This document shows, in pieces, positions 1 to 64,000 of a stretch of DNA of 64,000 nt (position 1 is the first letter of the stretch; every line of letters begins with the position of its first letter). The notes beneath the pieces were generated by a model that saw only the letters and a program-made list of their open reading frames with translations, was not told where the DNA came from and did not search any database. This DNA comes from Blastococcus sp. CT_GayMR19 (lineage in GTDB: Bacteria > Actinomycetota > Actinomycetes > Mycobacteriales > Geodermatophilaceae): contig NZ_SPQL01000001.1 in the NCBI RefSeq assembly GCF_004570385.1, positions 124,001 through 188,000 of the forward strand, written 5' to 3'. Both the position numbers and the translations under genes were made by a program.

Positions 1-126
1 GTCGCTGCACGGGTGGGCGCCGGATCGCGTTCCGTGTCTCCGTGGGAATCACCGTCCGGGTGCACGGCCGCGCGGCGCGTCGGCCCGTGTTCCGCGCACG
101 CGGACGACGATCGACGGCGGGAACGT

Positions 127-1353
127 TCAGCTCGCCAGCTCCTCCAGGGGCGTGTCCGGATCCGCGAGGCGGTCGGGCTCCACCTGCCGCTGCGAGCGGA
201 TCAGTTCCTGGATCGGGTCGGTGACGTCCCAGACGTTGACGTTCATGCCCGCGGTGACCCGGCCGTCCGCCGTCCAGAAGGCGATGAACTCCCCGTCGTC
301 GGGGTTGCCGCGGCAGACCACCGTGTCGCCGCGCCCGCCCAGGCCCGAGTACTCCATGCCGAGGTCGTACTGGTCGGTGAAGAAGTACGGCACCCGCTCG
401 TAGCTCACGTCCTGGCCGAGCATCGACCGTGCCGCGGCCGGCCCCTGGTTCAGGGCGTTGGCCCAGTGCTCGACGCGCACGTGCCGGTCGTAGAGCGGGT
501 GGAACGCCGACGCGATGTCGCCGGCTGCGAACACATCGGCGGCCGACGTCCGGAGTGCCGCGTCGGCGACGACGCCGTTGTCCACGTCCAGCCCGCCCGA
601 GGTGGCGAGGTCGGTGTTCGGGACGGCGCCCACGCCCACGACGACGACGTCCGCGGGCAGCTCCTCGCCACCGTCGGTGACGACGGAGGTCACCGAGTCG
701 GCGCCCCGGAACTCGCGCACCCCGGTACCGGTCCGCACGTCGACACCCTGCCCCCGGTGCAGCCTGGCGAACACCTCCCCCATCTCCGCACCCAGGACGG
801 CGTGCAGCGGGGTGGGCTGCGGCTCGACGATGGTCACCGCGTTCCCGTAGGTACGGGCGGCCGCGGCCACCTCCAGGCCGATCCAGCCACCACCGACGAC
901 GACGACGTTCCGCCCGCCGCCGGAGAGGTCGTCCAGCAGCCGGTCGGAGTCGGCCAGCGTGCGCAGGTAGCGGACGCCGTCCAGCTCGGCGCCCGGGACG
1001 GGCAGCCGCCGCGCCGACGACCCGGTCGCGAGGAGCAGCTTCGCGAACGCGAGCTCCTTCCCCGTGTCGAGCGTGAGGTGGTGCCCGGCGGGATCCAGGC
1101 CGGTCGCCCGGACGCCGGTCCGCAGGTCGACGTCGTTCGCCGCGTACCACCCGGCGTCGTGCACCCGGGCCTTCTCCCGCTCCGCCGTGCCGAGGAGGTA
1201 GCCCTTCGACAGCGGCGGCCGCTCGTAGGGGTTCTCCGGCTCGGCGGCGACGAGGACGAGCGGCCCCTCGTAGCCCTCGCCGCGCAGCGTCTCCGCCGCC
1301 TTCGCGCCGGCCAGTCCGCCGCCGACGATCACGAAGGGCTCTGTGTTCGGCAT
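127..1353 (-). CDS. FAD-dependent NAD(P)H oxidoreductase, ferredoxin/rubredoxin reductase type
   Basis: 408-residue flavoprotein that probably passes electrons from NAD(P)H to a small iron-sulfur protein. Visible are the FAD Rossmann motif GGGLAGAKAAETLR (residues 11-24), the second dinucleotide motif VVVVGGGWIGLEVA (about 150-163), an ATGSS segment and the second FAD contact FAAGDIAS, followed by a C-terminal reductase domain. Length and domain order fit the bacterial ferredoxin-reductase family of oxygenase systems. The ATG at 1353 has GGGAGG nine bases upstream; a TTG at 1362 is an alternative. No oxygenase or ferredoxin gene is adjacent, so the electron acceptor is unknown. Confidence 0.85.
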   Translation of the reverse strand: MPNTEPFVIVGGGLAGAKAAETLRGEGYEGPLVLVAAEPENPYERPPLSKGYLLGTAEREKARVHDAGWYAANDVDLRTGVRATGLDPAGHHLTLDTGKELAFAKLLLATGSSARRLPVPGAELDGVRYLRTLADSDRLLDDLSGGGRNVVVVGGGWIGLEVAAAARTYGNAVTIVEPQPTPLHAVLGAEMGEVFARLHRGQGVDVRTGTGVREFRGADSVTSVVTDGGEELPADVVVVGVGAVPNTDLATSGGLDVDNGVVADAALRTSAADVFAAGDIASAFHPLYDRHVRVEHWANALNQGPAAARSMLGQDVSYERVPYFFTDQYDLGMEYSGLGGRGDTVVCRGNPDDGEFIAFWTADGRVTAGMNVNVWDVTDPIQELIRSQRQVEPDRLADPDTPLEELAS

Positions 1354-1564
1354 CGTGCTCAACCTCCCGCTCGGGTGAGGGCGAGAAACTCCATCCGGGA
1401 GCGAGGATCCTCCCGCAGCAGCCCGTGCAGGGCAGATGTCGTCGTGCGGGGTCCGGCGCCCCGTCTCCGGACTACGATGTGGTCCTCGTCACAGGACGCC
1501 CGGACCCGGGGCGGTTGGCCGTTCCGAGCCGCGCGGCACCGCGGGCGGGGCGCCGGAGGGCGAC

Positions 1565-2419
1565 ATGACCGCCATTCTCGTAGTGCTCGCGATCCTGGTC
1601 CTGGGCCTGCTGGTGCTCCTCGGTGCGAGCGTCCGCGTGGTCACCCAGTTCGAGCGGGGCGTGGTCCTCCGCTTCGGTCGGTTGCGCGGTGACCCGCGGG
1701 GTCCGGGCCTGAACCTGATCAACCCGGTGGCCGATCGGCTGCACAAGGTGAACATGCAGATCGTGACGATGCCGGTGCCCGCGCAGGAGGGCATCACCCG
1801 CGACAACGTCACCGTCAAGGTGGACGCGGTCGTCTACTTCAAGGTCTTCGACCCGGTCCGGGTGGTCGTCGACGTGCAGAACTACCAGGCCGCCATCGCC
1901 CAGGTCGCCCAGGCGTCGCTGCGCTCGATCATCGGCAAGAGCGACCTCGACGACCTGCTGTCCAACCGCGAGCGGCTCAACCAGGGCCTCGAGCTGATGA
2001 TGGACAGCCCGGCGGTGGACTGGGGAATCCACATCGATCGGGTCGACATCAAGGACGTCGCCCTGCCGGAGTCGATGAAGCGCTCGATGTCGCGCCAGGC
2101 CGAAGCCGAGCGCGAACGCCGGTCCCGGGTGATCACCGCCGAGGGCGAGCTGCAGGCGTCGGAAAAGCTGGCCCAGGCCGCCGAGGTGATGACCGCCCAC
2201 CCGGCGGCGCTGCAGCTCCGCCTGCTGCAGACCGTCGTCGAGGTGGCCGCCGAGAAGAACTCGACCCTCGTCCTCCCCTTCCCCGTCGAGCTGCTCCGGT
2301 TCCTGGAGCGGGCCACCCCGGCCGAGCAGGCCCCGTCCGCCGTGGCATCGCCGACCAACGGCGTCCCCGTCCAGCGCTCCACGCCCGCCCCGGCCGCACC
2401 CGCGGTGGGTTCGGGGTGA
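1565..2419 (+). CDS. SPFH-domain membrane protein, slipin/stomatin-like
   Basis: 284 residues: one N-terminal transmembrane segment (about residues 3-25), then a prohibitin/SPFH domain with the typical run VTQFERGVVLRFGR and GLNLINP, and a Glu/Arg-rich helical segment (residues about 180-215). The C-terminus is Pro/Ala-rich and probably disordered. Slipins form oligomeric membrane scaffolds; some are paired with an NfeD protein, which is not present here. The ATG at 1565 is chosen because it starts directly before the membrane segment; a longer reading frame back to 1436 has no such character. It lies between divergent and unrelated genes, so the partner is unknown. Confidence 0.85.
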   Translation: MTAILVVLAILVLGLLVLLGASVRVVTQFERGVVLRFGRLRGDPRGPGLNLINPVADRLHKVNMQIVTMPVPAQEGITRDNVTVKVDAVVYFKVFDPVRVVVDVQNYQAAIAQVAQASLRSIIGKSDLDDLLSNRERLNQGLELMMDSPAVDWGIHIDRVDIKDVALPESMKRSMSRQAEAERERRSRVITAEGELQASEKLAQAAEVMTAHPAALQLRLLQTVVEVAAEKNSTLVLPFPVELLRFLERATPAEQAPSAVASPTNGVPVQRSTPAPAAPAVGSG

Positions 2420-2471
2420 TCGTGTAGACAGCCGTCCCGTCTGGCAGGCCGCACCGGCCAGCGGCGAGACT

Positions 2472-4313
2472 GTGCCCGTGAACGATCAGCAGCGGGTGCA
2501 GCTGCGGGTGGCCCTCGCCCAGGTCGACACCCGGGTGGGCGACCTCTCCGGGAACGTCGAGCTGGTGCACCGGTGGACGGCGCAGGCGGCCGAGGCCGGC
2601 GCACACCTCGTCGTCTTCCCCGAGATGACCCTGACCGGCTACCCGCCCGAGGATCTCGTGCTGCGGGAGTCCTTCGCCCGGGCCAGCGAGCACGCGCTCG
2701 TCGACCTGGCCGCCGCCCTGGCCGACGAGGGGCTCGGGGACGTCGCCGTCGTCGTCGGGTACCTGGCCCACACCGAGGGCAGCGGCCCGGCCCCGGTCGA
2801 CCACCCGCCGGTCGACGACGCCGACCGGCCCGGTGACGCCAACCCCCGCCGCGGCGCCCCGCGCAACGCCGCCGCCCTGCTGCACGGCGGGCGGGTCGTC
2901 GTCCGCTACTACAAGCGGCACCTGCCCAACTACGGCGTCTTCGACGAGGCCCGCTACTTCGTGCCGGGCGCCGAGCTGCCGATCGTCCGGCTGCACGGGG
3001 TCGACGTCGCGCTGACCATCTGCGAGGACCTGTGGGTCGAGGGCGGCCCGTGCGGGGTCGCCGGCCAGGCCGGCGTGGACCTCGTCGTCTCCCCCAACGC
3101 CTCCCCCTACGAGCGGGCCAAGGACGACCTGCGCTTCCCGCTGGTGCGCCGCCGGGCCGCCGAGGCGCACGCGCCGGTCGTCTACTGCAACCAGGTCGGT
3201 GGCCAGGACGAGCTCGTCTTCGACGGCGACTCGCTCGTGGTCTCCGCGGACGGCGAGCTGCTCGCCCGCGCCCCGCAGTTCGTCGAGCACCTGCTGACCG
3301 TGGACCTGTCGCTGGACCGGGGCGCGGTGACCGAGCGGCGCGACGGCCGGATCGGGCCGATGACTGTCACCCGGCACGTGCTGTCGCAAGCGCCGGTGCC
3401 CGGGTTCGAGGCGCGGCCGGGGACGGTCGCCAAGCCGCTCGAGGACTGCGAGGAGGTCTGGCGGGCGCTCGTTCTCGGCCTGCGCGACTTCATCGACAAG
3501 AACGGCATGCCGTCGGTGGTGCTGGGCCTCTCCGGCGGCATCGACTCGGCGGTGGTCGCCACCCTCGCCGTCGACGCGCTGGGCGCGGATCGCGTGCACG
3601 GCGTCGGGCTGCCGTCCAAGTGGTCCAGCGAGCACTCGCTGGCCGACGCCGAGGACCTCGCGAAGCGCACCGGCCTGCACTACGACGTCGTGCCGATCGC
3701 GCCGATGGTCGACGCGTACCACGGGTCGGTCGAGCTCTCCGGCGTCGCGGCGGAGAACCTGCAGGCCCGGGTGCGCGGGACCCTGCTCATGGGGCTGTCC
3801 AACCAGCACGGGCACCTGCTGCTGACGACGGGCAACAAGAGCGAGGTCGCGGTCGGTTACTCGACCCTCTACGGCGACTCCGCCGGCGGGTTCGCGCCGA
3901 TCAAGGACGTGCCCAAGACGCTGGTCTGGGATCTCGCCCGCTGGCGCAACTCCTACGCCCGCGACCGGGGAGAGACCGAGCCCATCCCGCAGAACTCGAT
4001 CGACAAGCCGCCCTCGGCCGAGCTCGCCCCCGGCCAGCAGGACTCGGACTCGCTGCCCTCCTACGAGGAGCTCGACGCGGTGGTGCGCGACTACGTCGAC
4101 CGCGACCTCGGGATGGCCGAGCTGCTGGAGCAGGGCCACGACCCGGAGGTGGTGGCGCGGGTCCTCCGGCTGGTGGACACGGCCGAGTTCAAGCGCCGCC
4201 AGTCGGCGCCCGGTACCAAGATCAGCCTGAAGGCGTTCGGCCGCGACCGGCGCCTGCCGATCACCAACCGCTGGCGGGAGAGCCTCCCCAGCGTCCGCGA
4301 AGGAGCATCGTGA
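2472..4313 (+). CDS. nadE: glutamine-dependent NAD+ synthetase
   Basis: 613 residues. It converts deamido-NAD+ to NAD+ using ATP and ammonia taken from glutamine. The N-terminal half is a nitrilase-fold glutaminase with the Glu-Lys-Cys triad visible as [11 protein letters not shown] (E51), [10 protein letters not shown] (K148) and [11 protein letters not shown] (C184). The C-terminal half is the synthetase with the PP-loop [20 protein letters not shown] near residue 353 and [16 protein letters not shown]. The start is GTG at 2472; a second GTG two codons on would give nearly the same protein. panB follows 34 bases downstream, so the two cofactor genes may be cotranscribed. Confidence 0.95.
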
Positions 4314-4347
4314 ACGAGCTCGCGAGTTCAGCAGAGGACACCACCAC

Positions 4348-5190
4348 ATGACCAACCCCCCGGCCGAGTCGGTCGTCTACGGCGGGCAGTCCTCCGCCCG
4401 CGTGCGCGTCCACCACCTGCAGCAGGCCAAGGAGCGGGGCGAGAAGTGGGCGATGCTCACCGCCTACGACACCTACAGCGCCGCGATCTTCGAGGAGGCC
4501 GGCATCCCGGTGCTGCTGGTCGGCGACTCGTCGGGCAACGTCGTCCTCGGCTACAGCAGCACGGTGCCGGTGACGGTCGAGGACCTCCTGGTGATGACCA
4601 AGGCGGTCACCCGGTCGACCAAGCGGTCGCTGATCGTCGCCGACCTGCCGTTCGGCAGCTACGAGTCGGGCCCCCAGCAGGCGTTCGAGACCGCCGTCCG
4701 GTTCATGAAGGAGGGCGGCGCGCACGCGGTCAAGCTCGAGGGCGGGGTGCGGGTCGCGTCGCAGATCAAGCTCCTGCACGACGCCGGCATCCCGGTGATG
4801 GCGCACGTCGGCTTCACGCCGCAGAGCGAGCACGCCCTCGGCGGCTACCGCGTGCAGGGCCGCGGCGCGGGCGCCGAGCAGCTGCTCGCCGACGCGCACG
4901 CCGTGCAGGACGCCGGCGCGTTCGCCGTCGTCCTGGAGATGGTACCGGCCGAGATCGCCGGGCAGGTGACCAAGGAGCTGACCATCCCGACGATCGGCAT
5001 CGGCGCCGGCGCCGACTGCGACGCCCAGGTGCTGGTCTGGCCGGACATGGCCGGGCTCAACGGAGGGCGCGTGCCGAAGTTCGTGAAGAAGTACGCCGAC
5101 CTGCGGTCGGAGCTGTTGCGGGCCGCCCGCGAGTACGCCGACGACGTCCGTGGCGGCACCTTCCCGGGCCCGGAGCATTCGTTCGAGTAG
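4348..5190 (+). CDS. panB: 3-methyl-2-oxobutanoate hydroxymethyltransferase (ketopantoate synthesis)
   Basis: 280 residues. It adds a hydroxymethyl group from 5,10-methylene-THF to alpha-ketoisovalerate, the first committed step to pantothenate and coenzyme A. The TIM-barrel family signatures are present: [32 protein letters not shown] (metal-binding Asp), [27 protein letters not shown] and [20 protein letters not shown]. Length is normal for the family. The gene follows nadE by 34 bases on the same strand. A 17-bp perfect inverted repeat begins 11 bases after its stop codon and may end its transcript. panC and panD are not in the window. Confidence 0.95.
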
Positions 5191-5200
5191 CGGTTCTCCG

Positions 5201-5254
5201 CGGCATTGCGGGTGTTGTGCCGACAGTGCCGGTGCTGCAACACCCGCAATGCCG
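5201..5254. repeat. 17-bp perfect inverted repeat after panB
   Basis: The arm CGGCATTGCGGGTGTTG at 5201-5217 is exactly complemented by 5238-5254 with a 20-base spacer. It starts 11 bases after the panB stop codon and 87 bases before the next start, both genes being on the plus strand. It could be a rho-independent-like terminator without a U tract, as is common in high-GC actinobacteria, or a dispersed palindromic repeat. Confidence 0.7.
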
Positions 5255-5340
5255 GAGCGACACGCGCAATCCAGGACGCCTTGTTCCCGACCGAGGCCGC
5301 GGGCCCTGCCCTCACCGGTCCGGCGGTGGGACCGTGGCGC

Positions 5341-5817
5341 ATGGGCATCGAGGAGAACAAGGACGTCGTCCGCGGGCTCGTCACGGAGTGCATCAACCCG
5401 TACCGCCCCGACCTCCTGGAGCGCTTCGTCGGGGACGACGTCCGTGCCCATCCCGGCACACCGGGCACGGCCCCGGACACCGACGGGATCGGTCAGCTCC
5501 AGGACGCGGTGCACCGGATCCGCGGCACGTTCCCGGATCTGCACATCGAGTTCGAGCAGGTGATCGGCGAGGGTGATCTCGTCGCCGCCCGCTGGACGGC
5601 GACGGGCACCCACTCCGGCCCCCTGGCGGGCGTGCCGGCGACGGGCAGGGCCGTGCGGTGGAGCGGCACCGACGTGTACCGCCTCGTCGAGGGCCGGATC
5701 GTCGAGTGGTGGCGCAACGACGACGCCGTCTGGCTGCTCCACCAGGTCGGTCGCGACCTCGCAGACGACGCGACCGGCGCGCGGCGCCGGACCCTGGCAG
5801 GCGAACCTCGTCCCTAG
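5341..5817 (+). CDS. SnoaL-like ester cyclase-family protein
   Basis: 158 residues with the alpha+beta cone fold pattern of the SnoaL/NTF2-like family: ENKDVVRGLVTECINP at the N-terminus, an internal FPDLHIEFEQVIGEGDLVAARWTATGTH segment and a C-terminal GRIVEWWRNDD segment. Bacterial members of this group are of mostly unknown activity; some cyclise polyketide esters or isomerise steroids. The ATG at 5341 begins exactly at the conserved N-terminal helix. An upstream TTG-led extension would run through the inverted repeat and is not credible. Substrate cannot be told from the context. Confidence 0.75.
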   Translation: MGIEENKDVVRGLVTECINPYRPDLLERFVGDDVRAHPGTPGTAPDTDGIGQLQDAVHRIRGTFPDLHIEFEQVIGEGDLVAARWTATGTHSGPLAGVPATGRAVRWSGTDVYRLVEGRIVEWWRNDDAVWLLHQVGRDLADDATGARRRTLAGEPRP

Positions 5818-5827
5818 GTCCCGGACC

Positions 5828-6091
5828 GTGCGGTTCCGACCGGCATCCGGAAGGCCGGACGGCGAGCCGGTGGCGGCTCCCCTTGCGGGTGACCGGACCG
5901 AGCATGCCCGGCTGATCGCCGCGCGGGGTGCGGGCCTGGCCGTGCCGCTCCGCGAGATGACCGCGGCGTCGCTGGAGCGACTGGTCGGCGACGCGGCTCC
6001 GGCGTCGGCCGCACGCGAGGTCGCCGCCGAGATCGCCGCCATGCCCGACCCGGCGGAACTCGTCGAGCCGCTCGTCGCGCTGACCCGCTGA
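5828..6091 (+). pseudogene. C-terminal remnant of an MGT-type glycosyltransferase
   Basis: An 87-codon open frame whose translation matches only the end of macrolide/UDP-glucosyltransferase family proteins: VAAPLAGDRTEHARLIAARG followed by GLAVPL and a closing helical stretch AAREVAAEIAAMPDPAELVE. In intact members this segment is the nucleotide-sugar site and last helix of a protein of about 390-420 residues. About 300 residues upstream are missing, since the SnoaL-like gene ends at 5817. No start codon context stands out. I read it as the relic of a deleted glycosyltransferase, though expression of a short protein cannot be excluded. Confidence 0.6.
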
Positions 6092-6101
6092 GCCGCAGGA
6101 C

Positions 6102-6512
6102 CTAGATCGCGACTGCCGGCCGGGCGCGGCGCCGCCGGGCCCGAACGGCGAGGACTGCGAAGGCGACCACGTTCGGCACGAGCGCCACCGTGTAGATGCC
6201 CGCCTGGACCGACGGCCCGGCCACGTCGAGGCCGATCGGCGCGAACACGTAGTGCCCGAGGTAGCCCCCGTCGTAGACCACGCCGCCGGCCTCCGAGCGC
6301 AGCCACAGCTCCAGCTCCGTCAACGGGCACGGCTCCCCCGCCCGGTTGACGGCCAGGATCGCGAGGCTGACCGGCAGGTGCACCCAGAGCACCCGCGGCC
6401 GCCACAGCGCGATCACCGCGCCGGTCAGCATCAGGACGACGGCGGCCCCGTGCACGACCGCCACCGTGTCGGCGAGCAGCACAGGAGAAGTCTGGCACCA
6501 CGGACGGCGCAT
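6102..6512 (-). CDS. DUF2784 family small membrane protein
   Basis: 136 residues with about three to four hydrophobic segments (LLADTVAVVHGAAVVLMLTG, VLWVHLPVSLAILAVNRA, and two near the C-terminus) and the family motif EPCPLTELELWLR, followed by YDGGYLGHYVFAPIG. DUF2784 proteins are widespread bacterial inner-membrane proteins of unknown function. The ATG at 6512 starts eleven bases after the stop of the F420 enzyme gene, so both are likely on one transcript. The basic C-terminus (RARRRRARPAVAI) would face the cytoplasm by the positive-inside rule. Confidence 0.75.
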   Translation of the reverse strand: MRRPWCQTSPVLLADTVAVVHGAAVVLMLTGAVIALWRPRVLWVHLPVSLAILAVNRAGEPCPLTELELWLRSEAGGVVYDGGYLGHYVFAPIGLDVAGPSVQAGIYTVALVPNVVAFAVLAVRARRRRARPAVAI

Positions 6513-6523
6513 CGGCCGCCGGA

Positions 6524-6925
6524 TCACGCGCCGGAGATGTGCAGGGCCAGCCGCGCGGTCCGGGGCCGGCCGCGCAGCCGCTCGACGAGGCGCTCCATGC
6601 CGAGCACCACCCGCGACTCGACGGGATACGCGCGCCGGATGGTCGCCCGGGCACGCACCACGTCGGCGGGCGCCTCCCGCACCTCGGCCGTCCCCGGTAG
6701 GGGCTCGACGCCGTCCTCGACCGCGCCGAACCGGCCGCACGGCCGGAGCTCGACCCGCGGGTCGGAGCGCAGCCGCTTGACCTTGCCGCTGCCGACCGGC
6801 GTGAGGACGACGAGCCCGTCGCCGTGGCGGCCGACCCACACGGGCGTCGAGACCGGAGCCCCGGAGCGGCGGAACGTGGTGAGCGAGACGAAGCGTCGGT
6901 CGGCCAGGGCCAGGAGCGGGGTCAC
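6524..6925 (-). CDS. PPOX-class F420-dependent oxidoreductase
   Basis: 133 residues of the split beta-barrel flavin/deazaflavin family. The N-terminus FVSLTTFRRSGAPVSTPVWV and the central GKVKRLRSDPRVELRPC are typical of the F420-binding branch in actinobacteria. Such enzymes reduce unknown substrates with reduced F420; small members can also bind biliverdin. The start GTG at 6925 is chosen because it precedes the first beta strand. An NADPH:F420 reductase gene lies about 1 kb upstream on the same strand, which fits an F420-using cell. The stop is 11 bases before the DUF2784 start. Confidence 0.8.
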   Translation of the reverse strand: MTPLLALADRRFVSLTTFRRSGAPVSTPVWVGRHGDGLVVLTPVGSGKVKRLRSDPRVELRPCGRFGAVEDGVEPLPGTAEVREAPADVVRARATIRRAYPVESRVVLGMERLVERLRGRPRTARLALHISGA

Positions 6926-6951
6926 TGGCCCACTGTAGGAGCGGCGCCGGA

Positions 6952-7698
6952 TCAGCCGCTGAGCTGCGCGGTCAGCAGGCGGGGCGCCTCGATCAGCGAC
7001 GGGCCGTACCAGGTGAGGTGCCGGCCGCTGACGAACGCCGGGCGGGCCTGGGGCCATGCCTCCGGGCCGTCGTCGGGGGTGAACGCGTAGGGCTCGTCGG
7101 GGAACACCACCAGCTCCGCATCGACCGAGGCCGGATCGTCCTTGGCCAGCTTCGGATAGCGGTCGGGCGAACCGGCGAAGACGTTCTCGACGCCGAGGCG
7201 GGCCAGGACGTCGCCCGCGAAGGTGTCCCGTCCCAGCACCATCCACGGCCGCCGCCAGATCGGGACGACGGCCCGCACTCCGGGCAGCCGCGGCGGATCG
7301 GCCCAGGCCGCGCGGGCCTCCCGGAGCCAGTGCGGTCCCGGACGGCCGAGCACCGCGCAGAGCCGGTCGAGGGAGTCCAGGGCCTGGTCGACCGTCGCCG
7401 GGGCGGTCACCCAGACCGGGATGCCGTCGGCCCGCAGCGCGGCGACGTCCTCGTCCCGGTTCTCCTCGGCGTTGGCGACGACCAGGTCGGGCCGCAGCGC
7501 CCGCACGCGGTCGAGGTCGGGCCACTTGGTGCCCCCGACGCGGGCGACGTCCAGTCCGGCGGGATGGGTGCACCAGTCGGTGGCGCCGATGAGCAGGGCG
7601 GGGTCCGTGGCGGCGATCGCCTCGGTCAACGACGGAACCAGTGAGACGACCCGGCCCGGCGACGGCCCGTCGTAGGGATGGCCGCGGTCGTCACGCAC
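6952..7698 (-). CDS. helical-backbone metal receptor / BtuF-like protein without signal peptide
   Basis: 248 residues from GTG at 7698. The fold signatures of periplasmic-binding proteins for cobalamin, siderophores or heme are clear: GRVVSLVPSLTEAIAATDPA, LLIGATDWCTHP, ALRPDLVVANAEEN and ARLGVENVFAGSPDRYPKL. There is no signal peptide or lipobox, so it may act in the cytoplasm or as a stand-alone sensor; no permease is nearby. The same frame stays open to 7941, but that extension consists only of repeat-encoded ESDQGA and SDDSPGSIAA units and would overlap the upstream gene, so I prefer the start at VRDDRGHP. Confidence 0.75.
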   Translation of the reverse strand: MRDDRGHPYDGPSPGRVVSLVPSLTEAIAATDPALLIGATDWCTHPAGLDVARVGGTKWPDLDRVRALRPDLVVANAEENRDEDVAALRADGIPVWVTAPATVDQALDSLDRLCAVLGRPGPHWLREARAAWADPPRLPGVRAVVPIWRRPWMVLGRDTFAGDVLARLGVENVFAGSPDRYPKLAKDDPASVDAELVVFPDEPYAFTPDDGPEAWPQARPAFVSGRHLTWYGPSLIEAPRLLTAQLSG

Positions 7699-7712
7699 CT
7701 CGGACGGTGCCC

Positions 7713-7928
7713 CCTGGTCCGACTCCGCACCCTGGTCCGACTCCGCACCCTGGTCCGACTCCGCACCCTGGTCCGACTCCGCGCCCCGGTCCGCTCCTGT
7801 CTCGCCGGCGCTCGCTGCGATGCTCCCGGGGCTGTCGTCAGACGTCGCACCCTGGTCCGACTCCGCGCCCCGGTCCGCGCCTCGCTCGTTCCTCGCTGCG
7901 ATGCTCCCGGGGCTGTCGTCAGACGTCG
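7713..7928. repeat. array of 18-bp tandem repeats and a 37-bp direct repeat
   Basis: Four consecutive copies of the 18-mer CCTGGTCCGACTCCGCAC occupy 7713-7784 (the fourth ends GCGC) and a fifth is at 7851-7868. A 37-bp block at 7811-7847 recurs exactly at 7892-7928, giving an 81-bp imperfect tandem duplication. The second block includes the last codons and stop of the F420 reductase gene, so the array seems to have grown from that gene end. All units are multiples of three and keep the frame of the downstream receptor-like gene open. Confidence 0.85.
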
Positions 7929-8614
7929 GTGACGCGGACACCGGCGTGCACCTTGTACCGGCGGTTGACCGACACGAGGTTGATCGTGAGCGCCTCGATC
8001 TGCCGCGCGTTGCGCAGCCGGCCGGCGTAGACGCCGCGCATCCCCGGTAGCCGGCCGGCCAGTGCCTGCACCGCGTCCGTGGCCTCCCGGACGTCGCCGA
8101 CCACCATCACGTCGCCGTCGATGGTGGGGCGCGAGAGGTCCTGGAGCAGCACCGCGGACAGGTGGTGGAACGCGCCGACGACGTGGCTGTCGGGCAGCAG
8201 CGCCGCCGCCTGCTGGGTGACGCTGCCCTCCTCGACGTCCAGGACGTAGGCGCCGAGCTCGTCGAAGCCCATGGGGACGACGCAGTCGACGACGATCTTC
8301 CCGGCCAGCGGGGCGGCCAGCTCGGCCAGCGTGGCGGCGTGCCCGGCGTAGGGGACGGCGACGATCACGAGGTCAGCGGCCCCAGCGACGTCGACGTTCG
8401 ATCCGCCCTGCACCGACACCTCGGCACCGCCGGCAGCCGGGACCGCGAGGGCGGCCACCTCGGCAGCGACCTCGGAGGCGCGGTCGGCGTCGCGGGAGCC
8501 CAGCAGGATGCGCTGCCCGGCTGCGGCCAGCCGTACGGCCAGCCCGCGTCCCTGGGGGCCGGTGCCGCCGAGCACCCCGACGACCAGATCCTCCACCGCG
8601 CGCCCGTCCGTCAT
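7919..8614 (-). CDS. npdG: NADPH-dependent F420 reductase
   Basis: 231 residues. It transfers hydride between NADPH and coenzyme F420, keeping the reduced F420 pool. The N-terminal Rossmann motif VVGVLGGTGPQGRGLAVRLA, the phosphate-binding GSRDADRA and the motif LVIVAVPYAGHA are diagnostic, as is VVDCVVPMGFD and the later VVGAFHHLSA. The ATG at 8614 is preferred over an ATG four codons earlier because family members begin just before the Rossmann strand. The 3' end lies inside the repeat array described at 7713-7928. Confidence 0.9.
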   Translation of the reverse strand: MTDGRAVEDLVVGVLGGTGPQGRGLAVRLAAAGQRILLGSRDADRASEVAAEVAALAVPAAGGAEVSVQGGSNVDVAGAADLVIVAVPYAGHAATLAELAAPLAGKIVVDCVVPMGFDELGAYVLDVEEGSVTQQAAALLPDSHVVGAFHHLSAVLLQDLSRPTIDGDVMVVGDVREATDAVQALAGRLPGMRGVYAGRLRNARQIEALTINLVSVNRRYKVHAGVRVTDV

Positions 8615-8649
8615 GCCCGCGATCATGCCCCGCCCCCGCGTCGGGTCCG

Positions 8650-8832
8650 TCAGTCACCCTCCCAGGCCCGGTCCTCGGCGGTGAGCTTCTGCTCGCGCTC
8701 GGCCACCGAGTCGACGGCGCGCTCGGCCTGCGCACGGGTCTCGTACGGACCGAGCCGGTGGCGCTCCGCGCAGCCGTCCCGGGGTTCGACGGTGTGGTGC
8801 TTGAGACAGAAGAACCACGGTCCCTCGGTCAT
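8650..8832 (-). CDS. small conserved actinobacterial protein
   Basis: 60 residues: MTEGPWFFCLKHHTVEP, DGC, then RLGPYETRAQAERAVDSVAE and an acidic end. The pattern (FCLKHH ... LGPY.T...A..AL) recalls a small SPOR-like protein conserved in actinobacteria; its function is unknown to me. The two Cys/His clusters could bind a metal. A strong ribosome site GAGGAGG precedes the ATG at 8832. It stands alone between npdG and a possible zinc-ribbon ORF. Confidence 0.7.
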   Translation of the reverse strand: MTEGPWFFCLKHHTVEPRDGCAERHRLGPYETRAQAERAVDSVAEREQKLTAEDRAWEGD

Positions 8833-8915
8833 CGACAGCCTCCTCGTTCGGTCAGTGCCCTCCGGATGGTGCGTCAGCATGCACCGTGCCGCCCGGCCGA
8901 ACGGGCCGTGTGAGG

Positions 8916-9089
8916 TCAGCGCCTGCCCCGTCGTCCCCGATCGGCAGCCGAGCGGGCGCACTCGCGGCAGATGAACGTGCCAGGTGTCGAGGCCAGCTCG
9001 GTGACCCGTCCACCGGTGAACACCCCGCCGCAGCAGCCGCAGCGGTGCAGCCCCGGAAGGGCCGCGAAAGGAGCGGGCAGCGCGAACAC
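8916..9089 (-). CDS. possible small zinc-ribbon protein
   Basis: 57 codons from GTG at 9089. The translation contains two CxxC pairs, HRCGCCGGVF and FICRECARSA, 26 residues apart, with a basic tail ADRGRRGRR. This spacing is that of a single zinc ribbon. The frame continues open upstream without a better start, and no Shine-Dalgarno sequence is obvious, so the call rests on the cysteine pattern alone. It lies on the same strand as its neighbours. Confidence 0.4.
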   Translation of the reverse strand: MFALPAPFAALPGLHRCGCCGGVFTGGRVTELASTPGTFICRECARSAADRGRRGRR

Positions 9090-9136
9090 GGGTCGATGGT
9101 GTCGCGGACGCGGCAGGCTGCCAAGGCTCGCCGGGC

Positions 9137-9610
9137 TCAGCCGTCGACCATCACCTGGTCGTGACGGGCGTAGAAGGCGGTCATCTCCTCGGGGCTGAGC
9201 GTCCGGCCGCTCCGGCGCAGCTCGGCCACCTCGGTGAAGAAGTTCTCCCGCGCGATGCCGGGCGCGAAGAGGATGAGGAAGGAGGTCCACTCGTCGCCGT
9301 CGTTGCGGAAGCCGTGCGCTCCGCCCTCGTGCACCAGCGCGTAGTCGCCGGGTCCGAACGGCAGCCACTGCCCCGCGTGGAAGACCGTCAGTTGGCCGGT
9401 CAGCACGAAGAAGGACTCCGAGAACGTCGTGTGGAAGTGCGGCCCGGCACCCGGACTGTTCGGCGCCACGTGGTACTCGAGCAGGCCGTACCGGCCGGCC
9501 GTCGCCGCACCGGGAGCGACCATGCGCAGCTTGCTGGTCGGGCCGTTGGAGATCAGCGGGTGGTCCGCCAGCGTGCGGACGTCGACCAGCGCGGGGTCCA
9601 GGTGCGACAT
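9137..9610 (-). CDS. cupin-domain protein
   Basis: 157 residues of the single-domain cupin fold. Cupin motif 1 is seen as GAGPHFHTTFSESFFVLTG (two His and one Glu as metal ligands) and motif 2 as FGPGDYALVHEGGAHGFRND with the last His. Such proteins bind Fe, Mn or Zn and may be dioxygenases, isomerases or sensors; the substrate is not evident. The ATG at 9610 starts MSHLDPALVD. It is divergent from the diguanylate cyclase gene across a 106-base gap. Confidence 0.8.
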   Translation of the reverse strand: MSHLDPALVDVRTLADHPLISNGPTSKLRMVAPGAATAGRYGLLEYHVAPNSPGAGPHFHTTFSESFFVLTGQLTVFHAGQWLPFGPGDYALVHEGGAHGFRNDGDEWTSFLILFAPGIARENFFTEVAELRRSGRTLSPEEMTAFYARHDQVMVDG

Positions 9611-9716
9611 GGGCCCACCCTGGCAGCTCATCCGGCCTGCTGGGACGCGGATGTGCACGGCTCCTGCCACCAGAACGCCTGCGTGCCAAAACCACAGAAA
9701 GTGCCGGTCGTGCGGC

Positions 9717-10898
9717 ATGATTCTGGCGATGATCGGCCGATGGGATCTCGACGGGAACGGCGGAGCCGGCGTGCAGCACCCTTCCAAGGCCGATGCGCAG
9801 CCGGCCGGCCGTGGGCCGGAGCACCGGGTGGCCGCGCTCACCCTCGCGGCGCTGCTGTTCGTCGGCAGCCTGATGGGCATGTCGAACCTGCTCGTCGACG
9901 GCGTCCTGCGGGAGGGCGCACCGCGCTGGATCTACGGGACGGCGATGCTCCTGTGCATGGTCGCGGCGGTGCCGCTGGCCGTGCGCAAGCGGGCCGGCCG
10001 GTGGCAGACGTTCGGGCTGGTCCTCCTCGGTGACCTGACCTACCTGGTCGTCGTCCTCTGCATCGAGGACCCGGTCCGCTACGCGACCCCGCTCATGCTG
10101 CTGTTCCCGGCGTTCGTGGCCGCCTGGTTCCTGGGTCCGTGGGAGCTCGGCATCAACATGGCGGTGACGACGGTCGTCTGTCTGCTGGCGCTGTGGCCCA
10201 GTTACGACAGCGCCGCCGCACTCGGCATCCAGGTGGTCGTCAACGCGGGAACGCTCAACGGCGGCGCGCTCGGGGTGTTCGTGCTCCGCCGGCGCGTGCA
10301 GCGACTGCTCGACGCGACCCAGGCGCTCTCCCACCTCGACCCGCTGACCGGGCTGTTCAACCGCCGCTACCTCATCGAGCAGGCACCCCGCATCTGGCGG
10401 CAGGCCCGCCGCGACGGCACCCGCGTGGCCGCCATGGTGCTCGACATCGACCACTTCAAGCGCCTCAACGACGCGCACGGGCACGCCGCCGGGGACGCCG
10501 TCCTCTGCGCGGTCGCCCAGGCGCTGGCCGCGACGGTCCGCCCGACCGACGTCCTCGCGCGGACCGGCGGCGAGGAGCTCGTGGTGCTCGGTCTGGTGGG
10601 GGACCCCGACGAGGCACGGCGGCTGGCCGAGCGCCTGCGCCTCGCCGTGTCGGACACGCGGACCCTGGACGGCCACGCGGTGACCGCCTCGATCGGGGTG
10701 GCGCTCACCCGCCCGGTCGGCAACGAGCACGCGCCCGATGCCCTGTGGCGGCTGGTCGACCGGGCGGACGCGGCGATGTACGAGGCCAAGCAGCAGGGCC
10801 GTGACCGGGTCGCGGCGCTGAGCCTCCCCCGGGCGCGGTCGCCCATTTCCCTCGAGCGCGAGGTGTGGCCCGGCACGACGGCCGGCGACACCCTCTGA
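9717..10898 (+). CDS. membrane-anchored GGDEF diguanylate cyclase
   Basis: 393 residues. An N-terminal membrane part (about residues 35-190) has five to six hydrophobic segments and probably senses a signal; the C-terminal GGDEF domain (about 205-365) starts at LSHLDPLTGLFNRRYL. The active-site loop reads RTGGEELVVL, a GG(D/E)EF variant with Leu as last residue. The product-inhibition site RPTD lies exactly five residues before it. It would make cyclic di-GMP from two GTP. The ATG at 9717 is chosen; an in-frame ATG at 9729 is equally possible. It stands alone, transcribed away from the cupin gene. Confidence 0.85.
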   Translation: MILAMIGRWDLDGNGGAGVQHPSKADAQPAGRGPEHRVAALTLAALLFVGSLMGMSNLLVDGVLREGAPRWIYGTAMLLCMVAAVPLAVRKRAGRWQTFGLVLLGDLTYLVVVLCIEDPVRYATPLMLLFPAFVAAWFLGPWELGINMAVTTVVCLLALWPSYDSAAALGIQVVVNAGTLNGGALGVFVLRRRVQRLLDATQALSHLDPLTGLFNRRYLIEQAPRIWRQARRDGTRVAAMVLDIDHFKRLNDAHGHAAGDAVLCAVAQALAATVRPTDVLARTGGEELVVLGLVGDPDEARRLAERLRLAVSDTRTLDGHAVTASIGVALTRPVGNEHAPDALWRLVDRADAAMYEAKQQGRDRVAALSLPRARSPISLEREVWPGTTAGDTL

Positions 10899-10983
10899 CC
10901 CCTGTTCTGACGCGCGCGATCCGGTAGTCCGAGGCCCATCGGCTCGACCGGTGGGCCGGGCCGTTCTCTGCTTCCCTGTTCCC

Positions 10984-12294
10984 ATGACGCTGGTCGTTCC
11001 GGATCCCACGCGGACGGTTCCCCTGCCGTTGCGGGAGCAGGCCGACGTGCGCGACCGCTGGCTCACCCAGCGGCTGCTCGACGTCCTGCCGGCGCTGATG
11101 GACCGCGCCGGCATCGATCTGTGGCTGGTCGTCGGGCGCGAGTACAACGAGGACCCGGTGCTGGCCAGCCTGCTGCCCGCGACCTGGTTGTCGGCCCGGC
11201 GCCGCACGATCCTGGCCCTGCACCGCAGCGACGACGGCGTGACCGCCGCCGCCGTGTCGCCTTATCCGGTGGGTCAGTTCCTGCCGGCCTGGTCCCCCGA
11301 CGAGGCGCCGAAGCTCTCCGCGGAGCAGTCGCAGTGGGCCGCCGTGCGCCGGATCGTCGAGCAGGCCGATCCGCGCCGCATCGGCATCGACGTCTCGGAG
11401 TCCTTCGCCCTCGCCGACGGGCTGTCGCACACCGACCACCGGCTGCTCACCCGAGCGCTCGGCCCCTACGCCGACCGGCTGGTCCCGGCGGAGGACCTCG
11501 TGGTCGGCTGGCTGGAGACCCGGCTCCCGGAGGAGATCGGCGCCCTCCACGCCCTCAACCGGTGCGCGCACGAGGTCATCGACGAGGCCTTCTCCGCCGC
11601 CGTCATCACCCCGGGGACGACGACTGCCCTCGACGTCGCCTGGTGGATCCGGCAGCGGTTCCACGACCTCGGGGTGGAGCCGTGGTTCCAGCCCTCGGTC
11701 GCCCTCCAGCGGGCCGGGGTACCGCTCGTCGAGGCCCGGGGCAGGGCGCTGCTCCCCGCTGTCGGGTACGACGCCGTCATCCAGCCGGGCGATCTGGTGC
11801 ACTGCGACGTCGGCCTGGCCAGCCTCGGCCTGAAGACCGACACCCAGCGCAACGGCTACGTGCTCGGCCCGGGCGAGGAGGCCGCGCCGGAGGGACTCAG
11901 CGCGGCCCTGCGCACCGGCAACCGGATGCAGGACCTCACGACGGCGGAGCTCACGGTCGGGCGCACCGGCAACGAGGTGCTCGCCGCCGCACGCAGGGCC
12001 GCCGACGCCGAAGGCATCGACGTCGACGTCTACTCGCACCCGGTCGGTTTTCACGGGCACGGCGCCGGGCCCGCGATCGGCCAGTGGGACGAGCAGGGCG
12101 GCGTCCCGGGTGCCGGCGACTACCCCGTCCATGCCGACACGGTCTACGCGCTCGAACTCGCCGTCCGCCGGCCGGTGCCGGAGTGGGACGGTCAGTGCGT
12201 GCGGATGGCCCTGGAGCAGGGCATCGCGCTGACGGCGGACGGCGTCGAGTACCTGGACGGCCGGCAGACCGAACTGATCCTCATCCCGGGCTGA
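10984..12294 (+). CDS. M24 family metallopeptidase (Xaa-Pro aminopeptidase-like)
   Basis: 436 residues in the pita-bread family of two-metal peptidases. An N-terminal creatinase-like domain (about 1-180) precedes the catalytic domain. Likely metal ligands can be placed: Asp in LVHCDVGLASLG, Asp in KTDTQRNGYV, His in YSHPVGFHGHGAGP, Glu in VYALELAV and Glu in RMALEQGIAL. The family removes N-terminal residues before proline or hydrolyses creatine-like substrates. The ATG at 10984 opens MTLVVPDPTRTVPL. A strong hairpin 20 bases after the stop probably ends transcription in both directions. Confidence 0.85.
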   Translation: MTLVVPDPTRTVPLPLREQADVRDRWLTQRLLDVLPALMDRAGIDLWLVVGREYNEDPVLASLLPATWLSARRRTILALHRSDDGVTAAAVSPYPVGQFLPAWSPDEAPKLSAEQSQWAAVRRIVEQADPRRIGIDVSESFALADGLSHTDHRLLTRALGPYADRLVPAEDLVVGWLETRLPEEIGALHALNRCAHEVIDEAFSAAVITPGTTTALDVAWWIRQRFHDLGVEPWFQPSVALQRAGVPLVEARGRALLPAVGYDAVIQPGDLVHCDVGLASLGLKTDTQRNGYVLGPGEEAAPEGLSAALRTGNRMQDLTTAELTVGRTGNEVLAAARRAADAEGIDVDVYSHPVGFHGHGAGPAIGQWDEQGGVPGAGDYPVHADTVYALELAVRRPVPEWDGQCVRMALEQGIALTADGVEYLDGRQTELILIPG

Positions 12295-12313
12295 CCGCGG
12301 CAGCGGAGCCCCC

Positions 12314-12340
12314 GAGCCGGCCCGCACGAGGGGCCGGCTC
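12314..12340. terminator. bidirectional terminator hairpin between convergent genes
   Basis: The arm GAGCCGGCCC at 12314-12323 pairs perfectly with 12331-12340 around a 7-base loop. It lies between the ends of the plus-strand M24 peptidase (12294) and the minus-strand ChaB gene (12354), the expected place for a shared terminator. Confidence 0.7.
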
Positions 12341-12353
12341 AGGACTCGCCCGC

Positions 12354-12782
12354 TCACTTCTTGCGGGCGTCCGCCGTCTTCTTGTTGTTCGCCTTCTGGA
12401 CGGCGTCGACCAGTTCCTTCTTCTTCATCTTCGAGCGGCCCGAGACACCGAGCTTCTTCGCCAGCGTCAGCAGGTGGTCCTTGGTGGCGTTGGCGTCGAC
12501 CCCACCCTTGGTCTGCCGGTTGGTGTTCTTCCCACCGGCGGCCTGGGGATCGGAGGGGCCCTTCTTCCCGCCGGCCTTCTCCTCCCAGTGGTCGCCGACC
12601 TTCTCGAAGCTGTGCTTGACCGCAGCCCAGGCGACCTGGTTGGCGCGCTTCTCGTCGCCGTACTCGTTCGCCGCTGAATCGTGCGCCTTCGCGAACGTCC
12701 GCTGCGCCTTCTTGGGCGAACGCTGCAGCGTGCTGGGCAGCTCGGACTGCTTGGCGCTGCCGCTCTTCGTGGTCTTCGGCAT
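12354..12782 (-). CDS. ChaB family protein with C-terminal SAP/Rho-N-like segment
   Basis: 142 residues, highly basic. The N-terminal half (about 12-75) matches ChaB: LPSTLQRSPKKAQRTFAKAH, then AANEYGDEKRANQVAWAAVKHSFEKVGDHWEEK in two pieces. The C-terminal part has a SAP/Rho-N-like motif LLTLAKKLGVSGRSKMKKKELVDA followed by a lysine-rich tail, suggesting nucleic-acid binding. ChaB was named as a putative regulator of cation transport, but its biochemical role is unclear. The ATG at 12782 has AGAGGTC upstream (GGAGAGGTCATG). Confidence 0.85.
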   Translation of the reverse strand: MPKTTKSGSAKQSELPSTLQRSPKKAQRTFAKAHDSAANEYGDEKRANQVAWAAVKHSFEKVGDHWEEKAGGKKGPSDPQAAGGKNTNRQTKGGVDANATKDHLLTLAKKLGVSGRSKMKKKELVDAVQKANNKKTADARKK

Positions 12783-12972
12783 GACCTCTCCTCTCGGGGT
12801 CGGACAGCGCCCATACCCGGGAGGCCGAAAATGATCACATCGCGAGGAGGTCGACCCGCTGGTGGTCGAACCCCGCGAAGCAGGCCACGAGGGGCAGCGT
12901 GCCCGACGGCGCTCAGGTGCGCGGGCGGTCGCCGGTCGGGCAGGAGGGCCAGCCGGCCGTTAGCGTCCGGCC

Positions 12973-13527
12973 GTGGACACGAACGCCTTCTGGGAGCTGG
13001 TCGCCGACACCCGTGCGCAGGCAGTAGCCGCGAACCCGGAGTCGGTGGTCGCGGAGCATGTCGCGACCATGACGGCAGCCCTGGAGATGCTCCCCGACGA
13101 CGAGGTGCGCGGCTTCTACCGGGAGCTCCGGGCCGTGCGTGCGCGGGCCAACAGCTGGGACCTCTGGGCAGCCGCGTACGTCGCGCTGGGTGGAGCGAGC
13201 GACGACAGCTTCCTGGACTTCCGGAACTGGCTCATCAGCCACGGCCGGGAGACCTACGAGCGGGTGCTCGCCGACCACGACAGCGTGGCCGACCTCGCCT
13301 GGGACGAGGAGGAGAACGACTTCGGCGCGGCCGAGCTGTGGGCGTACGCGGCCGTCGAGGTGCTCGAGGAGCGCGGGTTCGACGAGGACGACGTGGAGAC
13401 CGGCGAGGAAGAGGACCTGGACGACGAGTTCGGCGAGCCCACCGGGGAGCCCTTCCCCGAGGACGACGACGAATGGTTCGCGGCGCGCCTCCCCCGGCTG
13501 TGGGCGAAGTACGGCGACGCCGACTGA
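12973..13527 (+). CDS. DUF4240 domain protein
   Basis: 184 residues: MDTNAFWELVADTRAQ at the start, the motif DDSFLDFRNWLISHGRETYE and the segment AELWAYAAVEVLEE typical of DUF4240, then an unusually acidic tail (residues about 130-165, mostly Asp and Glu) that ends WFAARLPRLWAKYGDAD. DUF4240 is of unknown function and often occurs in proteins of immunity-like gene neighbourhoods, but no toxin gene is seen here. GTG at 12973 is the start because it precedes the conserved FW motif. The next gene converges with a 10-base gap. Confidence 0.8.
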   Translation: MDTNAFWELVADTRAQAVAANPESVVAEHVATMTAALEMLPDDEVRGFYRELRAVRARANSWDLWAAAYVALGGASDDSFLDFRNWLISHGRETYERVLADHDSVADLAWDEEENDFGAAELWAYAAVEVLEERGFDEDDVETGEEEDLDDEFGEPTGEPFPEDDDEWFAARLPRLWAKYGDAD

Positions 13528-13537
13528 GCCTGCAGCT

Positions 13538-13945
13538 TCAGTCGACGAGGAACCCGCTCCAGTAGGGGCGCTCCTCGTCGGTCATCGGCCGCGAGGCGTC
13601 GGTGGTGATGTCGAAGAGCACGATGACGGCGTCGAGCCGGATGGTGACCTCGTCGTCCTGCAGGAGCTCCTGCCGCATCGTGAACGACCTGGTGCCCACC
13701 CGCGTCACCCAGCTGCGCACGCAGAGCCGCTCCCCCGCCCGGTAGTAGAGCTGCCGCAGGTAGTCGACCTCGAGCCGCGCCAGGATCATGTCCGGCTGCC
13801 GGCCGGGCGCGACGCCCGGCGCGTCGAGGCCCATCGCGAGGCGGGCGTCCTCGAGCAGGCTCAGCGCCCGGGCGTGGTTGACGTGGCCGTAGGCGTCGGG
13901 GTCCGACCAGCGCAGTTGGACCAGGTGCTCGTGCGTCCGGCTCAA
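13538..13945 (-). CDS. acyl-CoA thioesterase, hotdog fold (4HBT)
   Basis: 135 residues of the 4-hydroxybenzoyl-CoA thioesterase-like family. The catalytic-loop motif is seen as LRWSDPDAYGHVNHARAL, with the Asp that acts on the thioester and the NHA helix start; later strands include VRSWVTRVGTRSFTMRQEL. It should hydrolyse a short or medium acyl-CoA. Its start ATG (13945) overlaps the stop of the upstream 83-residue gene by four bases, indicating translational coupling. Confidence 0.85.
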   Translation of the reverse strand: MSRTHEHLVQLRWSDPDAYGHVNHARALSLLEDARLAMGLDAPGVAPGRQPDMILARLEVDYLRQLYYRAGERLCVRSWVTRVGTRSFTMRQELLQDDEVTIRLDAVIVLFDITTDASRPMTDEERPYWSGFLVD

Positions 13946-14193
13946 GGCAGGTCGGCGGTGTCCGAGGACTGCCGGTGCCCGCCCTGGGCGTCGTCCGGGT
14001 CGGCGTGGATCGTGCGCTCCTCGGACTCGGCCAGGATCACCGCGGCCTGGACCTTCGGGTCGAGGTCGCCCTGGGCCGGGTCGAGGTCACCTTCCACGGC
14101 CTTCTCCTCGGGCAGCAGCTGCGACCGGGTCTCGACGTTCTCCTCGGTCACGTTCGCCACGGCCTCGGGCGAGGGCTCCTTCATCGAGGGCAT
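13942..14193 (-). CDS. hypothetical acidic protein, coupled to the thioesterase gene
   Basis: 83 residues, acidic, without membrane segments or recognisable motif; probably mostly disordered. It is the middle member of a tight three-gene run: the DUF2795 gene ends one base after its start region (14195) and its own stop overlaps the thioesterase start by four bases (ATGA). That tight packing, not homology, is the reason to accept it as a gene. Confidence 0.6.
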   Translation of the reverse strand: MPSMKEPSPEAVANVTEENVETRSQLLPEEKAVEGDLDPAQGDLDPKVQAAVILAESEERTIHADPDDAQGGHRQSSDTADLP

Positions 14194-14194
14194 G

Positions 14195-14452
14195 TCAGAA
14201 CCGCTCCTGCTCGGTGCCGAGCCCGAGGGCCTGGGCGACGTCCTGGACGTTGGTGAACTGCTGCCCCTCGGGCAGACCGCGCAACTGGCTCACGACGTTG
14301 TCGGTGGCGTTGCCCTCCTTTACCTTGGTGACCAAGGTGTCGCGGTCGGCCGGCCAGACCTCCTTGCCCAGGACCTCGGCGAGCGCGGCCCGGCGCTCGA
14401 TGTCGGCCGGGTCGGTGCCTGCGGGGGTGCCGGGCTGGTGCGGGTCGCTCAC
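14195..14452 (-). CDS. DUF2795 domain protein
   Basis: 85 residues. The C-terminal half carries the DUF2795 pattern VVSQLRGLPEGQQFTNVQDVAQAL, a small helical domain common in actinobacteria and of unknown function. The first 30 residues are Pro/Ala/Asp-rich and likely flexible. It is the first gene of the DUF2795 - hypothetical - thioesterase run. It is divergent from the plus-strand gene at 14584, with a 131-base gap for both promoters. Confidence 0.8.
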   Translation of the reverse strand: MSDPHQPGTPAGTDPADIERRAALAEVLGKEVWPADRDTLVTKVKEGNATDNVVSQLRGLPEGQQFTNVQDVAQALGLGTEQERF

Positions 14453-14583
14453 GGGTGGTGCTCCTTCGGTTGGAACGTGCTCGTCGCCGCCTACCCACGC
14501 ACCAGCACGTCACACGCGGTGTCGGATACCGAGGGCGGGGGTAGGCGATCGGGGACCGAGGCCCATCCACGAGAGGACGACGG

Positions 14584-14919
14584 ATGCCCGAGCGCGACGA
14601 TCTGCCGCTGCCCGACTACGACCACCTCCAGGTGGGTTCGCTGACCTCCCGGATCCGCACCCTGGGGGCCGACGACCTGCAGACCCTCATCACCTATGAG
14701 CGGTCGCACGCCAACCGGGTGCAGGTGATGGCGGTGATGGAGAACCGGTTGAGCTCGCTGAAGGCGGGCGCCCAGCCCTCCGGCGGAGACCCTGCCGCGG
14801 CCACCCCGGAGTCGGCGCCGGCGGCCGACACGGGCTCGAAGGCGTCCCCGGCGACGTCCGGCCCGCCGGTCAACCCGCCGTCCCACGGCGACCCGACCAA
14901 CCCCGCGCAGCCGCGATGA
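14584..14919 (+). CDS. conserved actinobacterial protein of unknown function
   Basis: 111 residues. The first 60 form a conserved helical domain, LPLPDYDHLQVGSLTSRIRT then LQTLITYERSHANRVQVMAV, seen in many actinobacterial proteins of unknown role (some annotated as lipid-droplet associated). The rest is a Pro/Ala/Ser/Gly-rich tail ending NPAQPR. ATG at 14584 follows GAGAGGACG. It ends eight bases before the first copy of the 63-bp palindromic element. Confidence 0.7.
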   Translation: MPERDDLPLPDYDHLQVGSLTSRIRTLGADDLQTLITYERSHANRVQVMAVMENRLSSLKAGAQPSGGDPAAATPESAPAADTGSKASPATSGPPVNPPSHGDPTNPAQPR

Positions 14920-14926
14920 GTTAGGC

Positions 14927-14989
14927 GCCGCCGAGTCCTACGAACTCGTGGTCATCGTGTCCTGATGGCCACGAGTTCGTGCGTCTCGC
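14927..14989. repeat. 63-bp palindromic element, copy 1
   Basis: The core is an inverted repeat with 17-base arms and one mismatch (14940-14956 and 14964-14980; the outer 12 bases ACGAACTCGTGG pair perfectly) and a 7-base loop. Non-palindromic flanks on both sides also match copy 2 at 15934-15996, which is in the same orientation exactly 1007 bases away. Besides the loop, two positions differ. It looks like a REP-type dispersed element. Confidence 0.85.
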
Positions 14990-15043
14990 CGGCGCCTGTG
15001 GATGACGCCGGCCTGACATGGCTGACGGCGACAGGCTGCGCCG

Positions 15044-15925
15044 GTGCCCACGCCTCCCGTGCCCCCACGGATCCACCGGCCGACCGACCGCGCCGGCGCC
15101 CGCGCCGCCGGCGTGACCGACTGGCAGCTACGCCACCTCGAAGTGGTCCGGAGCTCCCGGGACACCTACCTGCCGGCCGCGATGGTCGACGACGTCCGCG
15201 CCAGGGTGGCGGCCGTGCTGCTGGGCGCCCCGCCCACTGCGGTCGTCAGCCATGTGACCGCGGCGGCGCTCTGGGGACTGCAGATTCCCTTGGTGGTAGA
15301 GGACCGCCGCGTGCACCTGACCGTCCAACCCCCCACGCACGTCCGGTCCCGTGCGGACCGACGGGTGCACTGCGCCCACCTGGAGGACTGGCAGATCTCC
15401 CGGCGGGGCGGCATCGCGTTGACGTCACCTGGGCGTACCTGGCGTGACCTCGCCGGCGACCTGCCCGCCGGCGCACTGCTCGCGGTCACCGACCAGATGC
15501 TCGCCCGCAGGTATCCGGCCGAGGCGTTCCGACGATTGGTCGACGGAGGCCGGGGGGTGCGTGGGATCCGCACCGCCCGCCGGGTCCTCGCCGTCGCGGA
15601 TCCGCTGGCCGGCTCGCCGATGGAGTCGGTGCTGCGGTGGCTGATCCACGAGGCCGGGTTGCCCACGCCGGTGCTCCAGCACACCGTCCGTGGACCCCGA
15701 GGGGAGTTCATCGGCCACGTCGACCTTGCCTGGCCGGAGCGACGGGTGCTGGTCGAGTTCGACGGCGACGTCCACCGCGAGAGGCACGTGTTCGTCAACG
15801 ATCTCCGGCGACAGAACGGCCTGGTTCTCGCGGGCTGGGTGGTGCTGCGCTTCACCTCCGCCGACGTCCGAGGGCGACCGGCGTGGGTCCTGGAGATGAT
15901 CCGCCGGGCGCTGGCCGGTCTGTGA
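15044..15925 (+). CDS. DUF559 (Vsr-fold) nuclease-like protein with AbiEi-like N-terminus
   Basis: 293 residues. The N-terminal 60 residues have the winged-helix pattern of AbiEi-type antitoxin/transcription proteins (RAAGVTDWQLRHLEVVRSSR then TYLPAAM). The C-terminal 100 residues are a very-short-patch-repair-like endonuclease domain: VDLAWPERRVLVEFDGDVHR with the catalytic-type Asp-Glu residues, then DLRRQNGLVLAGWVVLRFTS. Such proteins are multiplied in actinobacterial genomes and their role is unknown. The gene starts with GTG at 15044 and sits exactly between two copies of a 63-bp palindromic element (54 bases from the left, 8 bases from the right copy), as if it were a cassette. Confidence 0.8.
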   Translation: MPTPPVPPRIHRPTDRAGARAAGVTDWQLRHLEVVRSSRDTYLPAAMVDDVRARVAAVLLGAPPTAVVSHVTAAALWGLQIPLVVEDRRVHLTVQPPTHVRSRADRRVHCAHLEDWQISRRGGIALTSPGRTWRDLAGDLPAGALLAVTDQMLARRYPAEAFRRLVDGGRGVRGIRTARRVLAVADPLAGSPMESVLRWLIHEAGLPTPVLQHTVRGPRGEFIGHVDLAWPERRVLVEFDGDVHRERHVFVNDLRRQNGLVLAGWVVLRFTSADVRGRPAWVLEMIRRALAGL

Positions 15926-15933
15926 CTCACGCC

Positions 15934-15996
15934 GCCGCCGACTCCTGCGAACTCGTGGTCATCAGGAGCTGATGGCCACGAGTTCGTGCGTCTCGC
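15934..15996. repeat. 63-bp palindromic element, copy 2
   Basis: Same element and orientation as copy 1 at 14927-14989. Arms 15948-15963 and 15971-15986 pair over 16 bases with one mismatch; the 7-base loop differs from copy 1. It begins eight bases after the nuclease gene stop and ends 13 bases before the tadC stop on the other strand, so it may also serve as a terminator for both. Confidence 0.85.
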
Positions 15997-16009
15997 GGGC
16001 AGCAGGCTC

Positions 16010-16918
16010 TCACTTGGAGAACGTCGCCACGATGTCCATGACGGCGGGGCCGAGGAGCACGATGAACAGCGTCGGGAGGATGCACAGGATCAGCGGGAAG
16101 ATCACCTTCACCGGGATCTGCATGGCCTTCTCCTCGGCCCGCTGACGCCGCTTGAGCCGCATCTCCTGGGCCTGGGTCCGCAGCACGTCCGCGATCGAGA
16201 CGCCGTACTGATCGGCCTGGACGACGGCGCGGATGAACCGCCGCAGGTCCTGCACGCCGGTCCGGTCCGCGAGACCGAGGTAGGCCTCGCGGCGGGGCTG
16301 GCCGACCGCGATGTCCTGCAGGGTGCGCACCAGCTCCTCGGCCAGCGGTCCCTTGCCGTTGGCACCGGCCCGCGCCATGGCCGACTCGAAGCCCAGTCCG
16401 GCCTCCACGGCGATGGTCATCTGGTCGAGGGTGTCGGGCAGCTCGAGCTGGATCGCCTTCTGCCGCTCCTGCCCGCGGCTGTAGAGCAGCAGCTCGGGCA
16501 GGAAGTAGGCGACCGTGGTCACCACGATCGCCATGCCGGCCGTCAGCGTGCTGGGACCACCGCCCACCACGAGCAGGCCCAGGCTCCCGGCGATGAGACC
16601 CAGCACCAGCTTGGCCGCGACCAGCTTGGGCACGGGCCACGCCGCGGGACGGCCGGCGGCACCGGCGAGACGGTTGAGCCGGACGACCGTGCCGTGGGGG
16701 GTCAGCCAGCCGGTGAGCCGGTCGAGCCGCCCCGGAACGGAACGCTGCGCGGAGACGGCCGGACCGGCCGGCGCAAGGCCGCGGATCAGGTTGTCGCGCG
16801 CCTGCACGGTCGCGGCGCCCGGCCGGGCGAACAGCGACCAGCCCAGCACCGGGACGGCGAGGGCGACGGCGAGCGCGGCCGCGAGGACGGCGGCAGGCAC
16901 GGAGAATGGCGTCAGCAC
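16010..16918 (-). CDS. tadC: Tad pilus inner-membrane platform protein TadC
   Basis: 302 residues, type II secretion system F-domain family. It pairs with TadB to form the membrane platform on which the ATPase TadA drives Flp pilus assembly. Seen are an N-terminal membrane segment, a central pair of hydrophobic segments (about 100-150), the T2SSF motif ELPDTLDQMTIAVEAGLGFE and a C-terminal pair ending PVKVIFPLILCILPTLFIVL. The GTG at 16918 overlaps the stop of a 22-codon ORF that links it to tadB. It is the last gene of the locus and is followed by palindromic element copy 2. Confidence 0.9.
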   Translation of the reverse strand: MLTPFSVPAAVLAAALAVALAVPVLGWSLFARPGAATVQARDNLIRGLAPAGPAVSAQRSVPGRLDRLTGWLTPHGTVVRLNRLAGAAGRPAAWPVPKLVAAKLVLGLIAGSLGLLVVGGGPSTLTAGMAIVVTTVAYFLPELLLYSRGQERQKAIQLELPDTLDQMTIAVEAGLGFESAMARAGANGKGPLAEELVRTLQDIAVGQPRREAYLGLADRTGVQDLRRFIRAVVQADQYGVSIADVLRTQAQEMRLKRRQRAEEKAMQIPVKVIFPLILCILPTLFIVLLGPAVMDIVATFSK

Positions 16919-16980
16919 GGGTTCCCCAGCGGAGCTGTGATCGAGGCTGGATTCCGGTTCCCCAGCGGAGCTGCGTTCAT
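16912..16980 (-). CDS. 22-codon ORF bridging tadB and tadC
   Basis: Begins ATG at 16980 in a TGATG overlap with the tadB stop and ends TGA at 16914-16912, overlapping the GTG start of tadC by seven bases. The predicted peptide is MNAAPLGNRNPASITAPLGN plus two residues (PC). It contains the 18-mer CAGCTCCGCTGGGGAACC twice (minus strand; 16973-16956 and 16937-16920), encoding APLGN each time. Perfect coupling at both ends suggests it carries ribosomes from tadB to tadC, but it could be a dispersed repeat that happens to be open. Confidence 0.4.
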   Translation of the reverse strand: MNAAPLGNRNPASITAPLGNPC

Positions 16981-17918
16981 CAGAACTTGATCTTCACTGT
17001 GCTCTTGAGCCACAGGCCGCCGACCAGCAGCATCAGCCCGGCCGCGCCGAGCATCGCGAAGCCCGTCACGCTCTCGGTGAACTTGGCGAGGTAGCCGGGG
17101 TTCGTCATCGAGATGAAGAACGTGACGCCGAAGGGCAGGGCCATCAGGACGACCGCCGAGAGCTTGCCCTCCGCCGAGAGCGCCTTCACCTGACGGCGGA
17201 TGGCGTTGCGCTCGCGGATCGTGTGACCGACGGCGTCGAGCACCTCGGCCAGGTTGCCGCCGACCTCGCGGTGGATGGCGATGGCCTGGGCGACCCAGGT
17301 GAAGTCGTCGCTGCCCATCCGCTCGGCGACCTCGTCCAGGGCATCGTTCAGGTCCCGCCCGACACGGGTCTCGTTGACGATCCGGGAGAACTCCTCCGAC
17401 GTCGGCGCGTCGGCCTCCGAGGCGACCGAGTCGACCGAGCGCAGCAGGCTGTGGCCGGCCCGAAGGCTGCCGGCCATGAGCTGGAGCGAGTCGTCGAGCT
17501 GGTCGGCGAAGGCGGCCTGCCGGCGCGAGGCACGGAACGTCAGCAGCAGCTTGGCGCCGAGGGGCACGACGCACAGGAGCACCAGGCCGAGGACAGGACC
17601 GCCGAGCACGAGGCCGACGGCCCCGCCGACGACGGCGGTGAGGCCGACCGTGAGCACGAAGTTCGGCAGGGTCATCGCCATGCCGGCGCGTTCGAGCGCG
17701 GCGACGCCCGCAGCCGCCCGGCCGCGCTTGGCCAGCGCCTTCTCCACCGCGGCACCGGCGGCGGCGCCGGCCCCCGCGAACGCGGACGCGGACGGCACCA
17801 CCGACGGGTCGAGCCGGTTCAGCGGCACGCGCCCGGGCCCGGCCGGGAGGACGACGAGGGCGAGGACGAGCAGGGCGGCCGCGACCGCGAGCACGCCGAC
17901 GGCGAGCAGCATCGTCAC
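16980..17918 (-). CDS. tadB: Tad pilus inner-membrane platform protein TadB
   Basis: 312 residues, T2SSF family. An N-terminal membrane segment, then two segments around 95-135, the conserved cytoplasmic T2SSF region FADQLDDSLQLMAGSLRAGH with GHSLLRSVDSVA and EEFSRIVNETRVGRDLNDAL, and a C-terminal membrane pair. It works with TadC and TadA. GTG at 17918 overlaps the tadA stop by four bases (GTGA); an ATG two codons later is possible. The stop overlaps the ATG of the 22-codon ORF. Confidence 0.9.
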   Translation of the reverse strand: MTMLLAVGVLAVAAALLVLALVVLPAGPGRVPLNRLDPSVVPSASAFAGAGAAAGAAVEKALAKRGRAAAGVAALERAGMAMTLPNFVLTVGLTAVVGGAVGLVLGGPVLGLVLLCVVPLGAKLLLTFRASRRQAAFADQLDDSLQLMAGSLRAGHSLLRSVDSVASEADAPTSEEFSRIVNETRVGRDLNDALDEVAERMGSDDFTWVAQAIAIHREVGGNLAEVLDAVGHTIRERNAIRRQVKALSAEGKLSAVVLMALPFGVTFFISMTNPGYLAKFTESVTGFAMLGAAGLMLLVGGLWLKSTVKIKF

Positions 17919-19345
17919 CAGCCCCGTCCGCCGGCCGGCTCGACCGCGCCGAACACCCGCGGGGACAGCTTGATCCCGAGGTCGTCGAACTTGTCGGTGA
18001 ACCGCGGCCGGACGCCCGTGGGCACCGGCTTCCCGAGGAACGTCCCGTGCGCGTCGACACCGGCGGAGTAGTCGAAGAGGAAGGCGTCCTGCAGGGTGAC
18101 GGTCTCCCCCTCCATGCCCTGCACCTCGGTCACGTGCGTGACGCGGCGGGTGCCGTCGCGCAGCCGGGTGATCTGGACGACGACGTCGACGGCCGAGGCG
18201 ATCTGCTCGCGGATGGCCCGCAGCGGCAGGTCCATGCCCGCCATGAGCACGAGGGTCTCCAGCCGGGCGATCGCGTCGCGGGGGGTGTTGGCGTGCACGG
18301 TGGACAGCGAGCCGTCGTGGCCGGTGTTCATCGCCTGCAGCATGTCCAGGGACTCCCCGCCACGGCACTCCCCGACCACGATCCGGTCGGGCCGCATGCG
18401 CAGCGAGTTCCGGACCAGGTCGCGGATGGTGATGGCGCCCTTGCCCTCGATGTTGGGCGGCCGGGACTCCAGCCGGACGACGTGGTCCTGCTGGAGCTGC
18501 AGCTCGACGGCGTCCTCGATGGTGACGATCCGCTCGCCCTCGGGGATGAACGACGAGAGCACGTTGAGCAGGGTCGTCTTACCGGTGCCGGTACCCCCGG
18601 AGACGATGACGTTGAGCCGCGCCTCGACGCAGGCGTTCAGCAGCTCGGCCATCTCCGGCGAGAGGGTGCCGAAGTTGATCAGGTCCTCGACGGTGAACGG
18701 GTCCTTGGAGAACTTGCGGATGGTCAGCGTGGACCCGCTGAAGGCCAGCGGCGGGATGATCGCGTTGACGCGGGAGCCGTCCGCGAGGCGCGCGTCGACC
18801 AGCGGCGAGGACTCGTCGATCCGCCGTCCCACCCGGGAGACGATCCGGTCGATCACCCGGCGCAGGTGCTCCTCGGAGGCGAACCGCGTGGTGGTCCGTT
18901 CCAGCCGGCCGCTGCGCTCGACGTAGATCGCGTCCGGCCCGTTGACCATGATCTCGCTGACGGCGGAGTCGTCGAGCAGCCGCTGCAGCGGGCCGTAGCC
19001 GAGCACGTCGTCGGCCAGCTCGGCGGTCAGCCGCAGCCGCTCGTCGGTGCTGAGCGGGACGTTCTCCTCCTCGACGACCTCGTCGAGCTCGCCGAGCACG
19101 ATGGCGCGCAGCGCGTCCTCGCTCAGGCTCGGGTCGTTCATCCGGGCGCCCATGCGCTCGAACAGCGCCTTGCCCACGCGGTCCTTGAGGCGCGCGAGGG
19201 CGTCCGTCGGCGGGGCCACCGGAACGACCACAGGCCGGGGGGCCGGCACCGCGGGGGTACCGGGCACGGGCGCGCTCGGGGCGGCCGTGGTGGCGGCCGA
19301 CGGCGGGATGCCGCGCGCCGCCTCGAGGCGGGAGGAGAGGTTCAT
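17915..19345 (-). CDS. tadA: Tad pilus assembly ATPase TadA/CpaF
   Basis: 476 residues, secretion ATPase of the VirB11/GspE class that powers Flp pilus extension. After a flexible Ala/Pro-rich N-terminus (about 1-45) come the N-terminal domain DDVLGYGPLQRLLDD and VSEIMVNGPDAIYVER, the Walker A NVIVSGGTGTGKTTLLNVLS near residue 250, the Asp/Walker B region RMRPDRIVVGECRGGE and the His box MNTGHDGSLSTVHANTPRDA. Length is typical. It overlaps cpaE by TGATG upstream and tadB downstream by four bases. Confidence 0.95.
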   Translation of the reverse strand: MNLSSRLEAARGIPPSAATTAAPSAPVPGTPAVPAPRPVVVPVAPPTDALARLKDRVGKALFERMGARMNDPSLSEDALRAIVLGELDEVVEEENVPLSTDERLRLTAELADDVLGYGPLQRLLDDSAVSEIMVNGPDAIYVERSGRLERTTTRFASEEHLRRVIDRIVSRVGRRIDESSPLVDARLADGSRVNAIIPPLAFSGSTLTIRKFSKDPFTVEDLINFGTLSPEMAELLNACVEARLNVIVSGGTGTGKTTLLNVLSSFIPEGERIVTIEDAVELQLQQDHVVRLESRPPNIEGKGAITIRDLVRNSLRMRPDRIVVGECRGGESLDMLQAMNTGHDGSLSTVHANTPRDAIARLETLVLMAGMDLPLRAIREQIASAVDVVVQITRLRDGTRRVTHVTEVQGMEGETVTLQDAFLFDYSAGVDAHGTFLGKPVPTGVRPRFTDKFDDLGIKLSPRVFGAVEPAGGRGW

Positions 19346-20535
19346 CAGCCGGCCGCCCGGTGCCGGGCCCGGTACTTGCCCGCCTTCATCAGCGGCGTGG
19401 CGGCGAAGCGGGCCACCAGGCGGTGCAGCTCCTTGGCCATCGGGTCGCGGCGGTGGCTCGAGATGATCGGGACGCCCTGGTTCGTCGACCCTGGCACCGC
19501 CTTCGAGCGGGGCAGGACGACGTCCACGCCGGTGCCGATCGCCGTCTCGACGTCGCGCACGCTCAGGCCGCCCTTGGGATCGGCGAAGTTCATGACCACG
19601 TGCCGGCCGGCGGGGATCATGCAGAGCTCCCGCAGCACGTCCATCTCCTTGCGCAACCCACGGACGCCGGGGACGTCCATGCTGGTCAGCATCACGACGT
19701 CGGAGGCGCGGTCGAGCGCGGCCAGCGTCTGCTCGGACAGCCCGGGTGCGGTGTCGACGACGACGTAGCGGAACTCGCGCGCCAGCGAGGCCAGCAGCCG
19801 GGAGACGTCCTCACCGGTGACCGTGTCACCGGCGGCCGGCGACTCCGATCCGCAGACGGCGTAGAGCCCGCTCGGGTGCTGGGTGAGGAACGTCTTGAGG
19901 ACCATCGTGTCCTCGCTGGCCGGGCCGTGGACGGCGTCGGGCAGCGTGTACTCCGGGAGCAGGCCCAGCGCCGAGGCGACGTCCCCGAACTGCACGTCGA
20001 GGTCGACGAGCACGGTCGACTGCGGCGCGTGGGCGGTCAGGCCGATGGCCAGGTTGGTGGACACGGTGGTCTTGCCCACGCCGCCCTTGGGCGAGGCGAT
20101 GGTGATGACGCGGCCGGCGTAGCGCTCGGTCTCGGTGACCGGGCGGAGCACGCGGCGGCGACCGGCGGCTGCCTGGCCGGCCCGCTCGACGGCGGCCTGG
20201 ATCTCGGCCACGTCCGCGTCCGGCGCGAGCAGGTCGCGGATGCCGGCGCGCATCGCGGCCTGCCACATCTCCGGCGACGGGTCGGCCATGAGCACGACGG
20301 CGATGCCGGGGCTCTGGACGTCGAGCCGGGCGGCCAGCGTCAGCACCTCGGCCGCCGGCGCGTGCGGGCCGACGAGCAGGACGTCGGGCAGCTCGCCGTC
20401 GACCAGCTGCTCGAACAGCCGGGCGGGATCGCCCGGGAGGCGGCCCGGCGGCAGGACGTGGACGTCCCCCTCGGTGGCCTGCTTGACGCGCAGGATCAGG
20501 TCCTCACCGGCTCCGGCCAGCACGACGCGGCTCAT
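19345..20535 (-). CDS. cpaE: Tad locus localisation ATPase CpaE/TadZ
   Basis: 396 residues. The N-terminal 120 residues resemble a degenerate receiver domain (LPDVLLVGPHAPAAEVLTLA); the C-terminal part is a MinD/ParA-like ATPase with the deviant Walker A TIASPKGGVGKTTVSTNLAI, VLVDLDVQFGDVASALGL and YVVVDTAPGLSEQTLAALD. CpaE/TadZ proteins place the pilus machinery in the cell. The start ATG (20535) overlaps the cpaB stop by four bases, and its stop overlaps tadA (TGATG). Confidence 0.9.
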   Translation of the reverse strand: MSRVVLAGAGEDLILRVKQATEGDVHVLPPGRLPGDPARLFEQLVDGELPDVLLVGPHAPAAEVLTLAARLDVQSPGIAVVLMADPSPEMWQAAMRAGIRDLLAPDADVAEIQAAVERAGQAAAGRRRVLRPVTETERYAGRVITIASPKGGVGKTTVSTNLAIGLTAHAPQSTVLVDLDVQFGDVASALGLLPEYTLPDAVHGPASEDTMVLKTFLTQHPSGLYAVCGSESPAAGDTVTGEDVSRLLASLAREFRYVVVDTAPGLSEQTLAALDRASDVVMLTSMDVPGVRGLRKEMDVLRELCMIPAGRHVVMNFADPKGGLSVRDVETAIGTGVDVVLPRSKAVPGSTNQGVPIISSHRRDPMAKELHRLVARFAATPLMKAGKYRARHRAAG

Positions 20536-21284
20536 GAGAAGGCCTTCCCGTAGATCGTGTCCGGGCTGACGACCCCGGTACCGCCGGTGGCCGCACCGTC
20601 GGGCTCGGAGGAGAGCCAGAGGGTGCCGTGCTCGACGCCGAAGACGACCGCCTCTGCCTGGGCGGCGGTCACCGCGAGGGTGATCATGAGGCTGGACGAG
20701 GGGGCAGGGGCACCGGCCGACGCCGTCTCCGCGCCGCCCGCCGCGGCCGGGTCGACGGGCGCGGGAGCGCCCTGGACCTGGGTGACGAGCACGGAGTGCA
20801 GGACGGCATGGGTCGCCGGGCCGCTGTCGAGGCTGACGGAGACGAAGACGCCGACCGTGTCCCCGGCCGCCAGGCGACCGCCGACCGCCCGCTGGGGCTC
20901 GAGAAGGACGCTCACCTCCTGCATGCCCTCCGGCACCTCGACGGTGCCGGGCGCCTGCCGGTCCCCGGGCTCCGCGAAGCGGCTGGTGAGCAGCTGCTCA
21001 CCGACCAGCAGGTCGACGGTGGCCACGCGGCCCGACAGGGCGGACAGGTCGGTGACCCGCCCGTCGAGCGCGGCCTTGACCGGGACGGTCTCGATGCTGA
21101 CGAAGTCCGCCAGCTCGGCCGCCGAGGTGCCGGCCGGAACGGGCCGGTCCACCACGAGCACCTCGACGGGGCGGGCGCCGGCCAGGGCACGGGCGTCCGC
21201 GCCCCGGACGTAGGCCAGCAACACGAGGCTGCCGGCGACGAGGAGGACGAGGGCCGCGCACGCGGCGAGAAGTCGACGTCTCAC
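20532..21284 (-). CDS. cpaB: Flp pilus assembly protein CpaB/RcpC
   Basis: 250 residues with one N-terminal membrane segment (LLAACAALVLLVAGSLVLLA) and an SAF-like domain: VEVLVVDRPVPAGTSAAEL followed by GRVATVDLLVGEQLLTSRF. A later beta-rich part includes LAAGDTVGVFVSVS. CpaB lies outside the membrane and is needed for pilus assembly; in Gram-positives, which lack the secretin CpaC, its exact role is unclear. It overlaps cpaE by four bases and starts 13 bases after the tadG-like gene. Confidence 0.85.
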   Translation of the reverse strand: MRRRLLAACAALVLLVAGSLVLLAYVRGADARALAGARPVEVLVVDRPVPAGTSAAELADFVSIETVPVKAALDGRVTDLSALSGRVATVDLLVGEQLLTSRFAEPGDRQAPGTVEVPEGMQEVSVLLEPQRAVGGRLAAGDTVGVFVSVSLDSGPATHAVLHSVLVTQVQGAPAPVDPAAAGGAETASAGAPAPSSSLMITLAVTAAQAEAVVFGVEHGTLWLSSEPDGAATGGTGVVSPDTIYGKAFS

Positions 21285-21297
21285 GAGTGGTCGCCCC

Positions 21298-22260
21298 TTA
21301 TCGGATCAGTCGGAGGATGGAGGAGCCCAGCTTCGGGGCGTCCGGGCTGTAGTCCCAGGCGTCGGAGAGCTCGACGAAGCGGGTGAAGTAGCCGGTCACG
21401 CAGCGCTGGTCGCCGCCGTTTCCGCACACCTTCTTGGCGGTGTTGTACTGGCCGCCGAAGTCGTAGCCGGAGATCTTGAAGGCGGCGTAGCCGTGGACCT
21501 GGTACCAGGCGCTGCTGCCCTGGCCGCCGAAGTCGTCGAAGATCGGCAGGAGCACGGTCCGGCCCACGAACGCGGCGAAGTCGGCCTCCTTGCAGCCGGC
21601 CGGCGGGGTGTTCCCGGTCGACGAGATGAGCTTCTGGTCGATGCCGCTGGTGACCGCGCACCTCGCGCCGCCGGTCTCCAGGAAGCCGAAGCCGCCCGGC
21701 ACGAAGTTCCCGGACGGACCGGGGCACTCGTCCTCGGCGCTCTTGCTGAGCCTGATCGTCTGCAGGGCCGTGCCCGACGGCACACCCCCGCCGGTCTGCG
21801 CCTCGAAGGAGCACCAGGAGAAGGTCAGCGGAAGGACGGCGGTGCCTCCGCTGGGGCTGCCCCACCCGACGGTCGCCGTCGCCGAGACCGCGGTGGAGTC
21901 GTGGCCGATGATCGGCGCGAACCAGTGCTCCTTGGGGGTGCCGCCGGTGACCGTGACGCTCAGCGGATCGCTGCTCAGCACGGGCTGCGCGGCGGTGCCC
22001 TCGGTGTCGTTGGCGGTGATCAGGCCCTGCGCGGTGGCCAGCATGTCCCCGCAGTTGCCGCGCGAGCAGTCCTGGGCCACCGCGATCGCCGCGGCGTCGG
22101 CCCCCACCTGCAGACGGGCGCGCTCGGCGTAGAGGGCGCCGATGTCGACGGCGATGGCCGCGAAACCGAGCATGGGGACGAGCAGCAGGGCGAACATCAC
22201 GGCGGTGGCGCCACGCTCGTCGTCCAGCCGGCGGTTCAGCCGGCGGGTCAGCCGTTGCAT
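21298..22260 (-). CDS. tadG: TadG-like pseudopilin/pilus-associated protein
   Basis: 320 residues. The N-terminus LDDERGATAVMFALLLVPML has the Tad-type prepilin signature (Gly before the cleavage site and a following hydrophobic helix, about residues 18-40), then IDIGALY-like text AVDIGALYAERARLQVGADA typical of TadG. The remaining 250 residues form an extracellular part with several cysteines that could form disulfides. The ATG at 22260 lies inside the end of tadE (13-base overlap). It is probably processed by the prepilin peptidase at 23175-23897. Confidence 0.85.
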   Translation of the reverse strand: MQRLTRRLNRRLDDERGATAVMFALLLVPMLGFAAIAVDIGALYAERARLQVGADAAAIAVAQDCSRGNCGDMLATAQGLITANDTEGTAAQPVLSSDPLSVTVTGGTPKEHWFAPIIGHDSTAVSATATVGWGSPSGGTAVLPLTFSWCSFEAQTGGGVPSGTALQTIRLSKSAEDECPGPSGNFVPGGFGFLETGGARCAVTSGIDQKLISSTGNTPPAGCKEADFAAFVGRTVLLPIFDDFGGQGSSAWYQVHGYAAFKISGYDFGGQYNTAKKVCGNGGDQRCVTGYFTRFVELSDAWDYSPDAPKLGSSILRLIR

Positions 22261-22658
22261 CGCATGACCCCCGTCCCGGCGAGGTCGAAACCGGCGCCGA
22301 AGAAGCCGGTGAGGGAGGGCATCGGATAGTCGATCGTGAGGCGCACCGATGTGCTGCCGGCGCCCGTGGCCGGACAGGACACGGCATTGCTGCCGACGAT
22401 CCCGATCGCGATCTGGGCGTCGGTGATCGCGGGGTCCAGGGAGGCCGCCGCGGTCCGGACCGCCGCGCGGGCGGCCGTCGGGTCGTTCTGCAGGGCCATC
22501 AGCCGGACGCCCTCGCGGGCGGCGGCCGAGAGCGTGCCCTGCACCTGGAAGGCGTGGCCGAACTCGGCGATGCCGAGGACGAGGGTGATGAGCAGCGGCA
22601 CGATGAAGGCGAACTCCACGGCCGTGGCGCCGCGCTCGTCGGTCGGATTGCGGGTCAC
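22248..22658 (-). CDS. tadE: TadE-like pseudopilin
   Basis: 136 residues beginning MTRNPTDERGATAVEFAFIV, the TadE signature with processing expected after Gly and a hydrophobic segment (about 12-35), followed by FGHAFQVQGTLSAAAREGVR. TadE and TadF/G are minor pilins required for Flp pilus formation. The GTG at 22658 is the only good start. It is separated from the flp gene by 107 bases containing a strong hairpin, and overlaps tadG by 13 bases. Confidence 0.9.
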   Translation of the reverse strand: MTRNPTDERGATAVEFAFIVPLLITLVLGIAEFGHAFQVQGTLSAAAREGVRLMALQNDPTAARAAVRTAAASLDPAITDAQIAIGIVGSNAVSCPATGAGSTSVRLTIDYPMPSLTGFFGAGFDLAGTGVMRCNG

Positions 22659-22698
22659 AGCTGCTCACCTCCTCGGGCTGGGGGGTCTGACGTGACAC

Positions 22699-22733
22699 GG
22701 CGCGGCGGCCCCCCTGCTGGGGGCCGCCGCGCC
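22699..22733 (-). terminator. terminator/attenuator hairpin between flp and tadE
   Basis: A 15-bp perfect stem (GGCGCGGCGGCCCCC at 22699-22713 with 22719-22733) and a 5-base loop lie 33 bases after the flp stop. Placed between the major pilin gene and the assembly genes, it likely stops most transcripts so that pilin is made in excess. Confidence 0.75.
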
Positions 22734-22765
22734 GGACGGCGGTGCCTGGGGTCAGGCGCCGGGGG

Positions 22766-22990
22766 TCAGGGGGCCGCGGGGGCCGCGGGGACGGCGGGCA
22801 GCTCGTCACTGACGCTCGTGAACAGCGCCTCCAGCTGCTCGCCCAGCAACGACACGGCGGCGATGATGACGACGGCGATCAGGCCGACCATGAGGCCGTA
22901 CTCGACGGCGGTCGCGCCCTTCTCGTCCTTCTTGAGGCGGTCCTGGGCGACGGCGACCAGGGTGACCAGGGTTGCGTACGTGTTCAGCAC
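22766..22990 (-). CDS. flp: Flp major pilin
   Basis: 74 residues. The Flp/Fap pilin motif DEKGATAVEYGLMVGLIAVV is complete: cleavage is expected after Gly in KG|ATAVEYGL, with the Glu five residues into the mature protein and the characteristic Glu-Tyr pair, then a 20-residue hydrophobic helix. The C-terminus is Ala/Pro-rich. The start is GTG at 22990 giving a leader of about 25 residues; a GGGAGTATCC stretch lies upstream. It precedes the rest of the tad operon and follows the prepilin peptidase gene by 184 bases, room for its own promoter. Confidence 0.9.
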   Translation of the reverse strand: MLNTYATLVTLVAVAQDRLKKDEKGATAVEYGLMVGLIAVVIIAAVSLLGEQLEALFTSVSDELPAVPAAPAAP

Positions 22991-23174
22991 GGATACTCCC
23001 GAGGGGATGGGCCGACTGGTCCGGGTCGGGTGACCCGGCCTTCTGCGGCGCTGGGGAGGTTGTCGGCGCCGGCTACAGCGCCCTTGAGCACGTTCACTCC
23101 CTCGGGGGATGGCCCCTGGACCTGCAGGTTCCGCCCGAAGGGCCGGGGGCATCGGCACCCGGACGCGCCGTCGG

Positions 23175-23897
23175 TCAGCCCAGGAGGGCGTCGCTCCAGC
23201 CGATCGCCACGGCGGCGCCGAGCAGCATCGCGGGGCCGAAAGGGAGCTCGCCGCGCAGACCGATCCGGCGTCCGGCGAGGAGTGCGAGGGCGAGCAGCGC
23301 CTGGATCACGAAGCCGGCGGCGGCGCCGACGACGACGGCGCCCCAGCCGATCCAGCCCAGGTACAGCCCGATCAGGCCGGCCAGCTTCACGTCACCCATG
23401 CCGAGCCCGCGCGGCGAGATCAGGGCGAGGACGAGGAAGACGACGAAGAGCACCCCCGCGCCCAGCGCTGCCCTCAGCAGGGCCTCCCAGGTCCCGTCGG
23501 ACGAGGCTGCGACGAGCAACAGGACCGCGCCGATCCCGATCGAGGGGACGACGACGCGGTTGGGCAGCAGGTGGTGCTGGAGGTCGACGACGGCGAGCAG
23601 CACGCCGGCGGCGGCGAGGAAGAGGAAGGCCGGTAGCTCCCAGGAAAGGCCGAACCGGAGCGCGATCAGCGCGAACAGCAGCCCCGTGGCCGGCTCGACG
23701 ACGGGGACTCCGACCGCCGGTCCCCCACCACCACGACGTCGGGGGGCCGACCCGACCTCGTTCCCCGGCGTGGCGGTGCCCGGGCTTCGTGGTCGTCGGT
23801 CCTGCGACCACGGGAACCGGCCGGCCGCGCGGTTGATCACGTGGCCGACGACCAGACCCAGCAGCCCCGCGACGACGGTGACGAGCGCGGTCACCAC
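23175..23897 (-). CDS. A24 family prepilin peptidase (TadV/CpaA)
   Basis: 240 residues, polytopic with about six to seven membrane segments. The two catalytic aspartates sit in AVVDLQHHLLPNRVVVPS and in the family motif RGLGMGDVKLAGLIGLYLG. It cleaves the leader from Flp, TadE and TadG-like prepilins at the cytoplasmic face. A Gly/Arg/Pro-rich cytoplasmic loop (about 30-60) is present where PilD-type enzymes carry their methyltransferase domain, which is lacking. It is the first gene of the minus-strand tad locus. Confidence 0.9.
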   Translation of the reverse strand: MVTALVTVVAGLLGLVVGHVINRAAGRFPWSQDRRPRSPGTATPGNEVGSAPRRRGGGGPAVGVPVVEPATGLLFALIALRFGLSWELPAFLFLAAAGVLLAVVDLQHHLLPNRVVVPSIGIGAVLLLVAASSDGTWEALLRAALGAGVLFVVFLVLALISPRGLGMGDVKLAGLIGLYLGWIGWGAVVVGAAAGFVIQALLALALLAGRRIGLRGELPFGPAMLLGAAVAIGWSDALLG

Positions 23898-23964
23898 GAG
23901 TCGGGGCGACGGACGGCGGGCACGGCGTTCACCCTGGCACAGCGCCGTCCCGCCGCCCGGTAGG

Positions 23965-24765
23965 TCAGTTGCCCGGCGCCGCCGGCGACTCGGTCGCGGG
24001 CGCGGTCCAGGGCGCGGGCAGCGCCGACGTACCGCCCCCCGAGCCGTCCGAGGGCAGCTCGCCGGAACCGTCCGACGGCGCGTCCCCCGACCCGTTGGGG
24101 GGCAGCTCGCCGGAACCGTCCGACGGCCCGTCCCCCGGTCCCTCCTGACCGCCCGACCGGACGACCGCGGCGCTGACGGAGTGCCCGCGCCGGAGCAGGC
24201 CGACGCCGCTCGCCTTCCACCCGTCGGCGGTGGTGAGAACGCCCGCGCCCTCCCGCCACGCGGTGACGTGGGTGCCGAGGCAGGGCCATCCCTCGCCGCA
24301 GATGTCGCCGTGCTCCACGTCGTGGGACAGCCGGCCGGTCGCGGTGATCGTCAGGCTGACGGTCAGGGGCTCCTCGATCTCGGTGGTGCCGTTCTCCGCG
24401 TCCCATCCGGCGCTGTACAGCGTGATCGGGACGTCGACGGCCGAGACGACCTTCAGGTCCCGCCCGACACGGATCTGCTCGTCGCTCAACTCGGCCGAAC
24501 CGGTCCGCAGGCTCCGGTAGCAGAACGGCAGCGCACAGGGCTCGGGCGGCAGCGTGACGTCGAGGGCGGCGGTCCGGTCGCCGGGCTCACCGCGCAGGGA
24601 GAGCGAGGCGCGGCCGGGCTGTCCGGCGACGGTCAGCTGGATCCCCGCCTCGATGCTGTCGAACGTGCTGCTCTCCGGAGTCTGGCCCGGGGCGGCCGAG
24701 GCGGTGCCGGGAACGAGCGCTGCGACCGCCGCGGCGGCGAGGACGGGCAGGGTGCGACGAAGCAT
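23965..24765 (-). CDS. secreted protein of unknown function with C-terminal repeats
   Basis: 266 residues from ATG at 24765. The N-terminus MLRRTLPVLAAAAVAALVPG followed by TASAAPG is a classical signal peptide with AXA cleavage. The mature part is beta-rich with two cysteine pairs (CALPFC, ICGEGWPC). The C-terminal 70 residues are low complexity, Gly/Ser/Asp/Pro repeats encoded by a 48-bp tandem repeat. There is no sortase motif. It lies just upstream of the prepilin peptidase on the same strand, but a link to the pilus is only positional. Confidence 0.65.
   Translation of the reverse strand: MLRRTLPVLAAAAVAALVPGTASAAPGQTPESSTFDSIEAGIQLTVAGQPGRASLSLRGEPGDRTAALDVTLPPEPCALPFCYRSLRTGSAELSDEQIRVGRDLKVVSAVDVPITLYSAGWDAENGTTEIEEPLTVSLTITATGRLSHDVEHGDICGEGWPCLGTHVTAWREGAGVLTTADGWKASGVGLLRRGHSVSAAVVRSGGQEGPGDGPSDGSGELPPNGSGDAPSDGSGELPSDGSGGGTSALPAPWTAPATESPAAPGN
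24052..24137. repeat. 48-bp tandem repeat in a secreted-protein gene
   Basis: A 38-base segment starting at 24052 recurs at 24100 with a single G/C difference, a period of 48 bases (16 codons). It encodes Gly-Ser-Gly-Glu-Leu-Pro and Asp-Gly-Ser-Gly units in the tail of the secreted protein, so repeat number may vary between strains. Confidence 0.75.
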
Positions 24766-24877
24766 GGCGGGTCTCCCGGAGACGGATTTCCCCCGGCGGT
24801 CGACGAGGTGCCCGAACGCTAGGGCGACAGGGCGCTGACCAGCGGTTACCCGCGGGTCCGGTGCTTCTCCTGCGGCA

Positions 24878-26272
24878 TCAGTGAACAGCGAGACCAAAGA
24901 GTCCGGCCGCCAGGCCGAGCAGCGCGCAGACGCCGAGCGTGCGCAGGACCGACCACCTGAGCGCGAAGATCAGCACGGCGGCGACCAACCCGATCCCGAG
25001 CGCCAATGGCCGGAGCGAGGCCGGGTCGGGCAGCTCCAGCGCGAGCAGCCATCCGTCGACCGCGTCGGTCTCGGCGAAGAGCGTGTGGACGGCGAAGTAG
25101 ACGCCGAGGTTCGCGATCACCCCGACGACCGCCGCGGTGATGCCGGTGAGGGCCGCCGACAGGGACCGGTTGCCGCGGAGCCGCTCCATGTACGGCGCGC
25201 CGAGCAGGACGAACAGGAAGCTCGGCACGAACGTCACCCACGTGACCAGCAGCGACGCGAGGACGGCGGCGACCCACGGGTCCAGCGTCCCCGGGTCGCG
25301 GTAGGCACCGAGGAACGCCACGAACTGGACGACCATGATCAGCGGCCCGGGCGTCGTCTCGGCCAGGGCGAGCCCGCGCACCATCTCCCCGGGCGCCAGC
25401 CAGCCGTAGACCGACACGGCCTGCTGGGCTACGTAAGCCAGCACGGCGTAGGCGCCGCCGAAGGTCACCACCGCGGCTCCGGAGAAGAAGAGGCCCTGCT
25501 GGGTGAACACGCTGCCGGCGCCGGTGAGCAGCGCGACGGCGGCGACCGGCAGGCCCCAGACGAGCAGCCCCACCACCAGCACGCGCACGGTCCGCCGGGT
25601 CGAGGGCAGCTCGGTGTGCAGGACGTCGTCCGGGATGACCGGCGGCGGGCCGTCGTCCGCTGCCTCCTTGCCGCCACCGAGTGGAAGGCCGGCCGGACGC
25701 CGGCGGTGCAGCGCCCAGCCGAGGAAGCCGGCCACCAGGACGACCACCGGGAACGGCACCGCGAACAGCGCGAGCGCCAGGAACGACGCGACCGCGATGG
25801 CGACCAGCGCCGGGCTGGTGAGCGCCCGCTTCGCCACCCGGACCACCGCCTGCGCCACGATCGCGAGGACCGCGGGCGCGAGCCCCGCGAACAGGGCGGT
25901 CACCGCGGTCGTGGAGCCGAAGGCGACGTAGACGGCCGCCAGCGCCAGCAGGGCGAGGACGCCGGGCAGCACGAACAGCCCGCCGGCCACGAGCCCGCCG
26001 CGGGTGCCGTGCAGGAGCCACCCGACGTAGGTGGCCAGCTGCTGGGCCTCCGGGCCGGGCAGCAGCATGCAGTAGTTCATCGCGTGCAGGAACCGGCGCT
26101 GGCCAATCCACCGCTTCTCGTCGACCAGGGTGCGCTGCATGACGGCGATCTGGCCCGCCGGACCGCCGAAGGTCTGCAGCGAGATGGCGAACCAGGCGCG
26201 CACCGCCGTCCCGAACGGGACCGCCGGTTCCGACGCCCCGGCACCCGGCCTGAGTTCGGCGTCACTGGTCAC
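24878..26272 (-). CDS. chrA: chromate transporter, full-length CHR family
   Basis: 464 residues with about ten to twelve hydrophobic segments in two homologous halves. Half one has the motif FGGPAGQIAVMQRTLVDEKR and NYCMLLPGPEAQQLATYVGW; half two has FGGAYAVLAYVAQQAV and LAETTPGPLIMVVQFVAFLG, the paired CHR signatures. The protein would export chromate or related oxyanions. GTG at 26272 is chosen, as the longer frame upstream crosses the divergent promoter region. No chrB-like regulator is adjacent. The neighbour at 26377 is transcribed away. Confidence 0.9.
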   Translation of the reverse strand: MTSDAELRPGAGASEPAVPFGTAVRAWFAISLQTFGGPAGQIAVMQRTLVDEKRWIGQRRFLHAMNYCMLLPGPEAQQLATYVGWLLHGTRGGLVAGGLFVLPGVLALLALAAVYVAFGSTTAVTALFAGLAPAVLAIVAQAVVRVAKRALTSPALVAIAVASFLALALFAVPFPVVVLVAGFLGWALHRRRPAGLPLGGGKEAADDGPPPVIPDDVLHTELPSTRRTVRVLVVGLLVWGLPVAAVALLTGAGSVFTQQGLFFSGAAVVTFGGAYAVLAYVAQQAVSVYGWLAPGEMVRGLALAETTPGPLIMVVQFVAFLGAYRDPGTLDPWVAAVLASLLVTWVTFVPSFLFVLLGAPYMERLRGNRSLSAALTGITAAVVGVIANLGVYFAVHTLFAETDAVDGWLLALELPDPASLRPLALGIGLVAAVLIFALRWSVLRTLGVCALLGLAAGLFGLAVH

Positions 26273-26376
26273 GAAGGGCTCCGGATCGGCAGGCTGCGGC
26301 CGGGACGGTGGGGCCGGCGCAGGAATCGTCCCAGGTGGCCCGGGCGCGGAGCCGCGGCACCCGCCATGATCCTCGC

Positions 26377-27423
26377 GTGACCTCTGCCGGCTCGACGATG
26401 CAGCCCGTCCGGTTCGGCCTGGTGGGCTACGGCTTCGGCGGGCGGTACTTCCACGCCCCGCTGCTCGGCGCCGCACCGGAGTGCGAGTTCCTCGGAGTCG
26501 TCACCACCTCGCCCGAGCGGCAGGCCCTCGTCGCCGCCGAGCACCCGGCGGTCCGGACGTTCGCCTCGCTCGCGGAGCTGAAGGCGGCCGGGGCCGAGGC
26601 GGTCTCGATCTCCACGCCGGCCGACACGCACACGCCCCTCAGCGAGCAGGCGCTCGAGCTCGGCCTCGCGGTCGTCTGCGACAAGCCGTTCGCGCTCGAC
26701 GCGCCGTCCGCCCGGAGAACCGTCGAGATGGCCGAGCGGCTCGGGTTGCCTCTGGCGCCCTATCAGAACCGGCGCTGGGACGCCGACTTCCTCACCGTCC
26801 GCGCCCTGGCGGACGACGGCTCGCTCGGCGACGTCACCCGGTTCGAGTCCCGGTTCGAGCGGCTGGCGCCCGAGGACGGACCCGGTGCCGCCGGCGGCGG
26901 CACCCTGCTCGACTTCGGCGCCCATCTCGTGGACCAGGCGCTGGTGCTGCTCGGGCCGGTGACGTCGGTCCACGCGGAGTGGCGGCTGCGCGAGAACGGT
27001 CTGGACGACGACGTGTTCGTCGCCCTCACCCACGCAGCCGGAGCCCGGTCGCACCTGTGGGGCAGCTGGAGCCAGGGGGCGCCGGGCCCGCGGTTCCGGG
27101 TCACCGGGACGACCGGCAGCTACGTGAACGCAACCCTGATGGACGTCCAGGAGGACCTGCTGCTCGGCGGGCACACACCGGCGACGCTGGGCGAGGAGTG
27201 GGGGGTCGAGCCGCCCGAGCGGTGGGGACGCGTGCACCGCGGGGACGCCGGCGAGCCGGCGCCGACCCGACGCGGACGCTGGGACACGTTCTACCCCGCG
27301 TTCGCCCGGGCGGTGCGGGGGCTCGGTCCGGTGCCCGTCGAGCCGCGCGACGCCGTCGCCACGGCGATCGTCCTCGACGCCGCCCGCCGCAGCGCCACCT
27401 CGGGAGAAGCCGTTCGCCTGTAG
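26377..27423 (+). CDS. Gfo/Idh/MocA family NAD(P)-dependent oxidoreductase
   Basis: 348 residues. The N-terminal Rossmann domain starts VRFGLVGYGFGGRYFHAPLL, with the family motif VVCDKPFALDAPSARRTVEM (the EKP-type motif, here DKP) and then APYQNRRWDADF. The C-terminal alpha/beta domain has GGGTLLDFGAHLVDQALVLLG, where the family's catalytic-region His/Asp lie. Members oxidise sugars, inositols or related polyols. GTG at 26377 is used; an ATG at 26398 is possible. Single gene, divergent from chrA, with a terminator hairpin downstream. Confidence 0.85.
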   Translation: MTSAGSTMQPVRFGLVGYGFGGRYFHAPLLGAAPECEFLGVVTTSPERQALVAAEHPAVRTFASLAELKAAGAEAVSISTPADTHTPLSEQALELGLAVVCDKPFALDAPSARRTVEMAERLGLPLAPYQNRRWDADFLTVRALADDGSLGDVTRFESRFERLAPEDGPGAAGGGTLLDFGAHLVDQALVLLGPVTSVHAEWRLRENGLDDDVFVALTHAAGARSHLWGSWSQGAPGPRFRVTGTTGSYVNATLMDVQEDLLLGGHTPATLGEEWGVEPPERWGRVHRGDAGEPAPTRRGRWDTFYPAFARAVRGLGPVPVEPRDAVATAIVLDAARRSATSGEAVRL

Positions 27424-27511
27424 CGGGGAGATCGAGCCGGCGGCGGAGCTCTACGGCAGGCAGGTCAGCACCGAGGCGCTCATCCCGGTCTCGTCAGCAG
27501 AACGCTCGGCG

Positions 27512-27544
27512 CCGGTGCGGACGGCGACGAGCCGTCCGCACCGG
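27512..27544. terminator. terminator hairpin between convergent genes
   Basis: A 14-bp perfect stem, CCGGTGCGGACGGC at 27512-27525 with 27531-27544, and a 5-base loop. It lies between the ends of the oxidoreductase (27423, plus) and the CHRD-like gene (27556, minus), so it can serve both. Confidence 0.75.
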
Positions 27545-27555
27545 ACGCGTTCCGC

Positions 27556-28209
27556 TCAGTGGTCCTCGAGCACCCCGCACATGGCCGGGTCGGTGGCCTC
27601 GGCGGGCAGCGCCGGGTTCAGGTCGGACATGGCCTCACCGTCGTACGCGCCACTTCCGTTGTAGTCGACACCGTGGATCACGACGACGCCCTTCCCGTCG
27701 GCAATCGCCTCGGCGACTCCGTCAGCGGTCTCGAAGAGCCCATCGCGCTCGTAGTTGATGGTCCCCTCCGTGGCGGTGTCGTAGCGGTCGATCGCCAGCA
27801 CGCTCTCCGGGCTGGTGTCGCCTTCCGTGGTGAGCGAGAGCATGACCGGCCCGTAGGCCGGGGCGCCCTCCGTGGTGGTCAGGCGCCCGTCACCACTCGT
27901 GTCGTCCATGAGGGTCGGGCACTCGTTGCGCGCCGTCTCACCGAAGTGGACGTGCGCCGCGTGAGGCTGGTCGGCCAGCAGTCCGTGGGCCGCCACCTCG
28001 AACTCGTCGATCCGGCCCTTCTCGTCGAACTCCACCTCGGCGTGCCCGGAGCCGTGGACACCGCTGCCGGGAATCGGCTCGAGGTGGGCCAGGACCTCGT
28101 GACCGTGCCGGCTCGGGTCGTTGTGGCTGTCGGCACCGGCGGGCGGCGCGAACAGCGTCAGACCCACCAATGGGGCGACGAGGACAAGGGCACGGGCAGT
28201 CTTCGACAT
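27556..28209 (-). CDS. secreted CHRD-like protein
   Basis: 217 residues. A signal peptide (MSKTARALVLVAPLVGLTLF then APPAGA, cleavage before DSHND) is clear. The mature part resembles CHRD domains: SGVHGSGHAEVEFDEKGRID, HGLLADQPHAAHVHFGE and a CP pair, then GDTSPESVLAIDRYDT and VVVIHGVDYNGSGAYDG. The His- and Asp-rich loops might bind metal. Function in bacteria is unknown. The ATG at 28209 follows AAAGGAGA. Upstream lies an unusually AT-rich stretch that probably contains its promoter. Confidence 0.7.
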   Translation of the reverse strand: MSKTARALVLVAPLVGLTLFAPPAGADSHNDPSRHGHEVLAHLEPIPGSGVHGSGHAEVEFDEKGRIDEFEVAAHGLLADQPHAAHVHFGETARNECPTLMDDTSGDGRLTTTEGAPAYGPVMLSLTTEGDTSPESVLAIDRYDTATEGTINYERDGLFETADGVAEAIADGKGVVVIHGVDYNGSGAYDGEAMSDLNPALPAEATDPAMCGVLEDH

Positions 28210-28534
28210 CGCGGTCTCCTTTGAGGCGATAGGTTGGTTGTGCTATCCCTCATTCGGGTGACGACGACCGTTCGGTTGTGTTCACATCGCCTTTTCTTCA
28301 TTTACCGATTGAAAATCTTTTGTCGCAGAAACACATCTGCGGCAACAACGCACGGTGAGATTGGCTCTACATGGTGAGGCCTGGCGCGCCGTAGCAAGGA
28401 GCGCCTACGCCAGACCCGTCGGTGACAGGTTCCGCGGCCGCGGGGTTCCCCCGTCACCGGTCGTCCTTCGACTGGGTGCTCCTGCGCGCTACCGTCGCCG
28501 CCAGCGGCCGGCGTCGTCCGCGGGAGGGGGTGGC
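28210..28534. other. gene-free AT-rich intergenic region
   Basis: 325 bases between the divergent CHRD-like and 78-residue genes. Line 28261-28320 has only 25 G+C of 60, by far the lowest seen in this window. It contains a short imperfect hairpin (TTGTCGCAGA at 28320-28329 against TCTGCGGCAA at 28336-28345, one mismatch). The rest, toward 28534, returns to high GC. I see no coding potential; it most likely holds divergent promoters. Confidence 0.6.
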
Positions 28535-28771
28535 ATGAGCGTCCACGTGGAGCTGCACCACGGTCCGGACAGCGACACCGTCGAGGTGTTCGACGACGCC
28601 GATCTGCCCGCCGGGATGAGCGGCACCTACTGCTACCACCTGGCCGCCGGCGGCTCGCTGGTCATCCTCGTCGACGAACGCGGGGAGAGCCGGGTCGACC
28701 GGGTCTTCAGCCCGACGGCCTGGCGCAGCGCCAAGGGCGACGTCTGGCGCAAGGGTCTCCTGCTCCACTGA
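28535..28771 (+). CDS. small conserved hypothetical protein
   Basis: 78 residues: MSVHVELHHGPDSDTVEVF, then YCYHLAAGGSLVILVDERGE and VDRVFSPTAWRSAKGDVWRK. It looks like a compact beta-rich protein; no family is recognised. The ribosome site GGGAGGGGG lies seven bases before the ATG, which is strong support that it is translated. It is divergent from the CHRD-like gene. Confidence 0.65.
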   Translation: MSVHVELHHGPDSDTVEVFDDADLPAGMSGTYCYHLAAGGSLVILVDERGESRVDRVFSPTAWRSAKGDVWRKGLLLH

Positions 28772-28909
28772 CCGAACCGGGCCACGCAGTCCGGTCGCGA
28801 CGGGGTCCGGCCCAGACCCGGCGGGCGCGGGGTACTGGTCAGCGGCGGCCAGTCGGTCCAGGCGCCGGTGCGAGGCTGGAGCGAAGAAGCCGCGCGGTCA
28901 AGGAACTGA

Positions 28910-29026
28910 CGTGCCGGGACCTTCGTCGCCGTTCAGGTCCGCCTGACCGGCACTCCGTACCACGAGCCGTCGGCCCGCGACGCCCGCCGCCGGATCCTGG
29001 AGTTCTTCGGGCGCCACCTGCGGTGA
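28910..29026 (+). pseudogene. possible C-terminal remnant of a dienelactone hydrolase-type enzyme
   Basis: A 38-codon frame bounded by stops ends in SARDARRRILEFFGRHLR, closely like the last helix of dienelactone hydrolases, preceded by VQVRLTGTPYHEP where intact enzymes have the catalytic-His strand and loop. The expected His-Gly-Phe is absent and nothing upstream continues the domain. I read it as a deletion relic of about 35 residues; the match is short and could be chance. Confidence 0.35.
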
Positions 29027-29036
29027 CCCGGTCAGC

Positions 29037-29420
29037 TCAGGACGGCTGACCGAGCCCCAGTTGGCGAAGCCGCTCCGCGGTGTCCTCCAGACCCCAGATC
29101 TCCACGATCCGGCTGTCCTCGAAGCGGAAGAACTACACCTCGTCGACGTCGACGAAGCACCGGCCCGTCGGCTGGTGCCCGAGCCAGGGGCCGTGGTGGG
29201 TGGCCGAACAGGTGAACCGTCCGACGACCTGGTCGCCCTCGGCGAGCAGGGTCACCGTCCGCATCCGGACGTCGGGGAAGGACGCGCGGAACGGGGCCAC
29301 CCACTCCCTCGCCTCGCGGGCCAGGTCGGGCCCGCACACCTCGTCGGCGACATCCGGACGTCCCTCGTTGATCAGCTCGTCGACCCAGCGGCGGACGACG
29401 TCCTTGTTGGTGTGGGACAT
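29037..29420 (-). pseudogene. SnoaL-like protein gene interrupted by one TAG codon
   Basis: The ATG at 29420 starts MSHTNKDVVRRWVDELINEG, a SnoaL/NTF2-like fold, and translation matches the family through GRCFVDVDEV. Codon 96 (29135-29133) is TAG, exactly where family members have Tyr (VYFFR), and the same frame then continues FFRFEDSRIVEIWGLEDTAE to a normal end at 29037. A single C-to-G change would restore a 127-residue protein. Either a recent nonsense mutation, a sequencing error, or a 95-residue product. It follows the hydroxyacid dehydrogenase gene on the same strand. Confidence 0.75.
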
Positions 29421-29545
29421 GACGGGCTCCCATTCGGTCGTCGCAGTCACTCGGTCCGGTCGCCGCATCCTCCTCGCCCGAGGTCCCCATCGGTCCGTCG
29501 CCACGACCGCGCCGGTCTGTGCGCCTCCTCTCCCCACGCCCGGCG

Positions 29546-30499
29546 TCAGCGGCCCTCGACGACCGGGTACGTGGGCCGGCCGGTCGACGCCCAGTCGACG
29601 ATGTTCTGCGCGGCCTTGCAGCGGAGCTCGGCCTCCGCCTCCTCGGAGTACCACCCGACGTGCGGCGTGAGCAGCGCGCGGGGGTGGGTGAGCAGCGGGT
29701 GGCCCCACTCCGGCGGCTCCTGAGGCAGCACGTCGAGCCCCACCCCGGCGAGCCGGCCGTCGTCGAGCGCCTGCACCAGGGCGTCGAGGTCCATGAGACC
29801 ACCCCGGGCGGTGTTGACGAGGTACGAGCCCGGCGGCATCCGGGAGAGCCGCTCCGCGTCCACGAGTCCGCGGGTCCTGTCGGCCAACGGGAGGTGCAGG
29901 GTGACGGCGTTGCTGCGGGCGAACACCTCGTCGAGGGCCACCCGCTCCACGCCGGGTGGCCACGCCGAATCCGGCAGGTGCGGGTCGTAGCCCACGCAGC
30001 CTCCGAACCACGGAGCCGCGCGCTCCGCCGTCATCCGGCCGATGCGGCCCAGCCCGATCACGCCCAGCGTCAGCCCGCTCGGCCGCCGCAGCGGCCCGCC
30101 GAGCTGGTAGTCCCACCGGCGGGCGCGCACCTCCCGGTCGTGCCCGCCGAGGTTGCGCAGCAGCGCCAGCAGCAGGGCCGTCGCGTGCAGCGCCACCTCG
30201 GTGGTGCCGTAGTCCGGCACGTTGCACACCCAGACGCCGCGCGCCCGCGCCGCCTCCTGGTCGACGACGTCGACCCCCACCCCGTACCGGCTGACCAGCC
30301 GCAGCCGCGGCAGCGCGTCGAACACCTCCGCGGTGATCGGCGCGTACTGGACGAGGAGGGCGTCGGCGTCCCCTGCGGCGTCGACGACCTCCTGCGCGGT
30401 CGTGCACCGGGCCGTGCGCAGCTCGTGCCCCGCGGCGCGCAGGACGCCGGCCTCGATGTCCAGGGACGCGTACTCCGCGTCCGTGACCAGCACCCGCAT
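29546..30499 (-). CDS. D-isomer-specific 2-hydroxyacid dehydrogenase
   Basis: 317 residues. The NAD-binding motif LTLGVIGLGRIGRMTAERAA is near residue 145; the catalytic trio is seen as Arg in LVSRYGVGVD/NTARGG, Glu in PQEPPEW and His in LTPHVGWYSEEAE. It should reduce a 2-keto acid or oxidise a D-2-hydroxy acid with NAD(H). The start ATG at 30499 is three bases after the stop of the DHDPS-family gene, so it is the last intact gene of the catabolic operon. The substrate is probably a sugar-acid or hydroxy-acid intermediate, by context only. Confidence 0.85.
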   Translation of the reverse strand: MRVLVTDAEYASLDIEAGVLRAAGHELRTARCTTAQEVVDAAGDADALLVQYAPITAEVFDALPRLRLVSRYGVGVDVVDQEAARARGVWVCNVPDYGTTEVALHATALLLALLRNLGGHDREVRARRWDYQLGGPLRRPSGLTLGVIGLGRIGRMTAERAAPWFGGCVGYDPHLPDSAWPPGVERVALDEVFARSNAVTLHLPLADRTRGLVDAERLSRMPPGSYLVNTARGGLMDLDALVQALDDGRLAGVGLDVLPQEPPEWGHPLLTHPRALLTPHVGWYSEEAEAELRCKAAQNIVDWASTGRPTYPVVEGR

Positions 30500-30502
30500 G
30501 CC

Positions 30503-31396
30503 TCAGCCGTCCGAGGGCACGGCCATCGCGCGCTCCGCCGCCGCGGCGGCGTCGAAGGTCGGCGGAACCGGCACCAACGGCGGGCGCACGGTGCCCATCG
30601 GGCAGCCGTGCCGCTGTTCGGCGACCCGCTTGAGCACGCCTGCCGACACGTACTCCTTGGTCATCGCCCGCACCGTCTGGAGGTGCGCCGACATCGCCGC
30701 CACCTGCTCGGCACGCCCCGCCCGCACGTGCCCGTACAGCGCGACCACCTGCTCCGGCACGATGTTCGCCAGGGCCGAGATCGACCCGTGCGCGGTGAGC
30801 AGCCGGGCGGGCAGGTCGTCCTCGGTGCCGACGAGCACACCCTTTCCGGCGCCGTGGACGGTCGCGGCGTAGCCGGCCTCTCCCCCGGAGTCCTTGACCC
30901 CCCACACGGGCAGCGACGTGACCAGCTCGGGCGGGACCGGGACTGCGTACTTCGGGATGTGGTAGATCACGACGGGGTGGCGGGTGGCGGCCAGGACGCG
31001 CTCGTAGAACAGCCGCAGCCCGTCGCTGTGGAGGGGCTTGAAGTAGTAGGGCGGCAGCACCATCACGGCCCGGACCGGCAGGTCCTGCAGGAAGGCGAGC
31101 AGGTCGAGGGTGTCGGGCAGGTTGCCCTCGGCGACCGTGGGCACGATCTGGAGCCCGCCGCCCTCGGCGACGAGCGCCTCGAGCACGGTGCGCTTCTCGG
31201 CCGCGGCCACCGACGGCCCCTCCCCGTTCGTCCCGAACGGGATGACCCCGCGCACCCCGTGGCCGGCCAGCCAGCGGACGTGCGCGAGATAGGAGTCGAC
31301 ATCGATGCTGAACCGGTCGTCGTCGCGGAACGGCGTCACGTTCGCGACGTAGACGCCGTCGAGGAGGTGGGCGGGGGAATCCGAGGACATGGTCAT
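30503..31396 (-). CDS. dihydrodipicolinate synthase/N-acetylneuraminate lyase family aldolase
   Basis: 297 residues, class I (Schiff-base) TIM-barrel family. The motif IPFGTNGEGPSVAAAEK (GTNGE, 55-59), the catalytic Tyr145 in VVIYHIPKY and the Schiff-base Lys168 in VWGVKDSGGEAG are present. The neighbours (2-keto-3-deoxygluconate-type kinase, hydroxyacid dehydrogenases) argue for a 2-keto-3-deoxy sugar-acid aldolase or dehydratase rather than lysine synthesis. The ATG at 31396 overlaps the kinase stop by four bases. Confidence 0.85.
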   Translation of the reverse strand: MTMSSDSPAHLLDGVYVANVTPFRDDDRFSIDVDSYLAHVRWLAGHGVRGVIPFGTNGEGPSVAAAEKRTVLEALVAEGGGLQIVPTVAEGNLPDTLDLLAFLQDLPVRAVMVLPPYYFKPLHSDGLRLFYERVLAATRHPVVIYHIPKYAVPVPPELVTSLPVWGVKDSGGEAGYAATVHGAGKGVLVGTEDDLPARLLTAHGSISALANIVPEQVVALYGHVRAGRAEQVAAMSAHLQTVRAMTKEYVSAGVLKRVAEQRHGCPMGTVRPPLVPVPPTFDAAAAAERAMAVPSDG

Positions 31397-32364
31397 CTCC
31401 CGAGGTCGACGGTCCGGTCGAGGAAGGCCGCGAGCTCGCGCCGGCTCGGCAGGCCCTCGTAGTCACCCAGGTTCTGCACGCAGAAGGCGCCCATGGCGTT
31501 GGCCGTCCGCAACCGCTCAGCCGGGTCACTGCCCCAGAGGGTGGCGGCGAGATAGCCGGCGGCGAAGGCGTCCCCCGCCCCGATCGGGTCGAGCTGGCGG
31601 GCGGGAAAGCCGGGGGCGGTCAGCCGCTCGCCGTCGATCGTCGCTGCGCACCCCCGGGCGCCGAGCTTGACGACGACCTCCGAGGGGCCGGTGTCCGGGA
31701 ACCGCTCCAGACAGGCCTCGTCGTCCCACCCCCACAGGGCGCGCGCCTCCTCGTCACCGACGAGCAGGACGTCGACGGAGGGCAGCAGCGCCTCGGTGGC
31801 GGCGCGCGCGGCCGACGGCTCCCACAGCCGGCTGCGGTAGTTGACGTCGTAGCTCACCCTGACTCCCGCTGCCCCGGCGGTCTTCGCCGCCCAGGTAACG
31901 AACTCGGCGCACTCCGCGGACAGCGCGCCGGTGATGCCGGTGAGATGCAGGAACGCTGCGCCGTCGAGGATCGAGGGGTCGAAGGCGCCGGGCGCCAGCG
32001 TCGCGGCGGCCGAGCCGCGGCGGTAGTAGTAGACCCGCGTCGCCCCCGCGACCTTTTCCCGCAGGTAGAGGCCCGTGGGCCGGCCGGGCACCCGGCGGAC
32101 CGCAGCGGTGTCGACCCCCTCGGCGCGGACCCGGTGCAGCACGAGCTCGCCGGGCTCGTCCTCACCCAGTGCGCTCACCCAGCTCGCCGGTATCCCGAGC
32201 CGGGAGAGGCCGATCGCCACGTTGCTCTCCGCGCCGCCGATCGACAGCGTCACGGCGCCCGCGTGCCGCAGCCGGCCAGGGCCCGACGGCGCGACCAGCA
32301 TCATCGTCTCGCCCGCCGTCACCACCCGCGGGACGCCGTCGCCGGCGGACGCCGTCGCAGTCAT
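31393..32364 (-). CDS. PfkB-family carbohydrate kinase, 2-dehydro-3-deoxygluconokinase-like
   Basis: 323 residues. Ribokinase-fold signatures: GGAESNVAIGLSRLGIPASW near the start, YDVNYRSRLW, VVVKLGARGCAATIDGE and the anion-hole/catalytic base motif LDPIGAGDAFAAGYLAATLW. The text YYYRRGSAAATLAPGAFD is typical of KDG kinases. It would phosphorylate a 2-keto-3-deoxy sugar acid. The gene starts 14 bases after the Nramp-like carrier and overlaps the aldolase by four bases, so carrier, kinase and aldolase are one transcription unit. Confidence 0.85.
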   Translation of the reverse strand: MTATASAGDGVPRVVTAGETMMLVAPSGPGRLRHAGAVTLSIGGAESNVAIGLSRLGIPASWVSALGEDEPGELVLHRVRAEGVDTAAVRRVPGRPTGLYLREKVAGATRVYYYRRGSAAATLAPGAFDPSILDGAAFLHLTGITGALSAECAEFVTWAAKTAGAAGVRVSYDVNYRSRLWEPSAARAATEALLPSVDVLLVGDEEARALWGWDDEACLERFPDTGPSEVVVKLGARGCAATIDGERLTAPGFPARQLDPIGAGDAFAAGYLAATLWGSDPAERLRTANAMGAFCVQNLGDYEGLPSRRELAAFLDRTVDLGR

Positions 32365-32378
32365 CGCGGCGCGTCCGG

Positions 32379-33824
32379 TCAGCCGCCGAACAGGTTCTGC
32401 AGCTGCTGGTTGAAGGTCAGCACCGTCAGGAACCCGAAGAGCAGGAACGACCAGATGAGCGCCGCGACCCGACCGGCACCGGGCCGGATCTCGACCGGCA
32501 GCGTCCGCCGGTTGACCAGGAGGAGCAGCGCCGAGTAGATGAACATCATCAGGCCGCCGGTCACCGCGGCGATGACCAGCAGCACCAGCGGCTGGGTGAG
32601 CCCGGACAGCAGCACCACGCAGCCGATGAGGACCAGACCCCACACCAGCCCGAAGTAGATCTTGCTCTCGTTCGCGTCCTTGACGTACGCCGTCTTCAGG
32701 ACGTCGGCGCCGAGCCGGCTGGTGTAGTCGACGATGCCCAGGGCCGCGGCGAACAGCGAGATCGCGCCGATGACCCAGAAGAACGTGCCGAACCAGCCCC
32801 CCACCTCGTCGTTGAGGGCGTTGCCCTCGGCCTCGAGGAAGGAGATGTCACTGGCCAGGCCCTCCTGGCCGAACACGGTGGCGTACGCCAGCAGCGAGGT
32901 GAACAGGATCGTGATGAAGCTGATGGCCACGAACGTGGTCAGCTGCTCGGTGTTCGCGAACTTCCACCAGCGCCGCCACCGGCTCATGTTCTCGGGCGTC
33001 GGCTCGAACACGAATCCCGTGGACGGCGCCGCCTCCGGGTGCCCCGTCACCGGGCTGACGATCCGCGGCACGTAGGCGCCCATGCCGAAGCGCTTGTCGC
33101 GGATCCAGTTGCTCTGGCAGAGGTTCTGCCCGCCGCCGGCTCCCGCGAAGGCCAGCGCACCCATGAGCAACGCGAATCCGAGCTGCTCGTACGGCAACCC
33201 CGGGTTCGTGACGATCTGGGGTGCGTCCGCCCAGTCCGACGACTCGATCGCGAAGACCGAGGCGACGACGATGAGCAGGAGGACGGCGCCGACCTTGAAC
33301 CACTCGATCTTCTCCAGCGCCTGGTAGACGACCGGCGCCATCGTCAGGATGAGGCCGATGGCCAGCAGCATGCCGATGGCGATCGGCACCACGCTGCCGC
33401 CGACCAGGTAGGTCACCAGGGTCGCCGAGCTCGTGGCCCACCCCGGCCAGATGTTGGCGAAGTAGGCGAGGATCGCGAAGACCAGTCCCCAGTGCCGCCA
33501 GTACCGGCTGAAGCCGGTCAGCGCGGTCTCGCCGGTGGCCAGCGTGTACCGCTCGATCTCCATGTTCAGGAAGTACTGGGTGGCCAGCCCCACGAAGGCC
33601 GCCCAGACGAAGACCAGGCCCACCTGCGAGGCGATGTAGGGGTAGAGGATGAACTCGCCGCTGGCCATCCCGACGCCCGCGGCGATGATCCCGGGGCCGA
33701 TGACGTGCCGGAAGCTCGCCGGGGGTTCCGGCATGTCCCGCACGTCCGGGGCCGCCAGATGCTTGGTCGGGAAGAGGTCCACGACGGACCGGGGTCGTTC
33801 GCCGGGCCTGCGGGTGGTGGTCAT
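32379..33824 (-). CDS. Nramp-related membrane carrier lacking the canonical metal-site motifs
   Basis: 481 residues with about eleven to twelve membrane segments. Overall it follows the Nramp fold: GPGIIAAGVGMASGEFILYP in segment 1 and a segment 6 region ALAFAGAGGGQNLCQSNWIR. The DPGN motif of segment 1 and the MPH motif of segment 6, which bind Mn2+/Fe2+ in true Nramp proteins, are absent. It sits 14 bases before a sugar-acid kinase gene, so an organic acid or other substrate is plausible. A TATACA hexamer at 33871-33866 (minus strand) lies about 40 bases upstream of the ATG. Confidence 0.75.
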   Translation of the reverse strand: MTTTRRPGERPRSVVDLFPTKHLAAPDVRDMPEPPASFRHVIGPGIIAAGVGMASGEFILYPYIASQVGLVFVWAAFVGLATQYFLNMEIERYTLATGETALTGFSRYWRHWGLVFAILAYFANIWPGWATSSATLVTYLVGGSVVPIAIGMLLAIGLILTMAPVVYQALEKIEWFKVGAVLLLIVVASVFAIESSDWADAPQIVTNPGLPYEQLGFALLMGALAFAGAGGGQNLCQSNWIRDKRFGMGAYVPRIVSPVTGHPEAAPSTGFVFEPTPENMSRWRRWWKFANTEQLTTFVAISFITILFTSLLAYATVFGQEGLASDISFLEAEGNALNDEVGGWFGTFFWVIGAISLFAAALGIVDYTSRLGADVLKTAYVKDANESKIYFGLVWGLVLIGCVVLLSGLTQPLVLLVIAAVTGGLMMFIYSALLLLVNRRTLPVEIRPGAGRVAALIWSFLLFGFLTVLTFNQQLQNLFGG

Positions 33825-33903
33825 GTCGGGTCCCTCCGTGCCAGAGAGCCAGGACTTCCAGCCGTTGTATACGCCCGTCGGGCGCGGCCTGCGACCGCAG
33901 GCC

Positions 33904-33948
33904 GGACCGGGGGGTTCCGCTCCGCGCCGGAACGCCCCGGCCCGGTCC
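33904..33948 (-). terminator. imperfect hairpin between lldD-like and carrier genes
   Basis: GGACCGGG at 33904-33911 pairs with 33941-33948, and a second short stem (GGTTCCG with CGGAACgCC, one bulge) continues inward. It lies 26 bases beyond the end of the alpha-hydroxy-acid dehydrogenase gene. It may reduce read-through into the carrier gene, which appears to have its own promoter. Confidence 0.35.
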
Positions 33949-33974
33949 CTGCCCGCCCGCCTGGCGGTTTCCCG

Positions 33975-35246
33975 TCAGGCCGTCGGGTCGAGGGCCGGCG
34001 GACCGAGGCCGACGTGGCGGTCGGCGAGGTCCTCGCTGCGCCGGACGCCGAGGAGCTGCATGCCGCGGCGGTACTCGCCGTCCAGGATCTCGAAGGCACG
34101 CGCGACGCCGTCCTGACCGCCGGCCATGAGCCCGTAGAGATAGGCGCGGGCGATCATCACGGCGTCCGCACCCAGGGCGCGGGCGGCCACGACGTCCAGC
34201 CCGTGCCGGACCCCGCTGTCGAGGAGCACCGTGGCCTGCTGCCCGACGGCCGCCCGGATCGCGGGGAGCACGTCCAGCGTCGCGGGCGTGCGGTCCAGCT
34301 GGCGTCCGCCGTGGTTGGAGACGACGACGCCGTCGGCGCCCCGCTCCATCACCTCGCGCGCGGACGCCGGCGTGGTCACGCCCTTGACCAGGATCGGGCC
34401 GGTCCACCGCCTGCGCAGCCAGTCCACCGACGTGAAGTCCAGGGCCGGGTCGAAGAGCATGGACGCGACCGCTCCCGGGGTCGGGTTGCCCTCGACCTCG
34501 TCGAGAGAGGCGAAGCCGATGCCGGCGGTGGTCAGCTTGTGGACCCACCAGCCCGGGAAGCGCGACATGTTCAGGACCGTCTTGGCCGTCAGCGTCGGCG
34601 GGATGGTGAGGCCGTTGACGACGTCGCGCAGCCGCATGCCGGAGACGGCGGTGTCCACGGTCAGGACGAGGGTCGTGTAGCCCTGCTCCTCGGCCCGCGA
34701 CAGCAGCATCTCGTTCAGCTTCTCGTCTGTCGTGTAGTAGACCTGGAACCAGAGATCGGCGCCGGGTGCGGCCGCGCGCACGTCCTCGATCGACGTGGAG
34801 CCGACCGTCGAGAGCGCGTAGGGCACGCCGACGTGCTCGGCCACGCGGGCCACGGCGGCCTCCCCGTGGTGGTGCATCATCCGCGTGTAGCCCGTCGGCC
34901 CGAAGATCACCGGGACCGGGAGCCGCTTGCCCAGCACCTCGACGCTCGTGTCGGGATCGGCCACGGAGTGCAGGGAGTCCGGGCGGAACACCACGCGCCG
35001 GAACGCGGCGACGTTGCGGGCGGCGGTGATCTCCTCCTCGGCGGCACCGTCGACGTAGTCGAAGACCGACCGGGGCGTCGTCCTCGTGGCCGCCTTCCGC
35101 AGGTCGGCGATGGTGAGCGCGTTGTGCAGGCGCCGTGCGGTCCGGTCGAGATCCGGCTTCCTGAACTGCACGACCTCCCGCAGCTCGGACCATTTCGGGA
35201 CTTGCCGCGCGGTCGAGATGGACGCGAGCGGGATCTTCGCAGCCAT
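33975..35246 (-). CDS. FMN-dependent alpha-hydroxy-acid dehydrogenase (L-lactate dehydrogenase-like)
   Basis: 423 residues, TIM-barrel family of LldD, glycolate oxidase and mandelate dehydrogenase. Seen are SVFDYVDGAAEEEITAARN (N-terminal), VIFGPTGYTRMMHHHGE, the FMN segment ILVKGVTTPASAREVMERGA and the catalytic-base motif VVVSNHGGRQLDRTPATLD, plus VLLDSGVRHGLDVVAARALG for phosphate binding. It oxidises an L-2-hydroxy acid to the keto acid. It heads the minus-strand catabolic gene group and would feed keto acids to the same pathway. Confidence 0.9.
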   Translation of the reverse strand: MAAKIPLASISTARQVPKWSELREVVQFRKPDLDRTARRLHNALTIADLRKAATRTTPRSVFDYVDGAAEEEITAARNVAAFRRVVFRPDSLHSVADPDTSVEVLGKRLPVPVIFGPTGYTRMMHHHGEAAVARVAEHVGVPYALSTVGSTSIEDVRAAAPGADLWFQVYYTTDEKLNEMLLSRAEEQGYTTLVLTVDTAVSGMRLRDVVNGLTIPPTLTAKTVLNMSRFPGWWVHKLTTAGIGFASLDEVEGNPTPGAVASMLFDPALDFTSVDWLRRRWTGPILVKGVTTPASAREVMERGADGVVVSNHGGRQLDRTPATLDVLPAIRAAVGQQATVLLDSGVRHGLDVVAARALGADAVMIARAYLYGLMAGGQDGVARAFEILDGEYRRGMQLLGVRRSEDLADRHVGLGPPALDPTA

Positions 35247-35341
35247 GTCGTCCCCTCCCCCGGTTGCAGACGGCTCAGCGTTCGTCGTCGACGTCCGGAA
35301 GAGCGTGGTGGGGGCGCCGCCGGGCGCGCAACCGGACCGTG

Positions 35342-35881
35342 TCAGCCCGGGCCCTCGTCGGCGGGGACGGCGGAGGACTTGATCTCCTTCGTCACCCGCT
35401 CGATGTCCCGGCGCAGCTCACGGCGGCGCACGGCCGCGGCGTGCCGGCGGCGCTCCTCGGTCGTGCGGGGTTCCCAGGGCGGCACCGGCACGGCGCGACC
35501 CTCGGGCCCGAGGGCGACCATCGTGAAGTAGCAGCTGTTGGTGTGCCGGACGACCTGACGCACGAGGTCCTGCGTCGTCACCCGCACCCCGATCTCCATC
35601 GACGTCCGCCCCGTGAGATTGACCGAGGCCTGGAAGGTGACCAGCTCCCCGACGTGGATGGGCTCCCGGAACACGACCTGGTCGACCGACAGCGTGACGG
35701 CGTAGTTCCGCGCGTACCGCGTCGCGCACGTGTAGGCGACCTGGTCGAGCAGCTTCAGCAAGGTGCCCCCGTGCACGTTGCCCGCGAAGTTCGACATGTC
35801 GGGCGTCATCAGGATGGTCATCGACAGGCGGTGGAGATCGTCGATCCGGCTGTCCTCCGCCGACGCGGTGTTCTCAGGCAT
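35342..35881 (-). CDS. acyl-CoA thioesterase, YciA/BACH-type hotdog protein
   Basis: 179 residues. The hotdog thioesterase signature is complete: MTILMTPDMSNFAGNVHGGT, LLKLLDQVAYTCATRYARNY, VDQVVFREPIHVGELVTFQA and VNLTGRTSMEIGVRV. The Asn/Asp pair in the first motif is catalytic in the family. The C-terminal 35 residues are a charged tail. It hydrolyses acyl-CoA esters in the cytoplasm. It is divergent from the single-chain carboxylase gene, which also uses acyl-CoA, with a 238-base gap between them. Confidence 0.85.
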   Translation of the reverse strand: MPENTASAEDSRIDDLHRLSMTILMTPDMSNFAGNVHGGTLLKLLDQVAYTCATRYARNYAVTLSVDQVVFREPIHVGELVTFQASVNLTGRTSMEIGVRVTTQDLVRQVVRHTNSCYFTMVALGPEGRAVPVPPWEPRTTEERRRHAAAVRRRELRRDIERVTKEIKSSAVPADEGPG

Positions 35882-36119
35882 CCGGCAGCACCTTCCCGGG
35901 ATTCATCCGCCCTCGTCGTCGGCATGATGACGGTCCGAGCCTGTCATGAGCGCTGACCCGGCCACGGCAGCCGTCCTGAATTGACCGGGCCACCGTGGTC
36001 GCACGATGCTGACCTCGTCGTCCAGGTCACACGGCCCGGGGAACGACGACAGCCAATGCGCGACCCGGCTGCCCTACGGTCGACCGGGGGCCGGGTTTCA
36101 CGAAAAGGGGGTCGCGCGG

Positions 36120-39100
36120 GTGTTCGAACGCATCGCAGTGGTGAACCGGGGCGAGCCCGCCATGCGCCTGATCCGGGCCGTCCGTGAACTCAACGCGGAG
36201 CACGGCTACGGCATCCGCGTGATCGCGATGCACACGGAGGAGGAGCGCCACGCGACCTTCGTGCGCGCCGCCGACGAGTCCGTCGTCCTGCGGGACACGG
36301 GCAAGGGCATCCCCTATCTCGACCACGACGAGCTCGGCCGCGCCCTCGAGGAGTGCCGCGCGGACGCGGCCTGGGTCGGCTGGGGCTTCGTCGCGGAGGA
36401 CCCCGCGTTCGCGGAGCTCTGCGCCTCGCTCGGCGTGACGTTCATCGGCCCGCCGCCCGAGGCCATGCGCCTGCTCGGCGCCAAGATCGAGGCGAAGGTG
36501 CTCGCCGAGCAGACCGGCGTGCCGGTCGCGGCCTGGAGCGGCGGGCCGGTCGAGACCGTCGAGGACGGGCTCCGGCACGCGGCCACCATCGGGTACCCGC
36601 TGATCATCAAGTCCCGGAGCGGCGGCGGCGGGCGGGGCATCCGCATCGTCCGGTCCGAGGACGAGCTGGCGGACGCGCTCGAGCGCACCCAGGTCGAGGC
36701 GCTCCGCACCTTCGGGGACGCGACCATCTTCATGGAGCGGCTGGTCGAGGGCGGACGGCACATCGAGGTGCAGGTCATCGCCGACCAGCACGGCAACGTG
36801 TGGGCCCCGGGCGTGCGGGACTGCTCGGTCCAGCGGCGGAACCAGAAGGTGATCGAGGAGTCCAGCTCCCCGGCCCTGAGCCCCGAGCAGGACGCCTCCC
36901 TGCGCGAGTCCGCCAAGGCGCTGGTGAAGGCGGCCGGCTACGTCAACGCGGGCACCGTCGAGTTCCTCTACCAGCCGCAGGAGAAGCTGTTCACCTTCCT
37001 GGAGGTGAACACCCGCCTGCAGGTCGAGCACCCGGTCACCGAGGTGACGACGGGCCTGGACATCGTCAAGCTGCAGATCCACGTGGCCGCCGGCGACCGG
37101 CTCGAGGGCGACGCGCCCGCGGAGTTCGGCCATGCCGTGGAGGCCCGGCTCAACGCCGAGGACGCCGACCAGGAGTTCGCGCCCGCGCCGGGCACGGTTC
37201 AGTTCATGCGCCTGCCCACCGGCCCGGGCGTCCGCGTGGACACCGGCATGACCGTCGGCGACGTCATCCCGCCGGCCTACGACTCGATGGTCGCGAAGGT
37301 CATCGCCTGGGGCCGGGACCGGCCCGAGGCGCTGGCCCGCCTGCGCTGCGCGCTGCGCGAGACCACGGTGGTGCTCCGCGGCGGGACGACGACGAAGTCC
37401 TTCCTGCTCGCGCTGCTGGACCGCCCGGAGGTCGTGGCGGGCACCGCCGACACGGCCTGGCTGGACCGCACCGGGACCGTCGGTGCCGCCGACCCCGGAC
37501 GGCACGCCGCCATCGCACTCGTCCAGGTGGCGATCGACGTCTCCGACGCCGAGGAGGCCTTGGAGCGGACGGCCTTCCTCGCGTCCGCCCGGGGCGGACG
37601 CCCCCGCGCCTCGCACGACGTGGGCCGGGTGGTCGAGCTCGGCTACTGCGGGCAGGCCTACCGGCTGACCGTCGCGAAGGTGGACCCCGGCCGCTACCGG
37701 GTGTCGCTCGACGACCGGTCCGTCGACGTCGCCGTCGACCGGCTCAGCGCGCTGGAGAGCCGGCTCACCATCGGCGACGAGCGCTTCTCGGTCGTCGCAT
37801 CCCACGCGGCCACGTCGCACCTGGTCGAGGTGGAGGGCGTCACCCACCGCGTCACCCGCGACGAGGAGGGCCTGGTGCGCGCGCCGGCGCCCGCCGTCGT
37901 CGTCGCCGTCCGCGCGGGCGTGGGGGACGACGTCGAGGTCGGGCAGACGATCGTCGTCCTCGAGAGCATGAAGATGGAGACGGCGGTGCGGGCGCCGGTG
38001 TCGGGGCGGGTCCGCGAGGTGCTGGCCGTGGTGAACGCCCAGGTCGACGCCGGTGCCGCCCTGATGCGGCTCGAGCCGGCCGGGGACGAGGCCGACACGG
38101 TCGTCGGCGAGCGGGTGGCGCTCCCGGGAGCGGAGGCACGTCCCGCGGGCGCGGACCGCCAGACGGCGCTCGACATGCTGGCGGCGATGCAGGCGCTCAT
38201 CACCGGCTTCGACGTGACCGCCGAGCACGGCCGGCAGCTCGTGTCCGCCTACGGCAGGGCGCGCGGCGAGCTCCCCGCGGACGACGCGGAGCTGCTGCAC
38301 GGTGAGCTGGCGCTGCTCACCACGTTCGCCGACCTGAGCGAGCTGTCCCGCAACCGGCCGACCAGCGCTGAGGAGGAGGCCGACGAGCAGGTCCACAGCC
38401 CGCGCGAGCACTTCCACTCCTACCTGCACTCGCTGGACATCGAGCGCGAGGCCCTGCCCGACAGCTTCCGGGGCCGCCTGAGCAGGGCGCTGCTGCACTA
38501 CGGCGTCGACAGCCTCGAGCCCGGCCCGGCGCTGGAGCAGGCCGTGTTCCGCATCTTCCTGGCCCAGCAGCGGACGGCCGACCAGCTGCCCGTCGTCCTC
38601 GCGCTGATGGACCGGTGGCTGACCGCCGGCGACCTCCCCAGCGGGCCGCTGCGCGACGAGGTGGCCGAGGTCCTCGACCGGCTGATCGTCGCGACCCAGC
38701 TCCGCTATCCATCGGTCGGCGACGTCGCCCGCGCGGTGCGGTTCCAGTACTTCGAGAAGCCCGTCGTGCAGCAGGCCCGTCAGGAAGTCGTCGAGGAGGC
38801 GGAGCGGCTGCTCGCGGAGCTGTCCTCCGGCGGCTCCGCGGGGAGCCCCGAGGACATGGAGCGGGTGCAGGCGCTGGTCGCGAGCCCCGAGCCGCTGATC
38901 CGGATCCTGGCGGAGCGCCTGGGCTCCCCCACCGCCGGCGTGGACCCGATCCTGGAGGTGCTCACCAGGCGCTACTACCGTCGGCGCAGTCTGGAGAACC
39001 TGCGGGCCTTCCTCCTCGACGGGCGCACCTGCGTCACCGGCGACTACGAGCTCAGCGGCGCGCGGCTGCACCTGGTCGCCCTGATGGCGTCGCAGGACAG

Positions 39101-41612
39101 CCTGCCCGCCGCCCTCGCCTCGCTGGCCACGCTCGTGTCCGAGACGGCGGACCCGTCGGACGTGGTCGTCGACCTCTACCTCTCCTGGCCGGACCGGCCC
39201 TCGGACGCCGACGAGCTGGCGGAGCGGCTGCGCCGTGAGCTCTCGGACGTCGAGGTGCTGCGCTCCGGCCGCCGGGTGACGGTCACGATCTGCACCCCGA
39301 GCGGCGACGTCGAGACGCTGACCTTCCGGCCGGCTTCGGACGGTCTCGCCGAGGAGGAGGTCATCCGCGGGATGCACCCGCTGACCGCGCAGCGGCTCGA
39401 CCTCTGGCGGCTGAAGAACTTCAACGGACGGCGGCTGCCCTCGGCCGAGGACACCTACCTCATCCACGTCGTCGCGAAGGAGAACCCGAACGACGAGCGG
39501 CTCATCGCCATGGCGGAGGTGCGCGACGCGACGCCGCTGATCAACGCCGCCGGCGAGGTCGTCGGCTTCCCGACGGTGGAGCGGTTGCTGACCGCGTGCA
39601 TGGACAGCCTGCGGCGGGCGAGGGCATCGTTGGGCGGTGGCCGGCGGCTCGACCACAACCGGATCTTCCTGTACGCCTGGCCGTCCATCGAGCTGCCGCT
39701 GTCGCAGCTGGCGACGTTCGCGCGCGCGATCGCGCCGCTGACGATCGGCGCCGGCCTGGACGAGATCGTGATCCTGGGGCGCCTGCAGGTGGAGCCGGGA
39801 GTGGCGCCACGCGACGTGGCGCTGCGCTTCTCGAACACCCCGGGCACCGGCGTCGGAATGAGGATGACCGACCGGCCGACCGAGCCGATGCGCCCGCTGG
39901 ACGACTACACGCAGAAGGTGCTCCGCTCGCGCGCCCGCGGTCTCGCCTACCCCTACGAACTGGCACCGCTGGTGGCCGGACCCGGCGGCTCGTTCGCGGA
40001 GCACGACCTGGGATCCGACGGCCGGCTCGCGCCGGTCGACCGCCCGCCGGGCACGAACAAGGCGGGCATCGTCGTCGGCGTGGTGACGACGCCGACCCCG
40101 CGCTACCCCGAGGGCATGACGCGGGTGGCGCTGTTCGGCGACCCGACGAAGGCGCTCGGCACCGTCGCCGTGCCCGAGTGCGCGCTCGTCGTCGCGGCCC
40201 TCGACCTGGCGGAGGAGCGCGGCCTGCCGGTGGAGTGGTACGCGCTCTCGTCCGGCGCCAAGATCTCGATGGACAGCGGCACCGAGAACATGGACGCCGT
40301 CGCGAAGGGGCTGCGCCGGATCATCGAGTTCACCCAGGGCGGCGGCGAGATCAACGTCATCGTGGCGGGCATCAACGTGGGCGCGCAGCCGTACTGGAAC
40401 GCCGAGGCCACGATGCTCATGCACACCAAGGGCATCCTGGTGATGACGCCGGACAGCGCGATGGTGCTGACCGGCAAGCACTCGCTGGACTACTCGGGCG
40501 GGGTGTCGGCGGAGGACAACTTCGGCCTCGGCGGCTACGACCGGGTGATGGGGCCGAACGGGCAGGCGCAGTACTGGGCGCCGAACCTGTCGGCGGCCGT
40601 CGCCCTGCTGTACCAGCACTACGACCACGCCTACCTCGCGCCCGGCGAGCGGTGGGCCCGGCCGTCCGAGACCTCCGACCCGCGGGACCGGGACGTGCGG
40701 GCGTTCCCGCACAGCCACCCGTCGAGCGAGTTCACGACGGTGGGCGACGTCTTCTCGTCGACGGCCAACCCCGACCGCAAGAAGCCGTTCGACATCCGGA
40801 CGGTCATGCGGGCGGTCACCGACCAGGACCACGCGGTGCTGGAGCGGTGGGCCGGGATGGCGGACGCCGACACGACGGTCGTGCTCGACGCGCACCTCGG
40901 CGGTCACCCCGTCACGGTGCTGGGCATCGAGTCGCGGCCGATCCAGCGGCGGGGCAGCTTCCCGACGGACGGGCCGGACCAGTGGACGGCGGGCACGCTG
41001 TTCCCGCGCTCGTCGAAGAAGGCCGCCCGCGCGATCAACGCATCCAGCGGGAACCGGCCGCTGGTGGTGCTGGCCAACCTCTCGGGCTTCGACGGGTCGC
41101 CGGAATCGCTGCGCAACACGCAGCTCGAGTTCGGGGCGGAGATCGGCCGGGCGATCGTCAACTTCGACGGCCCGATCGTCTTCTGCGTGATCTCGCGGTA
41201 CCACGGCGGTGCGTTCGTGGTGTTCTCCGGCGTGCTGAACGACAACATGGAGGTGCTCGCGGTCGAGGGCTCGTACGCCTCGGTGCTCGGCGGGGCGCCG
41301 GCGGCCGCGGTGGTGTTCACCGGCGAGGTCGACAAGCGGACCGCCGCGGATCCCCGGGTGAAGGAGCTGGAGGCTGCGCTCACGGCGGCCGACGACGTGG
41401 AGAAGGCGCATCTGCGGGTGGAGCTGGCGGCGCTGCGCAGCTCGGTGCGGTCGGAGAAGCTCGGTGAGGTGGCCGCCCAGTTCGAGGGCATCCACAACAT
41501 CGAGCGGGCCCGGGACGTCGGCTCGGTGCACGCCATCATCCCGGCCGTCGAACTACGCCCCCGCCTGATCGACGCGGTCGAACGAGGCATGGCCCGCGTC
41601 GCCGGCTCGTGA
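36120..41612 (+). CDS. single-chain biotin-dependent acyl-CoA carboxylase (BC-BCCP-CT)
   Basis: 1830 residues from GTG at 36120, with AAAGGGGG upstream. Order: biotin carboxylase (about 1-450; ATP-grasp glycine loop KSRSGGGGRGIRIV near 163, EVNTRLQVEHPVTE), biotin carrier (ESMKM with the biotinyl Lys at 618), a central helical region (about 700-1200), then a carboxyltransferase pair (about 1270-1830: SGAKISMDSGTENMDAVAKG, ILVMTPDSAMVLTGKHSLDY). This is the eukaryote-like single-polypeptide arrangement, in bacteria known from the YCC type studied in Deinococcus. The substrate (acetyl-, propionyl- or another acyl-CoA) cannot be told from motifs. Confidence 0.9.
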   Translation: MFERIAVVNRGEPAMRLIRAVRELNAEHGYGIRVIAMHTEEERHATFVRAADESVVLRDTGKGIPYLDHDELGRALEECRADAAWVGWGFVAEDPAFAELCASLGVTFIGPPPEAMRLLGAKIEAKVLAEQTGVPVAAWSGGPVETVEDGLRHAATIGYPLIIKSRSGGGGRGIRIVRSEDELADALERTQVEALRTFGDATIFMERLVEGGRHIEVQVIADQHGNVWAPGVRDCSVQRRNQKVIEESSSPALSPEQDASLRESAKALVKAAGYVNAGTVEFLYQPQEKLFTFLEVNTRLQVEHPVTEVTTGLDIVKLQIHVAAGDRLEGDAPAEFGHAVEARLNAEDADQEFAPAPGTVQFMRLPTGPGVRVDTGMTVGDVIPPAYDSMVAKVIAWGRDRPEALARLRCALRETTVVLRGGTTTKSFLLALLDRPEVVAGTADTAWLDRTGTVGAADPGRHAAIALVQVAIDVSDAEEALERTAFLASARGGRPRASHDVGRVVELGYCGQAYRLTVAKVDPGRYRVSLDDRSVDVAVDRLSALESRLTIGDERFSVVASHAATSHLVEVEGVTHRVTRDEEGLVRAPAPAVVVAVRAGVGDDVEVGQTIVVLESMKMETAVRAPVSGRVREVLAVVNAQVDAGAALMRLEPAGDEADTVVGERVALPGAEARPAGADRQTALDMLAAMQALITGFDVTAEHGRQLVSAYGRARGELPADDAELLHGELALLTTFADLSELSRNRPTSAEEEADEQVHSPREHFHSYLHSLDIEREALPDSFRGRLSRALLHYGVDSLEPGPALEQAVFRIFLAQQRTADQLPVVLALMDRWLTAGDLPSGPLRDEVAEVLDRLIVATQLRYPSVGDVARAVRFQYFEKPVVQQARQEVVEEAERLLAELSSGGSAGSPEDMERVQALVASPEPLIRILAERLGSPTAGVDPILEVLTRRYYRRRSLENLRAFLLDGRTCVTGDYELSGARLHLVALMASQDSLPAALASLATLVSETADPSDVVVDLYLSWPDRPSDADELAERLRRELSDVEVLRSGRRVTVTICTPSGDVETLTFRPASDGLAEEEVIRGMHPLTAQRLDLWRLKNFNGRRLPSAEDTYLIHVVAKENPNDERLIAMAEVRDATPLINAAGEVVGFPTVERLLTACMDSLRRARASLGGGRRLDHNRIFLYAWPSIELPLSQLATFARAIAPLTIGAGLDEIVILGRLQVEPGVAPRDVALRFSNTPGTGVGMRMTDRPTEPMRPLDDYTQKVLRSRARGLAYPYELAPLVAGPGGSFAEHDLGSDGRLAPVDRPPGTNKAGIVVGVVTTPTPRYPEGMTRVALFGDPTKALGTVAVPECALVVAALDLAEERGLPVEWYALSSGAKISMDSGTENMDAVAKGLRRIIEFTQGGGEINVIVAGINVGAQPYWNAEATMLMHTKGILVMTPDSAMVLTGKHSLDYSGGVSAEDNFGLGGYDRVMGPNGQAQYWAPNLSAAVALLYQHYDHAYLAPGERWARPSETSDPRDRDVRAFPHSHPSSEFTTVGDVFSSTANPDRKKPFDIRTVMRAVTDQDHAVLERWAGMADADTTVVLDAHLGGHPVTVLGIESRPIQRRGSFPTDGPDQWTAGTLFPRSSKKAARAINASSGNRPLVVLANLSGFDGSPESLRNTQLEFGAEIGRAIVNFDGPIVFCVISRYHGGAFVVFSGVLNDNMEVLAVEGSYASVLGGAPAAAVVFTGEVDKRTAADPRVKELEAALTAADDVEKAHLRVELAALRSSVRSEKLGEVAAQFEGIHNIERARDVGSVHAIIPAVELRPRLIDAVERGMARVAGS

Positions 41613-41658
41613 CCCGACGGGCCATTTCGAGCGGCGTGACGACCACGACGGGGGTCCG

Positions 41659-42966
41659 ATGACCGCGGCCGACGCCGGCAGCGCTGTGGCCGCGGATCTG
41701 GCACGGATCACCGAGCTGGATGCCGTGGTGATGGCGTTCGAGGAGGTGTTCACCGAGCCGGCCATGGCCGCCTCGAGAGGTCTCGACGCCGGATCCGTCG
41801 ACACGGAGGACGCACGTACCGGACGCCCGAGCCGGGCCGCCGGGCGGGGACCGCTGCACGGGTTCACGGTGGGGATCAAGGACATCTTCGAGCTCGCCGG
41901 TCGGGCCCCGGGCAACGGGAACCGGGCGGCTTTCGACATGGTGCACCGAGCAACCCCCGAGGTCGACGCCCCTGTCGTGCACGCCCTTCGCACCGCCGGG
42001 GTGGTCGTGGCCGGAATGACCAAGTCGACCGAGCTGTGCTGGTACCACCCCACCACCACCCGCAACCCGCACGACCTGGCCTGTACCCCCGGGGGATCGT
42101 CCAGCGGATCGGCCGCCGCAGTGGCGGCGGGCATGGTCCGCGCGGCGCTGGGCAGCCAGACGAACGGCTCGACCGTGCGGCCGGCCAGCTACTGCGGGAT
42201 CTACGGCTTCAAGCCCAGCTACGGCCGGGTGGACATGACCGGGATGACGAGGATCAGCCTCTCGTTCGACCACCCCGGCTTCTTCGCCCGTGATGCCCGG
42301 ACCCTCACGGCGGTCACCGCGGCCGCCGGCGGTTTCCACGTGCCGGTGGGCACCGCCCGCCTCGTTACCGGCGTCGTCGACGTCACCGGATTCGACGACA
42401 TCGACCGTGAGGTCCGCCAGGTCGTCGACCACTACGTCGATCTCCTTCGCGACGCCGGCCACACGGTGGTGCGCGTGGAGCTGCCCGAACTGCTCGCACC
42501 GGAGACGTTCCAGGCCTTCTTCGACGTGTTCGCGCCTGAACTCTTCAGCCTCCACCGCGACCTGCTCTCCCCACAGGTCGCCGCGCGGCTGGGCGCGGAG
42601 ACGCGGGAGGTCCTGCGCCGCGGCGCCGACACGAGCGGCAGCCGGCGACGGGCCGCCGAGCAGGCGTGCGTCGACCTGCGCGCGCGGGTGGACGAGCGCT
42701 TCGACGAGTGCGACGTGTTGGTGCTGCCCGCCGCCACGTCCTCTGCGCCTCGAGGGCTGACGAGCACCGGCTCGCCGGCGGTGTCGACGTTGTCGAGCCT
42801 GACCGGGGTGCCTGTCGCCGCGATTCCGGCCGGGCTCGGGGTGTCGGGCCGCCCGGTGGGTGTGCAGGTGTGGGGACGTCTCGGGGCAGACGAGTTCCTG
42901 CTCGCAGCGCTCCCCCACCTGCCCTACCGGACCGTTTCTCCGAGCCTGGGTCAGGCCGGGCGCTGA
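41659..42966 (+). CDS. amidase signature family hydrolase
   Basis: 435 residues. The Ser-cisSer-Lys triad is visible: Lys in FTVGIKDIFELAGR, cis-Ser in TPGGSSSGSAAAVAAGM and the nucleophile in LGSQTNGSTVRPASYCGIYG, followed by FKPSYGRVDMTGM. It hydrolyses an amide; related enzymes include AtzE- and allophanate-hydrolase-like proteins. ATG at 41659 follows GGGGTCCG and starts 46 bases after the carboxylase stop, so cotranscription is possible. A strong terminator hairpin lies 66 bases after the stop. Confidence 0.85.
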   Translation: MTAADAGSAVAADLARITELDAVVMAFEEVFTEPAMAASRGLDAGSVDTEDARTGRPSRAAGRGPLHGFTVGIKDIFELAGRAPGNGNRAAFDMVHRATPEVDAPVVHALRTAGVVVAGMTKSTELCWYHPTTTRNPHDLACTPGGSSSGSAAAVAAGMVRAALGSQTNGSTVRPASYCGIYGFKPSYGRVDMTGMTRISLSFDHPGFFARDARTLTAVTAAAGGFHVPVGTARLVTGVVDVTGFDDIDREVRQVVDHYVDLLRDAGHTVVRVELPELLAPETFQAFFDVFAPELFSLHRDLLSPQVAARLGAETREVLRRGADTSGSRRRAAEQACVDLRARVDERFDECDVLVLPAATSSAPRGLTSTGSPAVSTLSSLTGVPVAAIPAGLGVSGRPVGVQVWGRLGADEFLLAALPHLPYRTVSPSLGQAGR

Positions 42967-43031
42967 CCCCGGACGGCGCGGTCTACCGAGTCACACCGGT
43001 CACCCGTCGTGCGGGCGGCCCGATGGTGAAA

Positions 43032-43064
43032 GCCCGGTCGCCCCGCGATGCGGGGCGACCGGGC
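43032..43064. terminator. terminator hairpin between convergent genes
   Basis: A 15-bp perfect stem (GCCCGGTCGCCCCGC at 43032-43046 with 43050-43064) and a 3-base loop, between the amidase end (42966, plus) and the DUF4386 end (43080, minus). Its position fits a bidirectional terminator. Confidence 0.8.
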
Positions 43065-43079
43065 GGGGCCTTGCGTTGG

Positions 43080-43853
43080 TCACATGCGGGACGGTTCGGC
43101 GTCCCTGTCGACGGAGGCCGTCATGCCGGCGGTGATGTGTGAAGGGCGGAAGCCCATGACGGTCAGCCAGATGCCGAGCGACAGCTCCCAGAAGAAGATG
43201 GGAGCGACCCCGACCAGCGACCACACGGTGGTGGCGTCGTTGACGCCGAGCATCGTCGCGACGTTGGAGGTGAGGAGCAGCGGCGCTCCGATGAGGCCCA
43301 TGAGCGGGATGACACGGGGCACCAGGCCGGACCGGTACATCAGGGTGCCCAGCAGCAGCGCGTTCACGACCGCCATGACGCCGGGGCCGAGCAGGAACGT
43401 CCACTCGTAGGCCGCGACCAGCGCCGCCCCGACGGTGGTCAGTGCCGCCTCCTCAGCTCCGGCCACGCCCGACAGATCCTGGCGCAGGGTCACGACCGCG
43501 AAGAGGCTCACCACGCCGACGGCCATGATCGCCGCCTCGAGCAGGCGCGAGGTGACGAGGCCGAGCGCGAGGGTCTCGTTGTGCCGCTTGACCACCCGGA
43601 ACAGCACGACCGCGCTGGCGATGCCGGCGAGGGCGGTGACGATGTCGAGGAGGCCGCCGACGAGAACGCGCGTATCCGCGCCCGAGCCGACGATGTACCC
43701 GGGGTCGTTCAGGACGGGGTCCAGGAAGTAGAACCGAGCGGGGATCGACCCCGCGAACGTGATCAGGTACATCACGCCGGCGATGAACGCGGTCCTGCGC
43801 AGCGGGTCCATCGGGGCTCTGCCCGACGCCGGGGTGCTGTCGGTGGTCGTCAT
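43080..43853 (-). CDS. DUF4386 membrane protein, second copy
   Basis: 257 residues, about six hydrophobic segments. It shares long stretches with the next upstream protein: MDPLRRTAFIAGVMYLITFA, GSIPARFYFLDPVLNDPGYI, RLLEAAIMAVGVVSLFAVVT and WELSLGIWLTVMGFRPS. DUF4386 proteins are integral membrane proteins of unknown function, often near regulators. It is the last gene of the operon that starts at 44980. The two DUF4386 genes are a tandem duplication that has diverged. Confidence 0.8.
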   Translation of the reverse strand: MTTTDSTPASGRAPMDPLRRTAFIAGVMYLITFAGSIPARFYFLDPVLNDPGYIVGSGADTRVLVGGLLDIVTALAGIASAVVLFRVVKRHNETLALGLVTSRLLEAAIMAVGVVSLFAVVTLRQDLSGVAGAEEAALTTVGAALVAAYEWTFLLGPGVMAVVNALLLGTLMYRSGLVPRVIPLMGLIGAPLLLTSNVATMLGVNDATTVWSLVGVAPIFFWELSLGIWLTVMGFRPSHITAGMTASVDRDAEPSRM

Positions 43854-43949
43854 GACGGTCTCCTTCGGTGCATCGATCGATCAGTGGTGTGGGTCCGATC
43901 GCCCGCGCGGTCGGCCCACGACAGGCCGACCCGCGAGCACGTGGGCGTC

Positions 43950-44699
43950 TCACGCACGGGACGGTTGGGCGTCCCGTGCGGTCGAGGAGGCGGTGATGGG
44001 CGAGGGCTTGAAACCCTTGACGACCAGGTAGACGCCGAGCGACAGCTCCCAGACGAAGATCGGGGCGCCCGCGAGCATGTGGATGCCGTCAGCCAGGTCG
44101 TGCGTCCCGAAGATGACCCCGATCACGGATGCCAGCAGCAGGGGGCCGCCGACGAGTCCCACCAGCGGGATTGCCCGCGGCACGAGGCCGGAGCGGTACA
44201 TCAGGGTGCCCAGCAGCAGCGCGTTCACGGCCGCCATGACGTTGGGCCCGAACAGGAACGTCCCCTCGTAGACCGCGACCAGCGCCGCGCCGACGGTGAC
44301 CAGCGAGGCCTCATCCGCGCCGGGCAGGTCCTGGCGCAGGGTCACGACCGCGAAGAGGCTCACGACGCCGACGGAGACGATCGCCGCCTCGAGCAGGCGC
44401 GAGGTGACGAAGCCGAGGGCCAGCGTCTCGTTCTGCCGCTTGAGCACGGTGAAGAGCACGACCGCCGTACCGATGCAGGCGAGGGCGTTCACCATGTCGA
44501 GGAGGCCGCCGATCAGGACCTGCGTGTCCGCGCCCGAGCCGGCGATGTAGTCCGGGTCGCTCAGGACGGGGTCCAGGAAGAGGAACCGAGCGGGGATCGA
44601 CGCCGCGAAGGTGATCAGGTACAGCGCGCCGCCGAGGAATGCGGCCCTCCGCAGCGGGTCCATCCGGGTTCGCGTCGGGGTTCGGCCGGTGTTCGTCAT
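43950..44699 (-). CDS. DUF4386 membrane protein, first copy
   Basis: 249 residues, about six hydrophobic segments. Motifs parallel to the downstream copy: MDPLRRAAFLGGALYLITFA, SIPARFLFLDPVLSDPDYIA, ETLALGFVTSRLLEAAIVSV and WELSLGVYLVVKGFKPS. Start codon ATG at 44699 lies 11 bases after the stop of the 89-residue gene; both copies have the same GAAGGAGACCGTC ribosome-binding region before ATG. Function is unknown. Confidence 0.8.
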   Translation of the reverse strand: MTNTGRTPTRTRMDPLRRAAFLGGALYLITFAASIPARFLFLDPVLSDPDYIAGSGADTQVLIGGLLDMVNALACIGTAVVLFTVLKRQNETLALGFVTSRLLEAAIVSVGVVSLFAVVTLRQDLPGADEASLVTVGAALVAVYEGTFLFGPNVMAAVNALLLGTLMYRSGLVPRAIPLVGLVGGPLLLASVIGVIFGTHDLADGIHMLAGAPIFVWELSLGVYLVVKGFKPSPITASSTARDAQPSRA

Positions 44700-44710
44700 G
44701 ACGGTCTCCT

Positions 44711-44980
44711 TCAGAAGAGTTGTCGAGGATCGATCGGGCGGTCGGCGGGCTGGTCGGCTTCGACCTGGGTGACCGACATCAGCGGCAGGCCGGTGTCGCG
44801 CAGTTTCTGCAGGAGGCCGTGCAGCGCGGCCTGGTCGACGACCGGGCCATGCACGTTCGTGGTGCCGTCGCTCTCACGGGTCAGGCTCATTCCGTCGAAC
44901 CAGGCGGCCCATCGGGCGTCGAGATGGCCCTTGACGCGGATCTCGTACCGCCCGGCACCGTCGGTCGATCCGTTGCTCAT
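44711..44980 (-). CDS. conserved hypothetical protein, first gene of the DUF4386 operon
   Basis: 89 residues: RYEIRVKGHLDARWAAWFDG, then MSLTRESDGTTNVHGPVVDQ and AALHGLLQKLRDTGLPLMSV. This is a small soluble alpha/beta protein conserved beside membrane-protein genes; many bacterial proteins with this pattern are of unknown function. AAGAGGTG precedes the ATG at 44980. A perfect 11-bp inverted repeat lies 19 bases upstream of the start, and the LuxR-type regulator gene ends 142 bases upstream on the same strand. Confidence 0.75.
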   Translation of the reverse strand: MSNGSTDGAGRYEIRVKGHLDARWAAWFDGMSLTRESDGTTNVHGPVVDQAALHGLLQKLRDTGLPLMSVTQVEADQPADRPIDPRQLF

Positions 44981-44998
44981 CGGGCACCTCTTGCCTTG

Positions 44999-45035
44999 GC
45001 TTTCAGGCGGCGTTCCGTCTGGCTCGCCTGAAAGC
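44999..45035 (-). promoter_or_regulatory. perfect inverted repeat in the leader of the DUF4386 operon
   Basis: GCTTTCAGGCG at 44999-45009 is exactly complemented at 45025-45035, separated by 15 bases. It ends 19 bases before the first start codon. It may be an operator for the LuxR-type protein encoded just upstream or a hairpin in the mRNA leader. Confidence 0.55.
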
Positions 45036-45058
45036 TAGGAGGGGAAGTGATGAGCGCG

Positions 45059-45090
45059 GATCACCACGTGTGGTGAGCGACGTGGTGATC
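45059..45090 (-). promoter_or_regulatory. second perfect inverted repeat upstream of the DUF4386 operon
   Basis: GATCACCACGT at 45059-45069 pairs with 45080-45090 around a 10-base spacer, and a nested TCACCA/TGGTGA pair overlaps the left arm. It lies 33 bases beyond the regulator stop (45123) and about 80 bases before the operon start, which suits either the regulator terminator or an activator site. Confidence 0.5.
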
Positions 45091-45122
45091 TTCTGCTGGA
45101 AACGCGCCGGGACCCGGGCGGG

Positions 45123-47861
45123 TCAGCGCAGAGGTTGGCGGGCGCGCGGGCGCGACATCAGGCCGAGTTCCTCGGCCCGGCGGACCGCTGCCCGGCGGCT
45201 GCTCACGCCGAGCTTCGCGTAGATGTTCTTCGTGTGCGTACGGACGGTGTTCAGGGACACGACGAGCTCGCGGGCGATGTCCGGTCCGTCCAGGTCGGTG
45301 CCGAGCAGCCGGAGGACGTCGAGCTCGCGGGCGCTCAACGGGTCGACCAATCGCTCCGAGACGGGTCGGCTGACCTCTGTCCCGTCGAAGGCGGCCAGCA
45401 GGCGACGGACGTAACCCCCGCCGTTGCCGTCCTTCGCCAGGGCTCTCAGCAGCGAGGCCATCGGCTGCCCCTCGTCGACGAAGGTCCGGACGTACCCCTC
45501 CGGCTCGGCCAGGGACAGGGCGCGGCGGAGCGACGACAGGGCGGCCGGGACGTCGCCCCGGGCCTGGGCTGCCCTCGCCTGCACGACCAGGACGTCGATC
45601 CGGCTGCCCGTGCGCGCGCCGTCCTCTGCCGCCCGGATGAGCCGCTCCAGGAGGCCGGTCGCCTCCTCGATCGAGCGCTCGCTCCGTTCGGCCGCGTACC
45701 GGGCGACGAGCGCCCGGGCGAGGGTGACGTGCTCGAACTCGCGCAGGTAGCTGAGCTCGTCGTCGGAGGACAGGCCTCGCTCCCGCGCCCAGCGGAGCGC
45801 CTCGCCCCACCGGCCCTGCCGCAGCCACGCCCGTGCCCGCACCGCGGCGACCGGCCGCACGTCGGGCGAGTAGTCACCCACGTAGAGGCGCTCCGCCTCG
45901 TCGAGCAGGTCGAGGGCTCCGTCCACGTCGCCGTCGGCCTCGCGGACCCGGGCCATCGCGACCCGCCAGCGGTAGCGGTTCTGCGGCAGGCCGAGGTGCT
46001 CGCCCAACTCGCTGCTCGCCTGCAGGTGCCGCCGGGCGGCGTCCAGATCGTCGCGCTCCCAGAGCAGCTGGCTCAGGCCCACGTGCATGTCCGCCGCTCC
46101 TCGGAGGACGGGTCGGGACTGTTCGGCACGCTGCAGTCCGCGCTCGAAGAGGCCCATGGCGTCGCGGAGGCGGCCCTGCGCGAGGCGCATGTCGGCCAGC
46201 GCGATCGCGCAGCCCAGCACGTCGGAGTGGTGCCCGGCCCGCTCCAGACTCGACATCGCGTCGGCGTAGAGCCGGCTCGACGCGCCCAGGTCCCCGCTCG
46301 TCCAGTACGCGAGTCCCAGGAGGGCGGCGGGCGCTCCGCGCGCGAGATGGTCGTCCTCACCGGCGAGGTCCAGCGCTCGCCGTGCGTGCGTCATGGTGCC
46401 GGCGACGTCGCCGCGAACCAGGGCCGTTCCGGCGCGGTACATCGCGATGGCGGTCGGGAGCGTGCGGAACCCCTCCTCGTCGACGACGACCATCTCGTCG
46501 GCCCGGTCGGTCGTGGGGTGCAGCCACCGCTCGGCCTGCCGCAGCCGCTCCTCGACGCCCTCGATCTCACCGCTGACCATGAGCGAGCTGACATGTCCGA
46601 CCGTCAGCACGGGGCGGACGTGGAACAGCTCGTCGGGCAGCGCCTCGAGCCAGCGACGCAGCGTCGCCTCCTGCCGGCCCTTGCGCAGCGCGGGAAGGGC
46701 GAGCTCGACCAGGTCCGCGGCCCGCTCGAAGTCCTCCGCGGCCAGCGCGTGGTGGATCGCCTCGGCCCGTTCGCCGTCCTGCTCGTACCAGGCGCTGGCC
46801 CGCCGGTGCAGGTCGCGCACCTCGTCGGGCTGCTCGTCGAGCAGGCGCGCCTGGAGGACGTCGGCGAAGAGGTGGTGGTAGCGGTACCACCGGCGGCGGT
46901 CGTCGAGCGGGACGAGGAACAGGTTCCCTCGATCCAGCGCCTCCAGCATCGCCCGTCCGTCGTCCTGCCCGGTGACGGCGTCGCACAGCGAGCCGGTCAG
47001 CCGGTTCAGGAACGAGGTCTGCAGCAGGAAGCTCCGGACCCGTTCGGGCTGCCGCTGCAGGACCTCCTCGGCGAGGTAGTCGACGACGTAGCGGTCGTCC
47101 CCCGCGAAGCCGGCGATGAAGCCGGCGGCGTCGTCCCGGCCCTGCATCGACAGCGCGGCCAGCTGGAGGGCGGCGATCCACCCTTCGGTGCGTTCCTCCA
47201 GCGCTGCGACGTCCCGTGCCGTCAGCTCCAGGCCCATGACCTCGTTGAGGTAGGCGGCCGCCTCGTCGGGTGTGAAGCGCAGATCGGCGGCGCGGATCTC
47301 GACGAGCTCGCCGCGACCGCGCAGCCGGGCCAGCGGCAACGCCGGGTCGGCGCGGCCGGCGAGAACCAGGCGCGTACGCGGAGGCAGGTGGTCCAGCAGG
47401 AACGTCACCCCCTCCCGCACGTCGCGCGACTCGATGACGTGGAAGTCGTCGAGCACCAGCAGGACGTCGGTCGGGACCGCGCCGAGATCGTGGAGCAGGG
47501 TGGCCACGACCGTCTCGGCCGGCGGCTGCGACGCCTGGAGCAGCGTGAGCGCACCCGCACCGACCCCGGCGACCGCCGAGTCGAGCGCAGTGGCGACGTA
47601 GGTCCAGAACAACGCGGGATCGTTGTCGCGCTGGTCGAGCGAGAGCCACGCCACGGACCGTTCCCCGGCGGGCGCGGCCGCCTGCCACCCGGTCAGCCAG
47701 TCGGTCAGCAGCGTCGACTTCCCGAACCCGGCCGGGGCCGACACGAGGGTCAGCGCGGACTCCTCGCCGAGGTCGAGGCGCTCGCTCAGTCTCGGCCGCG
47801 CGACAAGCCCTCGTCGCCGCCGCGGGATGTGGAACTTCGTCTCCAGAAGAGGGCCCGCCAT
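45123..47861 (-). CDS. MalT-type LuxR family ATP-dependent transcriptional regulator
   Basis: 912 residues. Walker A is SAPAGFGKSTLL (41-52), Walker B LLVLDDFHVIESRDVREG; then winged-helix and TPR-like helical repeats (about 380-800), and a C-terminal LuxR HTH (842-901: LSARELDVLRLL, SLNTVRTHTKNIYAKLGVSS). This is the STAND/MalT architecture, an activator switched by ligand and ATP. The ATG at 47861 has a perfect GGGGAGGTGATC site. The three-gene DUF4386 operon follows downstream with two perfect inverted repeats between, which suggests that it is the target. Confidence 0.9.
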   Translation of the reverse strand: MAGPLLETKFHIPRRRRGLVARPRLSERLDLGEESALTLVSAPAGFGKSTLLTDWLTGWQAAAPAGERSVAWLSLDQRDNDPALFWTYVATALDSAVAGVGAGALTLLQASQPPAETVVATLLHDLGAVPTDVLLVLDDFHVIESRDVREGVTFLLDHLPPRTRLVLAGRADPALPLARLRGRGELVEIRAADLRFTPDEAAAYLNEVMGLELTARDVAALEERTEGWIAALQLAALSMQGRDDAAGFIAGFAGDDRYVVDYLAEEVLQRQPERVRSFLLQTSFLNRLTGSLCDAVTGQDDGRAMLEALDRGNLFLVPLDDRRRWYRYHHLFADVLQARLLDEQPDEVRDLHRRASAWYEQDGERAEAIHHALAAEDFERAADLVELALPALRKGRQEATLRRWLEALPDELFHVRPVLTVGHVSSLMVSGEIEGVEERLRQAERWLHPTTDRADEMVVVDEEGFRTLPTAIAMYRAGTALVRGDVAGTMTHARRALDLAGEDDHLARGAPAALLGLAYWTSGDLGASSRLYADAMSSLERAGHHSDVLGCAIALADMRLAQGRLRDAMGLFERGLQRAEQSRPVLRGAADMHVGLSQLLWERDDLDAARRHLQASSELGEHLGLPQNRYRWRVAMARVREADGDVDGALDLLDEAERLYVGDYSPDVRPVAAVRARAWLRQGRWGEALRWARERGLSSDDELSYLREFEHVTLARALVARYAAERSERSIEEATGLLERLIRAAEDGARTGSRIDVLVVQARAAQARGDVPAALSSLRRALSLAEPEGYVRTFVDEGQPMASLLRALAKDGNGGGYVRRLLAAFDGTEVSRPVSERLVDPLSARELDVLRLLGTDLDGPDIARELVVSLNTVRTHTKNIYAKLGVSSRRAAVRRAEELGLMSRPRARQPLR

Positions 47862-48112
47862 GATCACCTCCCCTGCGCAGCCGGCGGTCATCTGCCGCGG
47901 CCGGCACTCGTTGCCGGGGACACAACGGTGGGCTTCCGGCGGACATCGTGTCAGCAGGTGTCGACGGCCGCCACCATCACTCATCCAGGACCAGAGCCCC
48001 GGCATCCACTTACGACACCGGGTCACCGGGAACCCACGCTGCGACCCGACCGGGGAGCCGCCGTACCGCAGTAGCGTTTTCTCCTCTCCCGACGTATGCC
48101 CTGGGGTGGCGC

Positions 48113-49900
48113 ATGAGCCCACGATTCGACCGCATGGTGGACGCGGTGGAGATCGTCGAGGCGGGAACGCCGACGGCGGCCGCGGGCAACGGCCGGGGGC
48201 CGCGCCGCAACCTGCTCACCCAGGAGACGGTGCTGATGACGGTCCTGGCGCAGGACCCGCTGGTGCACGGCGCCGACGGGCCGGTGCGGGCGCGGATCCC
48301 GGTGCCGGCCGAGCGCCTGCAGGGCGGGCCGCGCGGTCACCGGTTCGCCGTCGTCGACAGGTCCGCGCGGCCGGTCGCCCTGCACGTCCGCGACCCGTGG
48401 GTCTACCGGGACCGCTGGTCGGGCGTGGACCCGGCCGAGCTCAGCCGCGACCGCGGGTTCCGCGGCCAGAACGTCTACGCCGTGGCCGCGCACACCCTGG
48501 CCCTGGTCGAGCAGCATCTGGGCCGGCCGGTCCCGTGGCATTCGGGCGCCCCGCAGCTGCGCCTCCTCCCCCAGGCCCTGATGGAGGCCAACGCCTACTA
48601 CTCGCGCAGGGACGGCGCCGTGCTCTTCGGCTGGGTGACGCCGCTGGGCACCCGGCCCGTGCTGTACACCGCGCTGTCCTACGACGTCATCGCGCACGAG
48701 GTCACCCACGCGGTCCTCGACGGGCTGCGGCCGCGCTACGCCGAGCCCGGGCTGCCCGACCAGCTCGCGTTCCACGAGGCCCTGGCCGACCTGGTGGCCC
48801 TGCTGTCGGTGTTCACCCTCGACGGCGTCGCGGAGTGCCTGCTCGAGCCCGTCGCCGGGCGCGTGCACCTGGACCGAGCGGGAACCCGCGCCCAGGCGCT
48901 GATGGACACGCCGCTCACCCGGCTCGCCGAGCAGGTCGGGAGCCACCGCCGGCCCGCAGCCGGCGACGACGACCCACCCGGGCTGCGGGCGTCCGGGCTG
49001 CTGAGACCCGGTACGGCCTGGCAGCGGAAGGCGGAGTTCGACGAACCGCACCGCCGCAGCGAGGTGCTCGTCGCGGCGGTCCTGCACACCCTCGTGGCGA
49101 TGTGGGCCGGGCGGCTCGAGCCGCTCGCCGTGGACGACGACGGCGCGCTGGACTCCGGCCGTGTGGCGGAGGAGGGCGTGAAGTCCGCCCGCCACCTGCT
49201 GGGGATGCTGCTGCGCGCGCTGGACTACCTCCCGCCCGTCGACCTCGAGTTCGCCGACGTCGTCGACGCCGTCCTCACCGCGGACACCCGCCTCGCGCCC
49301 GAGGACGACCACGGCTACCGCACCGCTCTCAGGAAGTCGTTCGCCCGGTTCGGCATCCGGCCGCCCAGGCACCGCATCCTCGACGAGGACGGCGTCGCCG
49401 CTCCCGCGCCCACCGGTCCCGCGCACGCCCTCGGCATCCGCTACGAGCACCTGAACCTGGCCGCGCTGCGGACCTCACCCGAGGAGGTCTACTCGTTCCT
49501 CTGGAACAACGCGGAGACGCTCGAGGTCGACGTGGCGTACCCGACCCGGGTCGAGCGGGTCCTCGGCAGCACCCGGGTCGGGCCGGACGGGCTCGTCGTC
49601 ACCGAGATCCTCGCCGACTACACGCAGACGCTGCGGACGACGGCCGGCGAGCTGCCGCCCGGCATCACGGCACCGGCCGGGATGGCGAAGGACGAGGTCG
49701 TCGAGCTCTGGGGCGGCGGGGTGCTGGTCTTCGACCAGTTCGGCCGGTTCCGCCTGCACCAGCGTCAGCCGCTGCTGGACGCCGACCGCCAGAACCGCCG
49801 ACTGCAGTACCTGTCCACGCACGGCGGCCACGGCACCGAGCGGTGGGGAGCAACGGGTGCGCAGCCGTTCGCGCTGCTGCACGGCGCGGCACCCACCTAG
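48113..49900 (+). CDS. gluzincin-type zinc metallopeptidase
   Basis: 595 residues. The zinc site is HEVTH in SYDVIAHEVTHAVLDGLRPR, with the third ligand Glu in LAFHEALADLVALLSVF 27 residues on, the gluzincin pattern. The N-terminal 150 residues hold a segment RFAVVDRSARPVALHVRDPW; the C-terminal 200 residues are probably a separate domain. No signal peptide is seen, so it may act inside the cell or be exported by another route. ATG at 48113 is used. Its stop shares the bases CTAG with the stop of the convergent DUF2182 gene. Confidence 0.75.
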   Translation: MSPRFDRMVDAVEIVEAGTPTAAAGNGRGPRRNLLTQETVLMTVLAQDPLVHGADGPVRARIPVPAERLQGGPRGHRFAVVDRSARPVALHVRDPWVYRDRWSGVDPAELSRDRGFRGQNVYAVAAHTLALVEQHLGRPVPWHSGAPQLRLLPQALMEANAYYSRRDGAVLFGWVTPLGTRPVLYTALSYDVIAHEVTHAVLDGLRPRYAEPGLPDQLAFHEALADLVALLSVFTLDGVAECLLEPVAGRVHLDRAGTRAQALMDTPLTRLAEQVGSHRRPAAGDDDPPGLRASGLLRPGTAWQRKAEFDEPHRRSEVLVAAVLHTLVAMWAGRLEPLAVDDDGALDSGRVAEEGVKSARHLLGMLLRALDYLPPVDLEFADVVDAVLTADTRLAPEDDHGYRTALRKSFARFGIRPPRHRILDEDGVAAPAPTGPAHALGIRYEHLNLAALRTSPEEVYSFLWNNAETLEVDVAYPTRVERVLGSTRVGPDGLVVTEILADYTQTLRTTAGELPPGITAPAGMAKDEVVELWGGGVLVFDQFGRFRLHQRQPLLDADRQNRRLQYLSTHGGHGTERWGATGAQPFALLHGAAPT

Positions 49901-50610
49901 AGCAGCACCGCCGCGACGAGGGCGGCGGCGCCGATCGCGGCGATTCCCAGGGAGGTCTCCAGAGTCGCCGGGTCGTGGTGCGGACGACGCCGCCGCTCGT
50001 ACCAGGCGACCGCGACGCAGGCGGCGGCCACCGCGACGGAGTGACCGGCGGCCGCCATGAGCGCCATGAGCGGTCCGCAGCTGACCACGCAGTCCCTGCC
50101 GAGGACGACGCCGAACCGGCCCGACGCCCACCGGGCCCGCCGGCGGTCGAGCGGCGGGGCCAGCCTGCGGTCGCAGCGCGCCAGGCTCCGCCGCTTGAGG
50201 GGGGTCCACTGCCACGCGGCGGCTCCGACGGTCGCCAGTCCGATCGCCGCCGCGGGCCCCACCTCTCCGGCGAGCCACCACGCGCCGAGACCCAGCAGGA
50301 CCGCCGCGCCGATCCAGACCAGCGCCCACCCGGCGACGACGCCGGCCGCGACGGCCCGGCGGGCACGGCCGGGGCTGCGCACCGCCGCGTACCGCACGTT
50401 CGGTGCGATGAGCGGAGCCATGACGGCGACCATGGCCGGCCACCCGGCGGAGTGCGGAACGGACGAGCCGGTCCCGTGGTGGCCGCCGGCGAACGGGAGC
50501 ACGGCGAGCGCCACCCAGCCGACGCCGGAGATGACCCACAACCACGCCTCCGGGCGCCCGCTCCCGGCCGGCGCCGGCAGGCTCCCCCTCGGCAGGGACG
50601 TGGCGGTCAC
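49897..50610 (-). CDS. DUF2182 predicted metal-binding membrane protein
   Basis: 237 residues, about six hydrophobic segments. DUF2182 features: GGHHGTGSS in the first loop, WPAMVAVMAPLIAPNVRYA, AWQWTPLKRRSLARCDR and GRDCVVSCGPLMALMAAAG. The His, Met and Cys residues in these loops are why the family is called metal-binding; the function is unproven. The GTG at 50610 overlaps the tyrosinase stop by four bases, so the two are translationally coupled, which points to copper handling for the tyrosinase. Confidence 0.85.
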   Translation of the reverse strand: MTATSLPRGSLPAPAGSGRPEAWLWVISGVGWVALAVLPFAGGHHGTGSSVPHSAGWPAMVAVMAPLIAPNVRYAAVRSPGRARRAVAAGVVAGWALVWIGAAVLLGLGAWWLAGEVGPAAAIGLATVGAAAWQWTPLKRRSLARCDRRLAPPLDRRRARWASGRFGVVLGRDCVVSCGPLMALMAAAGHSVAVAAACVAVAWYERRRRPHHDPATLETSLGIAAIGAAALVAAVLL

Positions 50611-52199
50611 ACGAACTCCAGGGTGACGCGCTCGATGGTCAGCCCCATGCCGGCCAGGTCGCGGTCGGGGTCGAGCGGCGTCAGCCGGACGGTGGTCGCG
50701 AGCGGCCGGATGGTCGCCGCCTGGGCGCGGACCGGCGCGGTGACGTCTAGTGCGCGGCTCTGCCCCGAGCCGCTCGAGGTGCCGTCGTCCCGGCTCGCCT
50801 CGTGCACGCCGAACAGCGAGAGCAGCCCGGCGTAGTGGTCGCCGTCCTGCCCGTCGGCGTCCGCGCCGGCCGGCAGTCCGAGGTGCACGCGGTAGGACGT
50901 CACGGCGGGGCCGGCCGCCCGGATCCCCGCGAAGCGGAGGATCCATCGGGCCTGGGGCCGGAAGGAGTCGAGACCGACATCCCGGTCGGCGTGGTCCCCG
51001 CCGGTGACCTCGAGGTCCTGCTCGCCGGCCAGCGCGATGCCACCGGCCTCCGCGATCGGCTCGGGCAGCGGCGGGATCTCGTCCAGTCCGATCGGGCCCT
51101 CCTCCGAGCCGGGCTGAGGTGCCGGGGGCGCGTGCAGGCGGGGCGGCGCCGTGGTGTCGTAGCGAAGACCGAGCGACCGGATGTCGAGCACCTCGGGCGC
51201 GGTCCACGTCCGGACCGTCCCGTCGGGGAGCAGGAACCGGAACTTCTGCCCCAGCCAGGACCGGTGCGCGGCCGTCCCCGTGCCCACGCCGTTCTCGAAC
51301 GGGTAGCCGTGCCCCAGATCGCGGGCGAAGGTCTCCCAGAGCCGGTCGACGTTGCAGTGGTGCAGCCAGAAGGCGGGGTCCAGACCGGCGGTCTGGAACA
51401 GCCACATGGCGCCGCCGACGTGGCCGTGCACCGAACCGTGCGGCTGCCGGTCCAGGTCGCCGATCTCGTCCGCGTCGTGGAACAGGGCCGCGTCATGAGG
51501 CCGCTCGAGCACGCCGCCGCCGAAGGAGATCCCGGCGCGGTCCTCCTGGTTGGCGAAATGGGGCCGCTGCAGCGCGTCACTGGCCAGCGCCCAGTCGTCC
51601 CCGCGGCTCGCCCCGAGGCGGCCGGGCACGAACAGCGGGTTGGGCCGGGTGCCGTCGGGTCCGGCGTCCACGCCCGGCACGTCGACGTCGTCCGGCAGGA
51701 CTGCATCGCGCAGCGGGAACGGCAGACCCAGGCGGTCCGGATCGGCCTCGAAGTCCGAGTAGTTCCAGTACGGCAGGCCCCAGTCGTCCGCCGGACCACC
51801 GAGCTGCCGGATGTGCGCGCGGACGACCGCCTCGAACTCGAGCAGGTACGCGCGGTGCCACGGCAGGAAGAACCAGTGTTCGTGCGCGCACTCGTTCCAC
51901 AGCGCCTGCCGCCCCTGGTGCCGCGGCCAGGTCCGCTTCTCGGCGTAGGTCCCGTGCACCTGGGACTGGTAGCCGAGGCTCATCGGGTCGGACCACCGCG
52001 CGGCGGTAGCGCCCAACCGGGCGGTCAGCTGCGGGAGCTCGCCACGCCGGAGGAGGTCCGCCAGGACCTCGAAGAAGTTCTCCAGGCCCGGCGTGAGCCC
52101 GCGCATCCGGTGGATACCGGCGGCGTACCAGATCAGGTCCTCGTGCCAGCCGTCGTCCGCCCCGTCCCGCCAGGCTCCCCGTCGCGTCGCGTCGGCCAT
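50607..52199 (-). CDS. tyrosinase-family copper oxidase
   Basis: 530 residues. CuA region: CAHEHWFFLPWHRAYLLEFE; CuB region: GSVHGHVGGAMWLF and DPAFWLHHCNVDRLWETFAR, together giving most of the six His ligands of a type 3 copper pair. The C-terminal 200 residues are beta-rich and resemble the extra domain of polyphenol oxidases. There is no signal peptide. It would oxidise phenols to quinones. ATG at 52199 has GGGGAG upstream; the DUF2182 gene follows with a 4-base overlap. Confidence 0.9.
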   Translation of the reverse strand: MADATRRGAWRDGADDGWHEDLIWYAAGIHRMRGLTPGLENFFEVLADLLRRGELPQLTARLGATAARWSDPMSLGYQSQVHGTYAEKRTWPRHQGRQALWNECAHEHWFFLPWHRAYLLEFEAVVRAHIRQLGGPADDWGLPYWNYSDFEADPDRLGLPFPLRDAVLPDDVDVPGVDAGPDGTRPNPLFVPGRLGASRGDDWALASDALQRPHFANQEDRAGISFGGGVLERPHDAALFHDADEIGDLDRQPHGSVHGHVGGAMWLFQTAGLDPAFWLHHCNVDRLWETFARDLGHGYPFENGVGTGTAAHRSWLGQKFRFLLPDGTVRTWTAPEVLDIRSLGLRYDTTAPPRLHAPPAPQPGSEEGPIGLDEIPPLPEPIAEAGGIALAGEQDLEVTGGDHADRDVGLDSFRPQARWILRFAGIRAAGPAVTSYRVHLGLPAGADADGQDGDHYAGLLSLFGVHEASRDDGTSSGSGQSRALDVTAPVRAQAATIRPLATTVRLTPLDPDRDLAGMGLTIERVTLEFV

Positions 52200-52332
52200 C
52201 AGAACTCCCCTCGACTCTGAAGGGCGCCGATGGTGGCACCGCGGGGTTCCGCGTGGAGAGGTCCGCGTCGTCGTGGCCGCCGGCACGACGCGCTACGGAG
52301 CCTCGTCCGGACCGCCCGATACCGTCGGCGAC

Positions 52333-52929
52333 GTGAGCACGCCCGACACCCTGCCCGGCTACCGCCTCCCGTCCCAGCTGGTCCGGGACAAGGAGATCGA
52401 CCGGATAGACCGCCACTGCCGCGCGTTCATCGAGCTCTCTCCCTGGGCCACGCTCGCGACCGCCGACGCCGACGGCTTCCCCGACGTCTCGCCCCGTGGC
52501 GGCGAGCAGGGATTCGTGAAGGTCCTCGACGAGCACCGGCTGGCGCTGCCCGACCGGCCGGGGAACAACCGCGTCGACAGCCTGCGGAACGTGGTGGTCA
52601 ACCCGCGGGTCGCCCTCATGTTCCTGGTGCCCGGGATCGAGGAGACGCTCCGGGTATTCGGGACGGCGTCCGTCGTCGGCCCCGAGGACGTCGAGGTGGA
52701 CCTCACCGAGTTCGGCAGGCCGCCGCGGTCGGTGCTCGTCCTGCAGGTGCAGCGGGCCTACGTCCAGTGCGCCAAGTCCCTCATGCGCTCGGGCCTGTGG
52801 CAGCCGGAGCAGTGGCCCGGACGCGGCGACTTCGCACCGATCGGCCAGGTCTTCCGCGACCACTGTCAGCTGCCGGCGCCGCTCCCGCCCGACGACGTCC
52901 TGCGCGCGGACCTCGCCCTGGAGCTCTGA
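52333..52929 (+). CDS. PPOX-type flavoprotein, MSMEG_1061-like
   Basis: 198 residues of the pyridoxamine-phosphate-oxidase fold. Seen are FIELSPWATLATADADGFPD, VSPRGGEQGFVKVLDEHRLA, then NNRVDSLRNVVVNPRVALMF and, at the C-terminus, QVQRAYVQCAKSLMRSGLW. This pattern fits the FMN-binding MSMEG_1061 group, of unknown substrate. GTG at 52333 is the start because the conserved region begins shortly after. It converges on the broken siderophore-interacting gene. Confidence 0.8.
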   Translation: MSTPDTLPGYRLPSQLVRDKEIDRIDRHCRAFIELSPWATLATADADGFPDVSPRGGEQGFVKVLDEHRLALPDRPGNNRVDSLRNVVVNPRVALMFLVPGIEETLRVFGTASVVGPEDVEVDLTEFGRPPRSVLVLQVQRAYVQCAKSLMRSGLWQPEQWPGRGDFAPIGQVFRDHCQLPAPLPPDDVLRADLALEL

Positions 52930-52930
52930 C

Positions 52931-53524
52931 TCACTCGATGCGGCCGACCGGTTCCCGCTTCTCGGCCTGGAAGACGTCCTCGGTGCGGCCGCGGGCCCAG
53001 TAGCCGGAGATCGAGAGGCGCTCCCGCGGGACGTCCCGCAGCACCCTGCGGACAGCCTTGATCGACTCGCGCTCGCCGCGGGCGAAGACCTGCACCCCGC
53101 CCGGCTCCCGGGCCTCGGCCGGCCAGCCGGCCGGGTCGACGGCCCGGGCGAGGAAGCCGACGTCGGCCGGATTGGTGTTGACCAGCCAGCGGACCTCGAC
53201 CGAGGCGTGGGTGTCCATCGTCATGACGATGTCCGCGGGGTCGGCGATCTCCAGGAGCACGACCCCCCGGGCCGTGCGTGGCGGCGCCTCCAGCGCGGCG
53301 GCGATGGCGGGCAGTGCGGACAGGTCGCCGGCGAAGACGTGCCACGGGACGTCCGCGTCGGGCGCGTATCCGCCTCCGGGGTCGGTGATGGGTGCACCGG
53401 TTGTGCGGGAGCGAGCCGAGCGACTCCCCGCCGAGGTGCACCCGGACCAGGTGCGGCCCCACCCGGTCGACTCGACGGTGAGGACGTGCTGGCCGAGGGC
53501 CTCTTGCTGCGGGTGGTCACGCAT
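52931..53524 (-). pseudogene. siderophore-interacting protein gene with frameshift and internal deletion
   Basis: The C-terminal two thirds read as the NAD(P)H domain of siderophore-interacting reductases: WHVFAGDLSALPAIAAALEA and GVQVFARGERESIKAVRRVL, then SISGYWARGRTEDVFQAEKR. The N-terminus starts MRDHPQQEALGQHVLTVEST, but the next family motif, VGPHLVRVHLGGESLGSLP, lies in another frame (about 53395-53462). The FAD-binding barrel of about 90 residues that should follow is missing. An open frame of 197 codons remains but cannot make a working enzyme. Confidence 0.75.
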
Positions 53525-53587
53525 CGCTCCTCGTGCCCACGTAATCGGGACGGGGTGGCGTCATGTGGTGGCGGCTGATCGGCAGCA

Positions 53588-53680
53588 TCAGCGCTTCCCC
53601 GACGTCGGGTCGGGGATCACCTGGCAGTCCAGGCCGAACACCGCCTGCACGTTCGCCACCGTGAGCACGTCCGCCGGGGT
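53588..53680 (-). pseudogene. C-terminal stub of a ferric-siderophore ABC transporter ATPase
   Basis: The minus-strand frame reads TPADVLTVANVQAVFGLDCQ then VIPDPTSGKR and a stop, the ending of FecE/FepC-type ATPases (intact ones continue to a GTP..VP end). No Walker or signature motifs exist upstream, so about 230 residues are gone. It lies 63 bases before the broken siderophore-interacting gene and 53 bases after an IdeR-like box. The rest of 53525-53908 holds no gene I can support. Confidence 0.6.
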
Positions 53681-53732
53681 CCCGACGGCCGCCGGGCAGG
53701 GTGCCGAGACACGTGCCGGTTTCGGGTGGTTC

Positions 53733-53751
53733 TTAAGTGAGGCTGGCCTAA
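53733..53751 (-). promoter_or_regulatory. IdeR/DtxR-like iron box
   Basis: TTAAGTGAGGCTGGCCTAA matches the 19-bp iron-box consensus TTAGGTTAGGCTAACCTAA at 15 positions, including both ends and the central AGGCT. It stands in front of the decayed siderophore genes on the minus strand, and 158 bases before the DGPF gene on the plus strand. Confidence 0.6.
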
Positions 53752-53908
53752 CTTAGGCTGCCCTATGCCCGCGAGGCAATCACGAAGAGGTCACAGTGCG
53801 AGCGATCGCGCCGGAAGATGTCGCGGTGGGATGTCGAGAACCAGCGCGCGGCTCCGTCCCTGCAGTGCACGCGGCCACAATGGGCCGTGCCACACCGAGG
53901 AGAACGCC

Positions 53909-54316
53909 ATGGCCAAGTACCTGCTGCTCAAGCACTACCGAGGCGCGCCGGCAGCGGTCAACGACGTGCCGATGGACCAGTGGTCGCCGGAGGAGGTCAT
54001 GGCCCACGTGCAGTACATGAACGACTTCGCCAGGCGGCTCGAGGGCACCGGCGAGTTCGTCGACGAGCAGGCGCTCTCGCCGAGGGGTGGCTGGGTCCGC
54101 TACGACGGCGAGGGGCGGCCGCCGGTCACCGACGGCCCGTTCGCCGAGACCAAGGACCTGATCGCCGGCTGGATGGTGATCGACGTCGACACCTACGAGC
54201 GGGCACTCGCGCTGGCCGGTGAGCTGTCCGCGGCTCCGGGTGCCGGTGGGAAGCCGATCCACGAGTGGCTCGAGGTCCGTCCGTTCCTGGGCGCTCCGCC
54301 GACCATCACGGAGTGA
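53909..54316 (+). CDS. DGPF/YCII-related protein
   Basis: 135 residues of the dimeric ferredoxin-like YCII family. The name-giving motif is seen as VTDGPFAETKDLIAGWMVID, preceded by MAKYLLLKHYRGAPAAVNDV and FVDEQALSPRGGWVRYDGEG. The family's biochemical role is not settled. ATG at 53909 follows GAGGAGAACGCC. The sigma-factor gene starts six bases after its stop; DGPF genes beside ECF42 sigma factors are an established pairing. Confidence 0.85.
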   Translation: MAKYLLLKHYRGAPAAVNDVPMDQWSPEEVMAHVQYMNDFARRLEGTGEFVDEQALSPRGGWVRYDGEGRPPVTDGPFAETKDLIAGWMVIDVDTYERALALAGELSAAPGAGGKPIHEWLEVRPFLGAPPTITE

Positions 54317-54322
54317 CGCGCG

Positions 54323-55468
<1,146 letters not shown>

Positions 55469-55479
55469 GCGGCTCGGCC

Positions 55480-56373
55480 CTAGGCCTGCGGGGGCACCGG
55501 CGCCTCGACCACGGCCCGCCGCCGCGCGAGGCGGAGCGGCACCAGGACAGCTGCGGTCACCAGCAGGGCGACCGCCACCCACGGCAGGAGGACGCCGAGG
55601 ACGACGACGACCGCGCCCAGCGCAGTGACCAGCGCCCGCCATCCGGTGCCGAGCCCGTCGGAGAAGCCGTCCGGCCCGCCGGCCGGCGCCACACCGAACG
55701 GCTCCAGGTGCACGCGGAGCGTCGACAGCTCCACCTGGTCGGCCAGCAGCGCCCGCTGGGACTGCAACGACTCCAGCTTCTCCTGCCGCTCGGAGAGGGC
55801 CTTCTCGGCCGCCAGCAGGGCCTCGGTGCTGGCCGCGGTGTCCATCAGGGCCTGCAGCCGCGCCACCGAGCTCTGCAGCGCCGAGATCCGCGCGTCCAGG
55901 TCGACGGCCGTCGCGGTCACGTCGGAGCCGGACACCGACACGCTCTCGACGTCGCCGAGGTCCTCCAGGTCCGCCAGGACGCCGGTCAGCTCGTCCGCCG
56001 GCACACGGACCACGAGGTCGGCGACGGCGCCCTCGACCCCGCCCTCCCCCGACGCCGCCTGCTCGGTGCGCTCGTCCACCCGGCCGCCGGCGGACTCCAC
56101 CAGCTCGCTCACCCGCTGGGCACTCGCGGCCGGGTCCTCGACGGCGAGGGAGGCGGCGGCGGTCGTGACCACCTGCCGGTCGGGGTCGGTGTCGACCGCG
56201 CCGGCGGGCACGCCCTCGGGACCCGCTGGGGCGGCCGGCCCGGGGACGGACTCACTCCCGCCGGCACCACCCTCCGCGCCACCCGAGTCCGTGCTGGACG
56301 TGCCCGAGCCGGAGCAGCCGACGAGCAGCGTCACGGCGAGGGCCGCGACTGCCGTGCCCAGGGAGCGCCTCAC
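55480..56373 (-). CDS. DUF4349 lipoprotein with coiled coil and C-terminal membrane segment
   Basis: 297 residues from GTG at 56373. A lipobox LLVGC follows a hydrophobic signal (LGTAVAALAVTLLVGC), then a low-complexity linker. The DUF4349 core reads RQVVTTAAASLAVEDPAASA and VRVPADELTGVLADLEDLGD. A coiled coil (about 190-235: ISALQSSVARLQALMDTAAS) and a membrane helix (about 255-285) end the protein. Function is unknown; these proteins sit on the outer face of the membrane. A 22-bp direct repeat pair upstream might be its operator. Confidence 0.8.
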   Translation of the reverse strand: MRRSLGTAVAALAVTLLVGCSGSGTSSTDSGGAEGGAGGSESVPGPAAPAGPEGVPAGAVDTDPDRQVVTTAAASLAVEDPAASAQRVSELVESAGGRVDERTEQAASGEGGVEGAVADLVVRVPADELTGVLADLEDLGDVESVSVSGSDVTATAVDLDARISALQSSVARLQALMDTAASTEALLAAEKALSERQEKLESLQSQRALLADQVELSTLRVHLEPFGVAPAGGPDGFSDGLGTGWRALVTALGAVVVVLGVLLPWVAVALLVTAAVLVPLRLARRRAVVEAPVPPQA

Positions 56374-56410
56374 GGTCGGGACGGTAGGACGGTGATCCGG
56401 CTGCCGACCA

Positions 56411-56451
56411 GCGCCGATGCTCAATCGTGCCGGCGCCGATGCCCAATCGTG
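56411..56451. repeat. 22-bp spaced direct repeat upstream of the DUF4349 gene
   Basis: GCGCCGATGCTCAATCGTG at 56411-56429 recurs at 56433-56451 with one T/C change, a period of 22 bases, or about two helical turns. It begins 38 bases upstream of the DUF4349 start codon, a position suited to a regulator-binding pair. Confidence 0.55.
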
Positions 56452-56496
56452 ACGCGGGACGGCGCGGCGCGGACCGGGCGACGCGGATGCCGGCGG

Positions 56497-56560
56497 CGGA
56501 CGAGTCGGCCGGTTCGCCGGGGGGTGTCCACGGGCGCCCTGCCGCCTCCCGAGGGGCGGG
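56497..56560 (-). repeat. displaced copy of the rnpB 3' end (att-like)
   Basis: This 64-base stretch aligns without gaps to 58009-58072, the 3'-terminal part of the RNase P RNA gene, with about 55 identities; runs of 14 bases (CGGACGAGTCGGCC and TGTCCACGGGCGCC) match exactly. Orientation is the same and the offset is 1512 bases. It lies 19 bases beyond the end of the HPr-kinase-like gene. This is the pattern left when an element integrates at the 3' end of an RNA gene. Confidence 0.75.
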
Positions 56561-56579
56561 AACGCTGACGGCCGGTTCC

Positions 56580-57755
56580 CTACAGGAGACCCGCGATCAG
56601 TTCCGCTGCCCGCTCGTTCGTGCGGTGGTTCTGGTGCACCTCGTAGGCCGCCACCCCGGGTAGGCGGTCGCGCAGCGGCGCGGCCAGTCGCTGCTCGAGC
56701 ACGCCGTCGCTGAGGTCGAAGAAGTGCTGCAGGAAGCCCTCCCCCTTGCTCAGGAGGCTCACGTAGGACTCCCTCAGCAGCCCGGTCACCTCCTCGCGAT
56801 CCGCGGGCCGGAGTAGGGAGTCCTCGAGGCACAGATCGAAGACGGGAATCAGGAGCAGGTCCAGTGGAGCCGTGGGGGTGATCGATCTCTGGAACAACCC
56901 GGCCAGTTCTGCCGGGGTCATGTGCAGCTTCTCGTCGCGGGTCGTGAGCTGTTCCGGCGTATTGGTCGCCGCGATCTGCTGCACCTCGTCGAGGCCGATG
57001 TTCGGGAAGAACGGAGCCTCCGCTTCCGCGAGCCACGCCAGCACCTGCGGTTGCACGATCGCCGTGCCCACGCGGATGCCGATCTTGCCGGGGATCCCGC
57101 AGACCTCCAGGTGTGCACCCGTGTCGCGGATCAGGAACTTGTCGACCGCGAGGAGGTCGCACCCGTTCCGCGCGAGCAGGTTCAGCAGGGTGCTCGTCTT
57201 GCCGGAACCCTTGGGTCCGGCGACACAGATGGTCCGACCGTTCTTCGCCGCGCACGCGGAGTGCATGGGAATCCAGCCCTGCTCGAGCAGCAGCCACTTG
57301 CTCAACGCGCGCAGGGTCTGCATGCCCTCCTCCCGCCGAACCTCGAGGTTGCCGGACGTCACCAGGACGATCGTCCGGTCTTCGCTGAACAGGAGGAGGA
57401 ACACGTCCTCTCGCGGTCGGCTCTTCCCGGCCACCTTCCGGACGAGTGCCACCGAGCCCATGAACGGGATCTCCGCGTAGTCGTGCTTCCCGACCGCGGG
57501 CTGCTCGGGCACCAGCTCCTGCAGCGCGGCGAAGAGGGCGCGATCAGCCGTGCTGTAGACGGCGGCATCGACGGCTCGTGGACTGCTGAGTAAGAAATAT
57601 CCCTCGAAGAACCGACAGATCCATTCGACGCTGGCGCTCTCGTCGCTGCCGTAGGCGAAGGAGACGCCCGCGTACTGCAGGCACTGCTGGTCGCCGCGGG
57701 CCTGGATGTCCCGTGCGACCTGCGCCGCCCTCGACGCGATCTCCTCCGGTGTCAT
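56580..57755 (-). CDS. HPr-kinase-related P-loop protein
   Basis: 391 residues. The C-terminal half has the Walker A motif ICVAGPKGSGKTSTLLNLLA (near 180) followed by GCDLLAVDKFLIRDTG, the layout of HprK-like kinases, and then VCGIPGKIGIRVGTAIVQP. The N-terminal 150 residues, with SVALVRKVAGKSRPREDVFL, are not recognised. Comparable HprK-related proteins occur beside peptide-modifying gene clusters, but no precursor, PqqD-like or PTS gene is present. Codon use and GC are lower than around it (34 G+C of 60 at 57541-57600), and the gene lies between rnpB and a copy of its 3' end, so it is probably acquired. Confidence 0.7.
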   Translation of the reverse strand: MTPEEIASRAAQVARDIQARGDQQCLQYAGVSFAYGSDESASVEWICRFFEGYFLLSSPRAVDAAVYSTADRALFAALQELVPEQPAVGKHDYAEIPFMGSVALVRKVAGKSRPREDVFLLLFSEDRTIVLVTSGNLEVRREEGMQTLRALSKWLLLEQGWIPMHSACAAKNGRTICVAGPKGSGKTSTLLNLLARNGCDLLAVDKFLIRDTGAHLEVCGIPGKIGIRVGTAIVQPQVLAWLAEAEAPFFPNIGLDEVQQIAATNTPEQLTTRDEKLHMTPAELAGLFQRSITPTAPLDLLLIPVFDLCLEDSLLRPADREEVTGLLRESYVSLLSKGEGFLQHFFDLSDGVLEQRLAAPLRDRLPGVAAYEVHQNHRTNERAAELIAGLL

Positions 57756-58007
57756 CCCGCACTCCTGTCCGTCGGCGAGCGCCTGTCCGGTTCGTCTTCG
57801 AACCGTGATCCGACGGGGAGATGGGACTGCGGGTTCGCGGCGCGTACTCAGCGTGACAGTCGGACCCGTCCCTGACCAGCGGTTCCGGCCGCCCCGTCAC
57901 GGTCGAGGCAGCGACCGGCGGCCGGCTGCCCGCTCTCGGGCCGACGAGGCCGACCGCGTCCCGGGAGTACGCCGGTGCCGACCGGCGCCTCCGGTCAGGG
58001 GTGGACG

Positions 58008-58427
58008 ACGGACGAGTCGGCCTGTACGCCGGGTTCTGTCCACGGGCGCCTCGCGGCCTCCCGATGGGCGGTCATCCATCTAGGCCTGCCGTTGCCGGCA
58101 GGCTCGAGCGGTCTACCCGCAGGCATCGGGCGGGCCGCCCTCGAACGCCTGCGCAGGACGGCGGCGAACCGCCGTCCCTCTTGACCTTGCTCCGGGTGGG
58201 GTTTACCGAGCCACACCGGTCACCCGGTGTGCGGTGGTCTCTTACACCGCCGTTTCACCCTTACCAGCGCCCTGCCCGAAGACAGGACCCTGGCGGTCTG
58301 TTCTCTGTGGCACTGTCCCGCGGGTCACCCCGGGTCGCTGTTAACGACCACCCTGCCCTGTGGAGCCCGGACGTTCCTCGGCGACGGGTCTCCCCGCCGA
58401 CGCGACCGCCCAGCCGACTCGTCCGTC
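58008..58427 (-). ncRNA. rnpB: RNase P RNA, bacterial type A
   Basis: About 420 nt. The 5' end and 3' end form the P1 helix: bases 58005-58021 are the exact complement of 58413-58429. On the minus strand the conserved 5' core GAGGAACGTCCGGGCTCC (58378-58361), the central AGGGTGAAACGGCGGTG and the 3' core GGACAGAACCCGGCGTACA are all present in order. It makes the catalytic subunit that trims tRNA 5' ends. The exact mature ends are estimated from P1. Downstream of its 3' end lies the kinase segment and then the displaced 3'-end copy. Confidence 0.95.
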
Positions 58428-58451
58428 GTGCGCCCAGCCTACCTGCGGGAA

Positions 58452-59144
58452 TCAGATCGCCATCGCCGCACGCACCGCCCCGCTGGACGCCGGTCCGCCG
58501 TCCCCGCTCGCGCTGACCCGCCCCGACTCCATGACGTAGTAGGTGCTGGCGGCGGTCAGCGCGAAGCCGACGTGCTGCTCGACCAGCAGCACCGACAGCC
58601 CACCGCGACGTGTCAGCGACAGGATGGCCTCCTGGATCTCGGTCACCACGCTCGGCTGGATGCCCTCCGTCGGCTCGTCCAGGATCAGCATCCGTGGCGC
58701 GGTGAGCAGCGCCCGCGCGATCGCCAGCTGCTGCCGTTGCCCTCCCGACAGCAGCCCGGCCCGCCGCCCCAAGAGCGGGCGCAGCGCGGGGAACAGGTCG
58801 AGCGCCTCGTCGGTGCGCGCCTCGCCGTCCTTCCGCCCGTCCGCCACCAGCTGGAGGTTCTCCGAGGCGGTGAGCTGCGGAAAGGCCTGCTGGCCCTGCG
58901 GTACGTACGCCAGCCCACGCCGAACCCGCTCGTACGGGCGCAGCGCCGTGACGTCCTCCCCGTCCAGCAGCACCCGCCCGAACCGCGGTCGGAGCAGGCC
59001 GACGGCCGCCCGCAGCAGGGTCGTCTTCCCGGCGCCGTTGTGTCCCAGCACGACCGCGACGCCGTCCGCCGGCACGCGGACGTCGACCCCGTGCACGACC
59101 TCCGTCCGCCCGTAGGCGATGCGGACGCCGGACAGTTCCAGCAT
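58452..59144 (-). CDS. urtE: urea ABC transporter ATP-binding protein UrtE
   Basis: 230 residues of the branched-chain/urea-type ABC ATPases (LivF-like). Walker A is VVLGHNGAGKTTLLRAAVGL, signature LLSGGQRQQLAIARALL, Walker B MLILDEPTEGIQPSVVTEI. The phrase GIQPSVV is typical of UrtE. It hydrolyses ATP to drive import through UrtBC. Its ATG overlaps the urtD stop (TGATG). It is the last gene of the operon, ending 24 bases before the rnpB 5' end, on the same strand. Confidence 0.9.
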   Translation of the reverse strand: MLELSGVRIAYGRTEVVHGVDVRVPADGVAVVLGHNGAGKTTLLRAAVGLLRPRFGRVLLDGEDVTALRPYERVRRGLAYVPQGQQAFPQLTASENLQLVADGRKDGEARTDEALDLFPALRPLLGRRAGLLSGGQRQQLAIARALLTAPRMLILDEPTEGIQPSVVTEIQEAILSLTRRGGLSVLLVEQHVGFALTAASTYYVMESGRVSASGDGGPASSGAVRAAMAI

Positions 59145-59893
59145 CAGGACACCTCCGCCGTGTGACCCGGACCCAGATAGATCTCCTGCACCCGAGGGTC
59201 GGCCTGCACCTGGGCGTAGGTGCCCTCGGCGATCTTCTTGCCTGCGGCCAGCACCGTCACCGAGTCGGCGTAGGCCCGCAGGAACTCCATGTCGTGCTCC
59301 ACCACCACGACGACGTGGTCGCGACGCACCCGGCGCAGGAGCTCTCCGGTCTGCTCCCGCTCATCCGCGCTCATGCCCGCCACCGGCTCGTCCAGCAGGA
59401 GCACGGTGGCGTTCTGCACGAGCAGCATGCCGATCTCCAGCCACTGCTTCTGACCGTGGGCCAGTTCCCCCGCCAGGCGGTCGCGCAGTCGTGTCAGACC
59501 GGTCGTCTCCATGGCCAGTTCGACGCTCGGCGGCACCGCTCGCCGCGCCCGCAGCAGACCGAGGCGCCTGCGGGTCGCTCCCGCGGCGATGTCCAGGTTC
59601 TGCAGCACGGTGAGCTGCTCGAAGACGCTCGCCGTCTGGAAGGTGCGCCCGACGCCGGCCCGCGCGATCTGGTGCTCCTTCTTCCCCAGCAGTTGCACAC
59701 CGTCGAACTTCGCCGAGCCGGTCGCGGGCGTGAGCCCCGTGATGGCATCCACGAGCGTCGTCTTGCCCGCGCCGTTGGGCCCGATCAGGAACCGCAGGTC
59801 GCCCTGCAGCACGGTCATGTCGACTCCGTCGACCGCCACGAAGCCGTCGAACGCGACCCGGAGGCCACGGATCTCGAGGTAGTCCTGTCGCAT
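59144..59893 (-). CDS. urtD: urea ABC transporter ATP-binding protein UrtD
   Basis: 249 residues, LivG-like ATPase. Walker A RFLIGPNGAGKTTLVDAITG, signature region ELAHGQKQWLEIGMLLVQ (the atypical AHGQKQWLEIGM text is characteristic of UrtD) and Walker B VLLLDEPVAGMSADERE, then VVVEHDMEFLRAYADSVTVL. The ATG at 59893 overlaps the urtC stop by TGATG, and the stop overlaps urtE the same way. Confidence 0.92.
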   Translation of the reverse strand: MRQDYLEIRGLRVAFDGFVAVDGVDMTVLQGDLRFLIGPNGAGKTTLVDAITGLTPATGSAKFDGVQLLGKKEHQIARAGVGRTFQTASVFEQLTVLQNLDIAAGATRRRLGLLRARRAVPPSVELAMETTGLTRLRDRLAGELAHGQKQWLEIGMLLVQNATVLLLDEPVAGMSADEREQTGELLRRVRRDHVVVVVEHDMEFLRAYADSVTVLAAGKKIAEGTYAQVQADPRVQEIYLGPGHTAEVS

Positions 59894-61020
59894 CACGCAC
59901 CTCCGGTGTGCACCGCGGGAACGGCGGACGCCGGACCGGGGTCGTCGACCAGCGCGGGACCTGCGGGGACGGGCGCAGGATCGCGCCGTCCGCCCCATCG
60001 CCGCAGCACACCGGGCATGGACCCCACCCCGGCCGGGAGGAACGCCACGACGAGCACGAACAGCAGGCCCTGCAGGTAGATCCAGACCGACTCGAAGTTC
60101 TCCGAGAGGGTGCTCCCCGCGTACGACACCGCCAGTGACCCGAGGACCGGCCCGAGCAGCGTCGCCCGCCCGCCGACCGCGACGCCGATCAGGAAGCCGA
60201 TCGACGGGACGACGCCGACGCTGTTCGGCGAGATGATGCCGACGATCGGCACGAACAGCGCCCCGCCGACGGCGGCGAAGACCGCGGCCAGCGCATAGGC
60301 GGCCACCTTGATCAGTGCCGGGTCGTAGCCCAGGAAGCGGACCCGCTCCTCGCCGTCTCGCACTGCCGTCAGCAGTTCGCCGTACCTGCTGCGCCGCAGC
60401 TGGTGGACGGTCGCGACCATCCCGACGAGGACCCCGGCGGCGATGAAGTACAGCATCCGGCGGTTGACGGGGTCGGCGAGGGTGAAGCCGAAGAACGACC
60501 GGAAGCTGCTCAAGCCGTTCGATCCGCCGATGCTGTTCTGCTGGCTGATCAGCAGCAGTGCGAACGCCGCCGCGGACGCCTGGGAGAGGATCGCGAAGTA
60601 CGCGCCCTTGACCCGCCGGCGGAAGACCCCGAGGCCCAGGAGCAAGGCCAGCAGTCCCGGCACCGCGACGATGCCGAGGACGGCGGTGACCGGGCTGCGG
60701 AACAGCTCCCACCACCACGGCACCCCGCTGCCGGTGACCATGAACGCCGGCCGTCCCCCCGGGCCTGCGTCGGCGAGCTGCAGGTGGATGGCCATGATGT
60801 ACGCGCCGAGGCCGAAGAACAGGCCCTGGCCCAGGGTGAGCATGCCGCCGCTCCCCCATGCCAGGCCGATGCCGACGGCGACCATCGCCAGGCACAGGAA
60901 CTGCGCGAGGAGCCGCAGCCGGAAATCGGTGAGGAGCAGCGGCGCGGCGCCGAAGAGCAACGCGAGAGCCAGGGCATAGGCGCCGAGGACGCCTGCCCTC
61001 CTTCCCCAGTTCGCCGTCAC
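59893..61020 (-). CDS. urtC: urea ABC transporter permease UrtC
   Basis: 375 residues, LivM-type permease with about nine to ten membrane segments. Typical text includes GLAWGSGGMLTLGQGLFFGL, AYIMAIHLQL, QNSIGGSNGLSSFRSFFGF and LVGMVATVHQLRRSRYGELL, with the EAA-like loop FLGYDPALIKVAAYALAAVF. The C-terminus is extended by about 40 Pro/Ala-rich residues. GTG at 61020 overlaps the urtB stop by four bases (GTGA). Confidence 0.9.
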   Translation of the reverse strand: MTANWGRRAGVLGAYALALALLFGAAPLLLTDFRLRLLAQFLCLAMVAVGIGLAWGSGGMLTLGQGLFFGLGAYIMAIHLQLADAGPGGRPAFMVTGSGVPWWWELFRSPVTAVLGIVAVPGLLALLLGLGVFRRRVKGAYFAILSQASAAAFALLLISQQNSIGGSNGLSSFRSFFGFTLADPVNRRMLYFIAAGVLVGMVATVHQLRRSRYGELLTAVRDGEERVRFLGYDPALIKVAAYALAAVFAAVGGALFVPIVGIISPNSVGVVPSIGFLIGVAVGGRATLLGPVLGSLAVSYAGSTLSENFESVWIYLQGLLFVLVVAFLPAGVGSMPGVLRRWGGRRDPAPVPAGPALVDDPGPASAVPAVHTGGA

Positions 61021-61901
61021 ACCAGGCTCCTCGTCCGGACGCTGAAGAGCCCCTGCGGCCGCAGTTGCAGGAACGCGATGACGACCAGCAGCAGCAGGAC
61101 CTTCGCCGTGCTTACCGACTGCGAGTAGGCGAAGACCGCCTGGAGGACGCCGAGCCCGAAGGCCGCCAGGACGGCGCCGCGCACCTGCCCCACGCCACCG
61201 GCGACGACGACGAGGAAGGCGTCCACGATGTAGGTCTGGCCCATGTAGGGCTGCGTCGAGGCGATCAGGGTGAGCGCCACCCCGGCCATCCCGGCGAGGC
61301 CCGATCCGATGAAGAAGGAGATCCGGTCGGTGCGCCGGCTGTCGATCCCCGACGTCTCCGCGAGGCCCCGGCTCTGCACCACCGCGCGGATCCGCCGTCC
61401 CAGGGCCGTGAACCGCAGAACGGCGCTCAGGACGGCCACCGACGTCACGGCCAGCGCGACGATGAACAGCCGGCCCGTGGTGAACGGCGTGCCGAACACC
61501 TCGACGTTGCCCTGCAGCCACCGGGGCGCCCGCACCTCCACGGCGGGCGCCCCGAAGAGATCGCGGGCCAGCTGCTGCAGGACCAGCGACACCCCCCACG
61601 TGACCAGCAGGGTGTCCAGCGGCCGGGAGTAGAGCCGGCTGATGAGGGTGACCTCGAGCAGCACCCCCAGCAGCCCACCGACCAGGAACGACAGCGGCAG
61701 GGCGATGAGCAGGGACAGCCCCGCGCTGTCGAACACCTGCTGCACGACGAACGCCGTGTAGGCGCCGGCCATGAGGAATTCCCCATGGGCCATGTTGATG
61801 ACACCCATCTGCCCGAAGGTCAGGACCAGACCCAGGGCGATGAGCAGCAGCACCGAGCCGAGACTGATGCCCGCGTAGAGCTGACCGAGGACGGCGTCCA
61901 T
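61017..61901 (-). CDS. urtB: urea ABC transporter permease UrtB
   Basis: 294 residues, LivH-type permease with about eight membrane segments. Family text: LGSVLLLIALGLVLTFGQMG, VINMAHGEFLMAGAYTAFVV, RPLDTLLVTWGVSLVLQQLA and VVVAGGVGQVRGAVLAAFGL. Gram-negative UrtB is often longer at its N-terminus (periplasmic extension); this is the short form. It lies 14 bases after urtA and overlaps urtC by four bases. Confidence 0.9.
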   Translation of the reverse strand: MDAVLGQLYAGISLGSVLLLIALGLVLTFGQMGVINMAHGEFLMAGAYTAFVVQQVFDSAGLSLLIALPLSFLVGGLLGVLLEVTLISRLYSRPLDTLLVTWGVSLVLQQLARDLFGAPAVEVRAPRWLQGNVEVFGTPFTTGRLFIVALAVTSVAVLSAVLRFTALGRRIRAVVQSRGLAETSGIDSRRTDRISFFIGSGLAGMAGVALTLIASTQPYMGQTYIVDAFLVVVAGGVGQVRGAVLAAFGLGVLQAVFAYSQSVSTAKVLLLLVVIAFLQLRPQGLFSVRTRSLV

Positions 61902-61915
61902 CGTGAGCTGCCCGC

Positions 61916-63193
61916 TCAGCAGTAGGTCTGGTCCTTCTCGATGCTCTCCGCCCAGGCGTAGTCCTCCAGGCAGGGGTCGGGCTCGATCGGCTCACCGGAG
62001 GACCACACCGTGTCGATCAGGCCGGCGGGGTTGATCTGCCCGATGAGCGCCGTCTTGGCGATGTGGTGGTTGTCGCCGTTGACCGTGACCGAGCCCTCGG
62101 GTGCGTCGAAGCTGACGCCGTCCGCCGCGTCCTGGACGTCGCCGACCGCGAAGGACTCCGCCGCCTCGACCATGCCCTTCCAGAGGTAGAGCGAGGTGTA
62201 GGCCGCCTCCATAGGGTCGCTCGTCACCGCGTCGTCCCCGTAGGCGGCCTTGAAGGCCGCGACGAACTTCTCGTTCTCCGCACTCTCCACCGTCTGGTAG
62301 TAGTTCCAGGCGGTGTACTGGCCGGCCAGCTCCTCGACCCCGACCCCCGGCACCTCCTCCTCGGCGATCGAGACCGACAGGACCGGCATCGTGTCCGCGG
62401 CGAGGCCGACGTTGGCGTACTGGGTGAAGAAGCTGACGTTGGAGTCGCCGTTCAGGGTGTTGAAGACGGCGTCCGCGCCGGAGCTCTGCACGCGGTTGAC
62501 GATCGTCGGGATGCCCTCGACGGAGCCGAGCGGCTCGTAGTCCTCGCCGACGATCTCGATGCCGTGCTCCTCGGCGTAGGCCTTGATGATCGCGTTCGCC
62601 GTCCGCGGGAAGACGTAGTCGCTGCCGACCAGGAAGAGGGACCTCGCCCCCAGCTCGTCCTTGAGGAAGTCCAGCGCCGGGATGATCTGCTGGTTCGTCG
62701 TGGCGCCCGTGTAGAAGATGTTGTCCGACGCCTCCAGGCCCTCGTACTGGACCGGGTAGAACAGCAGCGCGTCGTTGTCCTCGAACACCGGCAGCATCGC
62801 CTTGCGGCTGCTGGAGGTCCAGCCGCCGAACACGGCCGCCACGCAGTCGCTCTGGATGAGCTTCGTGGCCCGCTCGGCGAAGACGGTCGGCTCGGACGCG
62901 CCGTCCTCGGTGACCACCTCGAGTTGCTTGTCGAGCACCCCGCCGGCGGCGTTGATCTCCTCCACCGCGAGTTCCAGCGAGCGGCGCACCGTCGTCTCGC
63001 TGATCGACATCGTCCCGGACATGGAGTTGAGCAGGCCGATCTTCACCGTGTCGCCGGAGGTGTCGAGGCAGGAGGCACTCTCGCCCGAGGCTGCCGTCTC
63101 CTCCCCGACCCGGCTGCCACAGGCACTCGTGCCGATCATCAGCGCCGCAAGGGTGAGCGGGAGGGCGAACGTGGGGGGTCGAAGCGTGGGCAT
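61916..63193 (-). CDS. urtA: urea ABC transporter substrate-binding lipoprotein UrtA
   Basis: 425 residues. A lipobox (MIGTSACGS, Cys25) anchors it to the membrane. Diagnostic UrtA segments are [40 protein letters not shown] with [15 protein letters not shown], and [20 protein letters not shown]. It captures urea (or, less likely, a short amide) outside the cell. No urease or urea-carboxylase genes are in the window. The leader contains a hairpin that partly covers the ribosome site CTAGGAG. Confidence 0.92.
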
Positions 63194-63199
63194 CGTGCT

Positions 63200-63250
63200 C
63201 CTAGTTCTGTGCGCGGGTCGGACGTCGCGTCCGTCGCGGCAGAACCTAGG
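63200..63250 (-). promoter_or_regulatory. structured leader of urtA overlapping its ribosome-binding site
   Basis: On the minus strand CCTAGGTTCTG (63250-63240) can pair with CAGAACTAGG (63209-63200) with one bulged base, enclosing an inner stem CGGACG/CGTCCG (63219-63224 with 63228-63233). The 3' strand of the outer stem runs into the AGGAG of the urtA ribosome site, seven bases before the ATG, so the fold could control translation. Confidence 0.45.
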
Positions 63251-63402
63251 AAGCGGATGTTCCGTGCCTGATCTCCATCGGTGTCCGCCGGATTACGAGC
63301 GGGCGCTCCGCGTTTCGTTCGGAGACTGCAGCGCTACGACGCCGTTCCGGATCCATCCCGGGCGCCTGGTCGCGGGCTCGCCGTCGCAGTACCGTGCCGA
63401 CC

Positions 63403-63615
63403 ATGACGGAGCGACCGACCGGCGAGTCTTCCCGCCTCTGGCCCCTCGTGGCCGGGGCGGTGGCGCTCGTCGTCGTCGTGCTGGTGCTCGACAACGTCTT
63501 CGGCATGGGTCTCGTGGAGTCGGGACTGGTTCTCCTCGTCCTGCTCCCGCTGCTGGCGTCCGTCGTCATGGCGCTCGCCTTCTACGCCTGGGCCAAGCGG
63601 CGCGGCGACCTCTAG
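63403..63615 (+). CDS. small membrane protein of unknown function
   Basis: 70 residues with two hydrophobic segments (LWPLVAGAVALVVVVLVLDN and VLLVLLPLLASVVMALAFYA) and a basic end WAKRRGDL, a two-helix hairpin topology. No family is recognised. ATG at 63403 is chosen; a GTG three codons earlier is possible. It is divergent from urtA and converges with the PIG-L gene with a 6-base gap. Confidence 0.6.
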   Translation: MTERPTGESSRLWPLVAGAVALVVVVLVLDNVFGMGLVESGLVLLVLLPLLASVVMALAFYAWAKRRGDL

Positions 63616-63621
63616 TCCGGC

Positions 63622-64000
63622 TCAGCCCCAGTAGAGCCGGAAGCCGACCCGGCGCCGGCCGTCCTCCGTCATCGTGGACATGTCGATGACCTGCCTCGCC
63701 TGTTCCTCGACGGGGACGTCGGACAGCAGCTCGAGGTACCGGTGGTGCTCCGCCAGCGACGCGACCGCCTTGTCGACCTGATCGGTGACGTCGACCTCGT
63801 GCGGGGGGTCGTTCATGTCCTGCACGGCGATGTACTGCACGCCCGACCACCGCGGTTCCGCCAGGTCGGGGAAGATCCACTCGTTGCCCGCATCCGCGAC
63901 GGCGTCCAGCACGGACTGACCGAGCGCCTGGTGGTCGGCGGAGTTCAGGTAGGCCGGTGACACCCCCGGCGGGGTCCACGTGGGGCCGAAGTACCCGGTG
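63622..64000 (-). CDS. PIG-L family deacetylase, C-terminal part (runs off the window)
   Basis: The visible 125 residues match the C-terminal part of LmbE/PIG-L zinc deacetylases: PAYLNSADHQALGQSVLDAV holds the DHxxxG metal and catalytic-region motif, and AGNEWIFPDLAEPRWSGVQY plus VDVTDQVDKAVASLAEHHRY are typical. The frame stays open to the window edge, so the N-terminal catalytic half lies beyond. Actinobacterial members deacetylate N-acetylglucosaminyl thiol precursors or related sugars; which one cannot be decided here. Confidence 0.75.
   Translation of the reverse strand, partial: TGYFGPTWTPPGVSPAYLNSADHQALGQSVLDAVADAGNEWIFPDLAEPRWSGVQYIAVQDMNDPPHEVDVTDQVDKAVASLAEHHRYLELLSDVPVEEQARQVIDMSTMTEDGRRRVGFRLYWG

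Follow-up and report, generated by a model that had tools for sequence, protein, structure and literature searches.

In Blastococcus sp. CT_GayMR19, rnpB, the gene of an essential ribozyme, is followed by a second copy of its own 3′ end, and the question this locus raises is how that copy came to lie there. The original prediction had proposed site-specific integration at the rnpB 3′ end, leaving a gapless, same-orientation copy of the tail on the far side of a single gene of lower GC, with no integrase remaining. We analyzed the locus within a 64,000-nt stretch of DNA, referred to here as the window (Table 1). The repeat is present as described: segments 56494–56559 and 58006–58071 match without gaps as a direct repeat, with 56 of 66 bases identical (85%) and a spacing of 1512 nt, and the locus has both an intact rnpB and a direct downstream copy of its tail.

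Table 1 Features of the rnpB locus, in window positions
Feature	Position	Strand	Evidence
DUF4349 gene, right-hand flank	55480..56373	-	PF14257 E 5e-60; start GTG read from sequence
Two 22-nt tandem copies, conserved element upstream of DUF4349	56408..56451	+	Repeat search, comparison to relatives
Putative right attachment core inside the displaced copy	56497..56521	-	2 mismatches
Displaced, decayed copy of the rnpB 3′ end	56497..56559	-	63 nt, 86% identical; 66 nt at 85% with 3 extra bases
Putative cargo gene, P-loop, weakly HprK-related kinase-like protein, 391 aa, low GC	56580..57755	-	ORF and family searches
Island-type left arm CTGACC...GGTCGG (inverted repeat)	57978..57998	-	Starts 11 nt past rnpB 3′ end
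Putative left attachment core (final 25 nt of rnpB, then TCG), same sequence as the island core of relatives	58006..58033	-	0 mismatches to 25-nt core in G000
rnpB, RNase P RNA (class A), intact, putative attachment target	58009..58421	-	Rfam RF00010 full length, 283 bits
urtE-like ABC transporter ATPase gene, left flank upstream of rnpB	58452..59144	-	ORF; name by eye

The match between the two tails is specific to rnpB. Scanned without gaps along the window on either strand, the rnpB tail scores 56/66 at the displaced copy and at most 38/66 at any other position, and when the displaced copy is compared with its own genome (G000, 4.57 Mb, 42 contigs), the sole strong non-self match is rnpB (E 7e-15), the next being at 0.003. 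These values leave hardly any likelihood that the tail match is due to chance or to a common repeat unrelated to rnpB, a possibility the original prediction had raised. The mismatches are spread evenly over the block and include the conserved ACAGAA, which reads ACACCC in the displaced copy, and this even divergence means that the copy could hardly be used in a working RNase P RNA. A search of the copy for a structured RNA signal found none (z 0.7).

Between the two copies, the ORF list contains one likely gene, as had been expected, and its low GC was also confirmed: the stretch it occupies has 67.1% GC vs 72.6% for the window, and 0.5% of same-size stretches are equally low. The description of its product as HPr-kinase-like holds in part. 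The P-loop region of the protein matches the NCBIfam family HprK_rel_B (HprK-related kinase B, TIGR04355) with E 3e-9, but the score is 36 bits against a curated cut-off of 200, so that by score the protein is not a member, and no Pfam family scores over its cut-off. The structure search returned no related solved structure (best E 0.9), and a defence role was rejected as no PADLOC family matched. The gene is accessory, being found in 4 of 112 family genomes, the window's included, and adjoining the rnpB core only in the window genome. The other three carriers, at 34–36% identity, are G002 and G095, where the gene lies on contigs other than that of rnpB, and G125, in which a search with the 25-nt core did not find the rnpB core at all; no conserved partner genes around these three relatives are obvious by eye.

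The original prediction had suggested looking for larger islands with integrases at rnpB in relatives, and these exist. A first survey located rnpB in 58 of 61 genomes, with more than one copy in G007 only, and yielded 40 regions, of which G007 contributed two and L042 was too short for the test. In G003, G006, G013 and G016 the rnpB tail recurs 8–14 kb downstream in perfect or near-perfect form, and in G006 and G016 a 364-aa tyrosine integrase is encoded antisense to rnpB, ending about 30 nt from the rnpB 3′ end. After the integrase, the G006 island encodes a small HTH protein and a helicase-domain TrwC relaxase, and part of its cargo is defence-like (OloB-like, TIR/ThsB-like, caspase-like and Schlafen AlbA); in G016 the defence-like genes resemble AbiEii and PDC-S39, and the single protein scanned from G087 gave no PADLOC match. 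When the 25-nt core was searched with up to 2 mismatches in 112 family genomes, it was present in 102, and in 18 genomes, including the window's, the rnpB contig carries a second core in the same orientation at a distance of 1.5 to 75.6 kb. The reversed core pattern occurs in none of the 112 genomes, and G133 has an additional core pair on a contig without rnpB. The GC of island intervals is lower than that of their flanks in 11 of 11 measured, in one by half a percent only.

The integrase of G006, used as a query, finds 39 places in 33 of the 112 family genomes at E 1e-80. Comparing the coordinates of these places with those of the cores by eye rather than by script, 16 of the 18 places with at least 64% identity end no more than 1 kb from an rnpB core, and for 12 the distance is about 100 nt or less; G013, whose integrase lies 6.9 kb inside its island, and G012:C28 are the exceptions. 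At 56% identity or below there are 21 places, and no rnpB core adjoins any of these. The window's genome has no integrase of this clade at E 1e-80, in line with the original prediction, and a weak tblastn match in the window interval (E 6e-4) was rejected as an integrase remnant, being at chance level (another window piece gives 4e-4). Intervals without an integrase also occur elsewhere, in G003 (8.4 kb) and G070 (1.9 kb, with none on the rnpB contig).

In L041 (G003:C79, oriented 2402-10799), genes that look by eye like a thiamine cluster (thiD, tenA, permease, thiO, thiG, thiE) separate rnpB from its displaced tail, a perfect copy of 26 nt, and there is no integrase. The 1.9-kb interval of L098 (G070:C26), which resembles that of the window, contains an ArsR-type regulator and an AHSA1 gene with no integrase-like ORF, and its rnpB tail copy has one core mismatch. 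In L042 (G004:C30) and L043 (G005:C44) the contig breaks off within the rnpB tail or shortly after it, as a repeated tail, or an element that varies within the sample, would lead one to expect. The G007 assembly holds two different rnpB genes (L045, G007:C253; L046, G007:C15), and the left arm of one of them is of the island type.

Beyond the family, an alignment of 13 rnpB-adjacent integrases used as the query retrieved 161 relatives from genome_contigs, of which the best 80 were analyzed. In 69 of these best 80 loci rnpB is matched by blastn; three of the 69 were put to Rfam, which confirmed L146 and L189 and not L190, a short end at the locus edge. In 56 of the best 80 loci no more than 400 nt separate the integrase from the rnpB 3′ end, which was extrapolated from a partial match in five of these 56. 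By the names on their records, the hosts among the best 80 are mostly actinomycetes, including Geodermatophilus, Modestobacter, Blastococcus, Mycobacterium, Nocardioides, Microbacterium, Janibacter, Terrabacter, Pseudonocardia and acidimicrobial MAGs, and a few MAGs carry the names of other phyla. A downstream copy of the host's own rnpB tail, with 26–30 of 30 bases identical, was found in 22 of the 62 testable loci among the best 80 (L190 among them), at 2.3 to 13.4 kb and with a typical length of 25–32 nt; the remaining testable loci reach at most 20/30 bases and a reversed control at most 22/30. As about 10 kb was covered on the downstream side, some tail copies are expected to have been missed. 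The displaced copies track the tail sequence of their own host, for example in Microbacterium and Nocardioides. Among the best 80, rnpB was absent by blastn from 11 loci, and none of the 11 has an Rfam match. As drawn, an integrase tree of 59 rows (65 of the 80 given, 6 broken ones dropped) has eight loci without rnpB in five places: L163, L164–L166, L132/L133, L152 and L150; the label count that accompanies the tree sets these loci against just two rows and is uninformative on their scatter. Searches of phage and plasmid records at E 1e-40 returned only integrase relatives below 37% identity, in 3 phage and 3 plasmid records. Tyrosine integrases of one clade are found at the rnpB 3′ end both within Geodermatophilaceae and in other genomes, most of them actinomycete; integration at rnpB is real and widespread, and the islands extend far beyond the genus.

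Two groups of loci in this set depart from the usual arrangement. In the mycobacterial loci L185–L188, related integrases are oppositely oriented, in the same direction as rnpB and 260–300 nt beyond it, with tail copies 10.9 and 6.5 kb away in L185 and L188, respectively. The Blastococcus loci L132 and L133, whose integrases are 66–67% identical, have no rnpB in the locus and carry CAAGTTCTGCCACGG on both flanks, so that perhaps their integration target has changed.

A comparison of the junctions shows where the window agrees with these islands and where it does not. The right copies of relatives usually start with CCCGGC or TCCGGC, or up to 7 bases earlier, and end at the rnpB 3′ end or a few bases past it; the TCG that closes the core reads CCG in the window's displaced copy. 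Judging from the core sequence, the inverted repeat CGGC-GTACAG-GCCG is a possible crossover site with a 6-nt spacer. Many islands have CTGACC at +11 or +12 just beyond rnpB, and the left arm of the window, with CTGACC at +11, has a weight-matrix score of 11.7, which is within the island range (9 of 19 island loci score below it) and has a P of 3e-5 on random sequence matched in composition. High matrix scores are not confined to islands with an integrase, as L045 and L068 outscore the window without an integrase in the stretch examined. Over 97 family rnpB loci, with the window excluded and five non-rnpB core sites dropped, TGACC at +12/+13 is present in 18 of the 23 loci with independent island evidence vs 11 of the 74 without (Fisher p 3e-8), giving a likelihood ratio of about 5 for the motif as a sign of an island. 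Some of these 11 look like unrecognised islands, and one of them, G032, has an integrase fragment 1.65 kb away at a contig end. On the right, an arm GTCA at −54 before the displaced core is exact in 10 of 21 copies of relatives and is missing from the window's displaced copy, which has GTCA at −48 instead.

Strains without the kinase-like gene had been predicted to show rnpB followed directly by the upstream region of DUF4349, but such an exact empty site was not found among the relatives examined. DUF4349 is present in 10 of 16 genus genomes and lies near rnpB in the opposite orientation in G003, G008, G011 and G012; the sole same-direction DUF4349 near rnpB, on G007:C15, is truncated and sits behind a response-regulator-like gene (read from sequence). 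The upstream region of DUF4349 is common to relatives only up to 56432–56464, which places the displaced copy just outside a conserved, promoter-like element, CGATTGGGCATCG. An element similar to CGTCACGATTGGGCATCG upstream of DUF4349 is kept in several Blastococcus-group genomes (L085, L086, L089, L090) although their DNA diverges beyond it, and in the window it is doubled. On the other side of the locus, the urtE-like gene has close relatives in 3 of 16 genus genomes, the window's included, and in G003 and G011 it lies on a contig other than that of rnpB. When the right-hand flanks of 20 relatives were compared, one clear pair of occupied and empty sites emerged, and it belongs to the window's genus: the flank after the displaced copy of G003, 8.4 kb from rnpB, matches the DNA directly behind rnpB of G011 (85.7% over 680 nt). 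A shorter and weaker match of this kind relates G016 to G034 (73% over about 165 nt).

The feature that fits least well is the length of the displaced copy, which is not limited to the short core but forms a 63-nt block. A 70-nt rnpB tail query gives 26 partial matches in the 112 family genomes at E 1e-5, and the window's is the longest: 21 of the copies start at base 45 or 46 of the query (25–26 nt), four at 29–40, and the window's at 8. It reaches 38 nt leftward past the core, the next longest (G070) reaching 17 nt, and none of the 22 displaced copies of the wider integrase-locus set is comparable in length. This long right copy leaves room for an origin that involves no integrase, in which the 63-nt tail would be the remnant of an older or second rnpB copy. 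Such a remnant could have arisen through homology-assisted illegitimate recombination that inserted rnpB 3′ sequence together with the kinase-like gene, or as a tail duplicate split by the gene, and both its length and its even divergence suit an arbitrary break, in a genus where the surroundings of rnpB and DUF4349 vary much. This origin is the main rival of the island reading given below, and the less likely of the two. It does not predict the island arm at +11, and the precedent of two rnpB genes in one assembly comes from G007, a fragmented assembly whose two copies could be from mixed strains. Tandem duplication should repeat the downstream flank and was rejected, since the sequences after the two tail copies do not match; relocation of the whole rnpB is a needless assumption, as a −10-like TAGGCT sits at the same place as in relatives.

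The length could also point to an integrase of another type, whose crossover would lie at a more upstream point of the gene, close to the 3′ strand of helix P2, and would duplicate a 63-nt tail. The window sequence has an imperfect inverted repeat, GGCCTAGATGG-ATGACCGC-CCATCGGGAGGCC, that could serve as its site, and by reading, the block starts inside the 8-nt spacer of this repeat; however, the repeat may merely reflect RNA structure, and no other member of the 112-genome set has so long a partial copy at E 1e-5, which makes this explanation quite improbable.

We read the interval 56497–58008, with moderate confidence, as most likely a decayed rnpB island that lacks an integrase, and the locus as a probable but worn and atypical case of rnpB integration. 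The site-specific integration put forward in the original prediction is supported by the geometry, orientation and significance of the tail copies, by a cargo that is accessory and low in GC, as in the intervals of relatives, by the arm at the left junction, and by the relatives themselves, which include islands with integrases and displaced copies as well as integrase-less intervals. It is weakened by the over-long copy, the CCG in place of TCG, the missing right arm, integrase remnant and exact empty site, and a left-arm motif that is not exclusive to islands. By this decayed-island account, an integrative element would have entered the rnpB 3′ end by means of a tyrosine integrase of the rnpB-specific clade, which would recombine the short core of the element with the same sequence in rnpB (the last 25 nt plus TCG, containing the CGGC-GTACAG-GCCG repeat). 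Since the element would supply its own copy of the tail, rnpB would stay whole and the old tail would be displaced to the far end. The integrase and most of the cargo would have been lost later, leaving the kinase-like gene behind, and the 63-nt right copy may reflect a longer attachment region in the element that entered here.

The proposed arrangement can be compared with known systems. In islands at tRNA and tmRNA 3′ ends (Islander/TIGER type), a tyrosine integrase lies beside the RNA gene, the element restores the tail, and the displaced tail is found at the far end, with a short core; the rnpB islands are alike in all these features and differ in the target. Integrative and conjugative elements of actinomycetes (AICEs) carry their own replication initiator and an FtsK/TraB-type translocase. 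The rnpB elements share with them the actinomycete hosts, a tyrosine integrase and an RNA gene as target, while the G006 element differs in its TrwC-type relaxase. This element is closer to the category of MOBF integrative mobilizable elements, which it resembles in its integrase, small HTH protein and TrwC relaxase with a helicase domain, and from which it differs in its rnpB target; the 4.8–5.4 kb elements of G096, G087 and G104 have no ORF of TrwC-relaxase size. In the portions covered of the published surveys, TIGER/Islander sites are divided into 33.8% tRNA/tmRNA, 43.4% protein-coding and 22.8% intergenic (PMC12424338), and AICE sites are mostly tRNA genes (PMC3218068). Neither 'rnpB' nor 'RNase P' occurs in the main text of the TIGER/Islander paper (PMC12424338). 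Our literature search turned up no account of integration at rnpB, and none appears in the portions covered of PMC4524478, PMC8776855, PMC5462765, PMC3218068, PMC2516327, PMC4256840, PMC3541175, PMC2705793, PMC12424338, PMC9580842, PMC12884075, PMC6582537 and PMC2245857.

It is quite possible that a dedicated clade of tyrosine integrases docks at the rnpB 3′ end across Actinomycetota, comprising integrase-bearing elements and integrase-less cassettes, the latter perhaps moved in trans. If true, a widespread rnpB-specific clade would mean that a further RNA gene joins tRNA and tmRNA genes as a classic type of target, could account for some islands annotated as intergenic, and could give actinomycete genetics a landing site that is conserved. 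The elements of G006 and G016, two of those examined, bear genes resembling anti-phage defence, and the window would represent a possible end state of such elements, a cassette whose machinery is gone.
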